Shown: piece by piece, positions 1 through 64,000 of the stretch | How the letters are laid out: every line of letters starts with the position of its first letter | Numbering within the stretch: the first letter of the stretch is position 1 | NCBI GenBank assembly: GCA_030426385.1 | Contig: JAUHYI010000015.1 | Span: forward strand, 1 to 64,000 | Source of the DNA: Phycisphaerae bacterium | Lineage (GTDB): Bacteria > Planctomycetota > Phycisphaerae > Phycisphaerales > Phycisphaeraceae | DNA: 64,000 nt | Reading direction: 5' to 3' | Translations under genes and position numbers: made by a program | The notes under the pieces: generated by a model | The model's input: the letters and a program-made list of their open reading frames with translations, nothing else | Told to the model about the DNA's origin: nothing | Database searches by the model: none

Positions 1-1247
1 CTACGCAGATTTGACGCACAGGTGATGGCTTGTGCTGCTTCCCGAGCGTTGCCTAAGGCGGGCAACAGCAATGCAATGATCACGCTGATGATGGAGATCA
101 CGACCAGTAGTTCGATGAGCGTGAAACCTTTTTTGTTTGGAGCAGGGGCAGAAGCAGAAGCAGGAGTAGGAGCAGAAGCAGAAACTGAGGCCGGCGTGTT
201 GGTTGCCGTGTTCATCGTTGTCTTGTTTGCAGGGTTGGGACGCTTGCGGGCTGCACCGCATGACTCGCGAATCACCAGCGATGTCGGCAGTACAACGGTT
301 TTGGGGGGCGATGATGGATTTCGCAGGTGGTCGTCAACAAGTTCGTAGCATTTACGACCCAGCAGAGTCATGTCTTGAAACACGCAGGTCAAAGGTACAT
401 CGAGCATCGCGGCGGCTTTGCTTCCACTGAAACCGACGACTGGCACATCCACGCCAGGTTCGTATCCAAAGTCTCGAAGCCCTCGATACACCACCGAGGC
501 GATTCCATCTTCGATTAGAAACAACGCTGGTGGTGATGGTTCGGCATGGAGCATTTGCAACACGGCAGATTGTCCGCTGGCGTCGGGTAAGTAACGATAG
601 ACTGCCGGCGGGGCACTGGTTGGCGAAAATTCAGCGAGTACCGCTTCGAATGCTGAAATGCGCCGGTTCACTGTGGGTAATTCCAGAGCCGGGGCTAGAA
701 TCGCAAAACGTTCGATGCCCAGATCATGCGTCAACTGCCCCAGTTGTCGGGCTCCGTCGCTATCGTTCCAAAGCACGGCGGGCAATGGGTAGTCCATAAA
801 TTCATGGTCGGCCATGATGATCGGAATAGACGTGTCGAGATTCGCGTAGTATCCACCACTACTATCCACACTAAAAAGAATCAGAGCGTCGATATCTTCC
901 TGCAATAACCGTTCGACGATCTGGCGTTCTCGGGTGAGTTGGCCGTGTGTATTGCTGACGAACACCATGTCATCCGCCGCGGATGCGGCGCCTTCGACGC
1001 CACTGAGCAATTGCCCAAAAAATTCCAGGCTGCAGTCAGGTATGACCACGGCGATGCGTTGGCAGCGCCCATTGGTCTGTTGGCGTCGGGCATCCTCGCG
1101 GCGGCGCTGGGTGCCGTTCATGCGCGAGGCGATCGAGGTGACTCGACGGCGGGTGGCGTCGGACACGCCATAGCGATTGTTCAACGCACGTGAGACGGTC
1201 GATGGGTTGAGTCCCAGTTCTTTGGCGATTTTATTGACAGTGGTCAT
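1..1247 (-). CDS. LacI-family repressor fused to a prepilin/pseudopilin N-terminus (partial, runs off left edge)
   Basis: One open frame runs from ATG 1247 to the left edge, 415 codons without a stop. Residues 1-50 form a LacI helix-turn-helix ([21 protein letters not shown]). About 65-330 form a periplasmic-binding-protein-like sensor ending in the usual LacI tail [11 protein letters not shown]. Residues 331-373 are an Ala/Ser/Pro/Thr linker. Then comes a prepilin cleavage site, G374/F375 (KKGFTLIE), a hydrophobic helix and the typical [11 protein letters not shown] and SNLR segment of H-X9-DG pseudopilins. The only internal ATG before the pilin part (215) has no ribosome-binding site, which favours a real fusion. 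An AGGGA site at 1257-1261 supports the 1247 start. The repressor part would lie in the cytoplasm, the side where prepilin peptidase cuts. The C-terminal pilin domain is not in the window. Confidence 0.85.
142..195. repeat. Imperfect hexanucleotide repeat encoding the fusion linker
   Basis: The plus strand reads repeated GCAGAA/GCAGGA units. On the minus strand they encode the Ser-Ala-Pro linker between repressor and pilin parts. Hexamer slippage would change linker length without shifting the frame. Confidence 0.7.
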
Positions 1248-1276
1248 GGGTATTTCCCTAAGAGATGTCGGTGACC

Positions 1277-1305
1277 AAAATACCACTGTTGCGTTAAAAT
1301 TGCAA
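1277..1305 (-). promoter_or_regulatory. Candidate sigma70-type promoter of the LacI-pilin gene
   Basis: On the minus strand TTGCAA and TATTTT are 17 bp apart. They sit about 30 bp upstream of ATG 1247, with AGGGA as ribosome-binding site between. The hexamers are imperfect. Confidence 0.4.
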
Positions 1306-1313
1306 GATATTTC

Positions 1314-1337
1314 GCAATATCATTGCAATTTAATTGC
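1314..1337. promoter_or_regulatory. Two overlapping palindromic operators, GCAAT-N3-ATTGC
   Basis: GCAATATCATTGC (1314-1326) and GCAATTTAATTGC (1325-1337) share two bases. Their centres are 11 bp apart, one helical turn, which suits side-by-side protein binding. They lie just upstream of the candidate -35 of the LacI-pilin gene. LacI proteins bind such short palindromes, so autoregulation is likely but inferred. Confidence 0.55.
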
Positions 1338-1493
1338 GATGGTTGGCGCCGGTTGTTTTTTGGGGTGTGGAATAGCTGGTTGAATTATAAATATCTTGTA
1401 TTAAACAAATTAGTGATGTTTTTTCAGTCGAATTATAGGCATCATATGGATATCAGATTTTTGTATTATATTTGTTTGTGTGGAAATTGTTCG

Positions 1494-1505
1494 CAATATA
1501 TTGCA
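1494..1505. promoter_or_regulatory. Third GCAAT/ATTGC palindrome, upstream of the dioxygenase gene
   Basis: GCAATATATTGC is the same half-site pair with a 2-bp spacer, 85 bp before the dioxygenase start. Its flanks resemble the 1314 site (TTCGCAATAT). This suggests one regulator controls both divergent genes. Confidence 0.5.
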
Positions 1506-1589
1506 ATCCTTGGGCTCTGGCGGTAGGCTCTGGCTAGTGGCCTTCTCGGGGTGTTCGTGGCATCTATATATAGAAAGGTATGTGCAGCG

Positions 1590-2381
1590 ATGGCGACCGT
1601 TCCGTGTTACAACAAAAGCGATATTCGTAAGCAATATGATCAGGATGGGTACGTCATTTTTCGTAACGTGCTTGATTCCGCATTGGTCGCTGCGGCCTAC
1701 GAGCATGTCGATTGGTTGATGGCACAGAACCCGGGTATTCGGCCTGAAAAGCTTGGGCACGATCTTGCGGTGAAAGATCCATTCTGGGTACGCCTCTTCA
1801 GTGATGATCGGCTCGTGGATCTTGCTGAGATTTTTCTCGGCAGTGACTTGGCCATGTTCGCGGCTCATTACATCTGCAAGCCACCAAAGACCGGGCAGCC
1901 CGTGCTTTGGCATCAGGACGGTGCGTATTGGCCGCTCGACCCAATGGAAGTCACGACACTTTGGTTAGCTGTCAGTGAATCGACGCCGGAGAATGGCGGC
2001 ATGCGCGTTATTCCAGGGACGCATAAACAGACGTTAAAAAAACTTCGTCAACGTGATGACATCGACAATGTGCTGGCGTCAGAAATGGATGGCGAAGTCG
2101 ACAGTCGTGATGCGGTCGACATTGTATTGCAGCCAGGCGATGTGTCGGTTCATCATCCCAACATTGTCCATGGCTCTGATGCCAATGCCTCCGAGCGATG
2201 GCGTCGAGGGTTGACTTTGCGTTACATTCCTACGCATGTTCGTGTGACTGAACCTCAACACCCCGGTATCTTTTTGGTGCGTGGTGCGGCGGCGCCCGGC
2301 GTGGACAATGTTTACCTCCCCTCGCCGAGTTACCCTCAAGGCTGTGAGGTTCCTTCCAGCCTTTTGCAATGTCTCAAGTAG
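1590..2381 (+). CDS. Phytanoyl-CoA dioxygenase (PhyH) family protein
   Basis: This is a 263-residue Fe(II)/2-oxoglutarate oxygenase of the PhyH family, probably cytoplasmic and acting on a small substrate that the sequence does not reveal. The iron-binding HxD is in WHQDGAYW near residue 110, and the distal His is in HHPNIVHGS. The Arg in RRGLTLRYIP fits the 2-oxoglutarate-binding position. The start at ATG 1590 follows AGAAAGG by a normal distance; the frame is open further upstream but without a better start. It diverges from the LacI-pilin gene and shares an operator motif with it, so it is the likely regulated target. Substrate unknown. Confidence 0.85.
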   Translation: MATVPCYNKSDIRKQYDQDGYVIFRNVLDSALVAAAYEHVDWLMAQNPGIRPEKLGHDLAVKDPFWVRLFSDDRLVDLAEIFLGSDLAMFAAHYICKPPKTGQPVLWHQDGAYWPLDPMEVTTLWLAVSESTPENGGMRVIPGTHKQTLKKLRQRDDIDNVLASEMDGEVDSRDAVDIVLQPGDVSVHHPNIVHGSDANASERWRRGLTLRYIPTHVRVTEPQHPGIFLVRGAAAPGVDNVYLPSPSYPQGCEVPSSLLQCLK

Positions 2382-2406
2382 GCGCGTTAATGATTCGTGG
2401 CACACA

Positions 2407-3600
2407 TCAAGCTGGCAAGCCATCAAGGTTAACCACATACATCTGGCGGGTGCCCTCGTGAGTGGAATCGATGCATATCTGAGAGCCATCGCGATTCCAT
2501 CGTGGGTGTAGATCGCATCGCCAGGATTCATTGGTGACTGGCATCGCTGCGAATGCTCCGATGTCGATTCGTTGATCGGTGGTGGGATTGTAGATCATTA
2601 ATTGTTGTTCGCGTTTAGGGCCACGTGGGTAGGAATCGGTCAGCATCCATTGGCGGTCTGCACTGAAATTGCAATGCCCATCGTAACGAGGGAGGCTGTT
2701 GCCAAGGATCGATCGCTCGCCAGAGCGATCATGGGCAACGGTGAATTCGCCGCTTTGTGATTCGTCAGCGTTTAATGCAAAGAGCCAGATGGCGATGTGC
2801 GTATCGTCAAGCCAATCGAAATGTGAAATGCCGCAGTCTTCGATTAAACAGCACGGCTCAGTGCCGTCGGGATTGATGGTGAATAGCCGGGTTTGGAATC
2901 CGCGATGGCCGGGCACGGCGGACTCGGCCCAGCGGTGAAGAAATAGCAGACGCGAGCCGGTGGGATTAAACTTAATGTGATTGAACCAGGCTTTGTGGCC
3001 CGCGTCGGGTTTGATGTTGCCGAAATTCGCGGCCTGGGCGATGCTGAAAATCAATTCGCGATCAGCGGTGTTCATATCAACACGATATAGGCCATCGTCA
3101 TCGGGTTGCAGGGTGTCGGCACGCGGATCGGGGACGCCGAAATAGCCATAGCCTGGGCGGGTATCCGTGATCCGCTCGAACGTGAGTGTGGCAGCCGTTC
3201 GGCCATCGGATGCGATGTCGTAAAGTGCGTGGGCAAACGTACGAGTTTCGTGGCTGTCTAAATCATGAATTCGGCTGACGTATCGATTGTTTTCGAGATC
3301 GTTGTAAATCAGAATGCGTTGTTCCTGCGGGGGCATCCAGCGCAGCATGCACCCTTGCTGCCAGTTCCATGCGTGAGTTTTTCCCACGGTGATAAATGGA
3401 TGTTGCGCGTCATGCAGATCGATAACGCCGACGGTTAATGAATCATCCCGCGTGGGATTGCGATCCAAAAAAGAGTTTTGCATGGCGAGCAGGTAGCGTC
3501 CGTCACGACTCCAGGGGCATTTGTCGTAGTAGCCGAAAAAATGATGCAGTGGTGAGTGAGTCACGCGTTGGACGGGCATGATGTGCGTGGCTTGTGACAT
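2407..3600 (-). CDS. Beta-propeller protein (TolB/oligogalacturonate-lyase-like), cytoplasmic
   Basis: A 397-residue protein without signal peptide. It shows repeated W/F-x-x-D-G-x blades such as CPWSRDGRYLL, FSADRQWMLTDS and HPRWNRDGSQICIDS, the pattern of TolB/PD40-type propellers. The last blade (DSTHEGTRQMYVVNLDG) recalls the PL22 oligogalacturonate lyase fold, but I cannot confirm catalytic residues. It is last in the minus-strand operon with the creatininase-like, PLP, MBL and SDR genes. Its start lies 84 bp from the creatininase stop. A role in handling a sugar acid or modified sugar is inference. Confidence 0.7.
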   Translation of the reverse strand: MSQATHIMPVQRVTHSPLHHFFGYYDKCPWSRDGRYLLAMQNSFLDRNPTRDDSLTVGVIDLHDAQHPFITVGKTHAWNWQQGCMLRWMPPQEQRILIYNDLENNRYVSRIHDLDSHETRTFAHALYDIASDGRTAATLTFERITDTRPGYGYFGVPDPRADTLQPDDDGLYRVDMNTADRELIFSIAQAANFGNIKPDAGHKAWFNHIKFNPTGSRLLFLHRWAESAVPGHRGFQTRLFTINPDGTEPCCLIEDCGISHFDWLDDTHIAIWLFALNADESQSGEFTVAHDRSGERSILGNSLPRYDGHCNFSADRQWMLTDSYPRGPKREQQLMIYNPTTDQRIDIGAFAAMPVTNESWRCDLHPRWNRDGSQICIDSTHEGTRQMYVVNLDGLPA

Positions 3601-3616
3601 GTGGATCGGCCTTGGC

Positions 3617-3648
3617 GGGTTGGGTAATTGGCGGGGTGGGGTGGGGGG
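3617..3648 (+). other. G-rich tract with G-quadruplex potential
   Basis: Runs of three to six G lie close together (GGGTTGGG, then GGGGTGGGGTGGGGGG) in the short gap between two minus-strand operon genes. The transcript would be C-rich and the template strand G-rich. Confidence 0.4.
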
Positions 3649-3684
3649 TTGCAGTTGTGGTGATCGCGATGTGTCAATGAGAAT

Positions 3685-4563
3685 TTATGGCGAAGCATTG
3701 GCGTGCGCATCGAAATCAGTTTCCGGTTGGTGTTGTTGTGATCGGCGAGGCTTGATGGCGATGTGAGAAAAGTCTTCTCCTAATTCAATCAGGTTGTTGA
3801 TCGTCCATTCGAGTATTTTTTTGCCTTTTTCTGCTGTGGCAGGTGTTGGGTCGCCCTCGACACCGCTGGTATTGTACCGGCTGTAGTTGTCCACAAAATG
3901 CACGTCGGATGATCCCGCAGTCAGGTCTGTCCATATCCATTTCGACCAGGGCGGTGCCATTTCCATGACGGCCTTGCTCATGTCCACGGCATCGGGTTCG
4001 AGTGCCAGGTAAATACTGGTTTCGTACTCGCAGGCGTGTGCGGTGCCGCCGGGACTTGCGCTTTCACGCAGTTCTTGATTGAACGACTCGCTGGATAATG
4101 TCCAGTACGGCAGTCCCATCGCGAGCGCAGACGTTTCATTGACCACGCGACGCGCGACCAGATTGACGAGCATTTGATTCGAGCCGTGTCCGTTGATGAT
4201 GAGGATGCGGCGAAATCCCATGCGTGTATACGAGCGGGCCACGTCGAACACGTAATCCATAAACACTTGCATGCGAATACTGACAGTGCCTGGAAATTCC
4301 ATGTTGTGTTCATTGAATCCGTAAGGCAGCAGGGGAGTATTGAGAAACAAATCGGGTCGACGTTTTGCGGCTTCGGCGCATACGTGGAAACAGCCACGGT
4401 TATCCATGTCGACTGGCAAGTGATAGCCGTGCTGTTCGATGGCTGCAACTGGAATAATGATGATGCGATTTTGTGTCGCTGCTGTGCGCACTTCGGGCCA
4501 GGTCATCGCATCGATCTGATGTTTTACAGAGTTTGAGTTTTGATGTTGATTTCTGTGGGTCAT
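3685..4563 (-). CDS. Creatininase-family amidohydrolase
   Basis: A 292-residue metal-dependent amidohydrolase of the creatininase (creatinine amidohydrolase/FAPy deformylase-like) family. The metal-binding motif EQHGYHLPVDMDN is near residue 43, NGHGSN near 125, and AHACEYETS near 175. The family opens cyclic amides or cleaves formamides; substrates of environmental members are mostly unknown. There is no signal peptide. It sits 67 bp after the PLP enzyme gene, in the same operon. Creatinine as substrate is unlikely to follow from sequence alone. Confidence 0.85.
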   Translation of the reverse strand: MTHRNQHQNSNSVKHQIDAMTWPEVRTAATQNRIIIIPVAAIEQHGYHLPVDMDNRGCFHVCAEAAKRRPDLFLNTPLLPYGFNEHNMEFPGTVSIRMQVFMDYVFDVARSYTRMGFRRILIINGHGSNQMLVNLVARRVVNETSALAMGLPYWTLSSESFNQELRESASPGGTAHACEYETSIYLALEPDAVDMSKAVMEMAPPWSKWIWTDLTAGSSDVHFVDNYSRYNTSGVEGDPTPATAEKGKKILEWTINNLIELGEDFSHIAIKPRRSQQHQPETDFDAHANASP

Positions 4564-4630
4564 GATGTTTGTCTTTCAGGGTGATTGAGCAAGTTGTTTG
4601 TGGGTGGGGGTATCGTGTTGTATTCAAGGT

Positions 4631-5821
4631 TTAAAAATGTTTGAACCAATCGGCGCCTGCCCATTTCATGCCGCTGCCAGACAGGATGCATACCACCTGC
4701 GCATCTGCGGGAATAGGATCAGTGTGATTGGGTTGTCTCATCGCATGGACGGCTGCAACGGTGGCGGCAGATGCTGGTTCGATCAATAGGCCTTCGTCAG
4801 CGAGCATTGCCATCGCCTCAATAATCTGTTCGTCGCTGACCGCGATCGCTTGACCATTCGAATCGCGCAAGGCCCGCAGTGCGTGTTCGCCGCTTTGTGG
4901 TTCACGAATTGATAGTGCCATGCCGTGCGGGTTTGCCGCTGGTTGTATCTGTTGTTTTCCGTGTTGCCACGCATCGACCAATGACGCGCAGCCCTCGCCT
5001 TGGACTGCGACGATGCGCGGCCGATGATCGATCAAGCCCGCGTCGGCTAATTCTCGAAAGCCTTTGTCGATTCCAAAAACGCCGTCGCCGATGCCCGCGG
5101 GCACAACGATCCATGTCTGGCTATTCAGCTTCAGTTGTCGCGCAATTTCAACGGCAATCGACTTATACCCTTCGGTGCCGAATGGATTGCCGATGCCGAT
5201 TGGATTGTCTTTGCCTCCCGAAATGAAGGGAAGGCTGGCCGCGGGATAGACATTGTCCTGTTGCATCAACTCGCGTAACTGTGGATAGGGTGCGTCGTCG
5301 TAGGGCATGACCTCGGCACCGAAATACTCGATCAGTTGTCGGGTGAACGCAGGGCAATCGCGATGAATCAATACCCGGCAATGCAGGCTGGATCGCCGCG
5401 CGTGGGCTGCTAGCGAAATGCCATGATTGCCGGTGGAAATCGCGGCGACCGTTGGGTATTTCCATTTTGTCGCTAATGTGACGTGGACATGATTGACGCG
5501 GTCTTTCCATGATCCGGTTGGTAGCACCGTTTCGTTTTTTAGCCAGAGTTGGTGTATCCCAACTCGATTGCGCAGGTGTGTTGGGGCTAGTAGCGGTGTG
5601 GCTAGTGAGTTCGATGATTCGTGCGAACCGCGATTGGTGTTTTGGGTGACACGGTCTGCGGTCAGGTGTTTGTAGATGACTTGTGGCAGGCAATGCTCGT
5701 CGGATTTTTGTTCGCATTGAGGGTAGTCGCCGATTGGTGGGGCCGCAGGTATTTCTCGTCCGCAGCGCATGCATTGCAGAAAAGGTTCAGCCTCGGTATC
5801 GAATGGCAATGGCAGTTTCAT
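4631..5821 (-). CDS. Threonine-synthase-like PLP-dependent enzyme
   Basis: A 396-residue fold-type II PLP enzyme. The PLP lysine is in GSWKDR (near 120) and STGNHG is the phosphate/substrate loop. A Gly-rich C-terminal segment SGSGMKW precedes the end. The N-terminus has a Cys pattern (CMRCG...CEQ) like the small zinc ribbon of archaeal-type threonine synthases. The start ATG 5821 overlaps the MBL stop as ATGA, so the two are translationally coupled. Context in a non-biosynthetic operon suggests a beta-elimination or ammonia-lyase role rather than threonine synthesis; that is inference. Confidence 0.8.
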   Translation of the reverse strand: MKLPLPFDTEAEPFLQCMRCGREIPAAPPIGDYPQCEQKSDEHCLPQVIYKHLTADRVTQNTNRGSHESSNSLATPLLAPTHLRNRVGIHQLWLKNETVLPTGSWKDRVNHVHVTLATKWKYPTVAAISTGNHGISLAAHARRSSLHCRVLIHRDCPAFTRQLIEYFGAEVMPYDDAPYPQLRELMQQDNVYPAASLPFISGGKDNPIGIGNPFGTEGYKSIAVEIARQLKLNSQTWIVVPAGIGDGVFGIDKGFRELADAGLIDHRPRIVAVQGEGCASLVDAWQHGKQQIQPAANPHGMALSIREPQSGEHALRALRDSNGQAIAVSDEQIIEAMAMLADEGLLIEPASAATVAAVHAMRQPNHTDPIPADAQVVCILSGSGMKWAGADWFKHF

Positions 5822-6561
5822 AAAAAATTCTCAGGGGGCAGAAGTTGAGCAATTCGTTCACGCATCTTTGCCAGTTCGGGTTCCGCTTGTTCGTGCGATT
5901 GTGGATGGCCATGGCCGGGGCATAACCAATCGAACCGTTGTTGTGCCAATCGTTTTGCGCTGTCGGCCGCTTGATGCAAATTTGATTCGCTCAATGTGGT
6001 CAGCAGGATCGTCCCGCCGGGCAGTAGGGCATCGCCGGTGAACAAGGTGGTTTGGCTGTGGGTTTGCCATAGGAAACTGAGGTGGCCCACGCCGTGTCCG
6101 TCGGTTCGGATGGCTTGCAGGGTACCGTTTTGAAATTGCATGCGGCTGTTGTGTCGCCACTTTGTCTGCACGTTGGCAGAGGGATATTTGAAGTCGTGGG
6201 GGTAACCGCCTGCACTGATTGCGGCTTCGAGACTGCATGCATTTTTATCGCCAGTTTTCAGCCATTTGGCAGCTCGTGAACTTGCGACTAGTTGCAGATC
6301 ACAGCGTTCCTGCCAGGCCCGGGCGCCCGCAGCGTGGTCCGCGTGGCCATGGGTCAGGAACAAGGTGTGCACGCGTGCCATGTCAATGCCTGTCGCGATC
6401 ATGTGTTCGGCAATCTGGTCCGGTGCGCGGCCGCAACCAGCGTCCACCATGAACCATTGGTCGCCTGCATCGATCGCATAGACATTGCAATCGAGCGGAT
6501 CGGTCAGGTTTAAGCCGAGTGCGCCGCTGCCGACCAGATAAACGGTGTCGTTGATTTTCAT
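5818..6561 (-). CDS. MBL-fold metallo-hydrolase
   Basis: A 247-residue metallo-beta-lactamase-fold hydrolase. The zinc ligands are visible: THGHADH (about residue 75), TDGHGVGH, FTGDALL and PGHGHP, the glyoxalase-II-like order. I chose ATG 6561 because it overlaps the SDR stop as ATGA; the frame also has an ATG at 6576 inside the SDR gene. The family hydrolyses thioesters, lactones or phosphoesters. Between an SDR and a PLP enzyme, a lactonase-type step is a fair guess but not shown. Confidence 0.85.
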   Translation of the reverse strand: MKINDTVYLVGSGALGLNLTDPLDCNVYAIDAGDQWFMVDAGCGRAPDQIAEHMIATGIDMARVHTLFLTHGHADHAAGARAWQERCDLQLVASSRAAKWLKTGDKNACSLEAAISAGGYPHDFKYPSANVQTKWRHNSRMQFQNGTLQAIRTDGHGVGHLSFLWQTHSQTTLFTGDALLPGGTILLTTLSESNLHQAADSAKRLAQQRFDWLCPGHGHPQSHEQAEPELAKMRERIAQLLPPENFL

Positions 6562-7361
6562 GCTTTGGCCAGCCACCCACCATCGACCATCAGTGTTGCG
6601 CCAGTGATATATCGTGCCAGTGGTGATGCGAGAAACATCACTGCATTGGCCACGTCATCGGCTTCGCCGGGTATGCCGCCAAGCGGCACTCGACTTTCAA
6701 GAAACGATCGATAGGGTTCTTGTTGAAATATTTCTCGATTGCGATCGACCGCAATACTACCGGGTGCCACGGCATTGACTCGGATCGGTTCTTTGGCCAA
6801 TTCGACGGCCAGGGCACGCGTCATTTGCAGTAGCGCTGCTTTGGCTGCTCCATAGGCCGTGGTTCCGTCCTCGGCGATGAGTGCTTCGATGGATGCGACG
6901 TTTACGATGGCCGCACGCTTGTTGTTTTTCATTTTTCGTATTGCTTGTTGGGTGCATTCGAATGCGCCGTGCAGGTCATTGCGTATCGCTTGTTCCCAAC
7001 GTGCTCGAGTCAACTTTTCGAACGGGCAATAGAACGGGTTGGCCGCATTGTTGACCAGTACGTCCAGGCGATCCATCGGTTTGAATGCCGCGGCCACGTC
7101 ATCGGGATTTGCCACATCGCCGACGTGCCAATGCAGTCGGTCGTGATGGGCGTGGGGCGGTTGCTGGTGGCGCCATTGGTCGATCGCTTCGCGATTGATG
7201 TCAAAGACATGAACTTCGCCGCCAGCGTTTAGCAGTTTGGTGGCGATGGCCTTGCCGATTCCTTGGGCCCCGCCGGTCACCAAGCAAATTGCACCGGTCA
7301 GGCCGAATTCGTCAGGCGCACCGATCGGTTGATTGTTGTTTATGGTTGGGGGGTGTGTCAT
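6558..7361 (-). CDS. Short-chain dehydrogenase/reductase (SDR)
   Basis: A 267-residue classical SDR. TGGAQGIG is the NAD(P)-binding motif, NNAA follows, and the catalytic set is Ser of VASIEAL and YGAAK. The C-terminus GATLMVDGG is typical. The frame is open to an ATG at 7484, but the minus promoter at 7476-7503 would start RNA near 7469, so ATG 7361 is the first usable ATG. It is the first gene of the operon that continues with MBL, PLP, creatininase and propeller genes, opposite a GntR-type regulator. Likely oxidises a sugar or sugar acid (inference). Confidence 0.85.
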   Translation of the reverse strand: MTHPPTINNNQPIGAPDEFGLTGAICLVTGGAQGIGKAIATKLLNAGGEVHVFDINREAIDQWRHQQPPHAHHDRLHWHVGDVANPDDVAAAFKPMDRLDVLVNNAANPFYCPFEKLTRARWEQAIRNDLHGAFECTQQAIRKMKNNKRAAIVNVASIEALIAEDGTTAYGAAKAALLQMTRALAVELAKEPIRVNAVAPGSIAVDRNREIFQQEPYRSFLESRVPLGGIPGEADDVANAVMFLASPLARYITGATLMVDGGWLAKA

Positions 7362-7452
7362 GCGTGTTATTCGGTTTAAGTTGAAATAGGCGTGAATGCC
7401 CGGATTTTCCTGTGTTTTGTGGGTTATGAGGCAAAAATTTCGTAAATCAGGG

Positions 7453-7480
7453 TTGACAGCTGGCTCGACAAGTGTATTAT
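7453..7480 (+). promoter_or_regulatory. Sigma70-type promoter of the GntR/LacI regulator gene
   Basis: Perfect -35 TTGACA (7453-7458) and -10 TATTAT (7475-7480), 16 bp apart. It reads toward the start at 7532. Confidence 0.75.
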
Positions 7481-7484
7481 ACAC
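7472..7484. promoter_or_regulatory. Shared operator palindrome GTGTA-TTA-TACAC
   Basis: A perfect inverted repeat with 5-bp arms and a 3-bp centre covers the -10 boxes of both divergent promoters. GntR-type repressors bind short palindromes of this form, so the adjacent regulator probably represses itself and the SDR operon from this one site. Confidence 0.65.
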
Positions 7485-7503
7485 ATTAATGTGACTGATT
7501 CAA
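7476..7503 (-). promoter_or_regulatory. Sigma70-type promoter of the SDR-MBL-PLP-creatininase-propeller operon
   Basis: On the minus strand TTGAAT (7498-7503) and a perfect TATAAT (7476-7481) are 16 bp apart. The -10 overlaps the -10 of the opposite promoter on the other strand. Confidence 0.65.
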
Positions 7504-7531
7504 TTTTACGCCCTTTGATGTAACTCACCCT

Positions 7532-8668
7532 ATGGCCAGCAAAGTCAATCAACTCCGCGAAGCCCTTTCGTCCCACATTTTGGCGGGCGAATATCAGCCC
7601 GGTGATCGGCTGCCGTCCACGCGTCAGTTGGCCAGTGAGCACGAGGTGTCTGTCTTGACTGCTGGGTTGGCACTTAAAGAATTGCAGGAGCGCAGGCTCA
7701 TTGATATTCGTCGCGGTTCAGGCGCTTATGTGACTTACGATGCGTCAAAGCGCAGTGCCACCCGGAAGCTAACCATCGGCCTGGCCTATCTGGATGTCTA
7801 TCAACAGATCGGGGCTCAGTCTGGCGGCAATCACCCTGCGGTGCTTCAATGGTTGCAGGGTCTTCAAGATCATTTTGTGCTTGAAGATTTATCCACCAAA
7901 TCGATTCTCTATCGCCGCGGCGAATTGCTGATGAGCGATGCCATTGATCAGCAGTCGATCGATGGGCTTTTGGTGACTGGCCCGATTAGTGCTGAAGAGG
8001 TTGATCGCATTCGGGATCGTGGTGTGCCAGTGGTTTTGCTGCAGCACCGTGTTAAAGATCGTGAGGTGCCATCGGTCATGATCGATGGATTGGGTGGGCT
8101 GCATCGGTTGGCAGAGCGATTGCGATTGCTCGGCCATGAGCGTTTGGCCATGATCACTTATCAGGCGGGTCAGTCGTTCGATCGGCCCCGGCAGATTGCA
8201 TATGCCGCAGCCATTCGTTCGGGCGGTTTGCGGGATTTTGCGCCTGATGATCTTTATGTGGTCGACAACGAAACCACGGCACCCACGCGTGCCGCATATC
8301 GTGAACAGGCAGAGCGCGTTCTTGATGCTGAGCCGACGGCCGTGATCACTTCGGACGAAACCATGGCCAGCCATGTCATTTCCTTGTGCTATGAGCGTGG
8401 GTGGAAAATTCCGGATGACCTGTCGCTGATGACGCTTGACGACATGAGCCCCAAGAGCCATCCGATCGAGCTGACACGCACCAATAGTTTTGATGTTGTT
8501 CGTGACGCGAGCAGATTTGCTGCGGCGTTGCTGGATCGACTGATTGGTGGCGACGAGGCGGCCAAGTCTGAAGTGATAGTTGTGCCAACGACGATCGTCG
8601 AAGGTGAATCGGTAGCTCCGCCCAAGAAGCGAGCCAAGCAAAAATGGGTCGGAAAATTAGACCGTTAA
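7532..8668 (+). CDS. GntR-HTH regulator with LacI-type sugar-binding sensor domain
   Basis: A 378-residue one-component regulator. Residues 1-70 are a GntR winged helix (PGDRLPSTRQLASEH, then LIDIRRGSGAYV). About 85-350 form a LacI/periplasmic-binding-protein-like sensor (GLLVTGPI, LRLLGHERLAMI, AVITSDETMASHV, DDLSLMTLDD). This is the AraR-like architecture, where a sugar releases the repressor from DNA. A clear promoter and palindrome lie upstream, shared with the divergent SDR operon, which is its likely target. The ligand cannot be read from sequence. Confidence 0.85.
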   Translation: MASKVNQLREALSSHILAGEYQPGDRLPSTRQLASEHEVSVLTAGLALKELQERRLIDIRRGSGAYVTYDASKRSATRKLTIGLAYLDVYQQIGAQSGGNHPAVLQWLQGLQDHFVLEDLSTKSILYRRGELLMSDAIDQQSIDGLLVTGPISAEEVDRIRDRGVPVVLLQHRVKDREVPSVMIDGLGGLHRLAERLRLLGHERLAMITYQAGQSFDRPRQIAYAAAIRSGGLRDFAPDDLYVVDNETTAPTRAAYREQAERVLDAEPTAVITSDETMASHVISLCYERGWKIPDDLSLMTLDDMSPKSHPIELTRTNSFDVVRDASRFAAALLDRLIGGDEAAKSEVIVVPTTIVEGESVAPPKKRAKQKWVGKLDR

Positions 8669-8736
8669 ATAACGAGAATGCCCTGTGTGGGTCATGTCTT
8701 TCATTGGGATTTTACGCTTAAAATAGGAGGCGCGGT

Positions 8737-10014
8737 ATGCAAAAGATTACATGGTTAATGGTGTTGGCAGGTAGCATCGTCATGTCTGTGTCGAGTCATT
8801 CGTCAGCACGAACAATACCGGGTGGTGCTGTTGAGCAGATCGAAGATTTGTCCGTACATACGGCCGTGGGGACGAGTGATGGAGCGAATTTTCAAAGCTT
8901 GGGAAAGAGTTATGACGGCGGTGATGGTGTGCTTCTCATGAAATGGGATGTCACAGGATTCCCCTCGCCACTGGCAGGCGTGGTCAGCGACTTTGAACGA
9001 TTAAACGATGGTGATGGCTCGTTCACGATTCATCAAATGTTTACCAACTGGAACGAAAGCACGGACTATGGCACCACGTTGCCAGTCGCTGGTGTCGATT
9101 ACCAGTCAGCGCCGATCGCGTCGATTGGTTTTAACGATGGCAAAAATATTGACAAGGCCGACCTGAGCAAGCTGTTCCAATATTGGCAAGCCAATCCGAG
9201 CAACAATCAGGGTGTGGTTCTCGTGCCTCGTGGGCAAATCAACAGTGCGTATCCCAACAGTGCGGGTACAGCGGCGACCGGCACGTTTAACAATCAGATC
9301 ACGTTCGCATCGCGTACTCGTGTGGCTGGTATCGACAGCAATGATTTATGGGTTGTGCCAACCGCTGGTGCATCGACGCAACAGACTAACGTGCTCAAGC
9401 CGATGGCCGACACGAGTATCATTGAAAATCTGCCGCATAATGTGCTCTATCACAATCTCGCTACCACAGGCATGTTCGGTAAAACCGGTGAGCGACAGGT
9501 TCCGTTGATGAAATTCGGATTCGGCGAGTTGATGCTTGAGAACACCGTGACTGCCGTTGACAGTGCGCAGTTTGAGGTTCATATCACCAGTCCCACCGCA
9601 CCAGAGATCACCTTCGGCGTACATAAAATGCTGTCCGATTGGGATGAAGCGACGGTCACATGGGCGCAATTCGGTGGCTCGGGACCGCAAGCGGGCGTGG
9701 ACTATGAATCAGTCGCGGCAGCCATCGGGACACTCGGTGGTGGGGCGGGTATTGATACCCTTGATCTGACTGATCTGGTCAATGATTGGCTTGCTAATCC
9801 AGGAACAGACTTCGGGTTTATCCTCGTGCCTATCACGCAAGTTGACGTCAGTGACAATATCGCCCTAATCACCAGTGAACGCGTTCTTGGTGCATTGGAT
9901 GGAGACGACACGCGCTTGATCGTGACCACGAGTATTCCTGAGCCGGCGACATTTGCGTTTCTAGGTCTGAGTGCTGCCTCACTGCTGTTGCGACGTTCAA
10001 CGCGTGTGGCCTGA
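8737..10014 (+). CDS. PEP-CTERM protein with two DNRLRE-type domains
   Basis: A 425-residue exported protein. It has a signal peptide (residues 1-25, ending SSARTIP) and a C-terminal PEP-CTERM sorting signal (IPEPATFAFLGLSAASLLLRR), processed by an exosortase encoded elsewhere. Between them lie two related units of about 190 residues (VHTAVGTSDG...VVLVPRG and ADTSIIENLP...FILVPIT). They share L-x-K-W/F, H-x-M-x-x-x-W-x-E and GVDY features, as in DNRLRE/CBM96-type domains. A perfect AGGAGG (8725-8730) precedes ATG. A surface-displayed, possibly carbohydrate-binding role is likely. Confidence 0.8.
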   Translation: MQKITWLMVLAGSIVMSVSSHSSARTIPGGAVEQIEDLSVHTAVGTSDGANFQSLGKSYDGGDGVLLMKWDVTGFPSPLAGVVSDFERLNDGDGSFTIHQMFTNWNESTDYGTTLPVAGVDYQSAPIASIGFNDGKNIDKADLSKLFQYWQANPSNNQGVVLVPRGQINSAYPNSAGTAATGTFNNQITFASRTRVAGIDSNDLWVVPTAGASTQQTNVLKPMADTSIIENLPHNVLYHNLATTGMFGKTGERQVPLMKFGFGELMLENTVTAVDSAQFEVHITSPTAPEITFGVHKMLSDWDEATVTWAQFGGSGPQAGVDYESVAAAIGTLGGGAGIDTLDLTDLVNDWLANPGTDFGFILVPITQVDVSDNIALITSERVLGALDGDDTRLIVTTSIPEPATFAFLGLSAASLLLRRSTRVA

Positions 10015-10105
10015 TGTTGATGATCTAGCATGCTAACGCGTGAAATGATTGCAGCGTGTTTAGCGTTGTGTTTCGGAAATGTCTTCCTGATATGAGGATG
10101 ATCTT

Positions 10106-10915
10106 ATGCGACCGCCTACATTGATCAGAGGTTTCACGCTAATTGAGTTGCTGGTTGTCATAAGCATCATAGCTATGTTGATCTCTATTCTGCTGCCTTC
10201 GCTTCGTAAAGCGCGAGAGGTTGCGTATGCGGCGGAATGTTTATCAAACCTCCGCCAGATCAGTATTGCATTTAGTACGTATGCTGCTGATGAAGGCGAT
10301 TACATGATTTCAGGATTCAAGTATCAGCCTTACTCGCCGGTGCCGATCCCCGGTTATGGATATCGCACGACGAGCGGCATGGATTACATGGCCTGGTATC
10401 ACGTGTTGGGTCCGAGGATGGGTGCGGAAAACATAGCTGGCGATCTGGGTGCCAAGATGACGCGGTGTCCGATGACCGCAGAAATACTCGGCACTGGTCA
10501 ACCGTTTCCAGAAGGCAACAGTTATGGCTACAACTTTCAGATGAAAAGTGGATTCAGCGCGGACGAGCTGACCGATGGTCATCCAATCTTTCGCATCGAA
10601 ACCATACCACAGCCAACCGCCACGATCATGATTGCGGATGCAGGACGTATCAGTAATACGCAATACCTGGGACTTGCTCCAGAGCAATGGGCGCCAATGT
10701 GGGATAACCCCGGATTTGGCCTGATGAATTTTCCTGAGGGTGAATCATGGTTGATGTACCCCGGCGGTCCGGAGCCCGGTCGGCCCGTGCCTTTGGCGCG
10801 GCACAACGGTGCGGTCGGCACGCAGTTTGTCGATGGCCACGCCTCGCTCATGCCGGTGCGCGATTTGATCGAGCCGAGTCGAGGTGATGGTGATTGTCTG
10901 TACGACATGCAGTGA
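10106..10915 (+). CDS. H-X9-DG-type pseudopilin
   Basis: A 269-residue type IV pilin-like protein. The leader MRPPTLIRG is followed by the cleavage motif [14 protein letters not shown], a hydrophobic helix, then LPSLRKARE and SNLRQI. The C-terminal [13 protein letters not shown] fits the H-X9-DG motif of planctomycete and lentisphaeral pseudopilins. It would be cut by prepilin peptidase and sit in the inner membrane with its body in the periplasm. GAGG at 10094-10097 supports the start. It lies inside the glycan locus rather than with the type II secretion operon. Confidence 0.85.
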
Positions 10916-10938
10916 ACTTTTGTGGATGAGTTTTACGT

Positions 10939-12414
10939 ATGACCTTACTTGCACCCAGACAATCCGAAACGCCGTCGCCAGCCGATGCGCTGGTGGCCGC
11001 GTGTGCTGGAAACGGTCGTGCCTATGAACCAGCGTTTGCTTTGCAGCGTTGTGACACAGGCATCTGGCTATGCGATAAGGGGAGGCCCATTGCGTATATC
11101 CACGATAAATTTTATAGCCTGGATGCGTTTGAATTCAGTCCGTTTTACACGCGTTTTGAAAAGCCGGTCATTCATCCGCGTTACGAAATGGGCACCTACA
11201 TCAATATGCACGCGATGTTGTTCCATGCTGTCGAAGGCAACCATCGTTGGCCCACCGGCGATTGTCACATGGCATGGACACTAGATAGCGGTGATCTGTT
11301 ACAGCTTGAGATTCATGCGGATTACCGTGATGGTCAACGCACCACAAATATCTTGACGGTGGATTACGACGAACAGGTTGGCCAATATCGCTATCGCATA
11401 CATAAGCGTTTGTGGCAGCGCGAACAAAATCGCGTTGAGTTTTGCAATGTGTATCCCAAAAATTTAAGCAACGCAGACCCGGCACAAAAAAAATGGCAAT
11501 ACACACTATGGGCTGGTGCCAATGGCCAGCCCTGGAAAATGCCGCACACGCCAGCGTTGACCTATGGGATGTTGCTTGATGACAAGGAACGCATGAAGCG
11601 ATTGGCCACCAATGGTTGGATTGGTTGGGGCGCGGAGGATGATTTTAATCTTGCCGTAGTGATTGAAAATGCCACACTGCCCGTGTTTAGTGAAACGTGC
11701 GATATGTGGTTTGATGAGCACTTGAAGTACGAAGAGCCCGGCATGGAATGTCGCAGCGAGGATGGGTATGTCACGCAAACAAAGTTGCGTTTGCTCGATG
11801 TACCTGTGGATGTGATGCGTTCCCTGATTGAACAAGCACAAGAGCCCGCGGTCGATCGTTACGAGGCAACCGGCGGATGTGGTCCTGCATTTATGCTCGG
11901 GCAGATCAACGATCTTGAAAACGCAATGGATCCTCGCGTGCCGGTGGCTGGCCAAATGTGGGATGTGCGTGTGCCACGGGTGGATGTGTTGGAATTGGAT
12001 GATGGCGATTCCCGGACCCCAGCAAATCTGGAGGCGAGCAGGCATGTGGCGTGGGTTGATGATTGCGGTCATTCAGGCCATCGCTCGATTCGCTTACGTG
12101 GTTTGCCCGGGCGCGTGTTGCGCTTGGCGCCGGTGGGGCAGAGTTTGCACGTGCGTCCGAATGCCGTTTACCAGTTCGAAGGCTGGATTAAAACCCGTAA
12201 CGCTGTCGGACGATTATGGATCGGGCAATGCTGGCGTAACTGGCGCACCTTTTATGGCGAAGTGGAAAGTAATTCAGTGGGGCCTGATTCTGATTGGACG
12301 CATGTGTCGGTGCAACTGCGTACCACGGATTATCCCTACGTGTTATGTCGACTTGCGGTAACAGGTGATGGTGAAGCCTGGTTTGACGACCTGCATTGGC
12401 ATGAAGTGGTTTGA
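10939..12414 (+). CDS. Uncharacterised protein, probable C-terminal carbohydrate-binding jelly roll
   Basis: A 491-residue protein I do not recognise. There is no signal peptide. The first 340 residues are rich in aromatic and acidic positions and look like beta-rich domains. The last 130 or so (SRHVAWVDDCGHSGHRSIRL...GEAWFDDLHWHEV) have the layout of CBM4/9-like jelly rolls: a buried SIRL strand, a Y-x-F-x-GWIKT strand and a final D-D-L strand. It is 23 bp after the pseudopilin and overlaps the next gene. A role in polysaccharide breakdown is inferred from context. Confidence 0.65.
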   Translation: MTLLAPRQSETPSPADALVAACAGNGRAYEPAFALQRCDTGIWLCDKGRPIAYIHDKFYSLDAFEFSPFYTRFEKPVIHPRYEMGTYINMHAMLFHAVEGNHRWPTGDCHMAWTLDSGDLLQLEIHADYRDGQRTTNILTVDYDEQVGQYRYRIHKRLWQREQNRVEFCNVYPKNLSNADPAQKKWQYTLWAGANGQPWKMPHTPALTYGMLLDDKERMKRLATNGWIGWGAEDDFNLAVVIENATLPVFSETCDMWFDEHLKYEEPGMECRSEDGYVTQTKLRLLDVPVDVMRSLIEQAQEPAVDRYEATGGCGPAFMLGQINDLENAMDPRVPVAGQMWDVRVPRVDVLELDDGDSRTPANLEASRHVAWVDDCGHSGHRSIRLRGLPGRVLRLAPVGQSLHVRPNAVYQFEGWIKTRNAVGRLWIGQCWRNWRTFYGEVESNSVGPDSDWTHVSVQLRTTDYPYVLCRLAVTGDGEAWFDDLHWHEVV

Positions 12415-14224
12415 ATTGAATACTGAGTCACAAACCGAGCATACTGAGATGACGAGCGATGTGATCGCCGAACGCAATCAAATGTTGCTGGCTGGCGCGG
12501 TGCGTGCCGGTGCTTCACGCTATGACGTTGAGCGTGGACTGATCTACTACCATGCGCCGCCTGCACGCGATGGTGGTCATGTCGCGCAGGAAAGTCTTGA
12601 TTATGCCGTGGCGCTGGCAGAAACACGTACCGATCTTGATCGTGTGCCACGAATTGTTGAGGAGACATTGCGAACGCAGGACCAGGAGCCTCATTCGTTA
12701 ACGTTTGGCAATTTCCCCTGGATGGATAATTGGTCACGCGTGCTTGATCCGAATGCGGTTAGTTTTATGGTGCCGTGTTACTATCGCTTGTTGCGGTATC
12801 ACGAGTCGTTATTGGGGAATGAATTAGCGATGCGATTGCGAGACGGCTTGGGGCGGTCGGCTCATGCCTTGTTGGCGCATCGCGCTCAGTGGGCCTATGG
12901 CAATATTTTCTTGCTCAATATTTTGGCCAAATTGCAAGTGGCTCATGTGTTAGATGACCCCCGGCTGCAACAGATTGCGATCTGGGATTTCGAAGAATGG
13001 TTCGCCCATACGTCGCGGTTTGGCATTGTTGAATTTAACAGTCCTGTGTACAGCGCGGTGCAAATTATTGCGTTAGAAGGTTTGCTTGAATTGCCCAACG
13101 CTTCGGCGATCCATCAACAGGTTCGCGCTGCCCTGAGCATGTATTACACCGAAGCGTTTGTGCATTTTCATCCAGCGAGCGAACAGTTTGCTGGTGCGAA
13201 AAGTCGGCACGCTCCGGCATTTCGACTTCAGTGCCGACATCTGTTGCACGCATTGCTGTTTCGGCAAACGGGGCAACCGCAGCCGTTGGATTCTATTGAT
13301 CACGCTGGTCTGGCATTGAGTGGATATAGCGTCGAGAAAAGCGTGTGCCGTTTGGCTTTTGAAAAACATTGGCCAGTCGTTGTTCAGCAATCTTCGCCGC
13401 ACAACGGCTTAACGCGGCGCACTTGGATGACAGCGCAATATGCACTGGGCAGTATGAGTGGTGGCCGATATGGTCGAGACGATGTGCCGATTGAAATTCT
13501 CAGCGAGTCGGCCGGTGTGGCTTGTCGTATGTTCCTGGAAGGAGAGCCGCATCGATTCGACACGTATGCCGAACAGGATGGAGGCGTTGTTGTGGGTGCG
13601 GTGCGATGGCGCTTTAGCCCCGCAAGCCTGCGTGATAAACGTGGAGGCCCTGCGACAGAATCATTGCCGTTTCGCGTGGGGTTTGCTGATGACTATGTGC
13701 CCGCAGATGTCAGAGAGGTTGTCTTGACTTTGCGCTTTATTGTGGAGCACGGCGAAGCCGCGGTTCGTGTTGGAGAAACGAATTGGATGCGTGGCCCGCA
13801 TGAATTATCAGGCCGGGAAGCAGTGTGTGTTCGCGCCGGAGATGTGTTGATCGGTTATCGCGGGCAGGGTTCGCAAATCGTTCGAGCTACCGAGCATGGA
13901 TTCAATATTGAAGCAACACTCGCTGTGCCCGAAACGAAGTCAGGGCAAGATGTGCAACCTTTCATGTTGTGCGTATCCGAAATAGGAAAGAGCGAAAGCG
14001 AGAACGATTTTTTTGAACGGATGCAGCGGGCTGAATTGTGTAAAAGCGAAACAGGCTATTCGCTACGTATTGATGGTCGGCTTGATGCCAACATGATGTC
14101 CGTTCATGTACCCGAATCGCCGGTGACGCTGATGCAATGTGATGACCACAAACTTGTGGCTGGTCGTTTGACACATGCTCGCACTACGCAGAACCCGGCT
14201 GATGCTATCTGGGAAGATCGCTAA
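12401..14224 (+). CDS. Probable (alpha/alpha)-toroid polysaccharide lyase-like protein
   Basis: About 607 residues, cytoplasmic by lack of a signal peptide. The first 350 residues are helical with repeated W/Y-rich helices (WAYGNIFLLNILAKLQ, FNSPVYSAVQIIALEGLLEL). A beta-rich second half follows, the layout of heparinase-like and alginate-lyase-like enzymes. I cannot name a family or catalytic residues with certainty. The start is uncertain. ATG 12401 overlaps the previous stop by 14 bp, a coupling arrangement; ATG 12449 is the alternative. A distant likeness to the protein at 43600-45450 is visible in layout only. Confidence 0.6.
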   Translation: MKWFELNTESQTEHTEMTSDVIAERNQMLLAGAVRAGASRYDVERGLIYYHAPPARDGGHVAQESLDYAVALAETRTDLDRVPRIVEETLRTQDQEPHSLTFGNFPWMDNWSRVLDPNAVSFMVPCYYRLLRYHESLLGNELAMRLRDGLGRSAHALLAHRAQWAYGNIFLLNILAKLQVAHVLDDPRLQQIAIWDFEEWFAHTSRFGIVEFNSPVYSAVQIIALEGLLELPNASAIHQQVRAALSMYYTEAFVHFHPASEQFAGAKSRHAPAFRLQCRHLLHALLFRQTGQPQPLDSIDHAGLALSGYSVEKSVCRLAFEKHWPVVVQQSSPHNGLTRRTWMTAQYALGSMSGGRYGRDDVPIEILSESAGVACRMFLEGEPHRFDTYAEQDGGVVVGAVRWRFSPASLRDKRGGPATESLPFRVGFADDYVPADVREVVLTLRFIVEHGEAAVRVGETNWMRGPHELSGREAVCVRAGDVLIGYRGQGSQIVRATEHGFNIEATLAVPETKSGQDVQPFMLCVSEIGKSESENDFFERMQRAELCKSETGYSLRIDGRLDANMMSVHVPESPVTLMQCDDHKLVAGRLTHARTTQNPADAIWEDR

Positions 14225-14320
14225 GCCAACGACTAAGAACACTTAAGAATTTGTAAGAACGACGTAGAACATCAAACACGTCACCAGGTCACATGGTTTC
14301 ACGACTAGAAAGGTCAATTC

Positions 14321-17300
14321 ATGCGTACGATGTTGGCAATTATTTTCATATCAGTTGTGTTTGTAACGACACAAGCCCAGGCACAAAATCAAATTCAAGT
14401 GGAGTTGGATTTGCCTGGGGCCGGAGCGTTTAGCGTTGGCATTTACGATGGAGAGGGTCGTTTGGTGCGCACATTGGCTGATGCGCATGCATTCGATGCG
14501 GGCAAGCAATCGCTTGTTTGGGATATGCGCGACTACAACGGCGATCCCGTTGAAGCGGGGTCGTACCAGTGGCGTGCGGCTGATGGTTCATCGCTCAAGG
14601 CGGCGTATCTGGCGACGGTTGCTAATGGTCGTTCTCCGCAAGCGCCTAACGATATGGGCAATGTGGAAGGCATGGCGCTTTTTGAAATCAAAGTCGACGA
14701 GGATGGCACGATTTACACCTCGGGCAGTGGTCATGGCAAAAGCGTTCAAAAAATTTCGCCCGATGGTATCGTTGGAAAGCCTGCTACCAATGTTAGTGCG
14801 GTTGAGGTCGTTTCATCGATCGCGCTTGATTCGCAATATGTGTATGCCGTGGGCGACAAAGGTTTCTATCGCATCAACAAGCAAACGATGGTGAGAACGC
14901 CTTGGCCTCATGGCGATTTGGTGGTGTATTTTGAACAGCAACCAAACTGGTATCCCGCTGGTGATAAATGGGCGCAATATGATGTGTTACGCAAGGAAGC
15001 GGACGAATCCTTTCAACCTGATGGCAGTAACGATCCACGCATGCATGGGTGGCGTGGCATCATGCGACACCCGCAATGGTTTTATGAAGGCGAACGTATT
15101 CGTGGTGCAACGGTGTGGAACGATCGGTTATTGATCAGTGACAGTCACTACGATCAAGTTCACGTTTACGATACGGCTACGGGAAAACATATTACGTCAT
15201 GGGATGGTTTTGTTGATCCCAACGGCATTGTCGTGCGGAATAAATCGGAAGCTTTTATTATTGCTGATGGCAAGGTTAAGGCGATCGATCAGGACGGCAA
15301 GATTCGGCGCGATGTCGTAGTCGATCATCTGGTTCGGCCCGCAGGACTGGCGATTGGTCGACACAATCGTATATACGTCACCGATCTTGGCATTCCGAAT
15401 CAAGTCAAAGTTTTTACACCAAGCGGTAAATTGATCGAAACTTTTGGTGAGTCCGGCCCTATCAATGGCACGGTGAGTCACGACAAATTATGGATTCCAC
15501 GCGGCATTGCTGTTGATAAAGAAGGCGACATCATACTCAGTGAATTCGGCATCAACCGTGTTCAAAAGCTAACGTCCGATTTTAAGCCGATCTGGGATTT
15601 ACAGGCTTTTTACTGCTATTTAGGAACCCACGATCAGAGTGATCCGCAGTGGTTGTACGGGTATGAGGGGCCGATGTTTCCTGTGGTCAAGCAATTTAAT
15701 ATCGATTATGAGAGTGGCCAATGGCAATTAACTCGTGCCTGGTATATGCATTGGTTCAATGATGCGAGTTCGTTCTATGGATATCCGTCTTGCGGTGGTG
15801 GGGCGGTTACACTGGATGGACAAAAGTTTGTTTTTGTCAATCACAAGACGCTGCGCATTTATCGATTAGATGGCGATCATTTGATTCCTGTCGTTCGGAT
15901 TGGGCCGCGTGTTTCATATACGCGCGCGGATGGAAGTCGTGCTGATTACATGCGCGGTACAGCATCGACGTGGTCAATGTGGCAGGATAATAATCAAGAT
16001 CGTCTCGTGACTGAAGATGAAGTTTCCATTCTTCCCGGCGAACAGGCGGCGGCAGCTGGTTACGATATCTATGGTGAAGACGATGTAGAGATTGGCGATG
16101 ACGGCACGATTTATATGGGTAACATGGCGTTTGCGCTACAAGGCGTCAAAGACGGCATTCCACAATATAGTTGGGATGCGGTGAGCATGATGAACGTATC
16201 TACACCACAACGCCCGGTTCAATCACGCGGCATCAGTGGCACCGCGATCGACGACCAGGGCAACCGCTACTATGGCATCAAAGAACATAGCACCGGACGA
16301 GGTGATTTCGGAGGCCTGACATTCTGGGCGAAGCGTGTGGGTTGGCAGCATGTCGTTAAATACTCGCCTGACGGCCAGTTGTTGTGGCGCACGGGGCGCA
16401 AGGCTTATGGGCATGTTCAGCCGGGCGAATTTTCATACATGACATCGGTGGATTGGGCTGACGGGCTTGTTTATGTTGGCGATATGGACGGCTATACGCA
16501 TGTCTTTACCGATGACGGTTTGTTTCTAACTCGATTTTTCAGAGGGTTTCGCGAAGGTGCAGACCATACCAAAGATATTGATGCCATTACATCTCACGAA
16601 TTAGGGCATGTCGAAGCGTATCACAATGATAAGGATGGTCATTCTTATGTGCTCGGGCAAAGTCTCGAAGGTGGTGAGCATATTCGTGTGTATCGCGTAA
16701 TGGGTAGCGATCAAATTGTGCGGGCGGCCGGTCATTTTTCTGTGCACGCAGCAAATCTGGAGGGTGTTGAATCAATGCCGGTATTGCCGGTCAAGATCAA
16801 AGGACAAACCGGATTGCAGACGGTGAGTATCACGTCTGTCCTGGAACCTCCTGCGGTTGACGGCTCGCTTAGCGATTGGAATCAACTTGTATCGCCATTC
16901 GAGATCAAAACAGACGACGGGGCAACGGTCGTGCGGGTGATCATGAGATATGACGAAAAGTATCTGTACATCGGTGCGGAATGCAAGGGTGATGATTCGC
17001 CTGCCCGCAATGCTTATTATCCGAAAGAGATCGGGCAAACATGGAAAGGGGATTGCGTCAACTTGTTTATCAACACTGATCCGAAAGTAGATCGGGATCG
17101 TGCGTTACATTTGCCGGATGATTTCCATTTGTTGTTTCCGCTTGACGGTAAACAGGCGGGTTTGCCGCTTCAGCCGTATGCATTCAAGCAGAAAAAATTT
17201 ATTGAAGATGCGGAATACCGCCTGGTCGTACACAATGGCAACGAACAGGCGAAAGACAAGGGCTGGTCCATGACCGCGCGTATTCCATGGCGAGCGTTGG

Positions 17301-17470
17301 GCGATTATCTGCCAGTGCCAAACGATAAATTGCATCTGGACGTACAGGTCGATTTTGGCAATGCTGATGGATCGGCCTACTTCTATAGCATGTCGTTGGG
17401 CGGTAGTCTGCGTTCATTTACGAACCCGAGTTTGTGGAATGGTGAAGGGACATTAATTTATGCCCGCTAA
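14321..17470 (+). CDS. Secreted NHL-type propeller protein with FlgD-like and CBM9-like domains
   Basis: A 1049-residue exported protein. The signal peptide covers residues 1-22 (VTTQAQAQ). A FlgD-like Ig module follows (VGIYDGEGRLVRTL, WDMRDYNGDPVEAGSYQWRA). Next comes a long NHL-type propeller (DEDGTIYTSGSG, IVVRNKSEAFIIADG, RIYVTDLG, GIAVDKEGDI). The last 200 residues resemble CBM9/DOMON-type modules (VDGSLSDWNQL, MRYDEKYLYIGAECKGDD, WKGDCVNLFIN). GAAAGG upstream gives a good ribosome-binding site. It probably binds or senses polysaccharide outside the inner membrane. Its stop overlaps the next start by 11 bp. Confidence 0.8.
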   Translation: MRTMLAIIFISVVFVTTQAQAQNQIQVELDLPGAGAFSVGIYDGEGRLVRTLADAHAFDAGKQSLVWDMRDYNGDPVEAGSYQWRAADGSSLKAAYLATVANGRSPQAPNDMGNVEGMALFEIKVDEDGTIYTSGSGHGKSVQKISPDGIVGKPATNVSAVEVVSSIALDSQYVYAVGDKGFYRINKQTMVRTPWPHGDLVVYFEQQPNWYPAGDKWAQYDVLRKEADESFQPDGSNDPRMHGWRGIMRHPQWFYEGERIRGATVWNDRLLISDSHYDQVHVYDTATGKHITSWDGFVDPNGIVVRNKSEAFIIADGKVKAIDQDGKIRRDVVVDHLVRPAGLAIGRHNRIYVTDLGIPNQVKVFTPSGKLIETFGESGPINGTVSHDKLWIPRGIAVDKEGDIILSEFGINRVQKLTSDFKPIWDLQAFYCYLGTHDQSDPQWLYGYEGPMFPVVKQFNIDYESGQWQLTRAWYMHWFNDASSFYGYPSCGGGAVTLDGQKFVFVNHKTLRIYRLDGDHLIPVVRIGPRVSYTRADGSRADYMRGTASTWSMWQDNNQDRLVTEDEVSILPGEQAAAAGYDIYGEDDVEIGDDGTIYMGNMAFALQGVKDGIPQYSWDAVSMMNVSTPQRPVQSRGISGTAIDDQGNRYYGIKEHSTGRGDFGGLTFWAKRVGWQHVVKYSPDGQLLWRTGRKAYGHVQPGEFSYMTSVDWADGLVYVGDMDGYTHVFTDDGLFLTRFFRGFREGADHTKDIDAITSHELGHVEAYHNDKDGHSYVLGQSLEGGEHIRVYRVMGSDQIVRAAGHFSVHAANLEGVESMPVLPVKIKGQTGLQTVSITSVLEPPAVDGSLSDWNQLVSPFEIKTDDGATVVRVIMRYDEKYLYIGAECKGDDSPARNAYYPKEIGQTWKGDCVNLFINTDPKVDRDRALHLPDDFHLLFPLDGKQAGLPLQPYAFKQKKFIEDAEYRLVVHNGNEQAKDKGWSMTARIPWRALGDYLPVPNDKLHLDVQVDFGNADGSAYFYSMSLGGSLRSFTNPSLWNGEGTLIYAR

Positions 17471-20400
17471 CATCGAGCAAGTTTGGAAGATTGGCTCGGC
17501 CTGTGATCAGATAGACGACGCATTGACGTTGGGATATGTGCCTCAACATGCCGATGTAACGGCGAAGCGATCGATCATTAACACCAGTGAAACCGTGACG
17601 TCGGCTACGTTGCCCCGCGTGTTAACCTATGACTGTACGCGTCATCCAGGTGTTGAAGAATTGGTTTTCGTCACTGAGATGAAATCAGGACGTTATACGC
17701 TTACGTTCCACTATCTACACCAAACCCACCGACGTATACAGGCCGGTGCGAATCTGGAATGGGATGGTCGGGCCGAGGTTTCATGGGAAGGACGTGCGCC
17801 AGTTCGGCGTGATTTGAATCACATGTTGTTAGAAAAATGGATTGGCCAAGTCGACGCGCAACTTGATGCAGACAATCCTAAGTCGATCGATATGCCGTTT
17901 GAGGAAGTCGACGAATACGCGAATCAACCCAACGCAGGATATTTTGCGGTCGAGATGGATGGCATTGAAGTAGGGCGTGGTAGCATTGCGTATCCACATC
18001 ATGTTAATGAAGGTGAAGATGCCTATGACGTTCGGAAATTTTCTTTTGAGTTAGTTGTGGCGCAGTCTGGCGTCGGGCGCATTGTGATCCGACCACAGAT
18101 GTTGCGATCGTTTCGTGACCCTGTCAATGGCTGGTTCGGTCGACATGCGAGCATACGTTTAGCGCCAGTAAATGTGGTGTTGGAAAAACATGCACCGCGT
18201 TTAGCGCCGCAATTGCAGGAAGGTGAATTGCCCGGTTGGCACATGCTCGACGCGTGGGGTTGGCAGACGTCGATCTGGTATCAACAGGACGATCCTGCAG
18301 GAAAATCGCCGGAATTTTTGCATCAACGAGCGGTGCGTGACGCCGCCAAGTGGGGGGCGAACCTTGTTGAATTGTATATGTCGAATGTTGCCGAGGGGCG
18401 AGCGACGCCGTTTGCCTGGGGACCCAGGGACGGCATTGATGGCCACGAAGATTATCGTGAGGCGAAGCATCCGCAATGGAATGCCGAGACGCTGGAAAAG
18501 TTTACGCGCGATTCACACACGCTTGGCTTCATGCAAATTTTTTATACGCATTATCCATATCGGCCGGCTGAATTTTATCGTGCGCCCAATGCATGGACCA
18601 TGCAATTGACGCGTAAGATTCTCAAGCGATTTGCGGATCCGTTGCAACAGGCTGTGCAATCGCAAATCGATCACCTGTCTTACGAGTCGGCGGGTTCGAC
18701 GACCAGTGTTTGTCAGTTGCAGTTGCTACGAACTGTTAGCGATGCGAATCCTGGAGTTTCGTTTGCTGAGACGAATGAAAACCTTGGCCGGGTTCTGCCT
18801 GGTTTGGCTCCGCATCACGTCGGCTACATGACCAGTATCGCGCGCGGTTGGGATGATCATGCCCATGTGCCCGGGTGGTTGTGCCATGAGTCTGGTCATC
18901 TCGAATCACGATGGGGGCATTCGTTGTGGGGTTATCAACTAAACACCCGCGATGTGCAGTTCAATCGTTATGGCGATTGTGGGCCGGACTGGTTGCTGAA
19001 ACAAGCCAACGATTATGTACGTGAAGGTCGTGTTAAACGCCCCGACCAACCATTGGTCACGGCTGTGTGGGCGATCAATGATTCGGTGGCCGCGTGCAGT
19101 GAACGCAATCGTGGATACATCCATGCCATTTTGATGGATCCGATTCGATGTGCGATCGCCGCGTCGTTTGAAAGCACTGGTACGGGTGGCGTTTGGCGAC
19201 AGCGTTGTGCTCGCGATGATAGTTATTTCCACCGCACGCGGGAACGTTTCGCCAGTACTGATCGATTTATTCAGAATAATTTTCTACGTTGCGTTTTTCC
19301 GGCAGGTGCTGCAGAACCCGTATTGCAATATGACGTCGAAGGTTCAGCTCATTTTGATCAGGATGGTACGGCGTTGACTCTTGCGGATCGCATGTTGGCC
19401 ACTGTCAGCAGTGCTGCATTAACTGACGCCAGTCGCGAGTTTGCCATTACAGAATCCGGAGGAAATCTTGCGCGATTGCGAGTGAGCACCGCATGGAAAA
19501 CCAATCATCCTGTCGGCAAGCTGTTTGAGCAACGCACGATCAACATGTTCAACGATGTGCCTGCAATAGTGATGGACTTGGAATTCGAGCATGGCGGCGA
19601 TGACCAGCAGGATATTGGCCTTGTGCTTGATTGTGCGGGTTATCAAAAAATGATTGTGGATGGGCAAACAATGTACGAGCCTGCTCGATTCGATATGACA
19701 GGCACATCTATTACACTGGTAGATACCGAGGGCATACGTCCGGCGATGTGTATGGTCTGGGACGAAACCAATCCGTTCACGGAGCTTGATTTTTCACCGG
19801 GCCAACGGCTCACATTGTGGTGTAAGAATAAGAAGACTGAAGTCGATGAGAAATTGCGCCGACTTGTCTATCCTTTGCATGATAAATCGCTACATGCTCG
19901 CGTTTCGATGATGTGCCAAACGGACAAGCTTGGCGTCGACATGCTTGAGCCAGCAGCGCGAGCGATGCTGACACATCCGCGCTTTATCGAACTGAACGAT
20001 CAGCCCCAAACCATAGCGATTAACCCAACTGGCGTAGTGACGATTAGCGTTGATGGACGCCAACAAAATTGCCCGTATGCGGTCAAGGAGTCGGGATGGT
20101 GGCGCTGTCGCCCGGCGCAACCAAGCCAAGTGGATCGTGGTGTTGATTATGTCAAGTTATATGGCGTCGATGATGATTCGCCTGTGATTGCCCGTTCATC
20201 GTGGTTTGAAAATGTCGTGCGACCGGGTTGGGGTTGCCAACATGGATTGGCGATTGGAAACATAGTGGCTGACGGGGATAGAGTTGAGTGCGATGTATGG
20301 GTACGCTCGGTTAGTCCATTGATTTTTGCGCCACGAATTCAGGTTAAAAAATGCATCGCAACAGCGACGCTCGACGGGCAAGCATGGCATTATTTCGATG

Positions 20401-20729
20401 ATGACCACTTCATGTTGCCGCGTAAAACAGGCCGTTTTCGTTTGTGTGTTGATATGGATGGCGCTTGTGCGACGCCGCATCTGACACGAACTCAAGCAGT
20501 CATCACACGCTCTCGCCATGACAGCGGTGCTTTTGAATTCACCGCTGAGTTGCCCGCGTGGCAGCGATCATTACCTGCGAGTCAACACCTCACAGCCGTG
20601 TTGGAACACCCGGGTATGACTGTACATGCGGTGACGGGGGGAGGAATCGTCAACAGCGAACATCAACGAACATTGTTTTCATTTATGCCAGGTTCGGTTG
20701 TTGTGCAATTGGAACCGATAATGTCATAA
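17460..20729 (+). CDS. Large uncharacterised glycoside-hydrolase-like protein
   Basis: A 1089-residue protein without signal peptide and not assigned to a family. The N-terminal 250 residues are beta-rich. Residues 260-600 read like a TIM-barrel hydrolase: WGWQTSIWY, WGANLVELYMSN, HTLGFMQIFYTHYP, DHLSYESAG and FAETNENLG. The Glu in HLSYESA and the Glu pair in AETNEN are candidate catalytic acids. The C-terminal half is beta-sandwich-like. The start overlaps the previous gene by 11 bp, so it is co-expressed with it. A cytoplasmic enzyme of this size next to a secreted partner is odd. Confidence 0.6.
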   Translation: MPANIEQVWKIGSACDQIDDALTLGYVPQHADVTAKRSIINTSETVTSATLPRVLTYDCTRHPGVEELVFVTEMKSGRYTLTFHYLHQTHRRIQAGANLEWDGRAEVSWEGRAPVRRDLNHMLLEKWIGQVDAQLDADNPKSIDMPFEEVDEYANQPNAGYFAVEMDGIEVGRGSIAYPHHVNEGEDAYDVRKFSFELVVAQSGVGRIVIRPQMLRSFRDPVNGWFGRHASIRLAPVNVVLEKHAPRLAPQLQEGELPGWHMLDAWGWQTSIWYQQDDPAGKSPEFLHQRAVRDAAKWGANLVELYMSNVAEGRATPFAWGPRDGIDGHEDYREAKHPQWNAETLEKFTRDSHTLGFMQIFYTHYPYRPAEFYRAPNAWTMQLTRKILKRFADPLQQAVQSQIDHLSYESAGSTTSVCQLQLLRTVSDANPGVSFAETNENLGRVLPGLAPHHVGYMTSIARGWDDHAHVPGWLCHESGHLESRWGHSLWGYQLNTRDVQFNRYGDCGPDWLLKQANDYVREGRVKRPDQPLVTAVWAINDSVAACSERNRGYIHAILMDPIRCAIAASFESTGTGGVWRQRCARDDSYFHRTRERFASTDRFIQNNFLRCVFPAGAAEPVLQYDVEGSAHFDQDGTALTLADRMLATVSSAALTDASREFAITESGGNLARLRVSTAWKTNHPVGKLFEQRTINMFNDVPAIVMDLEFEHGGDDQQDIGLVLDCAGYQKMIVDGQTMYEPARFDMTGTSITLVDTEGIRPAMCMVWDETNPFTELDFSPGQRLTLWCKNKKTEVDEKLRRLVYPLHDKSLHARVSMMCQTDKLGVDMLEPAARAMLTHPRFIELNDQPQTIAINPTGVVTISVDGRQQNCPYAVKESGWWRCRPAQPSQVDRGVDYVKLYGVDDDSPVIARSSWFENVVRPGWGCQHGLAIGNIVADGDRVECDVWVRSVSPLIFAPRIQVKKCIATATLDGQAWHYFDDDHFMLPRKTGRFRLCVDMDGACATPHLTRTQAVITRSRHDSGAFEFTAELPAWQRSLPASQHLTAVLEHPGMTVHAVTGGGIVNSEHQRTLFSFMPGSVVVQLEPIMS

Positions 20730-20749
20730 CGCGACGGCATGGCATGATG

Positions 20750-21691
20750 TTAATTCGTCTCGGCGAGTAAGATCAGATAGTCGCCTGCTTGAACTCGCGG
20801 TAGTGTTCGCAAAGCGATAACAGTTCCGGAATACTGGCTGACAATTTCGCGCCTTGCGAGGTCCGGGCATATCCATTGGCCAATGATTTGCCCTTGCTCG
20901 ACTGTAGCTCCGACGGTGGTTAGTGGGAGAAACCAGCCGTCGCTATTAATCACTTGTGATTGCGTATGTCCCACACAGCGATTGGAAAATTGCGGTTTGC
21001 GTTTTCGGGTTCCATGCGCGACGCCGGTTTGAGTGAGCACGCGTTTGATGCCGGTGGCGTAATCCTCAGCGCCCTTACGGTCGAGCCTGGCTTCGCCGCC
21101 GCATTCCCATCCCAGTGATATCTTGTCATGCAAGCGGGAGAATTCGTAGCTAAGCACGCCCGGCGTTGGAGGAACAGACCAAACCAAAGCCTTGGGAAAC
21201 AGGGCACTGAGTTGAGCATCCTGATCACGATAGTAGCCTGCGAGCCGAGCGTAATCGTAGCCAACGCCACCCGAATGGAGATCGATCAATACATCCGTCT
21301 CGCGAATTAAATTCCAAATCGCATGGGCGAGTTGTTCGGTAAAACTGCCTTGCGATGACCCTGGGAAAGTACGGGCCAGGTTTAACCCATCGAAGCGATC
21401 GGGCGTGTGGCGGGTAGCATCCATTGCTGCAGCAGGGTTGCAGACAGGAATCACCATCAATGACCCATGAAGTTCTATGGTATTCGCCCATTTCCAGATT
21501 TCCATCGCAGCGACGAATCCTTCGAACTCATCGCCGTGCACCATGGCCGTGACCGCCGCGCAAGGTTGCGGTTGCGAAGATTGTCCAACCTGCCAGTAGA
21601 TCGGCGTACTCATGCCGGCAATCGTAAGGTCGAGTTGATGTCGGCCTTGCGATTTGGGCAGTTGCTCAAATTTTGGAATAGATGTTTTCAT
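20750..21691 (-). CDS. Succinylglutamate desuccinylase/aspartoacylase-family zinc hydrolase
   Basis: A 313-residue zinc carboxypeptidase-like enzyme of the AstE/AspA family. VHGDEFEG supplies the first His and Glu zinc ligands and IDLHSGG the second His. NPAAAMDATRHTPDRFDGLNLAR is the substrate-binding stretch, and a C-terminal beta domain follows (GATVEQGQIIG). The family deacylates N-acyl amino acids. ATG 21691 (MKTSIPKF) is chosen; the frame is open to 21760. It converges on the glycan locus and diverges from a nitrilase-like gene, both acting on C-N bonds. Confidence 0.8.
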   Translation of the reverse strand: MKTSIPKFEQLPKSQGRHQLDLTIAGMSTPIYWQVGQSSQPQPCAAVTAMVHGDEFEGFVAAMEIWKWANTIELHGSLMVIPVCNPAAAMDATRHTPDRFDGLNLARTFPGSSQGSFTEQLAHAIWNLIRETDVLIDLHSGGVGYDYARLAGYYRDQDAQLSALFPKALVWSVPPTPGVLSYEFSRLHDKISLGWECGGEARLDRKGAEDYATGIKRVLTQTGVAHGTRKRKPQFSNRCVGHTQSQVINSDGWFLPLTTVGATVEQGQIIGQWICPDLARREIVSQYSGTVIALRTLPRVQAGDYLILLAETN

Positions 21692-22174
21692 GGGTGACAC
21701 GACCAGTTGGACGCAAGTTTTTGCAAAATTTTTTCGTCGCGCATTGGCGATACATGGCACAAGTACGCTGGCATCGCTATCTGTGTGGTGGGGTTAGGCC
21801 TGATTGGCGCATGGGCCTATCATGGCATCTAAGTATTTGTTATCGTTGAATATGATAAATAAGTGATGTTTTGATGGATCGTAATTATAATGGATGGGAA
21901 ACCTGATTCCAAATCAAAAACTTGTGGCCGATCAGCGTGCCATCGTGACGACATATTCGCGCGGCATGCGAGCCATGGAGCCGTTTATGTTTGATGTGAT
22001 TTGTGGTTGTGGCATGAGAAAGTGGGGGCATGGCGGGGAGTTAAGGCGATCTGTGACGACCTATATAGAAGACAGTCAATTCTGCAATTCATGACGTAGA
22101 GTTTCGTGGTGATCGTCTCGGCATCGGCTGAGTATGGTGTGAATTCAAGTGCAAGTGAATGACGAGGAAAACCT
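21692..22174. other. Intergenic region between divergent genes
   Basis: I see no gene here. It holds a short inverted repeat TAGGCC/GGCCTA (21795-21800 and 21814-21819) and an AT-rich palindrome TTATC-N9-GATAA near 21840-21858. Promoters of both flanking genes must lie here but no strong hexamer pair stands out. Confidence 0.4.
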
Positions 22175-23128
22175 GTGGCACAACGCGTAACAATTAGTGC
22201 AGTGGGAAGCATGGGGTTGTCGGTAACGATTCCCGATGAGATGGAGAGGGCTAGCGATTTAACGAATCGAATGGTGGAGTATTGGCGTAAACAGATTGAG
22301 CCGGTGGCGAGGCAGGAGCCGGACTTGATCGTGTTGCCCGAGCTTTGCGATGTGCCCGTCGAATTGATTTGTGGTCAGGGCCGAGAGAAATATTTGGAAG
22401 CGTATTTAGATACAAGTCGTGAACCCGTTCTGGCATTGATGCGCGAGACTGCGAAACGATGTCGAAGCTATGTCGCTTATCCGACATTGGTGGTTGATGA
22501 TGAGGTATTGCGCAATAGCGTGGTTCTGATTGATCGTGATGGTGGGATTGTCGGGCGATATGACAAATTTCGTCCGACGTTGAGTGAAATTGATGAGGGT
22601 ATTGTGGGTGGCACGGGTCCCGTGGTTTTGGAATGTGATTTTGGGCGTGTGGGATTTGTGATTTGTTTTGATCTGAATTTTGAGGAATTGCGTCAGGCGT
22701 ATGCCAGGCTTCGGCCTGACTTGATGGTATTCGCATCAATGTTTCATGGTGGTTTGATGCAGGCCGGTTGGGCTCATGCGTGTCGCTCGCATTGGGTCAG
22801 TGCAATTGATCAGGTCAACTTGCCCAGCGAAATTTATACGCCTACGGGCGAATTGTTGGCTGCTTCCACGAATTATTTCAATCACATTGCCGCGAGCGTG
22901 AACCTGGATTGTGCGCTTGTGCATCTGGATTGTTTGTTCGACAAGCTTGATGCCATGCGCGAACAATACGGAACGCGTTTGCGCATTCATGACCCGGGGC
23001 GTTTGGGGGCAGTGCTGTTATCTGCGGAGTCGGATGATTTGTCGATGCAGGATGTGATTGAAGCGTATGACCTGGAACTGCTGGATGCGTATTTGGAACG
23101 ATCACGCCAACGGCGTTGTGAGCATTAG
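22175..23128 (+). CDS. Carbon-nitrogen hydrolase (nitrilase superfamily)
   Basis: A 317-residue nitrilase-superfamily amidase. The catalytic triad is visible: Glu in LPELCD (about 52), Lys in YDKFRPT (about 131) and Cys in VICFDLNFEE (about 166). Members cleave amides or carbamoyl groups, or condense amines; the exact substrate is unknown. It starts with GTG at 22175, supported by GAGGA six bases upstream and by the absence of an earlier ATG in register. It stands alone before the secretion operon. Confidence 0.88.
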   Translation: MAQRVTISAVGSMGLSVTIPDEMERASDLTNRMVEYWRKQIEPVARQEPDLIVLPELCDVPVELICGQGREKYLEAYLDTSREPVLALMRETAKRCRSYVAYPTLVVDDEVLRNSVVLIDRDGGIVGRYDKFRPTLSEIDEGIVGGTGPVVLECDFGRVGFVICFDLNFEELRQAYARLRPDLMVFASMFHGGLMQAGWAHACRSHWVSAIDQVNLPSEIYTPTGELLAASTNYFNHIAASVNLDCALVHLDCLFDKLDAMREQYGTRLRIHDPGRLGAVLLSAESDDLSMQDVIEAYDLELLDAYLERSRQRRCEH

Positions 23129-23388
23129 TCGGGCTGTTATGTATCGTTTTAAGAAATTTCTCTCTTGTGTTTTGCTAGGTGGCCTGATTTGGCGCCAGCA
23201 AAACGTTCCTTGAGGCGCGGGTAAAATACAGAGTAAAACAGGGGCTAAAAAGTTAGCGTTTTGAGTAGATTTGGGTTAAATTACAGAACACGAATCGGTT
23301 TCATGGCATCTAATCAGATGTGGCCTTGGTTCTATTGATTGCGTTTTCGCGGGTTTAAAAACTGTTTGGTGTGAGGTTGGCGACCACA

Positions 23389-25083
23389 ATGGCAAAACAG
23401 TCACGTCGACTTGGCGATATTCTGGTGGAGTGCCAGCGACTTAGCGAGCCGCAGTTGTCGGCTGCTTTAAAAGTGCAGGAAGCGCAAGGGGGGCGACTGG
23501 GTGAAATTTTGTGTCAGATGGGGTGTGTGGAGCGGGGCACAATTCGACAGACGCTGGCGGAGCAGCATGAAATCGAAACGGTTGATCCATTGGTTCAACA
23601 ACCTGCGCCTGATGCATTGGCGCTGGTGAGTGCGGACGTGGCGAGTAAATACCAGGTGTTGCCGATGTCGGTCGCGGAAGGTGTGATGGTATTGGCCATG
23701 GCTGATCCATTTGATCGCGAAGCGTTGGATGTGGTACGCATGTTTACCGGGTTGCGTGTGGATCGTCGCTATTGCGAAGGCCAGACTTTGGCCGATGCGT
23801 TGGCAGAATATTATGGATCGAATGTGGCACGGATGATTGCGACGCTGGGCCATGACGACATGGGCAGCGAGCAAACGGAAGTGGCTGATTTGGCGTCGCA
23901 TCTGCAGGCGTTAGCGCGTGAGCCAACGGTCGTAAACCTGGTGAATTTGATTATTCACGAGGCGATCGAAGCGCAAGCCAGTGATATTCATGTTGAGCCG
24001 TTTGAGAAGGTATTGAAAGTGAAATACCGGATCGATGGGATCCTGCATGAAATGACACCGCCGCCCAAGCCATTGCAATCAGCGATCATTTCCCGATTAA
24101 AAGTTATGGGTGGGATGAACATTGCTGAACGCTATGTTCCGCAAGATGGTCATATAGATTTCAACACACCGCGTGGCAAGGTAGACATTCGTGTGGCCAC
24201 GGTGCCGACCGTGTTCGGAGAAAGTATCGTGTTGCGAATTCTGGATCGCACAGCATCGCTGTTTGATCTGGATCATCTGGGGCTGGGAGCGAACGAATTA
24301 AAAACGTATCGGAATCTGTTGCATCAGCCTCATGGCGTAGTGTTGGTGACTGGCCCGACAGGTAGCGGTAAATCGACGACGTTGTATGGATCGTTGATGC
24401 ATATTTATTCGCCTCACCTGAAAATTCTCACGATTGAAGATCCCGTTGAATACCAGTTGGAAGGCGTGAATCAGATTCCCGTGAATCCGAAGCGTGGGGT
24501 GACATTCGCGGATGGATTACGTGCGATATTGCGACAGGACCCGGACGTGATCATGGTGGGTGAAATTCGCGATCAGGAGACGGCGGATATTGCGATTCGT
24601 GCGGCGCTCACGGGCCACATGGTGTTTTCGACGTTGCATACCAATGATGCTGCGGGTGCGATCACGCGGTTGGTTGATATGGATGTGGAGCCGTTTTTGT
24701 TGGCATCCTCGTTGCGGGCGGTGTTGGCACAACGTCTGGTGCGGAAAATTTGCGAACATTGTAAGTGTGCGGTTGAGCCCAGTGCGTCAATGTTGGAACG
24801 TTTGGGGCATCGGCCAAACGGCTACCATGGCGATCAGGTTTTTTATGCGGGAACAGGTTGCCGGGAATGTCGGCAGACGGGGTACAATGGCCGGCTGGGT
24901 ATCTTTGAATTGTTGGTGGTGAATGACAAGGTAAGTGAAGCGATTGCCGAGCGAGCGTCAGCGGTACAGATGTCAGCGTTGATGCCGACCGATCATGTGT
25001 CGATGGCCGAGGATGGGTATCAGAAAGCATTGCGGGGACTGACGACATTAGAAGAAGTGTTTCGCGTAACTCAGGAAAACTGA
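23389..25083 (+). CDS. gspE: Type II secretion ATPase GspE
   Basis: The motor ATPase of the type II secretion system, cytoplasmic. The N-terminal GspE/PilB domain (RRLGDILVECQRLSEPQL) is present, then ASDIHVEPFEK, Walker A GPTGSGKST near residue 322, and Asp-box/Walker B DPDVIMVGEIRD. The His box is VFSTLHTND. The C-terminal four-Cys zinc site (CEHCKC...CREC) distinguishes GspE/PilB from retraction ATPases. ATG 23389 (MAKQSRRLG) is preferred over 23371 because the domain begins there. It opens an operon that runs through GspD. Confidence 0.93.
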   Translation: MAKQSRRLGDILVECQRLSEPQLSAALKVQEAQGGRLGEILCQMGCVERGTIRQTLAEQHEIETVDPLVQQPAPDALALVSADVASKYQVLPMSVAEGVMVLAMADPFDREALDVVRMFTGLRVDRRYCEGQTLADALAEYYGSNVARMIATLGHDDMGSEQTEVADLASHLQALAREPTVVNLVNLIIHEAIEAQASDIHVEPFEKVLKVKYRIDGILHEMTPPPKPLQSAIISRLKVMGGMNIAERYVPQDGHIDFNTPRGKVDIRVATVPTVFGESIVLRILDRTASLFDLDHLGLGANELKTYRNLLHQPHGVVLVTGPTGSGKSTTLYGSLMHIYSPHLKILTIEDPVEYQLEGVNQIPVNPKRGVTFADGLRAILRQDPDVIMVGEIRDQETADIAIRAALTGHMVFSTLHTNDAAGAITRLVDMDVEPFLLASSLRAVLAQRLVRKICEHCKCAVEPSASMLERLGHRPNGYHGDQVFYAGTGCRECRQTGYNGRLGIFELLVVNDKVSEAIAERASAVQMSALMPTDHVSMAEDGYQKALRGLTTLEEVFRVTQEN

Positions 25084-25100
25084 TTTTTTGCCGGGGCTAT

Positions 25101-26354
25101 TTGTTGCCTGATTTTTCGTACAAAGCGATGACGCAGCAGGGCCAACCAGTGGCAGGCGTCGTCACTGCGCCGGATCGATTGCAAGCGATTCAAATGTTGA
25201 CGCATCGCGGAACGTTTGTGACTGATATTCATGCGTGTGATAACGACGGTAGCCAACGCAACGATGGTGTTGCTGGGCAAGCGGGTGGGGATATAGATTT
25301 CTCGATGTTGAAATTTCGTGGTGGGATGTCGGGTCGCCATCGCGTATCAGTATTTCGTCAATTGGCTGTGGCATTGCAGGCCGGATTACCGTTGCTCAAT
25401 GCACTGGAAATTGTCAGAGACCAGGGCGACAGTCCAGCGGTGGAGCGGGTGTTGGATGACTTGATCAAGCGAGTCCACGGTGGCGAGCCGTTGTCGTCAG
25501 CGATGGAACAGCACCGTCGGGAATTTACATTGATGCAGGTAAGTATGGTCCGCGCAGGCGAGACGGCAGGCGTGCTGGATCATGTGATGCAATCCTTGGC
25601 AGAGTTTGCCGAACGTGACCAGGCCGTTCGTGAAAAGCTGCGGTCGGCAGCGCTCTATCCCATGATGGTGATGGGGTTAGGTGTGATATCGATCGTGGTG
25701 ATATTGACGTTTATTTTGCCGCGAATCATGGCCACGGTGACGACGACGGTAGAAGCGTTACCGATGCCGACACGTGTGTTGTTAGCGATGAGTGAGGCGT
25801 TTAAATCACCGATTGGTTGGGCGATGATGTTGGGAGTGGTCGGCGGATTGGGTTGGTTTTGGTATTGGAAGCGAACGACAGAAGGGCGGTTGTTTGTCGA
25901 TGGGGTGAAATTGCGCTTGCCGATCATTGGAACCGCGGTGACGCGCGTGGCGGTGGCACGTTTTGCGCGGACGCTTGGGACGCTCAGCGCAGCTGGCATA
26001 CAAGTGGTTGAAGCCATGCGGATCGTGCGCGATACATTGGGGAATGAAGTTTTGGGTCGTGAGATTGATCAGGCAGCCGATGAGATTTTGCGAGGCCAGT
26101 CGATCGCAGATCCCTTGCGAGCGAGCGGTCGCTTTCCAGAATTACTGATCCAGGTGATCGCGATGGGGGAGCGGACGGGAAAGCTTGACACGTTGTTAAC
26201 GCAGACCGCTGACACGTATGAGCGAGAAACGGAAGTCGCTTTGGAACGTGTGATGTCGGTGATACCGGTGTTGTTCATTCTGGTGTTGGCGCTGTTCGTG
26301 GCATTTGTTCTGGCCGCAGCATTGTTGCCAGTGATGACGATGGAGTTGAGTTAG
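25101..26354 (+). CDS. gspF: Type II secretion inner-membrane protein GspF
   Basis: A 417-residue platform protein with two GspF/PilC domains (VFRQLAVALQAGLPLLNAL; VARFARTLGTLSAAGIQVVEAM) and three membrane helices (near 200, 250 and 395). The frame has no ATG or GTG near the conserved N-terminus PDFSYKAMTQQG, so translation appears to begin at TTG 25101 or 25104. It follows GspE by 17 bp. Confidence 0.93.
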   Translation: MLPDFSYKAMTQQGQPVAGVVTAPDRLQAIQMLTHRGTFVTDIHACDNDGSQRNDGVAGQAGGDIDFSMLKFRGGMSGRHRVSVFRQLAVALQAGLPLLNALEIVRDQGDSPAVERVLDDLIKRVHGGEPLSSAMEQHRREFTLMQVSMVRAGETAGVLDHVMQSLAEFAERDQAVREKLRSAALYPMMVMGLGVISIVVILTFILPRIMATVTTTVEALPMPTRVLLAMSEAFKSPIGWAMMLGVVGGLGWFWYWKRTTEGRLFVDGVKLRLPIIGTAVTRVAVARFARTLGTLSAAGIQVVEAMRIVRDTLGNEVLGREIDQAADEILRGQSIADPLRASGRFPELLIQVIAMGERTGKLDTLLTQTADTYERETEVALERVMSVIPVLFILVLALFVAFVLAAALLPVMTMELS

Positions 26355-26438
26355 TTTGTGAGTTCGTGAGTGGAGAATGAGATGTGTCGTGTTGCGATGT
26401 GTTTTGGGTGACCTATTTCTATTTATGGAGTGATTGGC

Positions 26439-26885
26439 GTGTCTAAGAAAACGAATCAAAAGCAATGGACGCGTTACAAGCGTCGCAGTGGTTTTACGTT
26501 GGTGGAAATTATGGTGGTTGTGATAGTGATCGGCGTATTGGCGGCGTTGATCGTGCCGACATTTTTAGGACGAGCACAAAAAGCAAAACGCTCGGTGGCA
26601 AAGCAAAAAATTGGAACGATCGAAAGTGCCATCAACCTGTTTCAACAGGATTACAGTCGGTTTCCCGACACGCTTGAAGAGTTGGTGAGTAAGCCCGCGG
26701 ATGTGGCGGATGATGATTGGTTGCCGCCGTCCATGAAGCCGAAGGATTTGAAGGACCCATGGGGTAATGCGTTTGTATATCGATACCCCGGCGAGCACTG
26801 GGCGTTTGATCTTTTGAGTCTGGGGGCAGATGGACAAGAGGGAGGTTCGGGAGAGAACGCGGACGTAACGAATTGGGGAGATTGA
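26439..26885 (+). CDS. gspG: Major pseudopilin GspG
   Basis: A 148-residue major pseudopilin. A charged leader (SKKTNQKQWTRYKRRSG) precedes F/TLVEIMVVVIVIG. The C-terminal part has the GspG signature DPWGNAFVYRYPG and an acidic end (DLLSLGADGQEGG...NWGD) that fits the calcium loop. GTG 26439 is chosen because GGAG lies eight bases upstream; GTG 26430 is also in frame. It would assemble the periplasmic pseudopilus. Confidence 0.92.
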   Translation: MSKKTNQKQWTRYKRRSGFTLVEIMVVVIVIGVLAALIVPTFLGRAQKAKRSVAKQKIGTIESAINLFQQDYSRFPDTLEELVSKPADVADDDWLPPSMKPKDLKDPWGNAFVYRYPGEHWAFDLLSLGADGQEGGSGENADVTNWGD

Positions 26886-26944
26886 GTAGGCGATATCACG
26901 TGACGGGTAACGGATTGATCGTGGGTTAAGTGTTTGGGGTTTTT

Positions 26945-27601
26945 ATGATTTTGAAACGGGGCACATTAAAAAATGGGGAGCATGAGGTGAATCGTGATTG
27001 GCCGGTGCACGCTCATCGACGTGTCGATCGGAAGGGGCGAAGTGGGGCGAGTGGGTTTACACTGGTGGAAGTGATGGTTTTGGTTCTGGTTTTGGGGGTG
27101 TTGAGTGCGATGATGATTCCGGAGATGGGCGCGCGTTTAACGCGTCGGCAATTGCGGGAATCGGCAGCGGGATTATTGATGGCTGCCCGACACGCGCATG
27201 ATCATGCCACGATGCAGCGAGAAATGTGTCGGGTTGTGTTGATTCAGGAAAACAACCGGTTGGGGTATCGGCTGGAAGTCGAAAGCGATGAGGAAGCGTC
27301 TGGTTTTAAAGCGATCACGTCGGGTGTGATCAAGGAAACAATGCTGCCGAAGTGGATTCGTTTTGGTGCGGTTTTGATTGATGGTGTGGACGTGCGTGGT
27401 GCTGATGTGGCTGGCGGTTTGAGCCAAGGCGATCAGGTGTTTTGTTTTTATGTGAATGGCTCATCGGATTGGGCGGTGATCCAACTGACGGACGGAAACA
27501 AGACGTTTTCATTGGTGATTGATGGGAGCACGGGGCGCGCAGAACTGGTGGGGGAAGCAGTGAATGAATTGCCCAACTTGCGGGAGGACCTGGATGCGTA
27601 A
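26945..27601 (+). CDS. gspH: Minor pseudopilin GspH
   Basis: About 218 residues. The cleavage motif GASG/FTLVEVMVLVLVLG is followed by RLTRRQLRESAAGLLMAARHAHDHA, typical of GspH. The start is uncertain: ATG 26945, or GTG 26987, which has GGGGAG six bases upstream and gives a shorter charged leader. The stop overlaps the GspI start (ATGCGTAA). Confidence 0.85.
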   Translation: MILKRGTLKNGEHEVNRDWPVHAHRRVDRKGRSGASGFTLVEVMVLVLVLGVLSAMMIPEMGARLTRRQLRESAAGLLMAARHAHDHATMQREMCRVVLIQENNRLGYRLEVESDEEASGFKAITSGVIKETMLPKWIRFGAVLIDGVDVRGADVAGGLSQGDQVFCFYVNGSSDWAVIQLTDGNKTFSLVIDGSTGRAELVGEAVNELPNLREDLDA

Positions 27602-28052
27602 GTTTGTATTGAATCGCAGGGGGCAGCGTGACGTGTCGGCATGTGGTGGATTTACGGTCATCGAATGTCTGGTGGCCGGGATGGTGTTGGCGATATTCGG
27701 ATCACTGATTGCGATGACAGTAGGCCAATCGGTCTCGGCGAGCGAAGCGATGCTTGATCGTCAACAAGCGGCGCTTTGGCTGGATGAAGTGATGACACGC
27801 ATCGATATGATTGGCCCTGGGCGCCTGAGTGCGGAAGGACCTGTTCAAGGTGAATTAGACGATCGGTTCAGTTGGTCGGTTGAGATTGAAGAGGAAGGAT
27901 TGAGCGCGTACCTGTATCGGGTAACGCCGACGATTCGTTGGAAAACCAGTCGTGGCGAAAAGTCGGTGGCAGGTTACACGATGTTGTATGACCCGCCGGG
28001 TTCGCGTGGCGGTTTTTTACAGTGGGATGAATTGGGGATAAGCCACGAATGA
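27594..28052 (+). CDS. gspI: Minor pseudopilin GspI
   Basis: A 152-residue pseudopilin. The leader MRKFVLNRRGQRDVSACGG precedes F/TVIECLVAGMVLAIFG, and a short body follows. ATG 27594 has GGAGG at 27583-27587 and overlaps the GspH stop, so the two are coupled. Assignment to GspI rests on order and size more than on sequence. Confidence 0.8.
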   Translation: MRKFVLNRRGQRDVSACGGFTVIECLVAGMVLAIFGSLIAMTVGQSVSASEAMLDRQQAALWLDEVMTRIDMIGPGRLSAEGPVQGELDDRFSWSVEIEEEGLSAYLYRVTPTIRWKTSRGEKSVAGYTMLYDPPGSRGGFLQWDELGISHE

Positions 28053-28174
28053 CGAATTGAATGCCTGAGGTATTGATGATTCAGAGCAGATGCATGTCGT
28101 TTGGTGTTGCCGTAATCCATCGGCGGCTCGTGCGCGCTAAACCGGTGGAGACTATAGCGCGTGGAGATATCGGC

Positions 28175-28837
28175 ATGGGATATGGGATTGTGAGAGGACG
28201 AGGGTTTACGTTGGTGGAGGCCATGGTCGCGGTCGGGTTGGTGGGAATGATTGGGGTGGCCGCGTCGGGATTGATGTTGCAGTTGAGCGAGGCCCGAGGC
28301 CGAGCGGATCGCGTGTCGAGCTATACCGCGGAAGCGAATTACGCGCTGCATGCGATGGGCATGGCCATCCGCAATTGCTATCGGCCACAGGATGAACAGG
28401 TGTCGGTGTTGTTTGAAGGGTTGGATGAAACATTAGATGGTCGGCCAGCAGACCGGTTGCGATTACAGGTGGTGAGTCACGCGGTGGTGCGAAACGGTGA
28501 GCCAGAGTCGGACGTACGGGAGATTGAGTTTAGTGTGGATTCCGTCGTGCGCGGTGAAGCGCCGATGTTGATGCGACGTATTGATCCAACATTAAATGAA
28601 TTGCCTGATGGAGGCGGTGTGGTTGATCGTGTGGCGAAGGGCGTTGTTTCGTTGGATATCGAATATTTCAATGGCGTGACATGGGAGCCTGAATGGCCTG
28701 TGATATTGGGGGCAGTTCCGGAGGCGGTGCGCATCAAGTTGGGAATTATGAAAGACAAGGATGCGGAGGTGATGAAGGTGGCGTCGTATTCGATGTTGGT
28801 GAGGACTGCGCGATTTGATAGTAAACGATCCGAGTGA
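28175..28837 (+). CDS. gspJ: Minor pseudopilin GspJ
   Basis: A 220-residue pseudopilin with leader MGYGIVRGRG and F/TLVEAMVAVGLVGM. The body has the GspJ pattern (LDIEYFNGVTWEPEWP, PEAVRIKLGI). ATG 28175 follows GGAG by eight bases; the frame is open to 28061 but the extra 38 residues are unlike a leader. Confidence 0.85.
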   Translation: MGYGIVRGRGFTLVEAMVAVGLVGMIGVAASGLMLQLSEARGRADRVSSYTAEANYALHAMGMAIRNCYRPQDEQVSVLFEGLDETLDGRPADRLRLQVVSHAVVRNGEPESDVREIEFSVDSVVRGEAPMLMRRIDPTLNELPDGGGVVDRVAKGVVSLDIEYFNGVTWEPEWPVILGAVPEAVRIKLGIMKDKDAEVMKVASYSMLVRTARFDSKRSE

Positions 28838-30159
28838 TGATTGAAACGTTTGAGATTTTTATGAGTGATGGATGCGATCAATTGAATAGCAAAGAATGCC
28901 GTGTTTGGCTCGGTTTGCGTGATCGCAAGCGTGCGGGAGCGGTGTTGGTGTTGGTGATGTGGTTGGTATTGATTGCAGGACTGATGCTTGTGGGATTGAA
29001 TCGTGTGGTGCAGGTTGGCTCGGCACGCGGGCAGAATGAGTTGGATCGTGTGCGTGCACGGTGGGTGGCGCGAGCGGGAATTGAGCAAGCGATCTATGTG
29101 TTGGCGACGGATATCACCTCGGCGGATATGTCAAGCGATTTCTGGTACGACGATCCGATGACCTTCGATCGATTTGAGTTGGCGGATGGATTTGTTTACT
29201 CGGTGGCATCGGTATCCAGAGCGTCCGGGGGGCGTGCTGGTGAAGTGCGTTATGGTCTGGATGATGAGGCGTCGCGTGTCAATGTGAATTCCGCGAGTCG
29301 CGAGGTGCTGGGACAACTCCCCGACATTCGCGAGGAACAGATCGCGTCGATGATTGATTGGCGAGATACGAACGAGGAATCGGAACCCGGCGGCGCGGAA
29401 TGGCGCTACTACAGTCAGTTGCCCTACCCGTATGAGATACGCAACGGACCGATGCAGACGGTCCGTGAGATGTTGTTGGTGAAGGGGATTGAGCCCGATG
29501 ATTTTTTTGGTGCTGAGTCTCAGGAAGTCGGAGAAAATGGAAGAGCGGGGTTGTTGGCTGATACGACGGTCTACAGTTATCAGTTGAATCAGACCATGTC
29601 CGGGCAGGAACGGGTGAATGTAAAGCAGACGAACCGAACGACGTTGCAGACGCGATTGGGCATGAGCGCGTCACTGGCAGAGCGGGTGGTTGAGCGAGCG
29701 GATGAAATTCAGACGTTGTTCGATTTGGAAGGTGAACGCGGGAACGGTCCTGCGGAAGAGGATGAGATATCGCAGATCACTTTGGAATGGCTGGCGGAAA
29801 ATTATGACGAAATAACGGTGAGCGAAGACGAGCAATTGCCCGCGCGGATCAATATCAATACGGCCAGCCGTGAAGTTTTGAAGACATTGCCAAAGATGAC
29901 TGATGAGGATGTTGATCGTCTGATTAGTGTACGGGCACAGCATGGGGGGCTGTCAACGTTTGGCATTTTAGTCAAGGAAAACGTGGTGTCGAATGAGGTT
30001 TTTCGAGCGATAGCGGAATCAATCACCTTACGCTCGAATGTGTTTCGTGTGGTGAGCTATGGGTCAACGCCGTCGGGTGTGGGACGTGTGATTGAAGCGG
30101 TGATCGATCGCGGGAGAGGGCAGATTCCGCGGGTGATGTACTGGTATGAGCGCGAATGA
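28837..30159 (+). CDS. gspK: Type II secretion protein GspK
   Basis: About 440 residues, the large minor pseudopilin at the tip. After a charged start comes a hydrophobic helix (AVLVLVMWLVLIAGLMLVGL) that ends a GspK-type leader (RKRAG). Two helix-hairpin-helix-like segments follow (VNVNSASREVLGQLP and ININTASREVLKTLP), as GspK carries. The start overlaps the GspJ stop as TGATG. Confidence 0.87.
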   Translation: MIETFEIFMSDGCDQLNSKECRVWLGLRDRKRAGAVLVLVMWLVLIAGLMLVGLNRVVQVGSARGQNELDRVRARWVARAGIEQAIYVLATDITSADMSSDFWYDDPMTFDRFELADGFVYSVASVSRASGGRAGEVRYGLDDEASRVNVNSASREVLGQLPDIREEQIASMIDWRDTNEESEPGGAEWRYYSQLPYPYEIRNGPMQTVREMLLVKGIEPDDFFGAESQEVGENGRAGLLADTTVYSYQLNQTMSGQERVNVKQTNRTTLQTRLGMSASLAERVVERADEIQTLFDLEGERGNGPAEEDEISQITLEWLAENYDEITVSEDEQLPARININTASREVLKTLPKMTDEDVDRLISVRAQHGGLSTFGILVKENVVSNEVFRAIAESITLRSNVFRVVSYGSTPSGVGRVIEAVIDRGRGQIPRVMYWYERE

Positions 30160-31909
30160 TGAGTCATATATGAAAAATGTAAAACAACATAACGATGGCA
30201 TGATCGGCTTGCATGAATCCATGGGTGTGATTCATGCCGCTGTGGTTCGTCGTGGTTTGGGTGATGAGGTTGAAGTGGTGGCACGACATCAAGTGGATGT
30301 GCTGTCTGGTGATCGGGCTGAGGCCATGAGTCGTTTGATGGGCATGTTGGTGCAAGATCAGCGGAAGTTGCCGATGATCAGCGTGGTAAATGATGGGCGC
30401 AGTTTGCATAAGCAGGTTGTGTTGCCTGAAAACATTGATGCGGGTACAGCGGAGAAAATGTTAGGCGTGCAGATGGAATCGATGTTTCCAGGACAAGTGG
30501 ATCAAATTAGATGGGGATGGGAGAGGGGTAATCGTAGTGGCGTTGGACATGCCATATCTAAAACGGACGGCGAAGGCAATGCGTCGAAAAAAGGGGCATG
30601 GGTTTATGCTGTTCGGCGGGGAGTACTAGAGGCATTGCAAAAACGGTATGGGGCAGGGGTGACGTTGCAAGGCGCGATTTCGGGAGAGATGGCGCTGGGG
30701 GGGCTGGCTATGGTTTCGGGCACGCGTCATCTTGGAGCGGGACATGATGAGAGTGTGTTGATCGTTTGGCGACATGAGAGCGGTGTGAGTTTGATGGTGG
30801 TGGGTGTTGATGGGGTTGAGTCAATGGCACGCGTGGATAGGGGGCTTGATGAAAATGATTTTAAGGATGAGGTCGATGAGGCGTGGCATGATGTGGTTGG
30901 CAAGCTACCGAATGTAAATCGCCCCAAACATGTGGTGATCGTGGATGCAGATGCAAGTGGTGATTTAAGCGATGGTTTGGCTGAGAAGTGGGGGATGAAA
31001 CGTGTGGCGATAAAAGAAGTGTTTGGCGCAATGGCTGACTCGTTGAAAGATGGGGATGAATTATTATGTGTGGGCGCGGCGACGGCGGGCTTGCTAGATA
31101 TTGGGGCAGTGGTTTATTTGGCGCATGACGACGGCAAAGAACGGACGATTAAGCGATTAAAGCGTTGGTCGATGGTCGCTGCGTTGTGGTGCGTGTTGGG
31201 GTGTGGACTGTTATATGGTTTGGATTACCGCGCGTCGTCAGCATTGGATCGTTGGCGCGACGATGTAACATCCGAGGCAAGTGTTTTGGACGATGACAGT
31301 GCGCGATCAGTAATGAACCAAAAGATCGATCGGCAAATTGCGTTAGGACGCTACCTGGAAACGTTTGGCCCGACTCCGTTGGCGATACTCGATGAGATCA
31401 GCCAATTGACTACGGGATTTCAGATTGATGAGTGGCATTACGATATTTCAGGATCGATGGAAATTGTCGGCGTAATGCGAGGTACTGACCAGGTCAGCAA
31501 ACTGGTGGCGGATTTAGCTAAAGCAAAAACGCTGGCCGCAGTACGATTGAAAACGCAAAAACAGATAGGGCGGGATAAGACGCAATACGAAATTGTGGCA
31601 CAGCCATCGGTTCGATATTTGGGAGCATTTGTATCACCCAAAACCGAGACGAAACATGAACGTAAGGAAAAGGCTGATCATCCCAGAACCAAAAAGAAAA
31701 AAGAGAAAGAAGTAAATGCTGAGAAGAAAGATCGCAATGAATCAAAGGTGAAAACGTTAGAGGAAAAAATAGTGGTGCCGACAACTCAGCCTAGCGCGTT
31801 GGATATGAAAAATAAAGAAAAGACGGCAACCGTTGAGGCAGAGAAAAACAAAGCAGAGAAGCAAGCAATTGAAGCCAAAACTCGGGCTGCGATAAGGAGC
31901 AAGTCATGA
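30146..31909 (+). CDS. gspL: GspL/PilM-PilN-like assembly protein with charged tail
   Basis: A 587-residue protein. The first 330 residues form an actin-like PilM/GspL cytoplasmic domain (IHAAVVRRGLGDEVEVV, LQGAISGEMALGGL). A single membrane helix lies near 340-360 (WSMVAALWCVLGCGLLYGL), then a short periplasmic PilN-like domain. The last 85 residues are Lys/Glu-rich (TKKKKEKEVNAEKK) and probably disordered or coiled. The overlap with GspK is 14 bp and with the next gene ATGA. It links the ATPase to the periplasmic part. The tail has no counterpart in standard GspL. Confidence 0.8.
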   Translation: MSANDESYMKNVKQHNDGMIGLHESMGVIHAAVVRRGLGDEVEVVARHQVDVLSGDRAEAMSRLMGMLVQDQRKLPMISVVNDGRSLHKQVVLPENIDAGTAEKMLGVQMESMFPGQVDQIRWGWERGNRSGVGHAISKTDGEGNASKKGAWVYAVRRGVLEALQKRYGAGVTLQGAISGEMALGGLAMVSGTRHLGAGHDESVLIVWRHESGVSLMVVGVDGVESMARVDRGLDENDFKDEVDEAWHDVVGKLPNVNRPKHVVIVDADASGDLSDGLAEKWGMKRVAIKEVFGAMADSLKDGDELLCVGAATAGLLDIGAVVYLAHDDGKERTIKRLKRWSMVAALWCVLGCGLLYGLDYRASSALDRWRDDVTSEASVLDDDSARSVMNQKIDRQIALGRYLETFGPTPLAILDEISQLTTGFQIDEWHYDISGSMEIVGVMRGTDQVSKLVADLAKAKTLAAVRLKTQKQIGRDKTQYEIVAQPSVRYLGAFVSPKTETKHERKEKADHPRTKKKKEKEVNAEKKDRNESKVKTLEEKIVVPTTQPSALDMKNKEKTATVEAEKNKAEKQAIEAKTRAAIRSKS

Positions 31910-32460
31910 GTATGAGTTCACGCGACCGACGAGCGGTGTTGATCGGGAGTGTTTTGTTGGGTGTGGCATTACTGCTACGTTTTGTGTTGTTGCCGAGCTA
32001 TGAGCAATGGCGAGAAATGCGTGAGGCAGTCGTGGCGCATGAGGCGATGTTGTCTGATGTGGAGAGGCGCCTGGATCGACGTGATGCGATGATAACTCGT
32101 TTGCTTGGAAAATATGGCGATGCGATTGAGAAAGAATTGTTAGATGTCGATGCCGTGCGTGTTGCGTTTCCGGCATCAATCCAAAAGGCATTGAAACAAA
32201 GCGGTGTAAATGTGCAATCGATCGATGTACAAGCTGTTCGGCGTGTGCGATCTGTGTCGGGGGTTTCGATGATTTCATTACGCGTTCAGGCGACGTGCGA
32301 GCCGAATGCGGTCGGCAAGATGATCGAGAAATTGACGCATACGGAGCAAATCACAGTGATCGAACGTCTCGATGTGACGATGGAAAAATCGGGTCAACGC
32401 AATAAATGGGCGGTGGGTTTGGTGGTAGCGACGCCAGCGCTGGAGGATCGACGATCGTGA
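31906..32460 (+). CDS. gspM: GspM/PilO-like assembly protein
   Basis: A 184-residue bitopic protein. Residues 8-28 form the membrane helix (AVLIGSVLLGVALLLRFVLL), a coiled-coil segment follows (EQWREMREAVVAHEAML), then a ferredoxin-like periplasmic domain ending in VGLVVATPA. This is the GspM/PilO layout, identified by order and form. Its ATG overlaps the GspL stop (ATGA) and its own stop overlaps the next GTG. Confidence 0.78.
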   Translation: MSMSSRDRRAVLIGSVLLGVALLLRFVLLPSYEQWREMREAVVAHEAMLSDVERRLDRRDAMITRLLGKYGDAIEKELLDVDAVRVAFPASIQKALKQSGVNVQSIDVQAVRRVRSVSGVSMISLRVQATCEPNAVGKMIEKLTHTEQITVIERLDVTMEKSGQRNKWAVGLVVATPALEDRRS

Positions 32461-33134
32461 ATGAAGTGATGATGAAAAAAACGATATGGGTTGGCTTGAT
32501 TCTTCTGTTGTCGGCAGGAGCATATGTGACATTTCTGGTGAGCGATCGATTGCTGGTGGTGGAAAATTTTGAAGAGCGGGCCAGGCAGATTGTCACGCGA
32601 ACCAATGGAGGGGTGAGTGGGAACACCAGTGTGGAGTCAGAGGAAGTTGGGACGGTAGGATTGAAAGCCGAGGGAAATGTTCGGCAGGATAAGCGTCAAA
32701 TCCATGGAGGTGCCGATGCTGGTAAAGCGGCACTTGCACGTATTGAGAAGCGATATATGTTTTCGCCCCCACCGCCTCAGGGTTTTCGAAGTATCGCAGG
32801 CGTATTGGGTGATCGAGTGTTTTTCCGTAGTGGACAGGATGTCGAAGTGGGAGGGCAATTTGGTGGCGCGACCGTCAAGGCGATTGGAAGCGACTGGGTT
32901 GAACTGGAACATGAAGGACAGACAATCCGGATCGGTGTGTTCGGCGGGCAGGGCTCATACGAACGAGAGAAAACCAAAAAAGAAGCTGCGGTGGCCTCGA
33001 GTGACAAGGTAAAAACGAATGACGACCAAGGTGCAGTATCAACCGACGAAAAGCCATCGGCAAACGAATTGCCGGTGCAAAAAATAGATGACGTAAAAGT
33101 TTTGGGTCGCCAAGGTGCGAAAGTGCGAATGTGA
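32457..33134 (+). CDS. gspC: GspC/PilP-like periplasmic linker protein
   Basis: A 225-residue protein. The N-terminal helix (TIWVGLILLLSAGAYVTFLV) anchors it. The central domain (IAGVLGDRVFFRSGQDVEVGGQFGGATVKAIGSDWVELEHEGQTIRIGV) matches the homology region by which GspC/PilP meets the secretin. The C-terminal 50 residues are low-complexity. GTG 32457 overlaps the GspM stop (GTGA), the best-supported start; the frame is open earlier. Placement right before GspD fits a GspC role. Confidence 0.78.
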   Translation: MNEVMMKKTIWVGLILLLSAGAYVTFLVSDRLLVVENFEERARQIVTRTNGGVSGNTSVESEEVGTVGLKAEGNVRQDKRQIHGGADAGKAALARIEKRYMFSPPPPQGFRSIAGVLGDRVFFRSGQDVEVGGQFGGATVKAIGSDWVELEHEGQTIRIGVFGGQGSYEREKTKKEAAVASSDKVKTNDDQGAVSTDEKPSANELPVQKIDDVKVLGRQGAKVRM

Positions 33135-33204
33135 ATTTTTGATACCGGGTAAGCAGGGATTCCGGTGGATGAGATGTGATAGTCAAAAGCGGACGGAGTG
33201 TTTA

Positions 33205-36200
33205 ATGCAATTAAAAGCAAAAAATATGATGTGTTGGTCAATAGTCTTGTTATTAATGCTGGGCATGTTGGAGGGACGTGCCTGGGGTGAAAATCCGGGC
33301 AGTGCTAACCATGATGATGGTCAAGCGCCAGCAACGCAAGAAGAAAAAACGGTAGAAGAAACAAAAAATAAAACTCCACCAAGTGTAGAAAATAATCCGC
33401 CCGAAACGGTGGTAGAAGAGAAGCTGATTTCCGTGGCGTTTCGTGATATGAAAATGGAGCAGTTGGCGCAATTTTTTATGCGTGAACTGGGTAAGCCAGT
33501 AATCCTTGATGATGGAATTAAGAACACAAGCATCACGATATTGGCCCAGGACAAGATGCCAATAGGAGAAGCTTTTGAACTGATCAAGACAGCATTGCGA
33601 AAAAAAGGGGTGATTATGTTGGAGGGGCCTAAGCGAATCGAATTTTTACCGATTGAACAGGTCAAGCGCATTAATCGCCGTGTGGTGAAATCGGATGAGA
33701 GCGTGAGTGATGTTGAAGACCCAACGGAAATTGTGGACAAAGTTTTTGAGGTCGAACATTTTGATGTGACGCGATTGAAAGATTTGATCATGCCGTTGTT
33801 GCCCGATTACGCGTTTGTGATGGCTGATCCAAATGTGAAACGATTGGTGGTCACGGATGCGGCGGTCAACTTATCGCGGATTGAGGCGATGGTGGCAAGA
33901 CTGGATGTGCCGCGAGCTGGTCAAACAATCGAACGAATATTTCATATTGAACGAGGTGATGCGAGCGAAATCGTGTCGATGGTTCGGATCATCATTGCGG
34001 GGACGTTGGGTGGTGATGCGAAGGCGGTGTTTTCCGGAGGAGGGGGCAATAAGAGTGGTGGTGCACGTGGTGGTGGGAGAGGGGATGGTGGGGCTAATGT
34101 GATATTTGTGGAGCGAAGTGATGTGCCGATTTTGTTGCACGCAGATGTTGGGCGAAATTGGATTCTTGCGGTTGCGGCGCCGAGCGTGATGGAACAGGTC
34201 GAGCGATGGATCAAAGAGCTTGATAAGCCCAGGCAACAAGATGAACCGTATGCGATTTTTGATGTGAAACATGCGGATATCAGTGAGTTGGCTGCGCAAA
34301 TCACGCAGGTGATTGAAGCGATGCCGGATCAGGAAGTGAAGACGAGCGTGCGCGTGATTCCTTTCCTGAAATCGCGACAACTGTTGGTCTATGGATCGCA
34401 GCGAGGACGAAATTTGGTAACGACATTGATGACGAAGTTGGATGTGGAGTCATCGCAATACCAGATGGTGAAAGAAATCAGTCTGCAATATGACAGCGCG
34501 GAAAATGTAAAAACGAAGATCGAAGAATTGTTCAGCGAGGCGAGTGGTTCGAACAATTACAATCCATGGGGTGGGTATAACCGTCGGCGTGGGAACCAGG
34601 AAGAACGGGTGAAAGTGACGGCAGATTCACAACGTAATTCAGTGACGGTCATGACCGATCCAGTGCGTATGGCAAGGATTGAGGCATTGATCGCAGAGCA
34701 GTGGGACAAGCCGGTGGATCTGGGCGAAGTTGCACCGAAGGTTTACACTCTGAAATATACAGACCCTGTGCAGGTCAAGACGCTACTGGAAAATATGTTT
34801 ACGAAGTCATCGACGCGGACGTCAGGTTCATGGTGGAGTGGTAACGTCACGACAGAAAGTTTAAATCCGGTGGGGCGTCTATTCGGACAATTCAGTTTTG
34901 AGGCATTGCGCGGGTCAGATACCTTATTGGTGTCGACGAAATCCACCGCGAACTATGAGGTTATTGATAAATTGATCGCGCAGATCGATCAGCCTCAGGT
35001 TGCGGGTTTGCCGTTGGTGATTGAGTTGAAGCATGCGAATGCGGAAGATGTTGCAGAGCAATTGAACGCCATGTTTTCTGAGCCGGGTACCTCAGCATCG
35101 ATCATTCGGACAGCACGTGGGTTGAGCGATCGATTTCGAACCGCATCAAGCGTGGCTTCGGGAAATAATTCAGGCAATCAGAACAATAATCAGAATAACA
35201 ATCGAGACGGGAACAATCAGGATGCACCTGCCAATGCAATGACATTCTGGTGGGCGCGGTCAAGACCGACGGCCGATGAACAGCCGACGAGCAATCTGAT
35301 AGGTAAGCCGCGTTTTGTGCCGGTGAACCGTCGCAACGCGCTGATGGTTATGGCTCCGCGTGCGTACTACGAGCCCATGGAAAAATTGATTAATGAATTG
35401 GATAAGCCAGGTTCACAGGTGGTGATCAATGCAATTATCACGGAAGTGCAGCATGATGATGAGACGACGCTGGGCATACGTTTTGCGTCTGACCCGAGTA
35501 TTTTGGCCGATACGCGGTTGGGTGATCAGGCGATTGGCGGATCTGGAAGTGTTGATTTTTCGCAGATGTTTTCGAGTGGCCGAGGCGTGGTAAATGCTGG
35601 GATTGATTTGAATTTTCTTCTGCAATTGTTGGTGCGTAAGATAGACCTGAAAATATTAAATGAGCCAAGGGTCTATACATCAGACAATCAGGAAGCGCAC
35701 TTTTTTGATGGCCAGGATGTGCCTGTGGTGATCGGAGATATTACCCCAGGCGATAATGCGAGTAATGTGACGCGAAGTTTTGACTATCGGTCAGTGGGAA
35801 CACGGTTGCATGTTCGCCCTCATATCACGCAGGAGGGTGATATTGATCTGGAAGTCAATTTGGAATTGTCGCGCATTGAGGGGGGCGAAAATGTGTTTGG
35901 CAATTTCATTTTTAATCGACGCGAGACGACCACGCATGTGACATTGAAAGATGGGCAAACGGTGATTATCAGTGGGATCGTGCGGAAGGAAGATTTTAAA
36001 GATATTCGGAAATTTCCCATACTTGGTGATCTTCCGCTAATCGGAGGTTTGTTCAGGAATACTGATAAAGGCGTGCGCAACCGCGAAGTTATTGCGTTTA
36101 TAACGCCGAGAATCGTAAATCATGCAAGTGATGATGCGATTGACTTGAGCGAATCGAATCGACAATGGTTAGACCGAATTCGTGGCACGATGACGGAGAT

Positions 36201-36267
36201 TAAAGCCAAGGAAGGTGAAGGTGAGGCATTACAAAAGCCAAGTGACGCCGTAGATTCAGAAGATTAA
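33205..36267 (+). CDS. gspD: Type II secretion outer-membrane secretin GspD
   Basis: A 1020-residue secretin. A signal peptide (IVLLLMLGMLEGRAWG) is followed by an N0 domain (ISVAFRDMKMEQLAQFFMREL), several N1/N2-type repeats (LPLVIELKHANAEDVAEQLN), and the secretin core from about 700 (VINAIITEVQHDDETTLGI...VYTSDNQEAHFFDGQDVPV...GDLPLIGGLFRN). Two low-complexity inserts, Gly-rich near 280 and Asn/Gln-rich near 655, are extra. ATG 33205 follows GGAG by six bases. It forms the outer-membrane channel of the system encoded upstream. Confidence 0.92.
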   Translation: MQLKAKNMMCWSIVLLLMLGMLEGRAWGENPGSANHDDGQAPATQEEKTVEETKNKTPPSVENNPPETVVEEKLISVAFRDMKMEQLAQFFMRELGKPVILDDGIKNTSITILAQDKMPIGEAFELIKTALRKKGVIMLEGPKRIEFLPIEQVKRINRRVVKSDESVSDVEDPTEIVDKVFEVEHFDVTRLKDLIMPLLPDYAFVMADPNVKRLVVTDAAVNLSRIEAMVARLDVPRAGQTIERIFHIERGDASEIVSMVRIIIAGTLGGDAKAVFSGGGGNKSGGARGGGRGDGGANVIFVERSDVPILLHADVGRNWILAVAAPSVMEQVERWIKELDKPRQQDEPYAIFDVKHADISELAAQITQVIEAMPDQEVKTSVRVIPFLKSRQLLVYGSQRGRNLVTTLMTKLDVESSQYQMVKEISLQYDSAENVKTKIEELFSEASGSNNYNPWGGYNRRRGNQEERVKVTADSQRNSVTVMTDPVRMARIEALIAEQWDKPVDLGEVAPKVYTLKYTDPVQVKTLLENMFTKSSTRTSGSWWSGNVTTESLNPVGRLFGQFSFEALRGSDTLLVSTKSTANYEVIDKLIAQIDQPQVAGLPLVIELKHANAEDVAEQLNAMFSEPGTSASIIRTARGLSDRFRTASSVASGNNSGNQNNNQNNNRDGNNQDAPANAMTFWWARSRPTADEQPTSNLIGKPRFVPVNRRNALMVMAPRAYYEPMEKLINELDKPGSQVVINAIITEVQHDDETTLGIRFASDPSILADTRLGDQAIGGSGSVDFSQMFSSGRGVVNAGIDLNFLLQLLVRKIDLKILNEPRVYTSDNQEAHFFDGQDVPVVIGDITPGDNASNVTRSFDYRSVGTRLHVRPHITQEGDIDLEVNLELSRIEGGENVFGNFIFNRRETTTHVTLKDGQTVIISGIVRKEDFKDIRKFPILGDLPLIGGLFRNTDKGVRNREVIAFITPRIVNHASDDAIDLSESNRQWLDRIRGTMTEIKAKEGEGEALQKPSDAVDSED

Positions 36268-36409
36268 TGCAAGCTGCAAGAGCTGACGTGAAAGGCTTGG
36301 CTTTAAAGTTATGGTTTGGCACCACAAATAATTGTGGATGTGATTAGGTTTCTCATCTGTGATTTGTTGTAGTGGTAAATTTGTATGTGAAAGCAAGACA
36401 GGTACAGGC

Positions 36410-37810
36410 ATGATACTTTTAATGCGGGTCTGGTTGTTGGGGGTGGTGTATGGGGGCGTTGTTTTTTTATTAGTGGGTTGTGGCGGTCGAGTTTTGCCCG
36501 CTTGGGAAGAAGCGGGCGCGAAGCCGATGGGTGAACCGCGTGGCGAGTTGATACGTGCGGTGCGTAGTGATGAAGACGCGAAGCCCGAGGAAGTGGGGGG
36601 GGCGTTGGGCAAGACGCAGGTGTATTCGATGGGCGTGACCGCGATGGGTTCGAGTCGGGGTGAGATTGAAAATGTGGGGTTGCAATTGCCACGTGTTTCA
36701 CCGGATGGCAAGTGGATTGCCTATCTGGTGAATGGGGCTGATTGGGATCATGTTGCAGGAGTTGAAAAAGCTAGAGACGAGTTGGCCGTCGATTTAGCGG
36801 TGGATTTTGATCAGTTGGTAACGGGCCGCGGGTTGGATGCAGTCGGGTTGGCAGTGCGACCGATTGGTGGTGGTGAAGCGACACTCGTGGCGAAACGTGG
36901 GGCATGTTGGCCTGTGTGGTTTGGCGATAGTGAGCAGTTGCTGTTTGTGTCGTATGACCAGGTCAATGGATGTGCGTTGGGAATTTATGATGTGAAGACG
37001 GGTACGGTTCAGCGAAAGGCTGTGGGGTTACGTCATATGTTGATGCCAGCGGTGAGTGGCGATGGAAAAAAAGTGGCAGTGGTGGGGTATGGTGAGTTGG
37101 CAGACGATGCGAATGTTTTTGTGGTTGATTTGGCGACGGGACAGGTGCAGGCAGGCCCGCATGATAAAGATCGTAGCAATGGTGATGCGGGTAAAGATGA
37201 AGTGGGTGTTGCCGGGGAAAAAGCACAGGAAAAAAAGCAGGGCAATTCGTGGAAAGTGGCGGGGGAGACGGCGATATATCCTAGGTGGGTGGGTGATGAG
37301 GACTTGTTGTTTTTGAGATTGAATAAAGGTAATGAAAAGGCGGAAGGATGGTTGATGCGCTGGCAAATCGGTGCGCGAGAGGCGCGGCGCGTGGGAGCCA
37401 TAAAGTTACCGAGTTCAATTTATGACGCGCAGCATTGCCATGCGGGAATATTGGAAGCGCTTTCGCCAAACTTGGGGTGGTATGCGTATTACGATGTGAT
37501 AAGCGACGAGATGGTGTTGCAGCATTTGATGGGTGAGGATGAAATCACTGCGGGGGCCGAGATGCGATCGGGTGCATGGTGGGATGATGATTGGCTGGTT
37601 GCGGCCAATGATCGCGAGGTGATGTTGGTATCAACGACCGAGCGTGTGAAAGAAGGCGGTCGCGCGTTGACGTTGCGTTTGTTACGTGGGCAGTGGGCCG
37701 TCTTGTGGGCGGATCGCAGTGAACAGTCAGTAATCTTAGTCGGGCCAAGTGGCAATAGCGGGGACAAGTTTGCGATATTACAGTTGTGGCTGGTGTTGAG
37801 TGGAAGATAA
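36410..37810 (+). CDS. TolB/PD40-type propeller lipoprotein
   Basis: A 466-residue predicted lipoprotein. A hydrophobic leader ends in the lipobox LVGC (FLLVGCGGRV), so Cys is lipidated. The body has propeller blades such as PRVSPDGKWIAYLV, PVWFGDSEQLLFVSYD, PAVSGDGKKVAVVGYG and YPRWVGDEDLLFLR. ATG 36410 is chosen since the earlier frame lacks a leader. It lies 140 bp after GspD on the same strand, so it may belong to the same transcript. Role unknown. Confidence 0.72.
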   Translation: MILLMRVWLLGVVYGGVVFLLVGCGGRVLPAWEEAGAKPMGEPRGELIRAVRSDEDAKPEEVGGALGKTQVYSMGVTAMGSSRGEIENVGLQLPRVSPDGKWIAYLVNGADWDHVAGVEKARDELAVDLAVDFDQLVTGRGLDAVGLAVRPIGGGEATLVAKRGACWPVWFGDSEQLLFVSYDQVNGCALGIYDVKTGTVQRKAVGLRHMLMPAVSGDGKKVAVVGYGELADDANVFVVDLATGQVQAGPHDKDRSNGDAGKDEVGVAGEKAQEKKQGNSWKVAGETAIYPRWVGDEDLLFLRLNKGNEKAEGWLMRWQIGAREARRVGAIKLPSSIYDAQHCHAGILEALSPNLGWYAYYDVISDEMVLQHLMGEDEITAGAEMRSGAWWDDDWLVAANDREVMLVSTTERVKEGGRALTLRLLRGQWAVLWADRSEQSVILVGPSGNSGDKFAILQLWLVLSGR

Positions 37811-37843
37811 AACGACGTGGTATCTGAGGATATGCGGGAAAGA

Positions 37844-38935
37844 TCAGTGTTGGGCAAGTTTACGATCCAGGGCCGCTAACACGTGTATGTTTTTTCCAAC
37901 CAATGCCACACGGCCGTCATCCATCACGGTAATTTTTCGCAGTATTTCATTGGGCGCGTAGTAGTATCCGAGTTTGCGTAACGGATGATCAGGGCGCACG
38001 TCGTATACGACGACGCCTGACTGAGGCTCGTTGATTAGGACATATAGCAGGCCTTCATGTAACAACCAATCGATCGTTTTGGCATCGATCAGTTTTTCCA
38101 GAGGTGACGGCAATAATTCATCAACCAGGCGAAAGGGGCGTTTGTTGGTTGGTTCGTAGACTTTGATGCCTGATTTGATGTACGCGATCACTCGATTGTT
38201 TTGCCAAAAGTGTGGTGTTATTTGTTGGCTCACATGTGCGTAAACTTTGTCATAAGTCTCGCGATCCAAGCCGTCATCGCGTGGCCATTTTTGTCGGTCC
38301 ATCGTTGTGTTATGACCACTCACGTTCGCCACCATGCCAAAGAAGCCGGGCAGTTCATAGCTTGCGATTCGCATCGGTTTGGTCGGGTCGTCCAGACCGA
38401 AACGTATCAAGCAGATGCCTGTACCTCTGAACGATTTGGACTTGGTTATGTTGGTTAACCCTTTGGGTTTGATTATATGGCCGGTTACCCATAGTTCGCC
38501 ATCGATAATTTTGACGCTGGGATTGTCGTGAGCATTTTTAAACAGCTGGAAGTTGTTGAGTTTTGTGCGTGCCAGCGTTGTAACCTGGTTGCCCTGTTGG
38601 CTAAAGCGAGCAGTGACAAGATTGATCTCGTTGATATTCCATTGGGGGTATTGTTTTGATCGTTCGCCTTTTGATTCGATCATGTACACCAGGTCGGGGT
38701 GATGTGCGGACCATGCCACAAGATTACTACGATCATCTGTCATAATTGTTGGTAACGATGCCGTACTTAATGTAAATGAATGGGATGCCGTTAGATTGAG
38801 TTTTCGGATTTCAACAGGTAGTGTCCATTCACGTTTTACGACAGCCACGCCTTGACCATTTTGGTGAATCAGATCGATTGTCGGGTATTGATTCTTGATG
38901 TGTTCAGCCGTGGTTAACGGGATGATGTGATCGAC
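37844..38935 (-). pseudogene. Periplasmic propeller-like domain, detached from the permease by an in-frame TAA
   Basis: The frame is open from the TAA at 38936-38938 down to 37844. The 29 codons after the stop (beginning VDHIIPLTTAEHIKNQ) read as protein and contain no ATG. The only starts are GTG 38848, without a proper ribosome-binding site, or weaker ones. The domain has repeated strands (SFTLSTASLPTIMTDD, LVAWSAHHPDLVYMIE, NNRVIAYIKSGIKVYEP). It shares the frame of the upstream permease, whose seventh helix would place this domain outside the membrane. I read it as the C-terminal half of one gene split by a nonsense mutation. Confidence 0.6.
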
Positions 38936-39778
38936 TTAGAGGTTGTTGCCGACCTGTACCGCTGCGATAGAAAATAAACCCAAGCCAGCAATGGCGAAAA
39001 GCCAGGCCAATTGCGTGACCCCCAATCGCAGCTGCCATTGTTTGATCGTGACGACCAAAGCCAAGCCAAGGCCAATTGCGAAGATGACCAATTCGCCGCC
39101 GATCGTCCACAAAGGATTGATCCGCATCGCATGGCGCTGAAAATCGAATGGATTCATGAAATTGAGGGAGGGTGCCAATATAGGCGCAAAATAGATCAGC
39201 AACCCGACAATGCAGCCAAGGAACATCGCCGGGATAGCGCGTCGCGTCCAGCATGCCAGACCGAATGTCGCAGCATAAATCGCAGTATGAATCGATATCT
39301 GTGTCACGCCCACAAACAGAAACGTTCGGAGAAGATAGAAAGACAGAGGGTGTCGTGAACCAATCTGATATGAGTTTGGTAATATCCAATCAAACACGCC
39401 TTGCAGGATGAGGAGCGTGGTCAATACACTCAGTAGGATCGATAACCCGACAGTAAATTTTACCAGGATGAATGATATGGTACGTATTGGCAAGGTTCGC
39501 CAGGGTTCGACATGTGTGTCGCTCACATCGCGGCTTACGATCATGATCGCAATCATTAACGCAAAAAATGCCCCGCCGCCATATGCGATGTGAGCCAGAT
39601 TCTGTCGATACGAATAACGCCAAGTATCCAGTTGTACATGCTCGGCGTATGTCCAGCAATTGATCGTAACCTGTAGCAGTGGAAATACGAGCAGTATCGT
39701 GGCGCCAGCGTACCACGCCCAGCGGGATTCATGTAATTCTTTCCACCACAGGGATCGAGTTATTGCGGTTTTCATCAT
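38936..39778 (-). CDS. ABC-2-type permease, probably truncated by an in-frame stop
   Basis: A 280-residue membrane protein with seven hydrophobic helices (WAWYAGATILLVFPLL, YGGGAFFALMIAIMIV, and the last FAIAGLGLFSIAAVQVG). Short charged loops and a cytoplasmic N-terminus place the C-terminus outside. The stop TAA is directly followed in the same frame by the propeller-like domain, so the full protein would be about 640 residues. Its ATG lies one base from the stop of the other permease. Confidence 0.75.
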   Translation of the reverse strand: MMKTAITRSLWWKELHESRWAWYAGATILLVFPLLQVTINCWTYAEHVQLDTWRYSYRQNLAHIAYGGGAFFALMIAIMIVSRDVSDTHVEPWRTLPIRTISFILVKFTVGLSILLSVLTTLLILQGVFDWILPNSYQIGSRHPLSFYLLRTFLFVGVTQISIHTAIYAATFGLACWTRRAIPAMFLGCIVGLLIYFAPILAPSLNFMNPFDFQRHAMRINPLWTIGGELVIFAIGLGLALVVTIKQWQLRLGVTQLAWLFAIAGLGLFSIAAVQVGNNL

Positions 39779-39779
39779 G

Positions 39780-40493
39780 TCATCCTTTGGTTCGTGATAA
39801 TTTGGAAAAACGCCACATTGCCCAGCTAATCATTAGTGTTAGTGTGACCGCATTGCCCGCGATGATTTGGACTAGCTGGGTAGTGGTGATGCTGCGTCGT
39901 TCTAGAAATTCCATGCACCCCAGTGGTGTACAGCGAATGATGGCAACAGCGAACGATGTATCCCATTCCGCAAGAAGCCCTATCAATCCTCCGCCGCCCA
40001 GTATGACACCCATTCCCACCAATCCCACACGTGCTTCACTCGGTTGGCGAACACCAAGGCATAGCACCCAAAGATAAACCCCGACACAAATCGGTGACAG
40101 AAACTTGAAAAACCGGAACATGAATTCAGTTGAAGCTTCGCGATCGCCAGCGATAACTACAAACATTGTTAACGCCATCAGGATAGGTAGTGTCAGTAAC
40201 ACGGCGGTTACCAAGGCTTTGATCATCAGGATTTTCCAGGGGTGAATGGGAAGCGATAACAACAAGCCTATTGTGCCTTCGCGTCGATCACCTGCGATCG
40301 GCCACATAGCAAAAAACACGCTCAACACGACAGCCATCATGGCGCAGAATATCAACACCTCGCTGTCGGGTATGATTCGCGAGTGTAGCGCCACCCCGGT
40401 GAAACCACACAGAATAAATATCCCCAGTGCCGTGCCCGATGCATTCTCGCGTAGTTCTTTCCAGATCAGTTTGCGGATCGCAGAGTGTTTCAT
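39780..40493 (-). CDS. ABC-2-type permease
   Basis: A 237-residue protein with six hydrophobic helices (GTALGIFILCGFTGVAL, VLIFCAMMAVVLSVFFAMWPI, VGLVGMGVILGGGGLIGLL). The layout fits ABC-2 export permeases. Its ATG overlaps the ATPase stop as ATGA. It pairs with the second permease and the (broken) ATPase. Confidence 0.8.
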   Translation of the reverse strand: MKHSAIRKLIWKELRENASGTALGIFILCGFTGVALHSRIIPDSEVLIFCAMMAVVLSVFFAMWPIAGDRREGTIGLLLSLPIHPWKILMIKALVTAVLLTLPILMALTMFVVIAGDREASTEFMFRFFKFLSPICVGVYLWVLCLGVRQPSEARVGLVGMGVILGGGGLIGLLAEWDTSFAVAIIRCTPLGCMEFLERRSITTTQLVQIIAGNAVTLTLMISWAMWRFSKLSRTKG

Positions 40494-41412
40494 ACCGCTA
40501 CCTTTTCAGATTGCATGGTTGAGGATTGTGTTGTGGGTCGGCCGATGACGTAGGCTTCAAAAATTTCGTCAAGATTCAGGTCCACCACATCAAACGTTGC
40601 CCGCGCTTGCCGTAAACGGTCGATCACCCATGAGGCATCGGACACCGTGACGGCAATGCGCGGGCCGTCTTGTTGGACATCGAGCCGTGCCAACGTGCCC
40701 GGAAGGGCGGCGTATGATTGTTCATCCATGACTATTTTTTTAACCTTGGACCGCAGTGCATCGGTTTGTGTTTGTACAACGATGCGCCCCTTGTCGAGTA
40801 TTGCTATCTGGTCAGCGATGGGTTCGACTTCGTACAGTAAATGTGATGAATACAACACGGTGCGACCTTCGCCTTGCAGGTGCGTAATCAAGTCGCGATT
40901 GAATTCTTTGCGCATGATTGGATCGAGGCCCAATGCGGGATCGTCGAGGATGACAACTTGAGGTCGATGAGCCAGAGCGAGCATTAAACCAACACGCACG
41001 CCTTGGCCTTTTGAAAGATGCTTGACTTTCGTGGTGCGTGGTAATTCGAACTGTTGCGTAAGGCGATGGGCTAGCGCATCGTCCCATGACGGATAGAACG
41101 GGCCATGAATCGTGTGATCTGTTCAATCGTCATCCAGCCGAACATTTTTTGATCTTCTGCGAGATAGCCCACCCTGCGCCGAATATCGATGGCGTGACGG
41201 CATGGGGTTTGGCCGAGTATTTCTATTTGTCCTGCATCGGGTTTGAGAAGGCCAAGCAGTGATCGTAACAACGTGGTTTTGCCGGCACCGTTTCTACCGA
41301 GTAATGCAAAAGTTTGACCTGGTGCAATCGTCAATGAAACATCATTGAGCACTGGCTTACGGCCAAAAGATTTTGCCACGTGACGAACAAGAATGTCGGG
41401 TTGCTTGGTCAT
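40490..41412 (-). pseudogene. ABC transporter ATPase, frameshifted
   Basis: The first 113 codons encode Walker A GRNGAGKTT and run to ITRFMARSIRHGTMR, then stop. The continuation lies in another frame: FYPSWDDALAHRL, the signature LSKGQ, and Walker B VVILDDPALGLDP, to the stop at 40490. One missing T (an A on the plus strand, in GAA at 41096-41098) explains the shift: CGT-TTC-TAT becomes CGT-TCT-ATC. Restoring it gives a 307-residue protein. Either a true mutation or an assembly error. Confidence 0.85.
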
Positions 41413-41855
41413 GATTGGTTCCCGTCGGATTGAGTGCGAGGAGGTGAGGACGTTGTGGAGTGCGAGGTGTTGGTTGGATTGTTGATTTGCTTCAGAGCGC
41501 GTTCGAAGAGCATGCGCAGTTGATCGTCGTCGAGACCGAGTAGCTGGCCTGTTCGAGCAACCTGGCCTAGCTCGTCTTCGAATTGCTGACGTTGTTTATT
41601 GAATTCACGAATGGGCGGATGGTCGGCCACGAATGTTCCCGAGCCGTGCCGACGTTCGAGGTAACCGTCAGCGGTCAGCATTTCATAGACACGAAGTATG
41701 GTGTTCTGGTTGACCGCCAACTCGCGTGCTAATTCACGGACAGAAGGGACTAGCTGGCCCGGCGTAAGCGTACCTGCCAGACATTGGGCTTTGAATTGGC
41801 CCACGATCTGGCGGCTGATCGGAACGCTGGATGCTTTTTCAATTCGGATAAGCAT
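41409..41855 (-). CDS. GntR-family regulator (YtrA type)
   Basis: A 148-residue regulator. The winged helix (ISRQIVGQFKAQCLAGTLTPGQLVPSVRELARELAVNQNTILRVYEML) is followed by a short helical dimerisation tail and a disordered Ser/Thr end, the YtrA-type length. YtrA proteins commonly repress the ABC transporter operon they head. It overlaps the ATPase start as ATGA. Confidence 0.88.
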   Translation of the reverse strand: MLIRIEKASSVPISRQIVGQFKAQCLAGTLTPGQLVPSVRELARELAVNQNTILRVYEMLTADGYLERRHGSGTFVADHPPIREFNKQRQQFEDELGQVARTGQLLGLDDDQLRMLFERALKQINNPTNTSHSTTSSPPRTQSDGNQS

Positions 41856-42199
41856 GAAGTGGCCCGGGCTAAGTGATTACACATATACAACAGTGGTCTT
41901 CAAGGGTGTCAAGCAAAAAATATCACGCGGGGCCGTCTTTTGTCTTTTGGAGCCTCGACTTGTGGGAAAATTATTTCGAAATAAATTGATTTAATTTTCA
42001 GGGTACGGATTCGTTATGCGTAGAAACCCTATGTAGAACATTAAACAATTTAGTATCAAATATTTGCGTGTGTTGTACGAGGCTGTGATTTTGAATTGCG
42101 TGATTGGATTACCCGGAAAACTTAATTGACGGAATTAATTTCATTCTGTTTCGTGAAATACATTTGGCGTGGAGTGGGCTTCGCTCAGAATCAATTCCC
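41856..42199. other. Intergenic region between GntR gene and truncated LacI gene
   Basis: The region is AT-rich and holds the promoter of the minus-strand operon near 41884-41912. I see no gene in it. Confidence 0.5.
41884..41912 (-). promoter_or_regulatory. Sigma70-type promoter of the GntR-ABC operon
   Basis: On the minus strand TTGACA (41907-41912) and TGTATA (41884-41889) are 17 bp apart, 29 bp upstream of the GntR start. Confidence 0.55.
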
Positions 42200-42517
42200 A
42201 TGAAAACAACCGTTGCCAGCATTGCTCGGGATGCTGGCGTTTCGATTGGGAAGGTTGCCCGAATTTCCAATGACGAACCATCGGTCAGTGAGGAGTTATG
42301 CCGACGCGTCTATTCGGTAGCAGGCAAGTTGGACTATCGCACGCTTCGTTGCCGAAGCAAGCCAATCAGTAACAGCTCTTGCTTGTCGGGCAAAAATATT
42401 GCACTGGTACTTCTTGGCATGGATCGTTCTTTAGAAACGTTGCCCGTGATCGCTTCGGCCATCCATGGCGCAGAGACGGCGTCAGTGATTCGGAGACACA
42501 TCCTTTTGATGGGATAA
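42200..42517 (+). pseudogene. Truncated LacI-family regulator
   Basis: A 105-residue remnant. The HTH is recognisable (MKTTVASIARDAGVSIGKVARISND), with odd residues where T-V-S-R-x-L is usual (K-V-A-R-I-S), and PSVSEELCRRVYSVAGKLDYR follows. The sensor starts (IALVLLGMDRSLETLP) and ends at a TAA after about 40 residues, so the ligand domain is missing. I found no continuation in another frame. Confidence 0.75.
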
Positions 42518-42846
42518 GCCTGATCTCAAACACGCCTCAGCCTGGTTGGGGACGACATGATTCATGACGTCATTTTTAAGAGAGCGTTGCAAGGCGGCTT
42601 GATTGGAAAACCAGTAATACGCATCACACAAAAAAGCACACGCAAGGTTCGTGGTTAATGGTTCATCGTTAGCCGCCGTCCTTGGGCGGTGTGTGGCCGT
42701 CAATAAACCCTGACTTACGCGCCGCCCAAGGACGGCCGCTAACGCGCGAGTTCTAGGTGGGAGGCATATAACCGACTGGTCAATCCTCAAGACACAGAGT
42801 TGTTGGTTTAAATCGGTACGACCTATGAGTGTACTTTGCTTGGATC
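42518..42846. other. Gene-free spacer with a GC-rich inverted repeat
   Basis: Between the truncated LacI gene and the convergent pseudopilin gene. It contains the repeat described separately and no reading frame I can support. Confidence 0.5.
42667..42744. repeat. REP-like GC-rich inverted repeat
   Basis: The arms CGTTAGCCGCCGTCCTTGG... (from 42667) and ...CCAAGGACGGCCGCTAACG (to 42744) are nearly perfect complements over about 24 bp, with a 27-bp spacer. The form matches intergenic REP/BIME-like palindromes or the ends of a tiny mobile element. No transposase is nearby. Confidence 0.65.
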
Positions 42847-43530
42847 TCATAGCTCAGGATCAAACATGCCCCGAGTGAAGTCCGTGGCTTTGAGTGTTTG
42901 AGCGTGTCCATCGACGAACCCCGCATTGTGCCCGCCATTGTGAGCGGGAAATGTGCCCAGTAGTTCGCGGTATTCCATGTATTCTGTGGGAAAGTTATAG
43001 CCGCTGGCGTCGTAGTCGAAGACGCCGCTGCCCGGTGACGTATAGTTGGGAAATCGAGGCGCCCACCCAGCCGCGGCTCGCAGCCAAACTTCCCAGATGA
43101 CAATCGTATTTGATGTGTCCGCAATATCGTTGAGTCGTGCATAGTTCATCACGCCGTTCAGATAAAAGGACACATCGCCATACGGTGAATGGTAAAACTG
43201 CACGGAGATTTGCTCGTTATTCACCGGGCATTCAAGAATGTCGTACGACGTTAAATAGCGACTCAAACGCCCCGTCCATGTCGGTGTGTCTTTCCAATCG
43301 CCGTACGCGATATCGCCGAATGACGTGTCCTGACCGACGAAATAACCATCGCTATCACTCAGGTACAAATGGTTGGCCATCATGACGCTTCTCGTATTAG
43401 ACAGACACGAGGTGCGCACCGCTACTGCTTTGGCCTGCCCCAGTGCAGGCAACAACAAGGCGATCAATAAAGCCACGATGGAAATGACAACCAGTAATTC
43501 GATTAATGTAAATGCACGTCTGGGTGACAT
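42847..43530 (-). CDS. H-X9-DG-type pseudopilin
   Basis: A 227-residue pilin-like protein: short leader MSPRRA, then [28 protein letters not shown]. The C-terminal [13 protein letters not shown] with preceding AHNGG fits the H-X9-DG form. Ala replaces Gly at the -1 cleavage position, which prepilin peptidases tolerate less well. AAGGAG lies just before the ATG. It is downstream of and co-directional with the large protein at 43600-45450. Confidence 0.85.
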
Positions 43531-43599
43531 TTTGAAAAACTCCTTGTGAACTTGCGCTCTACTCGATTCAATGCAACACGTCGGGAAGCGCTTTAATAA

Positions 43600-45450
43600 T
43601 CAACATTCACGCAGTGGCATGGGACTGTTTAAATCCACCACGACGTTCCAATGATGCCGGGCCATGCGCCATTCCAGTGTAAACGCAGGCGTGTCGACGT
43701 TTGGCGGCGCTTGTACCGTGGTGGGTAGGGTCTGAAACACAGGTTGCGATTCGATGGCTTTGTCCAGGGACACCGCCCAGATGGATGCAGCAATCGGCAT
43801 CGATATCGCGGGGTCAGCCAGATATTCTACTGCCCACGGCACGGTCATTTCGTGAGTTTTTGATTCAGCTATCGCCTTTGCCGGTTTCAATACTGGCGTC
43901 GGACTACGCCATTGCGGGGGTGCGGTGTGGGCGTAATACAATCGCCGATCATCGGCGCTGACTTCCAAGCTGCACCAGTGCTCAAAATTGTTTTGATGCA
44001 TTCTCACACTTGGATCATGGATCAAACGAACCTGATCCACCAACGATTGCCAACGTAATGATAGGCGTGGCATGTATCGCAAGCACAACAATTCGGGGCC
44101 ATGCTGCAGGCAATACGTTCGACCAACCAGCGGTGGAATGACGGTATCGGTCAGCGAGTTGTGCAGGTAGGCGGTGCGTTTTTCGCGGGCTGGGTGTGAG
44201 CGTTTTGTGCCGTTTTCCACGGTTGCCCATTGCATGTATGACCACAGGTGTGATTGCACCCATGTGGCAATCGGAAAGCATTGCCAGGACAGTCCCGCGT
44301 TTAATCCTTCCATCGTCGGCATGATGGGAAACTCGGACAGGCTTCCCATGCGCACGTTTTGATTCACATAACTATGAGCGGTGATATCGTTGAAACATTG
44401 CGTCGTAAACTCAATCGGCTCGACGTCATCGTTGGCGGGCGTACTTGTTGGGCGATCATGGTTAAGCATCGATCCAAGCTTGTCGTGCCAACCGTTCTGG
44501 TGAAGACTAGCACCCAGGGGATACCATACTTCCGCTGCAGCGGTCAGGAATGGTGCAGAACAAACCGGCAGTCGACTGCCTTCGCCCAGATAGGGTTCAA
44601 AAGTCATGTCCGTTGGCAAGGGCTTGATCAGATCGGGATAAAACAATCCGCGTGGGATATTGGTAAAAGAATAATCACGAATCGTGGGGACGCGTGGCCC
44701 GTTGTGGAATTCTGTTTCCAGGCGGTGCAAGTCAATAAACAGTTGTTTCGCTTTCGCATGTAAAACGTCAGGCAGTTTTTCAGCAAACAAGAGCAGGATC
44801 GACAACTCATCCAGACACACTCGGCCATAGATGTTACTCAGGTGTTCACCCCAGCCCCACCCGTTGGCCAACCAATAGTCCATACTCGTTTCTAACCGCT
44901 CAATGATTTCCGGCAGACTGCTGGATGCGTCATCAAAAAACTCAGCGGCCAGATAAGCGCATACGGCATAGCCGAGATATTCATTGGGATAGTAAACCCG
45001 GTCCTGTCTCATTCGTTGCAAACAGAATTGGCCCGCGTCGCACAAGATGTCGCGCATCAATAAACGTTCGGCTGTGTTGAATGCGTCAGAATGGCCCGCC
45101 CACAAAACCAACAGGCTCATGCCGTTGAAAAAAACCGCATGGTCATCCTGCAAGTCGGTTTCTTCGATGTACCATCGAAACCCGCCTTGGTTGGGTGAGT
45201 TGCCAACGAATTGTGTCTTGCGTAATCCTTCCAGAACACGCATGGCGTTGACACCAGTGAAATCATTTCGTTGCGCACAAATCAGCAACTTCATGGCCGC
45301 TTCAGGACCCGAATGCACTGACTGGTTTTTACTGACGCTCACACAATGCCCACTGCCTAGACGACGCCACAGTCCAATCCTGGGATTCCAGACGGTCGCG
45401 TTCGATTTGGTCAAGGTGGCGTTTTTCATGATCTTGATCTTGTTTTTCAC
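43600..45450 (-). CDS. Uncharacterised (alpha/alpha)-toroid-like protein
   Basis: A 616-residue protein without signal peptide. The first 370 residues are helical with paired aromatic helices (YLGYAVCAYLAAEFFDD, WGWGEHLSNIYGRVCLDELSILLLFAEKLP, WYPLGASLHQNGWHDKLG), and the end is beta-rich (LYYAHTAPPQWRSPTP). This is the outline of heparinase-like lyases and glucuronyl hydrolases. No catalytic residue can be fixed. Divergent from an AraC-type regulator 90 bp away, its likely controller. Confidence 0.55.
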   Translation of the reverse strand: MKNKIKIMKNATLTKSNATVWNPRIGLWRRLGSGHCVSVSKNQSVHSGPEAAMKLLICAQRNDFTGVNAMRVLEGLRKTQFVGNSPNQGGFRWYIEETDLQDDHAVFFNGMSLLVLWAGHSDAFNTAERLLMRDILCDAGQFCLQRMRQDRVYYPNEYLGYAVCAYLAAEFFDDASSSLPEIIERLETSMDYWLANGWGWGEHLSNIYGRVCLDELSILLLFAEKLPDVLHAKAKQLFIDLHRLETEFHNGPRVPTIRDYSFTNIPRGLFYPDLIKPLPTDMTFEPYLGEGSRLPVCSAPFLTAAAEVWYPLGASLHQNGWHDKLGSMLNHDRPTSTPANDDVEPIEFTTQCFNDITAHSYVNQNVRMGSLSEFPIMPTMEGLNAGLSWQCFPIATWVQSHLWSYMQWATVENGTKRSHPAREKRTAYLHNSLTDTVIPPLVGRTYCLQHGPELLCLRYMPRLSLRWQSLVDQVRLIHDPSVRMHQNNFEHWCSLEVSADDRRLYYAHTAPPQWRSPTPVLKPAKAIAESKTHEMTVPWAVEYLADPAISMPIAASIWAVSLDKAIESQPVFQTLPTTVQAPPNVDTPAFTLEWRMARHHWNVVVDLNSPMPLREC

Positions 45451-45540
45451 AGCGGTGCCAGGTATTGTAATGTTGCGCGAATAGTTCGATCAAGCTGATT
45501 TTTATGGTATTTATTCTCAATTTATCGCATTATTAAGTTT

Positions 45541-46431
45541 GTGTGGCTTCAGATGAATCAAGTGGTAACAAAAACTCAACTGGCGGACATCGTCTCGGGT
45601 ATTGGGCTCTCGCAAGTCTACGTGGCCAACGATCCGAGTCGGATGCACATCAGCAATTACGCCAACACATTTGATCACCCACGATTTATCGTCTGTTTGC
45701 AAGGCGTGCGTCATCACCGTTTCATCAGCGATGGAAAAATACAAGAGGTTGCCTTGCAGCCGGGCCAGGCGTTGCTCGTGTGTCCGGGGTGTCAGCTTGA
45801 AATGTATTACGTGGAAGATGCCACCGTGTTGCACATCAACCTCTGCGAACATTTTTCGTTGTTCAAGTACAGCACCTTTGAGCAGGCGATACATAATTCA
45901 AGCCAGGAGAAAATTTATAACTTCATGGCGCCCGTGGTTATTCACGTGCCCAATGCGCTGCTCTACCCTGCATCGCTATTGCTTGACTATTTGAAAACGC
46001 CGATTGTAAACGCATACCCAACGATGCATCTGGCCCGGTTGGCTGAGTGTTTGTTGTTCCATATACAACAACTTTTACTGACGACCACAGCCACAAAATC
46101 CAGCAAAGCCAAAATGACCTGGCTCGCGATATGTGCCTATGTGGACGAGCATTGCCAGGATCCCATCAATCGCGAATCTGTGTCCGAAACATTTCGGTTG
46201 AATCCCAATCATGTGTCCAGATTGTTCCAGCAATTTTCGCCGATCGGATTCACGCGATACTTGACCAATCGTCGTATGGAGGTGGCTCGTAGAATGTTGG
46301 TCGAACATGCAGAAATGCATGTGTCAGAAATCGCAGCCATGTCAGGGTTTCCCAATCCCAAGCATTTCAACAAGTTGTTCAAACAGATTTATGGCACGAA
46401 CCCCACCGGTTACCGTTCGCTCCATGCCTGA
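45541..46431 (+). CDS. AraC-family transcriptional regulator
   Basis: A 296-residue regulator. A cupin-like N-terminal sensor (HPRFIVCLQGVRHHRF, LQPGQALLVCPGCQLEMYYV) is followed by two HTH motifs (DPINRESVSETFRLNPNHVSRLFQQF and MHVSEIAAMSGFPNPKHFNKLFKQIYG). GTG 45541 or ATG 45553 can be the start. It diverges from the toroid-like gene and probably activates it and the pseudopilin gene in response to a sugar. Confidence 0.87.
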   Translation: MWLQMNQVVTKTQLADIVSGIGLSQVYVANDPSRMHISNYANTFDHPRFIVCLQGVRHHRFISDGKIQEVALQPGQALLVCPGCQLEMYYVEDATVLHINLCEHFSLFKYSTFEQAIHNSSQEKIYNFMAPVVIHVPNALLYPASLLLDYLKTPIVNAYPTMHLARLAECLLFHIQQLLLTTTATKSSKAKMTWLAICAYVDEHCQDPINRESVSETFRLNPNHVSRLFQQFSPIGFTRYLTNRRMEVARRMLVEHAEMHVSEIAAMSGFPNPKHFNKLFKQIYGTNPTGYRSLHA

Positions 46432-46476
46432 TGCATTTTGTTTTTGCGATGTCGGCAAGAAGGTGTATATATGTGC

Positions 46477-46541
46477 GGGAGGCGGGAGGCGGGAAGCGGG
46501 AGGGCGTGTGTATGGTGGGGTAACGTGGGGGGGGCGGGGGG
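46477..46541 (+). other. G-quadruplex-prone G-rich tract
   Basis: Four GGG runs with four-base loops (AGGC, AGGC, AAGC) make a canonical G-quadruplex motif at 46477-46500. Runs of eight and six G follow at 46527-46541. It lies in the gap between convergent genes, where it could slow RNA polymerase. Confidence 0.5.
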
Positions 46542-47678
46542 TTATGGCACGAGTACATCCCAGATCGTTTGCGCGTAGATGCGATGACCAAAATCATTCG
46601 GGTGATTCAGGCCGTTGCCTGTCAGGTCAAAATAGGTTTTGCGATTCAACAGTAATTGCCAGACGCGATAGACATCCGCCAGTACCACGCCAGGGCCCGT
46701 TAAGTCAGCCAATTCGTCGCGGTAGTGTGAAAAATCAATATCGCTGGCTTTAATCCATTGGGCATTGGCCGTCATGGGCGCGACAAGTACGAATTCCACC
46801 TCGTTGCAACTGCTTCGGATCGTGTTGATCATCGAACTGATCGTGCTCTTGAATTCGTTCGGGGTTCGTCCGACGGATCCATCATTCATGCCAAACGCCA
46901 GAATCACCAAGTCTGGCTGACATTGAATCACGCGGTCCGATTGATCGTACCCCCATTCTGAAGTCATTCCTTTCAATGACAGATTATCCAACTCAACCGG
47001 CGACTGAAAACGCTGGCCCAGTGCATGGCACAACAGCTCGCCATACGCAGGCATATGGGGTGGCACATCACAAAATTCGCTGGCGTTATAACCCTGCGAG
47101 ATGCTGTCGCCGAGTAACACCACCTTGGTGGGTGAGGCGTGACTCAAACGCATGGTGAATCGTGGCAGTGTCAGGCGATCGACTGGGACATCGAATATCA
47201 CATCATCATCCGACTCAAGCGGGTAAGTGACAGCCGACTGTATTTGGTGGTAGCCATCATCGTCCGTGAAAAAAATATCATTGTCGCGATCACGGCAGAG
47301 ACCAAAGGGTTGTGAATTAGCCTCGCGGTATAAAAAATCTTCAGCCACCACAGGGATATCGGATTGCGGCGGGATCGTGATTTGTCGCGTACCGGGCTGC
47401 CAGGTGAAATCGACATTAGCCCGATAGGTCTTATCCAAAGTGCAGGAGGTAATCGTCGGCATTTCACGCGGAACAAACGCCAGATTGACATGAACGTTAC
47501 CGTCCTGTTCGCGTTGATCACGCTGGTCCCCCGGATTATTCTGTTCACGTCGTACAGGCAAAATGGATTCGCCGATCATCGTGAGCGTTCGCCAGAAGGG
47601 TTGGGCTAACGAGAGTGGATCGGTGAGATGCGATTGAATGTTCACGGGTTTCTCGAGTAATTTTTTGGTTTGTCCCAA
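46542..47678 (-). CDS. SGNH/GDSL-family hydrolase
   Basis: A 378-residue esterase-like protein. Block I is GDSISQG with the nucleophile Ser, then NLSLKG, GMNDG and a C-terminal GLNHPNDFGH carrying the catalytic His. The N-terminal 170 residues are beta-rich, as in carbohydrate esterase family 2/3-like proteins. No signal peptide is visible. Removal of acetyl groups from a glycan is plausible. It diverges from a GntR/LacI-type regulator. Confidence 0.82.
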   Translation of the reverse strand: MGQTKKLLEKPVNIQSHLTDPLSLAQPFWRTLTMIGESILPVRREQNNPGDQRDQREQDGNVHVNLAFVPREMPTITSCTLDKTYRANVDFTWQPGTRQITIPPQSDIPVVAEDFLYREANSQPFGLCRDRDNDIFFTDDDGYHQIQSAVTYPLESDDDVIFDVPVDRLTLPRFTMRLSHASPTKVVLLGDSISQGYNASEFCDVPPHMPAYGELLCHALGQRFQSPVELDNLSLKGMTSEWGYDQSDRVIQCQPDLVILAFGMNDGSVGRTPNEFKSTISSMINTIRSSCNEVEFVLVAPMTANAQWIKASDIDFSHYRDELADLTGPGVVLADVYRVWQLLLNRKTYFDLTGNGLNHPNDFGHRIYAQTIWDVLVP

Positions 47679-47697
47679 TTCGGCACCATAGGCTTGA

Positions 47698-47726
47698 TTG
47701 GGTTTATTGACGCTGTGCTATATAAT
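47698..47726 (+). promoter_or_regulatory. Sigma70-type promoter of the GntR/LacI regulator gene
   Basis: TTGGGT (47698-47703) and a perfect TATAAT (47721-47726), 17 bp apart. Confidence 0.55.
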
Positions 47727-47739
47727 ATGAAATATAGCA
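47716..47739. promoter_or_regulatory. Operator palindrome TGCTATAT-N8-ATATAGCA
   Basis: Perfect 8-bp arms overlap the -10 box, between the SGNH gene and the regulator gene. Autorepression is likely. Confidence 0.55.
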
Positions 47740-47757
47740 AGCGGAATGGCTGTTGGT

Positions 47758-47797
47758 CCAGCCAAGTGCAGGCAAATCCAGCCAAGGCGAGGCAAGT
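47758..47797. repeat. Two tandem 20-bp repeats in the leader of the regulator gene
   Basis: CCAGCCAAGTGCAGGCAAAT is followed by CCAGCCAAGGCGAGGCAAGT, 16 of 20 positions alike. They sit between the promoter and the start codon. Confidence 0.6.
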
Positions 47798-47828
47798 CAG
47801 TTCAGTGTGCCAACATGGCGTTCAGTTT

Positions 47829-48935
47829 ATGGGTATCAGTAAAACCAATTCTAAACCCAGCCGTAAGCCCAGTGTTAAGTCTGTGACCAGCAGCAAACAG
47901 GCGTCGTTGTATCACCATCTGCATCAGCAATTGTCGCACGAAAAACTGCGTCCCGGCGAACAAATTCCCGCCGAGCGGAAATTGGCCGAGCAGTTCAGCA
48001 TCAGTTACATGACCGCGCGTTCGGCCGTACAAACACTTGTGGATGAGGGCTTGCTTGTCAAGCGTGAGCGGGTTGGCATCTATGTGCCTGTCGATATTAA
48101 CAAAAGGTTGAATCAGCCCCGCGTCAACGTTTTGGCGGGTGAGTCTGACAATATTTATCAAACCACATTTGTGGATAGGATTACGCATCGGTTGGCCCGG
48201 CGGCGTTGCTTTGCCAATCTGCGTCGGCTCGGTAATCAGCCCAGTGACATTACGCGCGCCATCGCCATGCTGTCGGATCTTGATGTGCCTGCTGTGGTGA
48301 TGATGGGTGATTATGTGCGAGAACGGGAATTGGCGCAGGCCATGCTTGCCCATCCGCAATTGATGCTCGTTGGTTATGATCTGACGGCCATCGGGTTGCA
48401 TTCGGTTTTGTGCGATGATGCCGCGGCCGCACAGATGGCTGTAAACTTGCTCCAGAAAAACGGGCATCGCAAAATTGCTTTGATCGGTAGAAATGCAAAG
48501 TCGCCCATCGATCAGCAAATCGTTCGCAGCTTTGAAAGCAGTACCGCCAGCCATAAAAACACCTGGTTTCTACCACGATCGACAAAACCCATGCGCTATC
48601 GTGTTGAACAACTCATCAGTCGCCATCTGAAAATTGGAGGCTTGCCGTGTACCGCCGTCATTTGCATTGGCAGCGAAACGACTAACGCGCTCATCGAAGT
48701 ATTGCAGGCATTTGGCATCAGCATTCATCAACAAGTTTCACTGGTTGCGCTTGGCTTGGCTGATGATCTCACGTCCACTCATCCCCGAATCGCCTGTATC
48801 GATCCACAACTCGATAAGCAAGTGGACTACGCGGTGAACAGTGCTGCGCTATGGCGCCGAGGCAAAAAGGTTGAGCGTTTGCATTGTGTGTCTCCCCGGC
48901 TTATCACTGGAAACAGTATCAGTAAACTTCAGTAA
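47829..48935 (+). CDS. GntR-HTH regulator with LacI-type sensor domain
   Basis: A 368-residue regulator. The GntR winged helix (LYHHLHQQLSHEKLRPGEQIPAERKLAEQFSISYMTARSAVQTL) is followed by a sugar-binding sensor (AVVMMGDYV, NLLQKNGHRKIALIGR, CTAVICIGSETTNALIEVL). ATG 47829 is chosen because earlier frame positions cover the promoter and repeats. It probably controls the divergent SGNH gene and the sugar isomerase gene 34 bp downstream. Confidence 0.83.
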   Translation: MGISKTNSKPSRKPSVKSVTSSKQASLYHHLHQQLSHEKLRPGEQIPAERKLAEQFSISYMTARSAVQTLVDEGLLVKRERVGIYVPVDINKRLNQPRVNVLAGESDNIYQTTFVDRITHRLARRRCFANLRRLGNQPSDITRAIAMLSDLDVPAVVMMGDYVRERELAQAMLAHPQLMLVGYDLTAIGLHSVLCDDAAAAQMAVNLLQKNGHRKIALIGRNAKSPIDQQIVRSFESSTASHKNTWFLPRSTKPMRYRVEQLISRHLKIGGLPCTAVICIGSETTNALIEVLQAFGISIHQQVSLVALGLADDLTSTHPRIACIDPQLDKQVDYAVNSAALWRRGKKVERLHCVSPRLITGNSISKLQ

Positions 48936-48968
48936 AACTCGTTTTTCCCCTTCACTCAGGAGTGTATT

Positions 48969-49940
48969 ATGGAACGTCAATACTCAGTCATTCTCGGCAA
49001 CCTCGGCAATACGCGCGATCGTTTTTGCACGGGTTACAAAGAGAACCCCACCACCACGCAGATGCTTGCCCAGGCGGTGGCCGTGCCGCATGTGAAGGGC
49101 ATTGAACTTGTCGGGACATGGGATGTGACAACTGATAATGCCAGTGAAATACACAAGGTGCTTGACGGCCACGGCGTGAAATGTGTTTCCATTATTCCTG
49201 ACCTGTTTGCAGATCGAATTTTCAGCAAAGGCAGTTACAGCAGTAAAGATGCCGCGGTTCGTCAGCGAGCCATTGACGATACGCGTGCCATGTGTGATGT
49301 GGCTAGGTCGATGGATTGCGACCTGCTCAATATTTGGCCCGGGCAGGATGGGTATGACTATTTACTCACGGCCGATTATGAATCAGAGCGCGCGTGGTTT
49401 TGTGAAGCCATACAAACACTTGCCAATGAGAATCCCAAAATTCGTTTTGCCCTCGAATACAAACCGCGTGAGCCACGAACCCATAGCTATCTCGCACGTA
49501 TGGCCGACACGTTGCTCATGGCCCAGGAAACCGGTTGCGATAACGTCGGCGTGACAATCGATACCGGCCATGCGTTCAATGCTGGTGAAAATGTCGGCGA
49601 AGCGATCGTTCTGGCCAAACGCGCAGGCAACCGACTCATGCATATGCATTTCAACGACAACCATTCGGTGTGGGACGACGATATGATCGTCGGAAGCGTC
49701 CACACCGTGTGCTACATTGAAATGTTGTATTGGCTTGATCGTTGTGGCTATGACGGCTACTTCAGCATGGATCAATATCCGTATCGCGAAGACGCGGCAA
49801 GTTGCATTGGCGAAAGTATCGAATGGCTGGTCATGTTTGACAAGATCGTCCAAGAAAATCGCCAGGCGATTGGTGAGCTCATCGCGCTGGGTGATCCCGT
49901 CGAAACATCACGATTTATGCGGCGTTTGCTGTTGAAGTGA
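48969..49940 (+). CDS. Xylose-isomerase-like TIM-barrel sugar isomerase/epimerase
   Basis: A 323-residue AP-endonuclease-2-type TIM barrel. Metal-ligand strands are visible: LEYKP (Glu), VTIDTGHAF (Asp, His), MHMHFNDNH (His) and FSMDQYP (Asp). AGGAG ten bases before ATG 48969 supports the start. It follows a GntR/LacI regulator gene and precedes an epimerase, so it likely acts on a free or phosphorylated ketose. The exact sugar is not readable. Confidence 0.85.
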   Translation: MERQYSVILGNLGNTRDRFCTGYKENPTTTQMLAQAVAVPHVKGIELVGTWDVTTDNASEIHKVLDGHGVKCVSIIPDLFADRIFSKGSYSSKDAAVRQRAIDDTRAMCDVARSMDCDLLNIWPGQDGYDYLLTADYESERAWFCEAIQTLANENPKIRFALEYKPREPRTHSYLARMADTLLMAQETGCDNVGVTIDTGHAFNAGENVGEAIVLAKRAGNRLMHMHFNDNHSVWDDDMIVGSVHTVCYIEMLYWLDRCGYDGYFSMDQYPYREDAASCIGESIEWLVMFDKIVQENRQAIGELIALGDPVETSRFMRRLLLK

Positions 49941-50038
49941 TCCGTGTGGATTTGCCGTAAACTGTATAGCCCAGGTGATTCAAGTGAATCACGTTTGATA
50001 ACTCGTGCTTCATTAAATTTCAGATTGACAGGGTTAAT

Positions 50039-50956
50039 ATGAAAATTTTTATCGTCGGTGGTACTGGTCATATTGGCAAGCAGTTGGTTCCCATGTTGCT
50101 TGGTGATGGCCATGACGTGACCGTGATCTCGTCAGGGAGAACGGCAGTTCCTCAAGATGATGTTTGGCGCAAAGCAAACGTCGTCGTTGAAAAATACGGC
50201 GGCGAACGTTGGATTGAATTCATCGGCCAGCAAAATTGTGAGGTGTTCATCGACATCCTCGGTGGCAAAGCCTTGGCCACCTATGACACCGTGCGATCAT
50301 CGTGCAAGCATTTCGTGGCTTGCGGTTCGCAGTGGATGTTTGGGCCTTCGCAAGTGGTGCCCGTGCCTGAGCGCACGCATGCACCATGTTTGTTTGACAG
50401 TTATGCCCAGCGCTATGCAGATTTGTTACAGATGCAAGAGCAAGCTGCCCGTGACGGGATCGCGTTTACCGCGATTATGCCGCCGAACATTTGCGGTCCA
50501 GGGAAAATTCCGCTCGACGGCCACGGCGGTCGGGGTATTGAAGTCCACAAATCACATCAGCGCGGCGAGCCGGTTTTTTTGCCCGAATTGGGTAACACCT
50601 TGATTGGTCCGTGCGATGCATACGATGTGGCTCAGGGGTTTTACTTGGCCGTCTCACAACGTGATGCTGCCGATGGGCATCTATTTAATGTGGGTGCTGA
50701 ATATGCCTTGACCTCGACGCAATTTATTCAGACGTATGCAGCTATTTATGGTTGTTCTATTCCCATCGAATTGTGCACGTGGCAGGATTACAGTGAAAAC
50801 AAATTTCCTGAAGTAGGAGCGCATTACCATTTTCAAGCTCACATGTGTCCAGACCTCACCAAAATCAAAACACAGTTGAGCTATCAGCCACGCTATACGC
50901 CCGAGGAAACCATGCAGCGTGCGGTGGATTGGATGAAACAGCAATCGCTTTTGTAG
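50039..50956 (+). CDS. NAD-dependent epimerase/dehydratase family protein
   Basis: A 305-residue extended-SDR protein. GGTGHIG is the NAD-binding motif near residue 7. MPPNICGPG is the conserved downstream segment, and DVAQGFYLAV follows. The classical YxxxK pair is not clear (YAQRYADLLQ instead), so catalysis may differ. It is in line with the isomerase gene, 98 bp apart. Converges on an AraC-type gene. Confidence 0.8.
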   Translation: MKIFIVGGTGHIGKQLVPMLLGDGHDVTVISSGRTAVPQDDVWRKANVVVEKYGGERWIEFIGQQNCEVFIDILGGKALATYDTVRSSCKHFVACGSQWMFGPSQVVPVPERTHAPCLFDSYAQRYADLLQMQEQAARDGIAFTAIMPPNICGPGKIPLDGHGGRGIEVHKSHQRGEPVFLPELGNTLIGPCDAYDVAQGFYLAVSQRDAADGHLFNVGAEYALTSTQFIQTYAAIYGCSIPIELCTWQDYSENKFPEVGAHYHFQAHMCPDLTKIKTQLSYQPRYTPEETMQRAVDWMKQQSLL

Positions 50957-50972
50957 TGCCGATCTAAAATTG

Positions 50973-51857
50973 TTATGCGTTATGCGAATCAAGTGATCGG
51001 TATGCCCGGGGACTGGCGCCAACGTTTTTGCGAAACACTTTGCTGAAATAACAGCCGTCGTCAAAACCACATTTTTCAGAGATGGTGCCGATATTCAGAT
51101 CGCTGTTTCTGAGCAGTTTTCGAGCATATTTAAGTTGTAGCTGCAGTTGATATTGGTGGGGTGTTACGCCAGTCACTTGGCAGAAAACTCGGTGAAACTG
51201 TCGTGGCGATAGGTGAGCGATTTTCGCCAGTGCAGGTACCGACATTTTTTCAGCAAAATTTTCTTCCAGAAAACTCAGCACCGTACCCATGCGATAAACC
51301 TGCTGTGCGCCGGAGGTGTGCGTGTTTGTATAGGTTCGTGATAGATAAACGAGCAGTTGGAACAACGACGACATGGTAGCCAACAGGTACCCGGGATTCC
51401 GAGCAGACAGTTCGGTTTCAATTTTTCGAATCAGGGTTAGCGCCCATTCCAACTCGGAAGGATTCAGGTGGAGTCGTCCTGAATCGAGATGGCCGAAGTA
51501 TTCCGGCTCGAGCAGGAAAATCGCGTGATAGCCGGGCAAGCTACGCAAATCATTAAATCCAACATCGAGCAATGTGTGATCGTATATGACATTGATGATG
51601 TTAAATTTATTGGCTGATTCGTAACTGTGCGGTTGGTTTTCCGGCACAAAAAAAACATCGCCCTTAGTAACACGGCGAGCTTCATTATTTCTAATGTGCA
51701 TGGCTTGGCCCGACGTCACAATGACCAGTTCATCGAACTCGTGTTTGTGTTGGCGGAATTTTTTCAGGTGAGCGCTGGGCACCACGGCAATAGGTGGCCC
51801 GTCTTGTGCAATCACGTGTGCACGTGCAAAAACATCGATCTTACGTCGCGATTTCAT
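50973..51857 (-). CDS. AraC-family transcriptional regulator
   Basis: A 294-residue regulator. A cupin sensor (HKHEFDELVIVTSGQAMHI, VFFVPENQPHSYES) is joined to two HTH motifs (MSVPALAKIAHLSPRQFHRVF, LNIGTISEKCGFDDGCYFSKVFRKNVG). The form matches RhaS-like sugar regulators. It diverges from the ADP-ribosylglycohydrolase-type gene 112 bp away and probably controls it. Confidence 0.88.
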   Translation of the reverse strand: MKSRRKIDVFARAHVIAQDGPPIAVVPSAHLKKFRQHKHEFDELVIVTSGQAMHIRNNEARRVTKGDVFFVPENQPHSYESANKFNIINVIYDHTLLDVGFNDLRSLPGYHAIFLLEPEYFGHLDSGRLHLNPSELEWALTLIRKIETELSARNPGYLLATMSSLFQLLVYLSRTYTNTHTSGAQQVYRMGTVLSFLEENFAEKMSVPALAKIAHLSPRQFHRVFCQVTGVTPHQYQLQLQLKYARKLLRNSDLNIGTISEKCGFDDGCYFSKVFRKNVGASPRAYRSLDSHNA

Positions 51858-51969
51858 ATGGCAGGATATTACATGTTTTTGTCAGTGTCGTCCAAGAGTT
51901 GAGCTGTTTTTTTCATTATATATAGGTCAATCGTGAATAATCATAGAATTTAGATACGGAGATATTGTT

Positions 51970-53883
51970 ATGAAAATAACCTACGAGCAGTACCTGGACA
52001 AAGTGTATGGAGGGTGGCTTGGTAAATGTATTGGAGGCACCATTGGTGTCCGTTTTGAAGGCAAGCGTCATCCGATCGACATTGATCCCAATGATTTTTT
52101 TCCGGACGAAATTCCAGCCAATGATGATCTCGATTTGCAAATGGTGTGGCTCAAAGTGCTCGAGGAAAAAGGCGCGGCCTTCACTGTCGAAGATTTAGCG
52201 AAGGCTTGGTTCGATCATTGTTGGTATCCGTTTAGTGAGTACGGTCTTTTTAAACGCAACTGGCGACTTGGCATCAAGCCGCCGGAATGTGGTGTGTTTA
52301 GTAATGCGTTTTGGAAGACAGGCATGGGGTGTCCCATTCGTAGCGAGATATGGGGATACGTGAATCCGGGCGATCCGGATACCGCGGCGGCTATGGCGTA
52401 CATGGATGGCACACTCGATCATGGCGAGCAAGCGGTGGGTGCGGAGATGATGTTTTCTGCAATGTCTGCGATGGCGTTTTTTGATAACGACATTCGTGCG
52501 ATGATCGATAAGACGCTTCACTATTTGCCGGTTGACACGCCGATCGAACGATTGTGCCGTTTGGCGATCAAGTGTTTTGACGCAAACGAAACCCTGCGAT
52601 TTTTACACGAGAGTGTGATGGCCAATGCGCCATGCGTCGAAGCGTGTGACGCTCAGATCAATGTGCCGTTTACGATTGCGGGCTTGTTGTATGGGCAAGG
52701 TGACATGGAAAAAACCATTGTTGCCATGTTGGAATTGGGTTACGACACGGATTGCACCCTGGCGACATCGATTGCGTTGTTGGGCCAGATATTGGGGGCG
52801 AAGAAAATTCCCAAGAAATTTACCGAGCCGATTGACGATCAACTGGTGATGGGCATTCAGTACAAGCGACCGGATATGCGCGTCTCAGCGGTGGCAGAGG
52901 ATACGGCGCGCGTGGGTTGTCTGATTGCAAAAAATAAAATTTCCGATGCGCCGGAGTTGGAGTCGATTCCACACGTGGATGCCCCGGGTTGGAACATCAC
53001 GACTCGTTATCACGGGTTGCCGTCTGCGCTTCCCGGCGAAGATGTTCATGTCAGCCTGATATGTGATAACCCTGGTGATGGTGGGATCCAATTTGAAATT
53101 AAGCCGCCAGAGGGTTGGGATGTCACGCCAACGAGCGGGACATTTACGCCTGGTAATAAAAGCGTAGAACTGAAATTGCATTGGAAGTCGGAGGTCCCCG
53201 TGATTGCCTGTACGAATATTTTCAAAGTCACAGCCAGCGGTCGGGAATTTTCGTTTGGCATCAAGGGTGCGGAGGTCTGGAAGCTTCTAGGGGTGTTCTA
53301 TGAAACCACGCCGATTGTCACTTTGGAGCCTCATCAGGAGAGGCGATATTTCAGCGACAGCTACATTGATGTGAATAAAGCGTACCTGGCTGACGATGCG
53401 AATCCTCAGGAGGCGTATCGTGATTACAGTCGTAAATTAGGTCGGCCTGCCGTGGTGGTTGCTCGAGAATTGCTGGTTGATTTTCATGACGTCATACAAT
53501 TCCACACACCATGGGTTGCGTATGTCGAACGTGAGATCATTTGCAAGCGTGAAGCACCGGCATATCTGGCGTTTGGTCATAACTCGCCGATTGATGTGTG
53601 GGTCAACGGCGAGTTTGTGGGACGTGAACACACCATGACGACGAGTTTCCCAGAAGAAACATCGTGGCGCATCAATTTACGTGAAGGAGTCAACACGATC
53701 CGTGTTAAAATTGTTTGTCATGGAAGCCCGGTGGAGTTTTCATCGTTCATCAAGCAGCGGCACGATGACTCGTATCTGGATTCAATTTGTACCTGGGAAA
53801 TTTCCACGGACATCGATGATGTCAATCCGTTTCTTGTTGAAGGCGTATCATTCAGCCATCCGCCTTCGCATGCCAAGCTCTGA
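51970..53883 (+). CDS. ADP-ribosylglycohydrolase-family protein with C-terminal beta domains
   Basis: A 637-residue protein. The N-terminal 330 residues form an ADP-ribosylglycohydrolase-type helical domain: GGWLGKCIGG, NDDLDLQMVW and GYDTDCTLAT hold the Asp residues that bind Mg. The rest is beta-rich, including an NPCBM-like segment (PAYLAFGHNSPIDVWVNGEFVG). GGAG at 51958-51961 precedes ATG. In catabolic loci such proteins are thought to hydrolyse other N- or O-glycosides; the substrate here is unknown. Confidence 0.83.
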   Translation: MKITYEQYLDKVYGGWLGKCIGGTIGVRFEGKRHPIDIDPNDFFPDEIPANDDLDLQMVWLKVLEEKGAAFTVEDLAKAWFDHCWYPFSEYGLFKRNWRLGIKPPECGVFSNAFWKTGMGCPIRSEIWGYVNPGDPDTAAAMAYMDGTLDHGEQAVGAEMMFSAMSAMAFFDNDIRAMIDKTLHYLPVDTPIERLCRLAIKCFDANETLRFLHESVMANAPCVEACDAQINVPFTIAGLLYGQGDMEKTIVAMLELGYDTDCTLATSIALLGQILGAKKIPKKFTEPIDDQLVMGIQYKRPDMRVSAVAEDTARVGCLIAKNKISDAPELESIPHVDAPGWNITTRYHGLPSALPGEDVHVSLICDNPGDGGIQFEIKPPEGWDVTPTSGTFTPGNKSVELKLHWKSEVPVIACTNIFKVTASGREFSFGIKGAEVWKLLGVFYETTPIVTLEPHQERRYFSDSYIDVNKAYLADDANPQEAYRDYSRKLGRPAVVVARELLVDFHDVIQFHTPWVAYVEREIICKREAPAYLAFGHNSPIDVWVNGEFVGREHTMTTSFPEETSWRINLREGVNTIRVKIVCHGSPVEFSSFIKQRHDDSYLDSICTWEISTDIDDVNPFLVEGVSFSHPPSHAKL

Positions 53884-53974
53884 CTTTCGAATTAAGCCTG
53901 GCATTGAATGTGAAATGCGGGTAAGCGTTGGGGGTGTAGTGTGAAATCTATTGCAGGAATCGAAAGGGTTTTTG

Positions 53975-55477
53975 ATGATTAACGTGTTGCATATTGTTTC
54001 GGACCAGCATTTGGCCGAGTGTATGGGATGTGAAGGGCATCCTCAGGCGATCACGCCTCATCTTGATGCCTTGGCGAACATGGGCATGCGATTCACATCG
54101 GCCTACACGCAATCACCGATTTGTACGCCGTCGCGTGTGAGTTTTATGTCGGGCCAGTATTGCCATAATCATGGGTATTACGGGTTGTATGGTCCATGCC
54201 CGGATAAGTTGCCCAGCGTGATGGGGGCTTTTCGCCAGAATGGATACCGCACCGGAGCAATCGGCAAGTTGCATTTTCCTAACGATCCGATCAATTGGAT
54301 TTCGCGTGATTGTGATTACAGTACAACGGCCTATGCGCGAACGCTGAATAATAAAAACCGGCGCGGGATCATGTCGGATTATTACGCCTATCTTGATGCG
54401 CTGGGGCTCAAAGATAAAGAAGACAGTGTTGTCTTTCCGGAGAACGGCCACGCATTGGATGACGCTCGGCCATCGAATATTGAATATCGGCACAGCCCTG
54501 AGGGTTGGTGCGTGACGGAAACGAAGCGATTTCTGGATGATTGTGGTGACGAGCCGTTTTATGCGCATGTCGCATTGGTTCGGCCGCACACAGTGTTATC
54601 GCCTGCCCAGGAATTCTGGGATATGTATCCCGATGATCTGGCATTGCCAGCCAACGCATTTAACTCTGCGGCGCATCGCTCGCCTGCATTTCAGGAATTG
54701 TTGCGACAGTGCCGCGAGAGCGAAGGTGTTTTTGAGCCGCGAGGTAGCGAGCATGCGCTCCGGCGAATTTGGAAAGGTTATCTGGCTTGTATCACGCAAG
54801 TGGATTATGCGGTTGGTGAAATGATTGGCTATTTGGAAAAGACGGGTAAGCTCGAGAACACCGTGGTGGTGTATCACGCGGATCACGGCGGATATATGAG
54901 TTCGTTTGGCATGCACGAAAAAGTGCCGGGCATTTGTAGCGAGAAGGTATGCCGCACGCCCATGATTTGGGCCGGCCCGGGTGTTGAGTCGGCTGCTGTG
55001 TGTGATGAACTGGTGGAGTTGGTTGATCTTCCCGATACCGTTTGCGCGATGGCCGGTTTGGAGAAAATGGACACGACCGACGGCTGCGATATTACGTCAT
55101 TGTTGCGTGGCCAAAATGAGCCGGTTCGCGAGATCGCCGTGACTGAGAACCCGTGGACAAAAAGTGTCAGATGGAGAAATTACAGATTTACCCATTATCC
55201 GGAAAAAATGTTTGACAAAGATTTTGGTGAGCTCTATGACGTGATATCGGATCCGGACGAAACACGGAATTTATATTTCGAATCTGAATGTCAAGATTTG
55301 GTTAATAAAATGCGAAAAATGCTTTTGGAATGGGTGATCGAAACAACGCGCCATGTGACGGCCTGGAGCAGTCTGTATCACCCGAAGAAGGATTACAAAA
55401 TCGCCGCAGACGGAAAAGAATCGAATACGCACGGCATTCATTCCCGGATGGAGAAGGGGCTGATTTATTACCTGTAA
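53975..55477 (+). CDS. Sulfatase (formylglycine-dependent)
   Basis: A 500-residue type I sulfatase. The Cys-type formylglycine motif CTPSR with downstream SGQYCHNHG lies near residue 53. DQH at the N-terminus and HADHGGY further on supply the Ca/substrate site. No signal peptide is visible, so it acts in the cytoplasm, after uptake. ATG 53975 follows AAAGGG; the frame opens at 53951. It sits after the ADP-ribosylglycohydrolase-type gene, in one direction. Substrate is probably a sulfated sugar (inference). Confidence 0.88.
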   Translation: MINVLHIVSDQHLAECMGCEGHPQAITPHLDALANMGMRFTSAYTQSPICTPSRVSFMSGQYCHNHGYYGLYGPCPDKLPSVMGAFRQNGYRTGAIGKLHFPNDPINWISRDCDYSTTAYARTLNNKNRRGIMSDYYAYLDALGLKDKEDSVVFPENGHALDDARPSNIEYRHSPEGWCVTETKRFLDDCGDEPFYAHVALVRPHTVLSPAQEFWDMYPDDLALPANAFNSAAHRSPAFQELLRQCRESEGVFEPRGSEHALRRIWKGYLACITQVDYAVGEMIGYLEKTGKLENTVVVYHADHGGYMSSFGMHEKVPGICSEKVCRTPMIWAGPGVESAAVCDELVELVDLPDTVCAMAGLEKMDTTDGCDITSLLRGQNEPVREIAVTENPWTKSVRWRNYRFTHYPEKMFDKDFGELYDVISDPDETRNLYFESECQDLVNKMRKMLLEWVIETTRHVTAWSSLYHPKKDYKIAADGKESNTHGIHSRMEKGLIYYL

Positions 55478-55605
55478 ATTAGCAATATTGTGACAAAAGG
55501 AGAGTAAATGCGTTGATTATCTGATTGTTTCAATGTGATGGGTTCATACAATTAAAGCGTGTCGTTTAAGCAAAAGTATTAATTCATTTCCACGGAGAAG
55601 CAGCG

Positions 55606-56349
55606 ATGTTGAACACAACCAATTTTTCAAAATTCTGGGTAGTCGGACTTGTCGCTATGGCTGGGTTTGTTGCTACAGCATTCCCGTTGACCTCGACGGC
55701 TTCGGCGGATGCCTTGATTTTGCTGGATATCAATTTCGATGGTGCAGGAAGCAACAGCCTGAAGCCTGACTCGATGGGCCGACATTGGAATGGAACCGCA
55801 GGTGTGGCTCCAACAACGGTGGGCAACATTGCGTCAAACGTTCGCGATACGTTTGATAATCCAACAGGGATTACGTTTGCGTTAATGGATGGATTTGCTG
55901 CATCGAACACGAGCGGGCCGACTTCGAGCTCGTTGACCGATTGGGATGCCGGGGCCACCAGTGACAGTTGGTACATCGGCGTGAACGCGCCGGGGAATGA
56001 TGACACCGCTGTGATGAGCATTAAAAATCTGGATGCGGCCAATACGTATGACCTGGTTTTTTATGGTGCACGAAATGATGCATTAGCGGACAGGCCGATG
56101 CAGGTCACGATTGGTGCGACCACGCAGTATTATCAATCAGCCGATGAAGGCCTGACGACGTTCCTGGGTTTGTCGCCTGACATCAATGATGAAATTATTG
56201 TGCAGTTTGTGAATAATCCAGTGGGCCAAGGATATGCATACCTCAATGCCGTCCAGTTGACGGTGCATACCCCTGTGGGTGTTCCCGAGCCAGCCACAAT
56301 GTCGCTGTTGGTGGCAGGTATGGTGGCTGGTCTGATGCGACGACGATAA
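55606..56349 (+). CDS. PEP-CTERM exported protein
   Basis: A 247-residue protein with a signal peptide (VVGLVAMAGFVATAF...ASA). Its C-terminus VPEPATMSLLVAGMVAGLMRRR is a clear PEP-CTERM sorting signal. The middle is beta-rich with no family I recognise. GGAG precedes the ATG. Followed by a hairpin that may end transcription. Confidence 0.82.
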   Translation: MLNTTNFSKFWVVGLVAMAGFVATAFPLTSTASADALILLDINFDGAGSNSLKPDSMGRHWNGTAGVAPTTVGNIASNVRDTFDNPTGITFALMDGFAASNTSGPTSSSLTDWDAGATSDSWYIGVNAPGNDDTAVMSIKNLDAANTYDLVFYGARNDALADRPMQVTIGATTQYYQSADEGLTTFLGLSPDINDEIIVQFVNNPVGQGYAYLNAVQLTVHTPVGVPEPATMSLLVAGMVAGLMRRR

Positions 56350-56403
56350 CAAGTCGTTCCTGCTACTGAATAGTTCGATTGCATAATCGTTTTGCCACTT
56401 TTT

Positions 56404-56431
56404 CAGCCGCCGGAATAAATTTCGGTGGCTG
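56404..56431 (+). terminator. Possible terminator hairpin after the PEP-CTERM gene
   Basis: CAGCCGCCG and CGGTGGCTG pair over nine bases, with one G-T pair, around an AT-rich loop. The T run afterwards is weak (ACTTTG). Confidence 0.4.
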
Positions 56432-56551
56432 ACTTTGTGAAGGGTATCGCATTTAATGGTGCCAGTGCCAATACTGGCATGTATGAAGTCCGGGTGTGAT
56501 GCGTTTGTTGCCTGACCGGCTTAAGATTCTCTATAGCTTCGGAGATGATGT

Positions 56552-59500
56552 ATGCTCAAAAATTGCCTGATGACCGTGGCGTTGCTCGCCGTCGTATTCA
56601 TGTGCGTATTCGCATTCATGGCCTCGCAGGTTGTGGCCGACATCGAATACGAAGTGGCGGATTGGCATGAGCCTGGCTTGGGTAATGTGCGAGCGATTAT
56701 CGAAGTAGAAAACGCATCGGACGCTGTGCGGGTACATATTCCCTGGCGACGCGATGACGTCAATTATTCGAGCAAGGGTGTTGTGGTTTATGACATGCAG
56801 TCGGAAAAGCAAGTCCGCAATGTGTATGTCGTGCAAAGTGATCGCGAATCAGCGGATGTTATTTTTCAACCGGCTTCGGGTGCGGGACAATATGCGTTTT
56901 ACTACATGCCGTATATCAGGCCGGAAAAATTGTTGGGCCAATGGCTTGGCGACTATATCCCGCCGCACAATATTGCCGAAGCCGACTGGCTGAAAAAGCA
57001 TAGATTGGATGAACCCAAATCGTGGGACGAAAAATTCATGGTCGAGTATGGGGGCGACTTGAAATTTCACCATAAAACATTGATAACGCCTGCGCAGTCT
57101 ACGCAGTTTTCGATTCTAGGTGTTCAGCAGGATTATGAAAACAATGATTACACGCTTGGATTTGAGGCAAAATTTAAACAGCAAACGGGCAGGGCTAGTG
57201 CGATTATTTTGCCGCAACGATTCGATAAACCACCGACGGGTTATCAATGCATGTTGGAGTGGCGCAACGGAAAGTTGTATGCCCAGATAAAAGGCACGTT
57301 TGTGGTGCCCACCAAAATATGGGGTAAGAATTTTAAGATCGGTACCAGTGAATCGGTGCCACTTGATGTCGATCCATCGCAGAAAATATCGGTGAATTGC
57401 CGAGCCCAGATATATGACGACCGCACCGAGGTTGTGATGATCTGCAGCTATGTGGCCGCAAGCACAGGAAAGCTGACACACACCGAAATCAAATTGGAGG
57501 ATACCCACGACCTGCGCCTGAAGTGGGGCCGATCGCCGGTCTTCGCCACGCAAGGGGAATGTGAGATTGGCAACATATCCATAAAAAATGCCACAGGCGA
57601 TGAGGTTTTCGCGACTCAAACACGGCGCATTAAAAATTATTCGGGACAGCGTGATCTGCCCATGGCTAAGGTCGTGGCATTCCAGGGCCGTGGCGAGATG
57701 AATAGGATTTCGCCGATGAGAGTGATTGCCTCGTCCGAAGAGATGCGGGATATGTTGGCGGGTATGAGCCGGAGAGAGGTGTTGCTGTTTGCTGCGTCGG
57801 GTCGCGACTCGATCAAGATGGTGAATTTTCTTCCTCAGCAGTGGGCCCAGTCAGGGCCATTTCAATCGTTGACAGACTCCGCCAGGCCGGGGGAATACTA
57901 CACTTTTCAGTTGGGTGTGTATTGCCAAAGCGATGCGATTGAAATTACAGGCGTTGAATTTCATGACTTGGAATCCATGAGCGGCGGATCAACGATTCCT
58001 GCTGAAGCTATGGTGTGTTTTAATCTCGAGGGCAACAATCATATCGATGGAGCGGCGTTCAAAAAGAAGGCGGTGGTGCCTGCGGGTAAAGTTTATCCAT
58101 TGTGGTTCGGCATCGAAATTCCTGCGGACGCAGCGGGAAAATATTCCACCGAGTTGAACGTGATGACCAGCACGGGGCTCACGAAGCCTGTTCGTGTGGC
58201 GTTAGAGATTGCCGGTGAGGTGGTTGAAAATCACGGCGACGCTGACATGTCTCGATTGTCGAGATTGCGCTGGCTCAATTCAACGGTTGGTATGGAGCCG
58301 GAAGATGTTTCGTATCCGTATGAACCCGTGAAAATTTCTGGAAGCACGGTTTCCATTTTGAAGCGGGATATTGTTTTTGGCGACCGGGGATTGCCGACAT
58401 CGATCAAGAGTTTTGGCCAAGAGATTCTGGAAGGCCCGATTACTTTTGAAATTCAGGGCAAACGAAGGAGTGAAGATTTTCGCGTGGTGGAAAATGAAGT
58501 GGTAAGTCATACCGCCTCGTCGGTAGAGCGGCGCACGTTGTTGGCGTCTGCTAATTTCGAATTAACACTAATTTCGAAAACGGACTATGCCGGAATCATG
58601 ACGTATTCGGTTTCGGTGCGTTCATTGAATGGTGTTGATGTTCAGGACATTCGCATTCAAATTCCCATGAATAAGCGTGTCGCGCGTTATATGATCGGGT
58701 TCGCCAGACAGGCGGGTAGCACGCCCGAGCAATACACGTGGAAATGGAATCCAGAAAAAGCGCACAACGTAGGCTGGTTTGGTGATATCAGTGCTGGGTT
58801 GGGATTGCGGTTGTTGCCTGAAAATATCAACACATGGGAGATGCGTAAGTTCACCGATTTTGCGGGGTATGTTGACTGGTATAACGAATCCAAAGGGTCC
58901 GTAACTTTCGAAACAAGCGAGACAGTGTTTGAGGTCAATGCGAGTACAGGGCCGATGGCAATATCGCGTGGCGATACAGTCACAATGAACTTCAGATTGT
59001 TCGTGACTCCGTTCAAACCGGTCAATGCGAATCACTGGAACGATCATCTGAATCTACACAGCAAGCCAGGCGTAGGGAATATTAAGCACCTGCATCATGG
59101 CGGTTATGTGGAGCCGTACATTAATTATCCGTTTTCATACATCGATCGATTGAAGAAAGAAATAAAACCGTTTTCGTCGAATTCAGAAGATCGCGGTGCA
59201 AATTTGTATTACACGTGTCGCGAAGTGTCGGCCCATGCGCCGGAAATTTTTGCGTTTCGAAGTTTGGGGGATGAGTTGTTGCTTAATTCGGGATCGTATG
59301 TGTACGCGATTGATATGGAGTCCTATCAAGGCAGTGGTGGCGGAGCGATGTGGCTGCGCGAGAATCTCAAGTCGGGCTACAGTCCCGGATGGATTCAGTC
59401 GGTGATGGATTCGTTGGAAGTTGACTATGCGGTGGGTACGAATCCCAATTCGCGCATGTTGAATTTTTATGTGGCCGGTTTGGATTACTTGCGAAAGCGT

Positions 59501-60223
59501 TTGGGCAATTTCGGGTTGTATCTGGACGGGATCGGATACGGCGGCGAAACGACGCAACGGCTTGCGCGAATTTTGTCTCGCGATAATCCGACGTACCGCA
59601 TTGCATTTCACACCGGCAACCTGGGCAATCACAAGGGAGCGTGGAAGTTTGTGGACGAAGATCGCTTCTGTCCTATGGCTCGCAATCTGGAGCACTTGCC
59701 GTATGTCACCAGTCTGATGTTTGGCGAGATGTTTGAATTTGCGCAGGGGCCAGACTATTGGTTGTTGGAAATGTCTGGGTTGCCATTCGGTTTGACCAAT
59801 GATTTTTATTGTCACGAGATGTCAATGAATTCTGCCTACAAGCCGTTGCTGTATGGCGGTGTTGATATTCACAATCCCCATGTGCAGGCGATGTGGGAAT
59901 TTCTCGATGCGTGGCAAATGGATCAGGCGCAGATGACTGGTTACTGGGAGCAGGAATGCCCCGTCACCACCAATCGCGACGATGTGTTGGCTACGGTGTA
60001 CCGTAAGAATGATGAGATGCTGATAGCGATCGCAAGTTGGGCGAAGGAGCCTGTAGACGTTCGCTTGAACTTCAAAAACGGCCAAGCGTTTTCATTGTAT
60101 GCACCTGCCATCCAAGGCCTACAAGAGACGCGGACATGGAGTTCTGATCAGGCGATTGAAATCCAGCCCAATCGTGGCGTCGTTCTGATCGTGAATGCCG
60201 AAGAATCCAACGCCTCGCCATAA
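56552..60223 (+). CDS. Large secreted glycoside-hydrolase-like protein
   Basis: A 1223-residue protein. A signal peptide covers residues 1-29 (FMCVFAFMASQVVA). The N-terminal half is beta-rich. From about 840 it reads like a TIM-barrel hydrolase (FGLYLDGIGYGGET, YAIDMESYQG, FGEMFEF), with acidic residues on strand ends. The style resembles large DUF6067/GH123-like exported proteins of Planctomycetota, but I cannot confirm the family. Its end lies next to a convergent SDR gene. Confidence 0.65.
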   Translation: MLKNCLMTVALLAVVFMCVFAFMASQVVADIEYEVADWHEPGLGNVRAIIEVENASDAVRVHIPWRRDDVNYSSKGVVVYDMQSEKQVRNVYVVQSDRESADVIFQPASGAGQYAFYYMPYIRPEKLLGQWLGDYIPPHNIAEADWLKKHRLDEPKSWDEKFMVEYGGDLKFHHKTLITPAQSTQFSILGVQQDYENNDYTLGFEAKFKQQTGRASAIILPQRFDKPPTGYQCMLEWRNGKLYAQIKGTFVVPTKIWGKNFKIGTSESVPLDVDPSQKISVNCRAQIYDDRTEVVMICSYVAASTGKLTHTEIKLEDTHDLRLKWGRSPVFATQGECEIGNISIKNATGDEVFATQTRRIKNYSGQRDLPMAKVVAFQGRGEMNRISPMRVIASSEEMRDMLAGMSRREVLLFAASGRDSIKMVNFLPQQWAQSGPFQSLTDSARPGEYYTFQLGVYCQSDAIEITGVEFHDLESMSGGSTIPAEAMVCFNLEGNNHIDGAAFKKKAVVPAGKVYPLWFGIEIPADAAGKYSTELNVMTSTGLTKPVRVALEIAGEVVENHGDADMSRLSRLRWLNSTVGMEPEDVSYPYEPVKISGSTVSILKRDIVFGDRGLPTSIKSFGQEILEGPITFEIQGKRRSEDFRVVENEVVSHTASSVERRTLLASANFELTLISKTDYAGIMTYSVSVRSLNGVDVQDIRIQIPMNKRVARYMIGFARQAGSTPEQYTWKWNPEKAHNVGWFGDISAGLGLRLLPENINTWEMRKFTDFAGYVDWYNESKGSVTFETSETVFEVNASTGPMAISRGDTVTMNFRLFVTPFKPVNANHWNDHLNLHSKPGVGNIKHLHHGGYVEPYINYPFSYIDRLKKEIKPFSSNSEDRGANLYYTCREVSAHAPEIFAFRSLGDELLLNSGSYVYAIDMESYQGSGGGAMWLRENLKSGYSPGWIQSVMDSLEVDYAVGTNPNSRMLNFYVAGLDYLRKRLGNFGLYLDGIGYGGETTQRLARILSRDNPTYRIAFHTGNLGNHKGAWKFVDEDRFCPMARNLEHLPYVTSLMFGEMFEFAQGPDYWLLEMSGLPFGLTNDFYCHEMSMNSAYKPLLYGGVDIHNPHVQAMWEFLDAWQMDQAQMTGYWEQECPVTTNRDDVLATVYRKNDEMLIAIASWAKEPVDVRLNFKNGQAFSLYAPAIQGLQETRTWSSDQAIEIQPNRGVVLIVNAEESNASP

Positions 60224-60378
60224 AGCGATGCGTTGGTTCATGTGTTATACCCATCCCGTTAAAAACTTGCGCAGCCTAAGATTTTCCCTCACACCAACTC
60301 CCGGTATTCACCGATAGCTAGCATGAATCTATGCGCGAGTATTTTTCGTCATTCGTATTATTCCAAGGGATGCGTCGG

Positions 60379-61155
60379 TTATAGCGAAGTGTAACCGCCA
60401 TCAACGGGAAGATTGATACCAGTGACGTATTGCGATGCGTCTGATGCGAGAAACAGGATGGCACCTTTTAGATCGGTCTGATTGGCCATGCGTTTAAGCG
60501 AAGTGCGTTGGTTGTATCGTTCGACGAAGCGTGAATCCTGGTCGTTAAAAAAACCACCGGGGCTAATGGTGTTGCAGCGTACGTTGTGTGGACCGAGCCG
60601 GGCCGCGACGTAGTGGGTGAAATTGATCATGCCGCCCTTGTGAAAAAAGTAATCAGGCGGACTTCCCCAGTTGAGGCCTTCGTACAAGGTGTAGTCAGGG
60701 CCGACCATACCTTGAATGGAACCGATGTTGATGATGCTGCCGGTCTTGCGTTGGGTCATGTGTTCGCCGAATGCGCGAGTGATCATGAACAAGCCGGTGG
60801 CATTGACGGCCATGCTTTGCGAAAACTGGTCAGGCGTGTCGGTCCAGTCTTTCATGGGCCGCATGACGGCATTGTTGACGAGAATGTCGAGCTGATTGTG
60901 CTGTTGGAGAACGCGATCGCGCAATGCCAGGATGGATGATTCCTGGGATTGGTCAAGGGATTCGGGGTAGACGTTTAGTTGGCGTTTGGTCCAGTCGCGG
61001 ATATGGGGTTGAAGCGATTCGACGTTGCGACTGGTGACGATCACGGTGGCACCGGCTTCGGCGAGTGCCTCGACGATTTGCCGGCCAAATAAACCTGCTC
61101 CGCCGGTGACAATAGCGACACGGTTCTTTAGATCAAATGAATCAAGCACGGACAT
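60379..61155 (-). CDS. Short-chain dehydrogenase/reductase (SDR)
   Basis: A 258-residue classical SDR: TGGAGLFG cofactor motif, NNAV, Ser in NIGSIQG, YFFHK as the YxxxK pair, and GINLPVDGGYTSL at the C-terminus. Probably cytoplasmic and NAD(P)-dependent. It diverges from the Gfo/Idh/MocA-HpaI pair. Likely oxidises a sugar derivative (inference). Confidence 0.87.
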   Translation of the reverse strand: MSVLDSFDLKNRVAIVTGGAGLFGRQIVEALAEAGATVIVTSRNVESLQPHIRDWTKRQLNVYPESLDQSQESSILALRDRVLQQHNQLDILVNNAVMRPMKDWTDTPDQFSQSMAVNATGLFMITRAFGEHMTQRKTGSIINIGSIQGMVGPDYTLYEGLNWGSPPDYFFHKGGMINFTHYVAARLGPHNVRCNTISPGGFFNDQDSRFVERYNQRTSLKRMANQTDLKGAILFLASDASQYVTGINLPVDGGYTSL

Positions 61156-61619
61156 GAGTGGCTCCAGTGGACAAGATTTTTAACAAAGGTTTGAGTGGGG
61201 ATCTGGTGGTTGGCCTGACATTTTGCCAGACGTGGGCTTGCATTTAAAGCCAGGTCTCTCGCGTGGCTAAGGGGAGGGAGGGTGAACAATCCATGATTTA
61301 TTGGGATCGCATTGCCCGCGCCACCGGCAATGGTGAAGCTCGAATCGCAGTGTACCTGATTCGCAGCCGATTGTGACCGTGACAACGCATCGATCAGCCG
61401 GTCGGCGGTCCGGAGTTGAAGCAATTCGCGGACGGCACATTGTTAGGAGCAGGACGGCTGTATTTGTCAAACAAAGTGCGCCCCACATCCATATTTCAGG
61501 TGATAAGCTCTACATGAATTATTGCTCATCACACGATGGCGACCAACCCAAAATCTATTTTGCTACAATTGCCATTCGCGACCGTCCATGAGATTACGGG
61601 CCCGCGGTGGAGTTGTTGT
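61156..61619. other. Intergenic region upstream of the Gfo/Idh/MocA gene
   Basis: No supported gene. It contains a G-rich stretch (GGGGAGGGAGGG near 61270) and an extended -10 element TGCTACAAT (61561-61569). The frame of the next gene stays open back to 61536, but this promoter and GGAG at 61609-61612 point to ATG 61620. Confidence 0.45.
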
Positions 61620-62600
61620 ATGCATGAAGATCAACCGCTGGTAGCGGATCCGAATAATATTCGTTTGGCGATGCTGGGCATGGTTGATGGTAATGGTCAT
61701 CCATTCAGTTGGAGCGCGATCATTAACGGCGGTTATGACAAAGATGGTATGTTGGCCTGCGGCTATCCGGGGATATGCGACTATCTGTTTGCGCAGCCGG
61801 CGTCAGCGCTGGGCATTGAAGGAGCGAAGGTCACGCATGTGTGGTGTGATGATGCTGGCGATGCGAAACGTGTGGCCAAAGCGGCATGTGTGGAGCATGT
61901 GTTACAAAAGCCTGAGGACGCGATTGGCCAAGTGGATGCGGTGTTGATAGCTACGGATATCGGGCATGAACATGTCGAACGAGCCCGGGCATTTGTGGAA
62001 GCGGGCGTGCCGGTTTTTGTCGACAAGCCAATGGTCGACAATGAAAAAGACTTGCAGCAGTTTCATCAGTGGGTCACCTCGGGCCGCGCGATTATGACAA
62101 GCAGTTGTATGCGTTATGCCCACGAGTTTAGGGATATGAAATTGCGTTTGCCGGCCATCGGCCCTGTTGAAGCGATTACGGTTACGATGGCCAAAACGTG
62201 GGAACGCTATGGGATTCACGCGCTCGAGGCGGTATACCATTTAGTTGAGCCGGGGCAATGGTTGGGCGTGTCAAATACCGGATCAGTCGATCACAATATC
62301 GTTCATGCCCGACATACCAGTGGTACAGACCTGGTATTGATTGTGGCCAAGAATCTGACCGGTGCGTTTGGCCATGTTGTGGCATACGGCCAAAATGGTC
62401 GTGTCGATGCGCGATTTGAAGATACCTTTCACGCGTTTAAATCGCAGTTGGCCGCTTATGTCAATTACTTGCGTACCAGTGATCAGCCTATTGCCTGGGG
62501 CCAGACGATCGAACAAATGAAATTAGTTATTGCCGGTATTCGAAGCCGTGATGAAGCGGGCCGGTATGTTCCACTCACAGAGGTAAAGCATGTCCATTAA
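61620..62600 (+). CDS. Gfo/Idh/MocA-family oxidoreductase
   Basis: About 326 residues. The NAD-binding strand IRLAMLGMVDGNGH starts near residue 15. The catalytic-type EKP-like motif is VDKPM (Asp-Lys-Pro), near 142. A C-terminal beta-sheet domain follows. The family oxidises or epimerises sugars and inositols. Its stop overlaps the HpaI-type start by 11 bp, so both act in one pathway. Confidence 0.82.
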   Translation: MHEDQPLVADPNNIRLAMLGMVDGNGHPFSWSAIINGGYDKDGMLACGYPGICDYLFAQPASALGIEGAKVTHVWCDDAGDAKRVAKAACVEHVLQKPEDAIGQVDAVLIATDIGHEHVERARAFVEAGVPVFVDKPMVDNEKDLQQFHQWVTSGRAIMTSSCMRYAHEFRDMKLRLPAIGPVEAITVTMAKTWERYGIHALEAVYHLVEPGQWLGVSNTGSVDHNIVHARHTSGTDLVLIVAKNLTGAFGHVVAYGQNGRVDARFEDTFHAFKSQLAAYVNYLRTSDQPIAWGQTIEQMKLVIAGIRSRDEAGRYVPLTEVKHVH

Positions 62601-63486
62601 ATTGCGTCCCAGTCGTGTTCTGTCCAAGCTGCGATCGGGCGGTTTAGCCATGTGCGTTAAAGCCAATCTAGGCGATCCGCGCGTGGTTGAGATTGCCGCG
62701 TTGAATGGATTTGATTGTGTGTGGGTAGATCAGGAACATGTGGGCAATGATTTGTCGGTGATTGAAAACTGTATCCGTGCGGCGAAGGTTTACGATTGCG
62801 ATACGTTGGTGCGCGTGGGACGTGGCAGCTATAGCGATTTGATTCGTCCATTGGAAATGGATGCGGCCGGGGTGATGGTGCCACATGTAATGAGTGGTGC
62901 TGAAGCGAGCGAAGTGGGGCGACAGACGAAATTTCATCCGATCGGGTTACGGGCGCTTGATGGCGGCAATGCGGACGGTGCGTATACCTTGGTGGGATTG
63001 CCGGACTACATCGCGCATGCCAATGACCAGCGTTTTACGGTGGTGCAGATTGAGGATCCGCAGGCCGTGGATGATTTGGATGCCATCGCATCAGCGCCCG
63101 GCGTTGATATGTTGTTTTTTGGGCCGGGCGATTTCAGCCAGGCCATCGGTAAGCCAGGCCAGATGGATGACGAGCGAATCGGTGATGCGCGTCAACGCGT
63201 TGTGGAAGCGGCGCAGCGTCATGGTAAGTTTGCCGGGACGGTCGCATCGCTTGCATCATTGGATGACACGGTGCGAATGGGGTATCGATTTGTATCGGTG
63301 GGCGCGGATGTGTGCGCATTGTCAGAATATTTCCAAACGATTTTGGGTGGGTTTGCCAAAGCCCAGAGCGCAAACCAGCTTACGCCGACGGGTTCCGCGA
63401 CGGGCGGATCTATGGATTCCATGGACTCTATGGATACTACAGACACGACGGATTCTACGGCGAGCCTGTATTCATCGAAAGGTTAA
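62590..63486 (+). CDS. HpcH/HpaI-type aldolase
   Basis: A 298-residue class II aldolase of the HpcH/HpaI family. CVWVDQEH carries the general-base site, GVMVPHVMSG the conserved strand, VVQIEDPQAV the Glu metal ligand and FFGPGDFSQAIG the last loop. The family cleaves 2-keto-3-deoxy acids to pyruvate and an aldehyde. The last 25 residues are a repetitive Asp/Ser/Thr/Met tail. Together with the Gfo/Idh/MocA and SDR genes it suggests breakdown of a sugar acid. Confidence 0.85.
   Translation: MSIKLRPSRVLSKLRSGGLAMCVKANLGDPRVVEIAALNGFDCVWVDQEHVGNDLSVIENCIRAAKVYDCDTLVRVGRGSYSDLIRPLEMDAAGVMVPHVMSGAEASEVGRQTKFHPIGLRALDGGNADGAYTLVGLPDYIAHANDQRFTVVQIEDPQAVDDLDAIASAPGVDMLFFGPGDFSQAIGKPGQMDDERIGDARQRVVEAAQRHGKFAGTVASLASLDDTVRMGYRFVSVGADVCALSEYFQTILGGFAKAQSANQLTPTGSATGGSMDSMDSMDTTDTTDSTASLYSSKG
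63412..63456 (+). repeat. Five tandem 9-bp units at the aldolase 3' end
   Basis: Units ATGGATTCC, ATGGACTCT, ATGGATACT, ACAGACACG and ACGGATTCT encode MDS MDS MDT TDT TDS. Confidence 0.7.
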
Positions 63487-63545
63487 TAGCCTGTGGGCGT
63501 TCTGTTCTAAAATAATCGGCGTCATTATTATTCGGGTATGCCTGT

Positions 63546-63565
63546 CCTACATTGAGCCATGTAGG
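63546..63565. repeat. Short perfect hairpin CCTACAT-N6-ATGTAGG
   Basis: It lies in the gap between convergent genes. There is no T run, so a terminator role is uncertain. Confidence 0.4.
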
Positions 63566-63628
63566 TGCCTGCTTGGGGGCATGAAGATTGTTGGCGTCAG
63601 TTCTTCTAGCAGATTGTTTGCGATCCTA

Positions 63629-64000
63629 TTATTGACCGGCAATCTGCGCGAATAGTGTGATCATGTGCTGTTTGAAAACAGGTTCCCAGCTTGCATCGAG
63701 TAAGCATTCAGTCACTTCGTAACCACCTTTGGGATAATACTCGGCTGGTGGGGCGTAGTGGAGATAGCCGTTAGAAAACGCGGCGATAAGGGTGTGCTCG
63801 CAGGGAGACTGTTGCTTGAGCCACAAGCCCGTTTCGGCCAACAGTTCAAAGGGCACCGCAATGATCAAGCTTACGTCGATGCGGATGAGTTGAATCTCGG
63901 CGGCCACGGTTGTTTCGCCGGACGCTTGGTTGATGGCTTTGTGGCGTTCGAGTGTGGCGATTTTATCCTGAAGGCGAGCAAGTTTTTCCATGGCATCAAT
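63629..64000 (-). CDS. C-terminal part of a neutral-ceramidase-like protein (partial at right edge)
   Basis: The last 123 or so residues of a larger protein; the frame is open to the right edge, and the ATG at 63991 is internal. AEIQLIRIDVSLIIAVPFELL, then FSNGYLHYAPPAEYYPKGGYEVTECLL fit the C-terminal end of neutral/alkaline ceramidase-like proteins of Planctomycetota (NGY.. and GGYE motifs). The catalytic region is outside the window. Confidence 0.6.
   Translation of the reverse strand: MDAMEKLARLQDKIATLERHKAINQASGETTVAAEIQLIRIDVSLIIAVPFELLAETGLWLKQQSPCEHTLIAAFSNGYLHYAPPAEYYPKGGYEVTECLLDASWEPVFKQHMITLFAQIAGQ

Follow-up and report, generated by a model that had tools for sequence, protein, structure and literature searches.

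Transcription regulators that span the membrane are a described class (excerpts of PMC10269533). The words 'laci' and 'gntr' are absent from its main text, and in the excerpts 'pilin' appears as a regulated target. ToxR/CadC-type regulators combine a cytoplasmic DNA-binding part, one membrane helix and an outer head in a single chain. The protein that we describe here likewise has a DNA-binding domain and a transmembrane helix in one chain, with a predicted topology. It and its relatives differ from ToxR/CadC in that they carry a full LacI or GntR/periplasmic-binding-protein (PBP) sensor, and in that the anchor would be a cleavable prepilin signal. With H-X9-DG prepilins (N_methyl, PF07963; DUF1559/SBP_bac_10, PF07596) our fusion shares the cleavage motif, the hydrophobic helix and the H-X9-DG end, but its leader comprises ~374 residues and is itself a repressor. 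Leader length can vary among prepilins (PMC10191384, in part), and a leader of this size is thus atypical but not disqualifying. The sugar repressors of the LacI/GntR-PBP type (RbsR, CcpA, LacI, PurR) match in full-length sequence and fold, except that the fusion continues into a C-terminal linker and a prepilin in place of the stop. A more distant parallel is Notch and the GXGD protease presenilin, where a DNA-binding part is freed from a membrane protein. This is an analogy and not a homology of systems; prepilin peptidases, in the literature excerpts at hand, cut outside the membrane. Among the matches listed from a mostly non-subscription literature, a regulator-prepilin fusion is not named in titles or abstract openings, and the excerpts of PMC11131199 hold nothing on LacI or pilins.

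A LacI repressor and a prepilin in one reading frame

We analyzed a 64,000-nucleotide stretch (the window) at the start of contig C148 of a Phycisphaerae draft genome. A sequence-only reading had claimed that a LacI repressor is fused in frame to a prepilin here, and this fusion is real. A single frame without a stop starts with an ATG at 1245-1247 and encodes three Pfam domains, all scoring over their curated cut-offs: LacI helix-turn-helix (residues 6-44), Peripla_BP_3 (174-330) and N_methyl (371-395) (Table 1). The repressor part is complete (residues 1-332), with the N-terminal helix-turn-helix and periplasmic-binding-like sensor that define the LacI family. Residues 3-330 align with positions 4-328 of the 331 positions of NCBIfam RbsR, at a score below the RbsR cut-off, whereas the prepilin domain TIGR02532 is found at 31.2 bits (cut-off 16.3). 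An AlphaFold2 model (12 sequences, mean pLDDT 79.3) adopts a fold of LacI type and is mostly confident as far as residue 332. A disordered linker follows (333-374; pLDDT <50 at 333-339 and 341-374), and then two helices (377-398 and 402-414). Foldseek searches with this model returned DNA-bound CcpA and Lac repressor as top matches, with RbsR and PurR just below. The cleavage motif, [10 protein letters not shown], lies in the stretch [17 protein letters not shown] and has the make-up of a type IV prepilin site: Gly or Ala before Phe, Glu at +5, preceding positive charges and ~20 hydrophobic residues thereafter. It departs from type IV prepilins in leader length, with 397 stop-free codons ahead of the motif. 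The domain order bears out the further claim that the repressor would lie on the side freed by prepilin peptidase cutting.

Table 1. Positions in the 64,000-nucleotide window of the fusion gene, an unfused cassette and the type II secretion system (T2SS) cluster
Feature	Position	Strand	Basis or remark
Regulator-prepilin fusion gene, 5' part	3..1247	-	415 codons; rest on contig C88, 615 aa in total
LacI helix-turn-helix, residues 6-44	1116..1232	-	Pfam; model helices H4-11 and H15-22
Periplasmic-binding-protein-like sensor domain, residues 64-330	258..1058	-	Pfam, model and Foldseek
Ser/Ala/Pro linker, residues 331-374, with positively charged KKG at its end	126..257	-	Frame and model
Predicted prepilin peptidase cleavage site between G374 and F375, E at +5	123..128	-	Frame, Pfam and NCBIfam
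Hydrophobic prepilin helix, residues 375-398	54..125	-	Pfam N_methyl; model helix 377-398
Unfused cassette, GntR/periplasmic-binding regulator	7532-8668	+	In the same 64-kb window
Unfused cassette, PEP-CTERM-type protein	8737-10014	+	By eye, no Pfam match
Unfused cassette, pilin-motif protein	10106-10915	+
T2SS cluster E, F, G, J, K	23371..30159	+	Could assemble pseudopilins
T2SS E	23371	+
T2SS F	25101	+
T2SS G	26430	+
Weak pilin-motif protein in T2SS cluster	26930	+
ORF without Pfam match in T2SS cluster	27564	+
T2SS J	28061	+	28.3 bits, cut-off 28
T2SS K	28834	+

Base 1 of the window is base 1 of C148, and the fusion gene is thus cut by the contig end. This end is identical, over a 127-bp terminal overlap, to the first 127 bases of contig C88. 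The overlap is unique to these two contigs in the 177-contig genome, the next best match being 82% over 73 bases, and an exact 127-base end overlap is the trace expected from a short-read assembler run at k = 127. The joined ORF encodes 615 aa counted from the ATG and ends in H-NDSTNVVAM-DG on C88, an H-X9-DG signature as judged by eye; the C88 part alone matches no Pfam family at E 0.001. Extending the gene, as the sequence-only reading had proposed, thus led to the expected H-X9-DG end. Downstream of it, C88 carries an ORF that matches no Pfam family, then a GH42 glycosidase and a PEP-CTERM protein. The window gene does run off a contig end, as an assembly or sequencing artefact of the draft genome might, but we consider such an origin of the fusion extremely improbable: a second fusion in this genome is internal to a 169-kb contig (C42), other genomes contain the identical architecture, the 127-bp end overlap is confined to C148 and C88, and the fused frame to residue 415 is independent of the join.

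Recurrence of fused and split regulator-pilin cassettes

We searched 1,901 genome slots, which partly overlap, and scored the best 4-11 candidates per genome in the large sets. Further fusions may therefore exist, and we count at least seven intact ones, in six genomes and three families (five of LacI and two of GntR/periplasmic-binding type). The second fusion of the window genome is complete (615 aa, inside the 168,664-bp contig C42) and comprises LacI, Peripla_BP_3, N_methyl and SBP_bac_10 domains, the last at 24.5 bits (cut-off 23.3). It ends in H-EGNVNFIYA-DG, of H-X9-DG type by eye, and this spacing differs among the remaining fusions. Two LacI-type fusions come from the family of the window genome (G072:C26, 611 aa; G025:C85, 616 aa with a TTG start), and a third from a different family of the same class (G764:C41, 576 aa from the first Met). 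The GntR-type fusions are found in the window genome's family (G002:C183) and in a family elsewhere in the phylum (G622:C462). The 5' end of G002:C183 coincides with a contig edge, but its GntR domain is whole, and its N_methyl match is barely over the cut-off (21.5 versus 21.2 bits). The linker after the regulator domain comprises 5 to 38 residues in the four LacI fusions measured. The sequence-only reading hinged on related fusions in relatives, and these were indeed found. Together with the second copy in the same genome, the fusions in other genera and families indicate that the window fusion is more than chance.

Several other candidates were set aside. G024:C352 (L135, 2324-3400) is a LacI C-terminal remnant, the N-terminus of the regulator being missing, on a pilin, and is either degenerate or a draft error. 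In G720:C21 (L234, 4-687) the regulator is cut by the contig and the pilin frame ends early, which points to an incomplete or decaying gene or again to a draft error. G122:C202 and G015:C22 resemble fusions by frame length and are actually stop-containing pairs, and the LacI gene of G057 has no pilin motif in its frame. In G003, two long open frames that precede pilin motifs (L074, L085) lack any Pfam regulator domain, and a search with the LacI profile only found no match in the corresponding frames of G049, G637 and G045; all of these look like chance open frames of GC-rich DNA.

Neighboring but separate regulator and pilin genes are far commoner than fusions among the matches listed. The 5.2-Mb window genome contains 58 LacI helix-turn-helix and 134 N_methyl matches. 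Of the 58 LacI genes, 11 are followed on their own strand by a pilin motif no more than 1,500 nt away, a count that includes both fusions; for a further 16 the distance is up to 4,500 nt. As controls, we found none within 1,500 nt upstream on the same strand (three within 4,500 nt) and one downstream on the opposite strand. Among the matches listed in a search of 51 genomes of the family, 80 of 86 in-frame junctions contain at least one stop, and the six without are five intact fusions and the G024 remnant. These 86 were picked as spanning the junction and starting at profile position 30 or before, and represent in-frame pairs only. We do not argue for read-through in the split pairs, since all three kinds of stop occur, often several at once, and the frames of the pairs are mixed (5, 2 and 4 of 11). 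The pairing is seen in named loci of Planctomycetota, Armatimonadota and Hydrogenedentota, and the latter two indicate that it is not restricted to planctomycetes. In draft genomes of Armatimonadota and Hydrogenedentota, LacI genes lie 46-326 nt upstream of pilins (L146, L147, L163, L177). A scan of named genomes listed 80 loci, 14 of which match the LacI profile with none of the 14 fused in frame; GntR types may escape this profile.

Other arrangements were observed alongside. A 137-aa ORF at window positions 42104-42517 (+) has a LacI helix-turn-helix without a Pfam sensor domain, possibly a truncated regulator, and a pilin-motif gene lies nearby on the opposite strand (42847-43530, -). Beside the G025 fusion, a GntR-like regulator is followed by a separate pilin-motif gene on the opposite strand (L100, 6260-8001). 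The 7.4-Mb relative G030 gave 455 first-look junction-profile candidates which, with the 134 N_methyl matches of the window genome, suggest a very large pilin-like repertoire.

We found the two arrangements within single groups of related cassettes. One GntR cassette forms an uninterrupted ORF in G622, and in G030 and G122, from another family, just one TAG stands between regulator and pilin. Between G622 and the split versions, the regulators are 43% identical over 354-355 columns and the pilins 36.5% over 208. Judged from the homology of both halves, this GntR cassette is one unit that exists in a fused and a split state. In a second group (SH-aLRT 100), the fusions of G025 and G072 are joined by a G122 version split by stops, whose regulator is 66% identical to that of G072. 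In a further member, PL23b_bin.10, the regulator is followed by a PEP-CTERM-type gene (by eye) and then by the pilin. The G072 and G122 pilins are alignable over the first 60 residues only, and the partner is thus not clearly conserved in this group. The order in the unfused window cassette (7532-10915) resembles that of PL23b_bin.10 (L145). A tree of 90 regulators, made by a quick method, with many long branches and with six of the seven fusions (G764 is absent), requires six gains or losses of the fused state, at least four of them forced by well-supported branches. A single origin of all fusions is thus unlikely.

Release, tethering or stop loss

How might such a protein work? The polypeptide would consist of a sugar-type LacI repressor and linker in its first ~374 residues and an H-X9-DG prepilin in the remainder. 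As is general for prepilins, the hydrophobic helix would insert N-in/C-out, and the repressor, in effect a very long leader, would remain on the cytoplasmic face of the inner membrane. Prepilin peptidase would then cut between Gly and Phe, the pilin would enter the filament machinery, and the freed repressor, with a presumed ligand and targets of its own, would regulate nearby genes for pilins and for polysaccharide use. In the excerpts of PMC10191384, the prepilin signal inserts in such a way that its leader lies on the cytoplasmic side, where it is cut. The fusion may thus represent the one-gene, one-to-one form of the regulator and pilin cassette that is common in polysaccharide loci of this group.

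Candidate components are encoded in the genome. We found one A24 peptidase match, on contig C43, at 29.6 bits and over the cut-off in one scan, versus 23.2 bits and under it in a second. At its N-terminus, the A24_N_bact domain gives a strong match (E 1.1e-28), and the protein contains VIDAR and GLGD motifs, which we take to be the catalytic-type aspartate motifs. Prepilin peptidases are generally regarded as constitutive, a further difference from the Notch-type case. The window itself contains a T2SS cluster (Table 1). The sequence-only reading had proposed that pilin maturation and repressor release, or membrane tethering of the repressor, may be one event. The supported part of this reading comprises the fusion, the predicted position of the repressor on the cut side, the relatives and the encoded A24 peptidase; a coupling of maturation and release is a prediction.

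The protein could alternatively be a membrane-tethered sensor, uncut or cut on a signal, whose outer pilin head reports on substrate or filament state while the repressor acts membrane-bound or is freed by regulated cutting. Its domain order is indeed that of the ToxR/CadC-like regulators, a class called widespread in the excerpts of PMC10269533, and the linker of the window copy is long and flexible in the AlphaFold2 model. However, its motif is that of an ordinary prepilin, in a genome encoding a peptidase expected to cut it, the regulator is free in the split orthologues, and a linker that varies from 5 to 38 residues among four LacI fusions suits no fixed signal relay. We thus regard a lasting tether as unlikely.

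The main rival is a neutral or near-neutral stop loss, in which a short operon gap disappeared without any new regulation and the pilin still arises from an internal start, or the cell tolerates the fused product. Separate pairs are common and often close together, with a stop in 80 of the 86 in-frame junctions among the matches listed; the state varies inside one orthologous clade, and G024:C352 and G720:C21 appear degenerate or cut. We compared the fusions with 194 other pilin motifs that have a visible upstream stop in the fetched loci. An upstream in-frame ATG is present in 184 of them, the nearest at a median of 9 codons (95th percentile 33, maximum 45). In the LacI fusions, the nearest ATG lies 29 (window), 43 (C42), 12 (G072), 46 (G025) and 35 (G764) codons before the motif, and in the GntR fusions 124 (G622) and 69 (G002) codons. 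If GTG and TTG are allowed, these distances become 29 (window), 18 (C42), 12 (G072), 22 (G025, a TTG), 13 (G764), 124 (G622) and 4 (G002, a GTG). In G622 these distances exclude a conventional start codon close to the motif, and an internal pilin start is unlikely in G025, judging by the distance of its ATG. In the window copy, C42, G072, G002 and G764 (five of the seven intact fusions), these codons make a separate pilin start possible. The split G122 has its ATG 12 codons before the cut site, as has its fused sister G072, in line with stop loss. A Shine-Dalgarno-like motif precedes the nearest ATG in two of seven fusions (G002 at 69 and G764 at 35 codons) versus 100 of the 184 other pilins, a weak difference that speaks against stop loss, seven fusions being few. 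The motif of G764 weakens this argument slightly and would itself fit stop loss, as would such a motif before a GTG at 38 codons in G025. On the other side, regulator, linker and pilin have all stayed open in seven diverged copies, and on balance we find neutral stop loss unlikely.

The exchange between fused and split states suggests that their products are equivalent, which favors cut and release over both lasting tethering and neutral stop loss. In this favored view the repressor would act as an outsized leader of the prepilin and would stay bound to the inner membrane for as long as the peptidase has not cut it loose. From the sequences at hand, this appears to us an evenly balanced proposition. 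It is our best explanation because a complete regulator, a cleavage motif and a pilin share one frame, because seven intact fusions occur in six genomes with repeated gains or losses in the tree, because 11 of 58 LacI genes have a pilin downstream versus none and one in the controls, and because the genome has its own A24 peptidase and a T2SS cluster in the window. Against it stand the stop-holding pairs, which outnumber the fusions, the possible internal starts, and the sisters G122 (split) and G072 (fused), whose pilins are alignable over 60 residues only and which would fit a casual loss of the stop as well.

Setting and meaning

Among the fusions examined, three (window/C88, C42 and G025) have GH42, GH16 and PEP-CTERM genes nearby. 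Planctomycetes take up dextran, and gold-labelled dextran was found on pili-like fibres (excerpts of PMC5394234); these excerpts do not show the fibres to consist of H-X9-DG-type pilins of the present loci. Together, dextran uptake and these neighbors suggest polysaccharide loci as the setting of the fusions. A tentative extension of cut and release would be a Notch-like bacterial circuit, in which each matured pilin frees one sugar repressor and pilus production is thereby counted in the transcription of the polysaccharide locus to which it belongs. The split cassettes would be the diffusible version of this circuit.

The gene sequences indicate that several bacterial lineages encode a putative prepilin-anchored regulator as one protein. 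It would amount to a new kind of signalling only on the condition that the repressor is indeed released. Prepilin peptidase is usually viewed as a housekeeping maturation enzyme whose leader product is discarded, but in these lineages an entire transcription factor occupies the leader position. If the repressor is released intact, prepilin processing would become a signalling step. This may suggest a reason for the 134 pilin-motif matches in one genome, some of them beside sugar regulators: each regulator-pilin pair could serve as a sense-and-capture unit dedicated to one polysaccharide. Through the pairing itself, the role of H-X9-DG pilins becomes testable.

What the first reader, a model, noticed from the sequence alone, without database searches (positions are those of the whole stretch)
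37844..39778. In-frame TAA splits a permease from its periplasmic propeller
The TAA at 38936-38938 is in the same frame as both neighbours. The 29 codons after it read as protein and have no ATG. The seventh helix leaves the C-terminus outside, as a periplasmic propeller would need. So a fusion of about 640 residues was probably cut by one nonsense codon. With the ATPase lesion this makes two defects in one operon, a sign of decay.
Basis: partly seen in the sequence, partly recalled or inferred. Interest (0 to 1): 0.6.

Follow-up and report, generated by a model that had tools for sequence, protein, structure and literature searches.

The report
Nonsense-broken permease-propeller gene in decaying operon
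In this bacterium (a Phycisphaerae planctomycete) a gene that relatives carry as one long protein, a membrane pump subunit fused to a propeller domain that probably faces outside, is cut in two by a single stop codon, and the pump's motor gene in the same operon is also broken, so this looks like an ordinary pump that was recently lost.

Summary
A 280-codon frame (39778-38939) ends at TAA 38936-38938; the same frame stays open for 363 more codons, with no start codon in the first 29.

Seventeen relatives encode the same protein as one continuous frame (about 610-710 aa) through this joint; none has a stop there. The TAA column holds Glu/Thr/Glu in the three nearest.

Relatives share a GntR / ABC ATPase / permease 1 / permease 2-propeller operon with an intact ATPase. 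In the window the ATPase is split by a frameshift near 41100. About 41 other ABC ATPase domains and 16 full-length sulfatases in this genome are unbroken, so the lesions are not assembly-wide. Apart from these two lesions the frames are clean and not fast-evolving: a recent loss, or less likely a local consensus error (no reads to check).

Verdict: a recently pseudogenised, patchily distributed YtrA-like ABC-2 transporter operon. The lesion is ordinary. The conserved permease-propeller fusion in Phycisphaerae is mildly interesting; I found no paper on it in the library searched.

The parts
41409..41855 (-). GntR-family regulator, short YtrA-like type, intact (148 aa)
   Evidence: PF00392 E 1e-15; 64% identical to the G040 protein
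41071..41412 (-). ABC ATPase, 5' part with Walker A, ends early after the frameshift
   Evidence: PF00005 profile 1-78; matches relative residues 5-112
41098..41104 (-). approximate place of the frameshift in the ATPase gene
   Evidence: the two frame-specific matches to an intact relative meet here
40490..41122 (-). ABC ATPase, 3' part (open frame) with signature and Walker B
   Evidence: matches relative residues 111-305 at 65% identity; open frame
39780..40493 (-). ABC-2 permease 1, intact (237 aa)
   Evidence: PF12679 over its cut-off; homologue in the relatives' operons
38936..39778 (-). permease 2, membrane part with seven hydrophobic segments, ends at the nonsense codon (280 aa)
   Evidence: family profile positions 2-307; hydropathy
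38951..39007 (-). seventh hydrophobic segment (residues 258-276)
   Evidence: hydropathy; helix 254-280 in the model
38936..38938 (-). in-frame TAA; Glu, Thr, Glu in the three nearest relatives
37844..38935 (-). remainder of permease 2: propeller part, 363 open codons without a start at the joint, then TGA
   Evidence: family profile positions 309-669; Foldseek propellers

Best explanation
This is a recently inactivated four-gene ABC transporter operon: GntR regulator, ATPase, permease 1, and permease 2 fused to a propeller. In relatives the last gene makes one protein: six ABC-2-type membrane helices, a seventh helix that carries the chain across the membrane, and a beta-propeller. In this genome one nonsense codon directly after the seventh helix cuts off the propeller, and a frameshift in the ATPase separates the Walker A half from the signature/Walker B half, so the pump has no motor. 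Shown: the fusion in relatives, the stop, the frameshift, the otherwise clean operon. Inferred: that the propeller lies outside (topology), that it binds a substrate or an envelope signal, that the regulator senses envelope stress as YtrA does, and that the lesions are real and recent rather than consensus errors.
For: Continuous homologues: G040, G022, G081, 16 relatives in one alignment and L060; none has a stop at the joint. Intact ATPase in the same operon of the relatives. Only the window's ABC_tran domain is split among about 42 in the genome; 16 sulfatases are full-length. No close paralogue takes over: the next ATPase is 33-40% identical to the probe against 64-65% for the window halves. 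Patchy operon: a close intact ATPase in 5 of 300 other genomes of the order. Relative-rate tests show no excess of changes on the window branch, before or after the stop; two lesions fit about 0.4-0.7% neutral divergence under assumed indel ratios.
Against: No reads: each lesion is one base-level event in a draft genome of 177 contigs, and a locally poor consensus would cluster too. No close strain was found for comparison. The clean evolution of both genes is also what two errors in a working operon would look like.
Confidence: 0.78

Rival explanations
1. Consensus or assembly errors: the organism has an intact operon and the draft sequence is wrong at the two places.
For: The rest of the operon is clean and not fast-evolving. 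Draft genome of 177 contigs, 94% complete. No reads to check.
Against: No break in about 41 other ABC_tran domains or 16 full-length sulfatases of the genome, one of them on the same contig. With errors spread evenly at the 95% upper bound from those stretches, two in this 4-kb operon have P about 0.015-0.045 (the lengths of clean sequence are my estimates).
Confidence: 0.17
2. Two real genes: the propeller is translated on its own from a later start (for example GTG 38848) and works with the permease.
For: The frame after the stop is fully open for 363 codons.
Against: No start in the first 29 codons; a product from GTG 38848 would lack the start of the domain and the seventh helix that would bring it outside. 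No relative has this arrangement. The split ATPase leaves no motor.
Confidence: 0.03
3. Programmed readthrough or recoding of the TAA (and frameshifting in the ATPase) still gives some full-length protein.
For: The frame after the stop is intact and shows no excess of changes.
Against: The stop is not conserved in any relative. TAA is an ordinary stop of neighbouring genes. The sequence at the frameshift is not a recognised slippery heptamer (my reading).
Confidence: 0.02

Closest known systems
Intact homologous operons in Phycisphaerae, e.g. Phycisphaerales bacterium UBA7800 (L059 = G040) and Phycisphaeraceae bacterium PL23b_bin.16 (L061 = G081)
   Same: GntR, ATPase, permease 1 and permease 2 in the same order; window proteins 38-64% identical to G040 apart from the propeller part (30%)
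   Different: ATPase unbroken and permease 2-propeller one continuous frame in the relatives
Sister form without propeller (G006, G041; G770, G729, G782 in other planctomycetes)
   Same: Related ATPase next to ABC-2 permeases; GntR gene also seen in G006, G041 and G770
   Different: Both permeases share one frame of about 530-560 aa that ends near helix 6, without helix 7 or propeller
ytrGABCDEF operon of Bacillus subtilis (GntR repressor YtrA; PMC7828314)
   Same: Short GntR regulator in an operon with an ABC transporter that has separate ATPase and membrane proteins
   Different: YtrBCDEF has two ATPases and a separate solute-binding protein YtrF; no permease-propeller fusion is described in that paper's passages; homology of the permeases was not tested here
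PmtR-regulated PSM exporter of staphylococci (NCBIfam NF047563, NF047565)
   Same: GntR hit to PmtR model E 1.5e-16; 3' ATPase part hits PmtA model E 1.4e-16
   Different: Both far below the curated cut-offs (60.5 of 200 bits, 60.6 of 350 bits), so not members

Membership tests
Pseudogene by nonsense and frameshift | Stop inside a frame that relatives keep open | tested here: met
   17 relatives continuous through the joint, window with one TAA
Pseudogene by nonsense and frameshift | Lesions not explained by genome-wide sequence errors | tested here: met
   About 41 other ABC_tran domains and 16 full-length sulfatases unbroken
Pseudogene by nonsense and frameshift | Lesions supported by reads | not testable with these tools
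   No reads available
Pseudogene by nonsense and frameshift | Relaxed selection over the remaining sequence | tested here: not met
   No excess of changes on the window branch; expected if the loss is recent, and also if the lesions are errors
ABC-2 type transporter operon with YtrA-like GntR regulator | Short GntR protein next to the transporter genes | tested here: met
   PF00392 over cut-off, 148 aa; conserved next to the ATPase in relatives
ABC-2 type transporter operon with YtrA-like GntR regulator | Permeases of ABC-2 type | tested here: met
   Permease 1 hits PF12679 over cut-off. Permease 2 has no hit in the window, but 3 of 17 family members hit ABC2_membrane_2 and 2 hit ABC2_membrane_5
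ABC-2 type transporter operon with YtrA-like GntR regulator | ATPase with Walker A, signature and Walker B in one chain | tested here: not met
   Split in the window; met in the relatives
Beta-propeller domain | Repeated small beta-sheet blades | tested here: inconclusive
   Best Foldseek matches are propellers (E down to 6e-6) but TM-scores are low and model confidence is low, pLDDT 60.7; LVIVD repeat in 2 of 17 members
Beta-propeller domain | Extracytoplasmic location | not testable with these tools
   Inferred from seven hydrophobic segments and an N-in ABC-2 topology
Programmed stop-codon readthrough | Stop conserved at the same place in relatives | tested here: not met
   No relative has it
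Two separate genes | Start codon soon after the stop, and the same arrangement in relatives | tested here: not met
   No start in 29 codons; all complete relatives with a propeller are fused

The most novel reading that the evidence does not exclude
The intact family is an undescribed ABC-2 transporter architecture in which one permease carries its own extracytoplasmic propeller as a built-in receptor, under a YtrA-like GntR regulator, with a sister form that lacks the propeller; the window shows one lineage just after losing the system.
Probability: 0.4. Interest if true: 0.45.

Novelty: new member of a known kind. Interest (0 to 1): 0.25.

Why it matters
The lesion is an ordinary gene loss; its practical use is that the two window frames should be annotated as one broken gene. 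The intact relatives define a conserved permease-propeller fusion in Phycisphaerae that Pfam barely covers (3 of 17 members hit an ABC-2 model, 2 hit LVIVD) and for which I found no paper in the library searched. If the propeller is a receptor, these bacteria have a pump with a built-in outside sensor.

Tried and rejected
The first scan of genome contigs with the single protein found nothing; a profile of seven sequences was too diverse to scan with; the four-sequence profile found three named genomes. The apparent break in relative L044 lies at masked bases read as X and was dropped. G006 first looked like a second broken copy but is a propeller-less form. The 'stops inside' reported for G782 and G729 were not traced base by base; those loci carry the propeller-less form in open frames of 546 and 532 aa. 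Sequence search of solved structures gave only chance-level hits and PHROGs none. A sigma-70 scan of the region found no site. Literature searches for an ABC-2 permease with a propeller found no paper.

Full report
What is there. The feature is on the minus strand. Reading 39778 to 37844 gives 280 codons, TAA at 38936-38938, 363 more codons in the same frame, and TGA. No ATG, GTG or TTG occurs in the 29 codons after the TAA. The gene starts inside the last bases of permease 1 (39780-40493), which overlaps the end of the ATPase region, which overlaps the GntR gene (41409-41855): a tight operon. The ATPase is covered by two frames that meet near 41100. By Pfam the operon is GntR (PF00392), ABC_tran (split) and an ABC-2 permease (PF12679); the two halves of the finding have no Pfam hit of their own.

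Sameness of frame alone is weak evidence: two neighbouring genes share a frame by chance one time in three. The window has such a case at 4575-2410, where a creatininase gene is followed in the same frame by another gene with an ATG of its own. The test is homology.

Homologues. The read-through protein found continuous homologues in G040, G022 and G081 (open frames of 681, 713 and 700 aa, no stop). A profile of these found more across the class. After fetching the loci, 16 relatives entered the alignment of the full fusion, each one continuous frame through the joint; in one of them (L048) masked bases read as X lie far downstream of the joint. A further relative, L060 (652 aa), came from the scan of named genomes, which also named G040 as Phycisphaerales bacterium UBA7800 and G081 as Phycisphaeraceae bacterium PL23b_bin.16. 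Some other hits are too short to judge (L054, L055), cut by the contig end (L047), or interrupted by masked bases (L044). No relative has a stop at the joint. The column of the TAA is Glu, Thr, Glu in the three nearest.

Operon context. The three nearest relatives carry GntR, an intact ATPase, permease 1 and the fusion in this order. More distant ones carry the same kinds of genes, in some with the ATPase last. Two genomes of the same family (G006, G041) and three of other planctomycetes (G770, G729, G782) carry a sister form in which the two permeases share one frame of about 530-560 aa that ends near helix 6, without a propeller. A close intact ATPase occurs in only 5 of 300 other genomes of the order, so the operon is patchy and evidently dispensable.

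Structure. Hydropathy gives seven segments; the seventh (residues 258-276) ends just before the stop. AlphaFold2 with four sequences puts helices up to residue 280 and strands from 285 on, with low confidence (mean pLDDT 60.7). The intact relative gives the same general layout (58.1). The best Foldseek matches are propellers and two family members hit the LVIVD repeat. So 'propeller' is likely, 'outside' is inferred from topology, and the number of blades is unknown.

Decay or error. In the same genome about 41 other ABC_tran domains sit in single frames and only the window's is split. Sixteen sulfatases are full-length and unbroken; two more matches cover only part of the domain (one at a contig end; C151:63595-64179 was not followed up). 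If errors were spread evenly at the 95% upper bound allowed by these clean stretches (35.7 kb of domains or about 66 kb of frames, both my estimates), two in this 4-kb operon would have P about 0.045 or 0.015. This favours real lesions but is no proof, since a locally poor consensus would cluster too. Relative-rate tests against G040 with two outgroups show no excess of changes on the window branch in any operon gene, before or after the stop. With a stop-creating share of 3.8% and assumed indel/substitution ratios of 0.03-0.1, two lesions correspond to about 0.4-0.7% neutral divergence, with an upper bound of about 1-2%. So the loss, if real, is recent.

Mechanism of the intact family (inferred). 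In ytrGABCDEF of Bacillus subtilis the GntR repressor YtrA controls an ABC transporter induced by cell-wall antibiotics (PMC7828314). By analogy I propose a GntR-controlled ABC-2 exporter whose propeller binds a substrate or envelope signal outside. The substrate is unknown. In the window the split ATPase would abolish transport whatever the fate of the propeller.

Verdict. Observation confirmed, interpretation supported, ordinary pseudogenisation. The architecture of the intact family is the more interesting part, but its novelty is shown only against the papers and family libraries that could be searched here.

Noticed in passing
window 3-1319 (-): A LacI-family regulator (HTH at residues 30-68, periplasmic-binding-like domain to 354) reads without a stop into a type IV pilin N-methylation motif (residues 395-419) at the left end of the contig: a fusion, or two genes in one frame.
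   Followed up: partly
window 2410-4575 (-): Creatininase gene (PF02633) and a downstream gene in the same frame, separated by one stop, with an ATG about 30 codons on; an ordinary gene pair that shows how weak same-frame evidence is.
   Followed up: yes
window 36359-37810 (+): Convergent neighbour at the end of the secretion-like cluster, with a weak WD40-like/TolB-type propeller match (PF07676; TIGR02800 far below cut-off).
   Followed up: no
L058, L095, L096, L097, L098: Sister operons in which both permeases share one frame of about 530-560 aa and no propeller follows.
   Followed up: partly
L049, L052, L053, L056, L057: Same gene kinds with changed order: the ATPase follows the permease-propeller gene.
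   Followed up: no
G000:C151:63595-64179: A sulfatase match that covers only profile positions 1-188 in a 273-aa frame; contig end or another broken gene.
   Followed up: no
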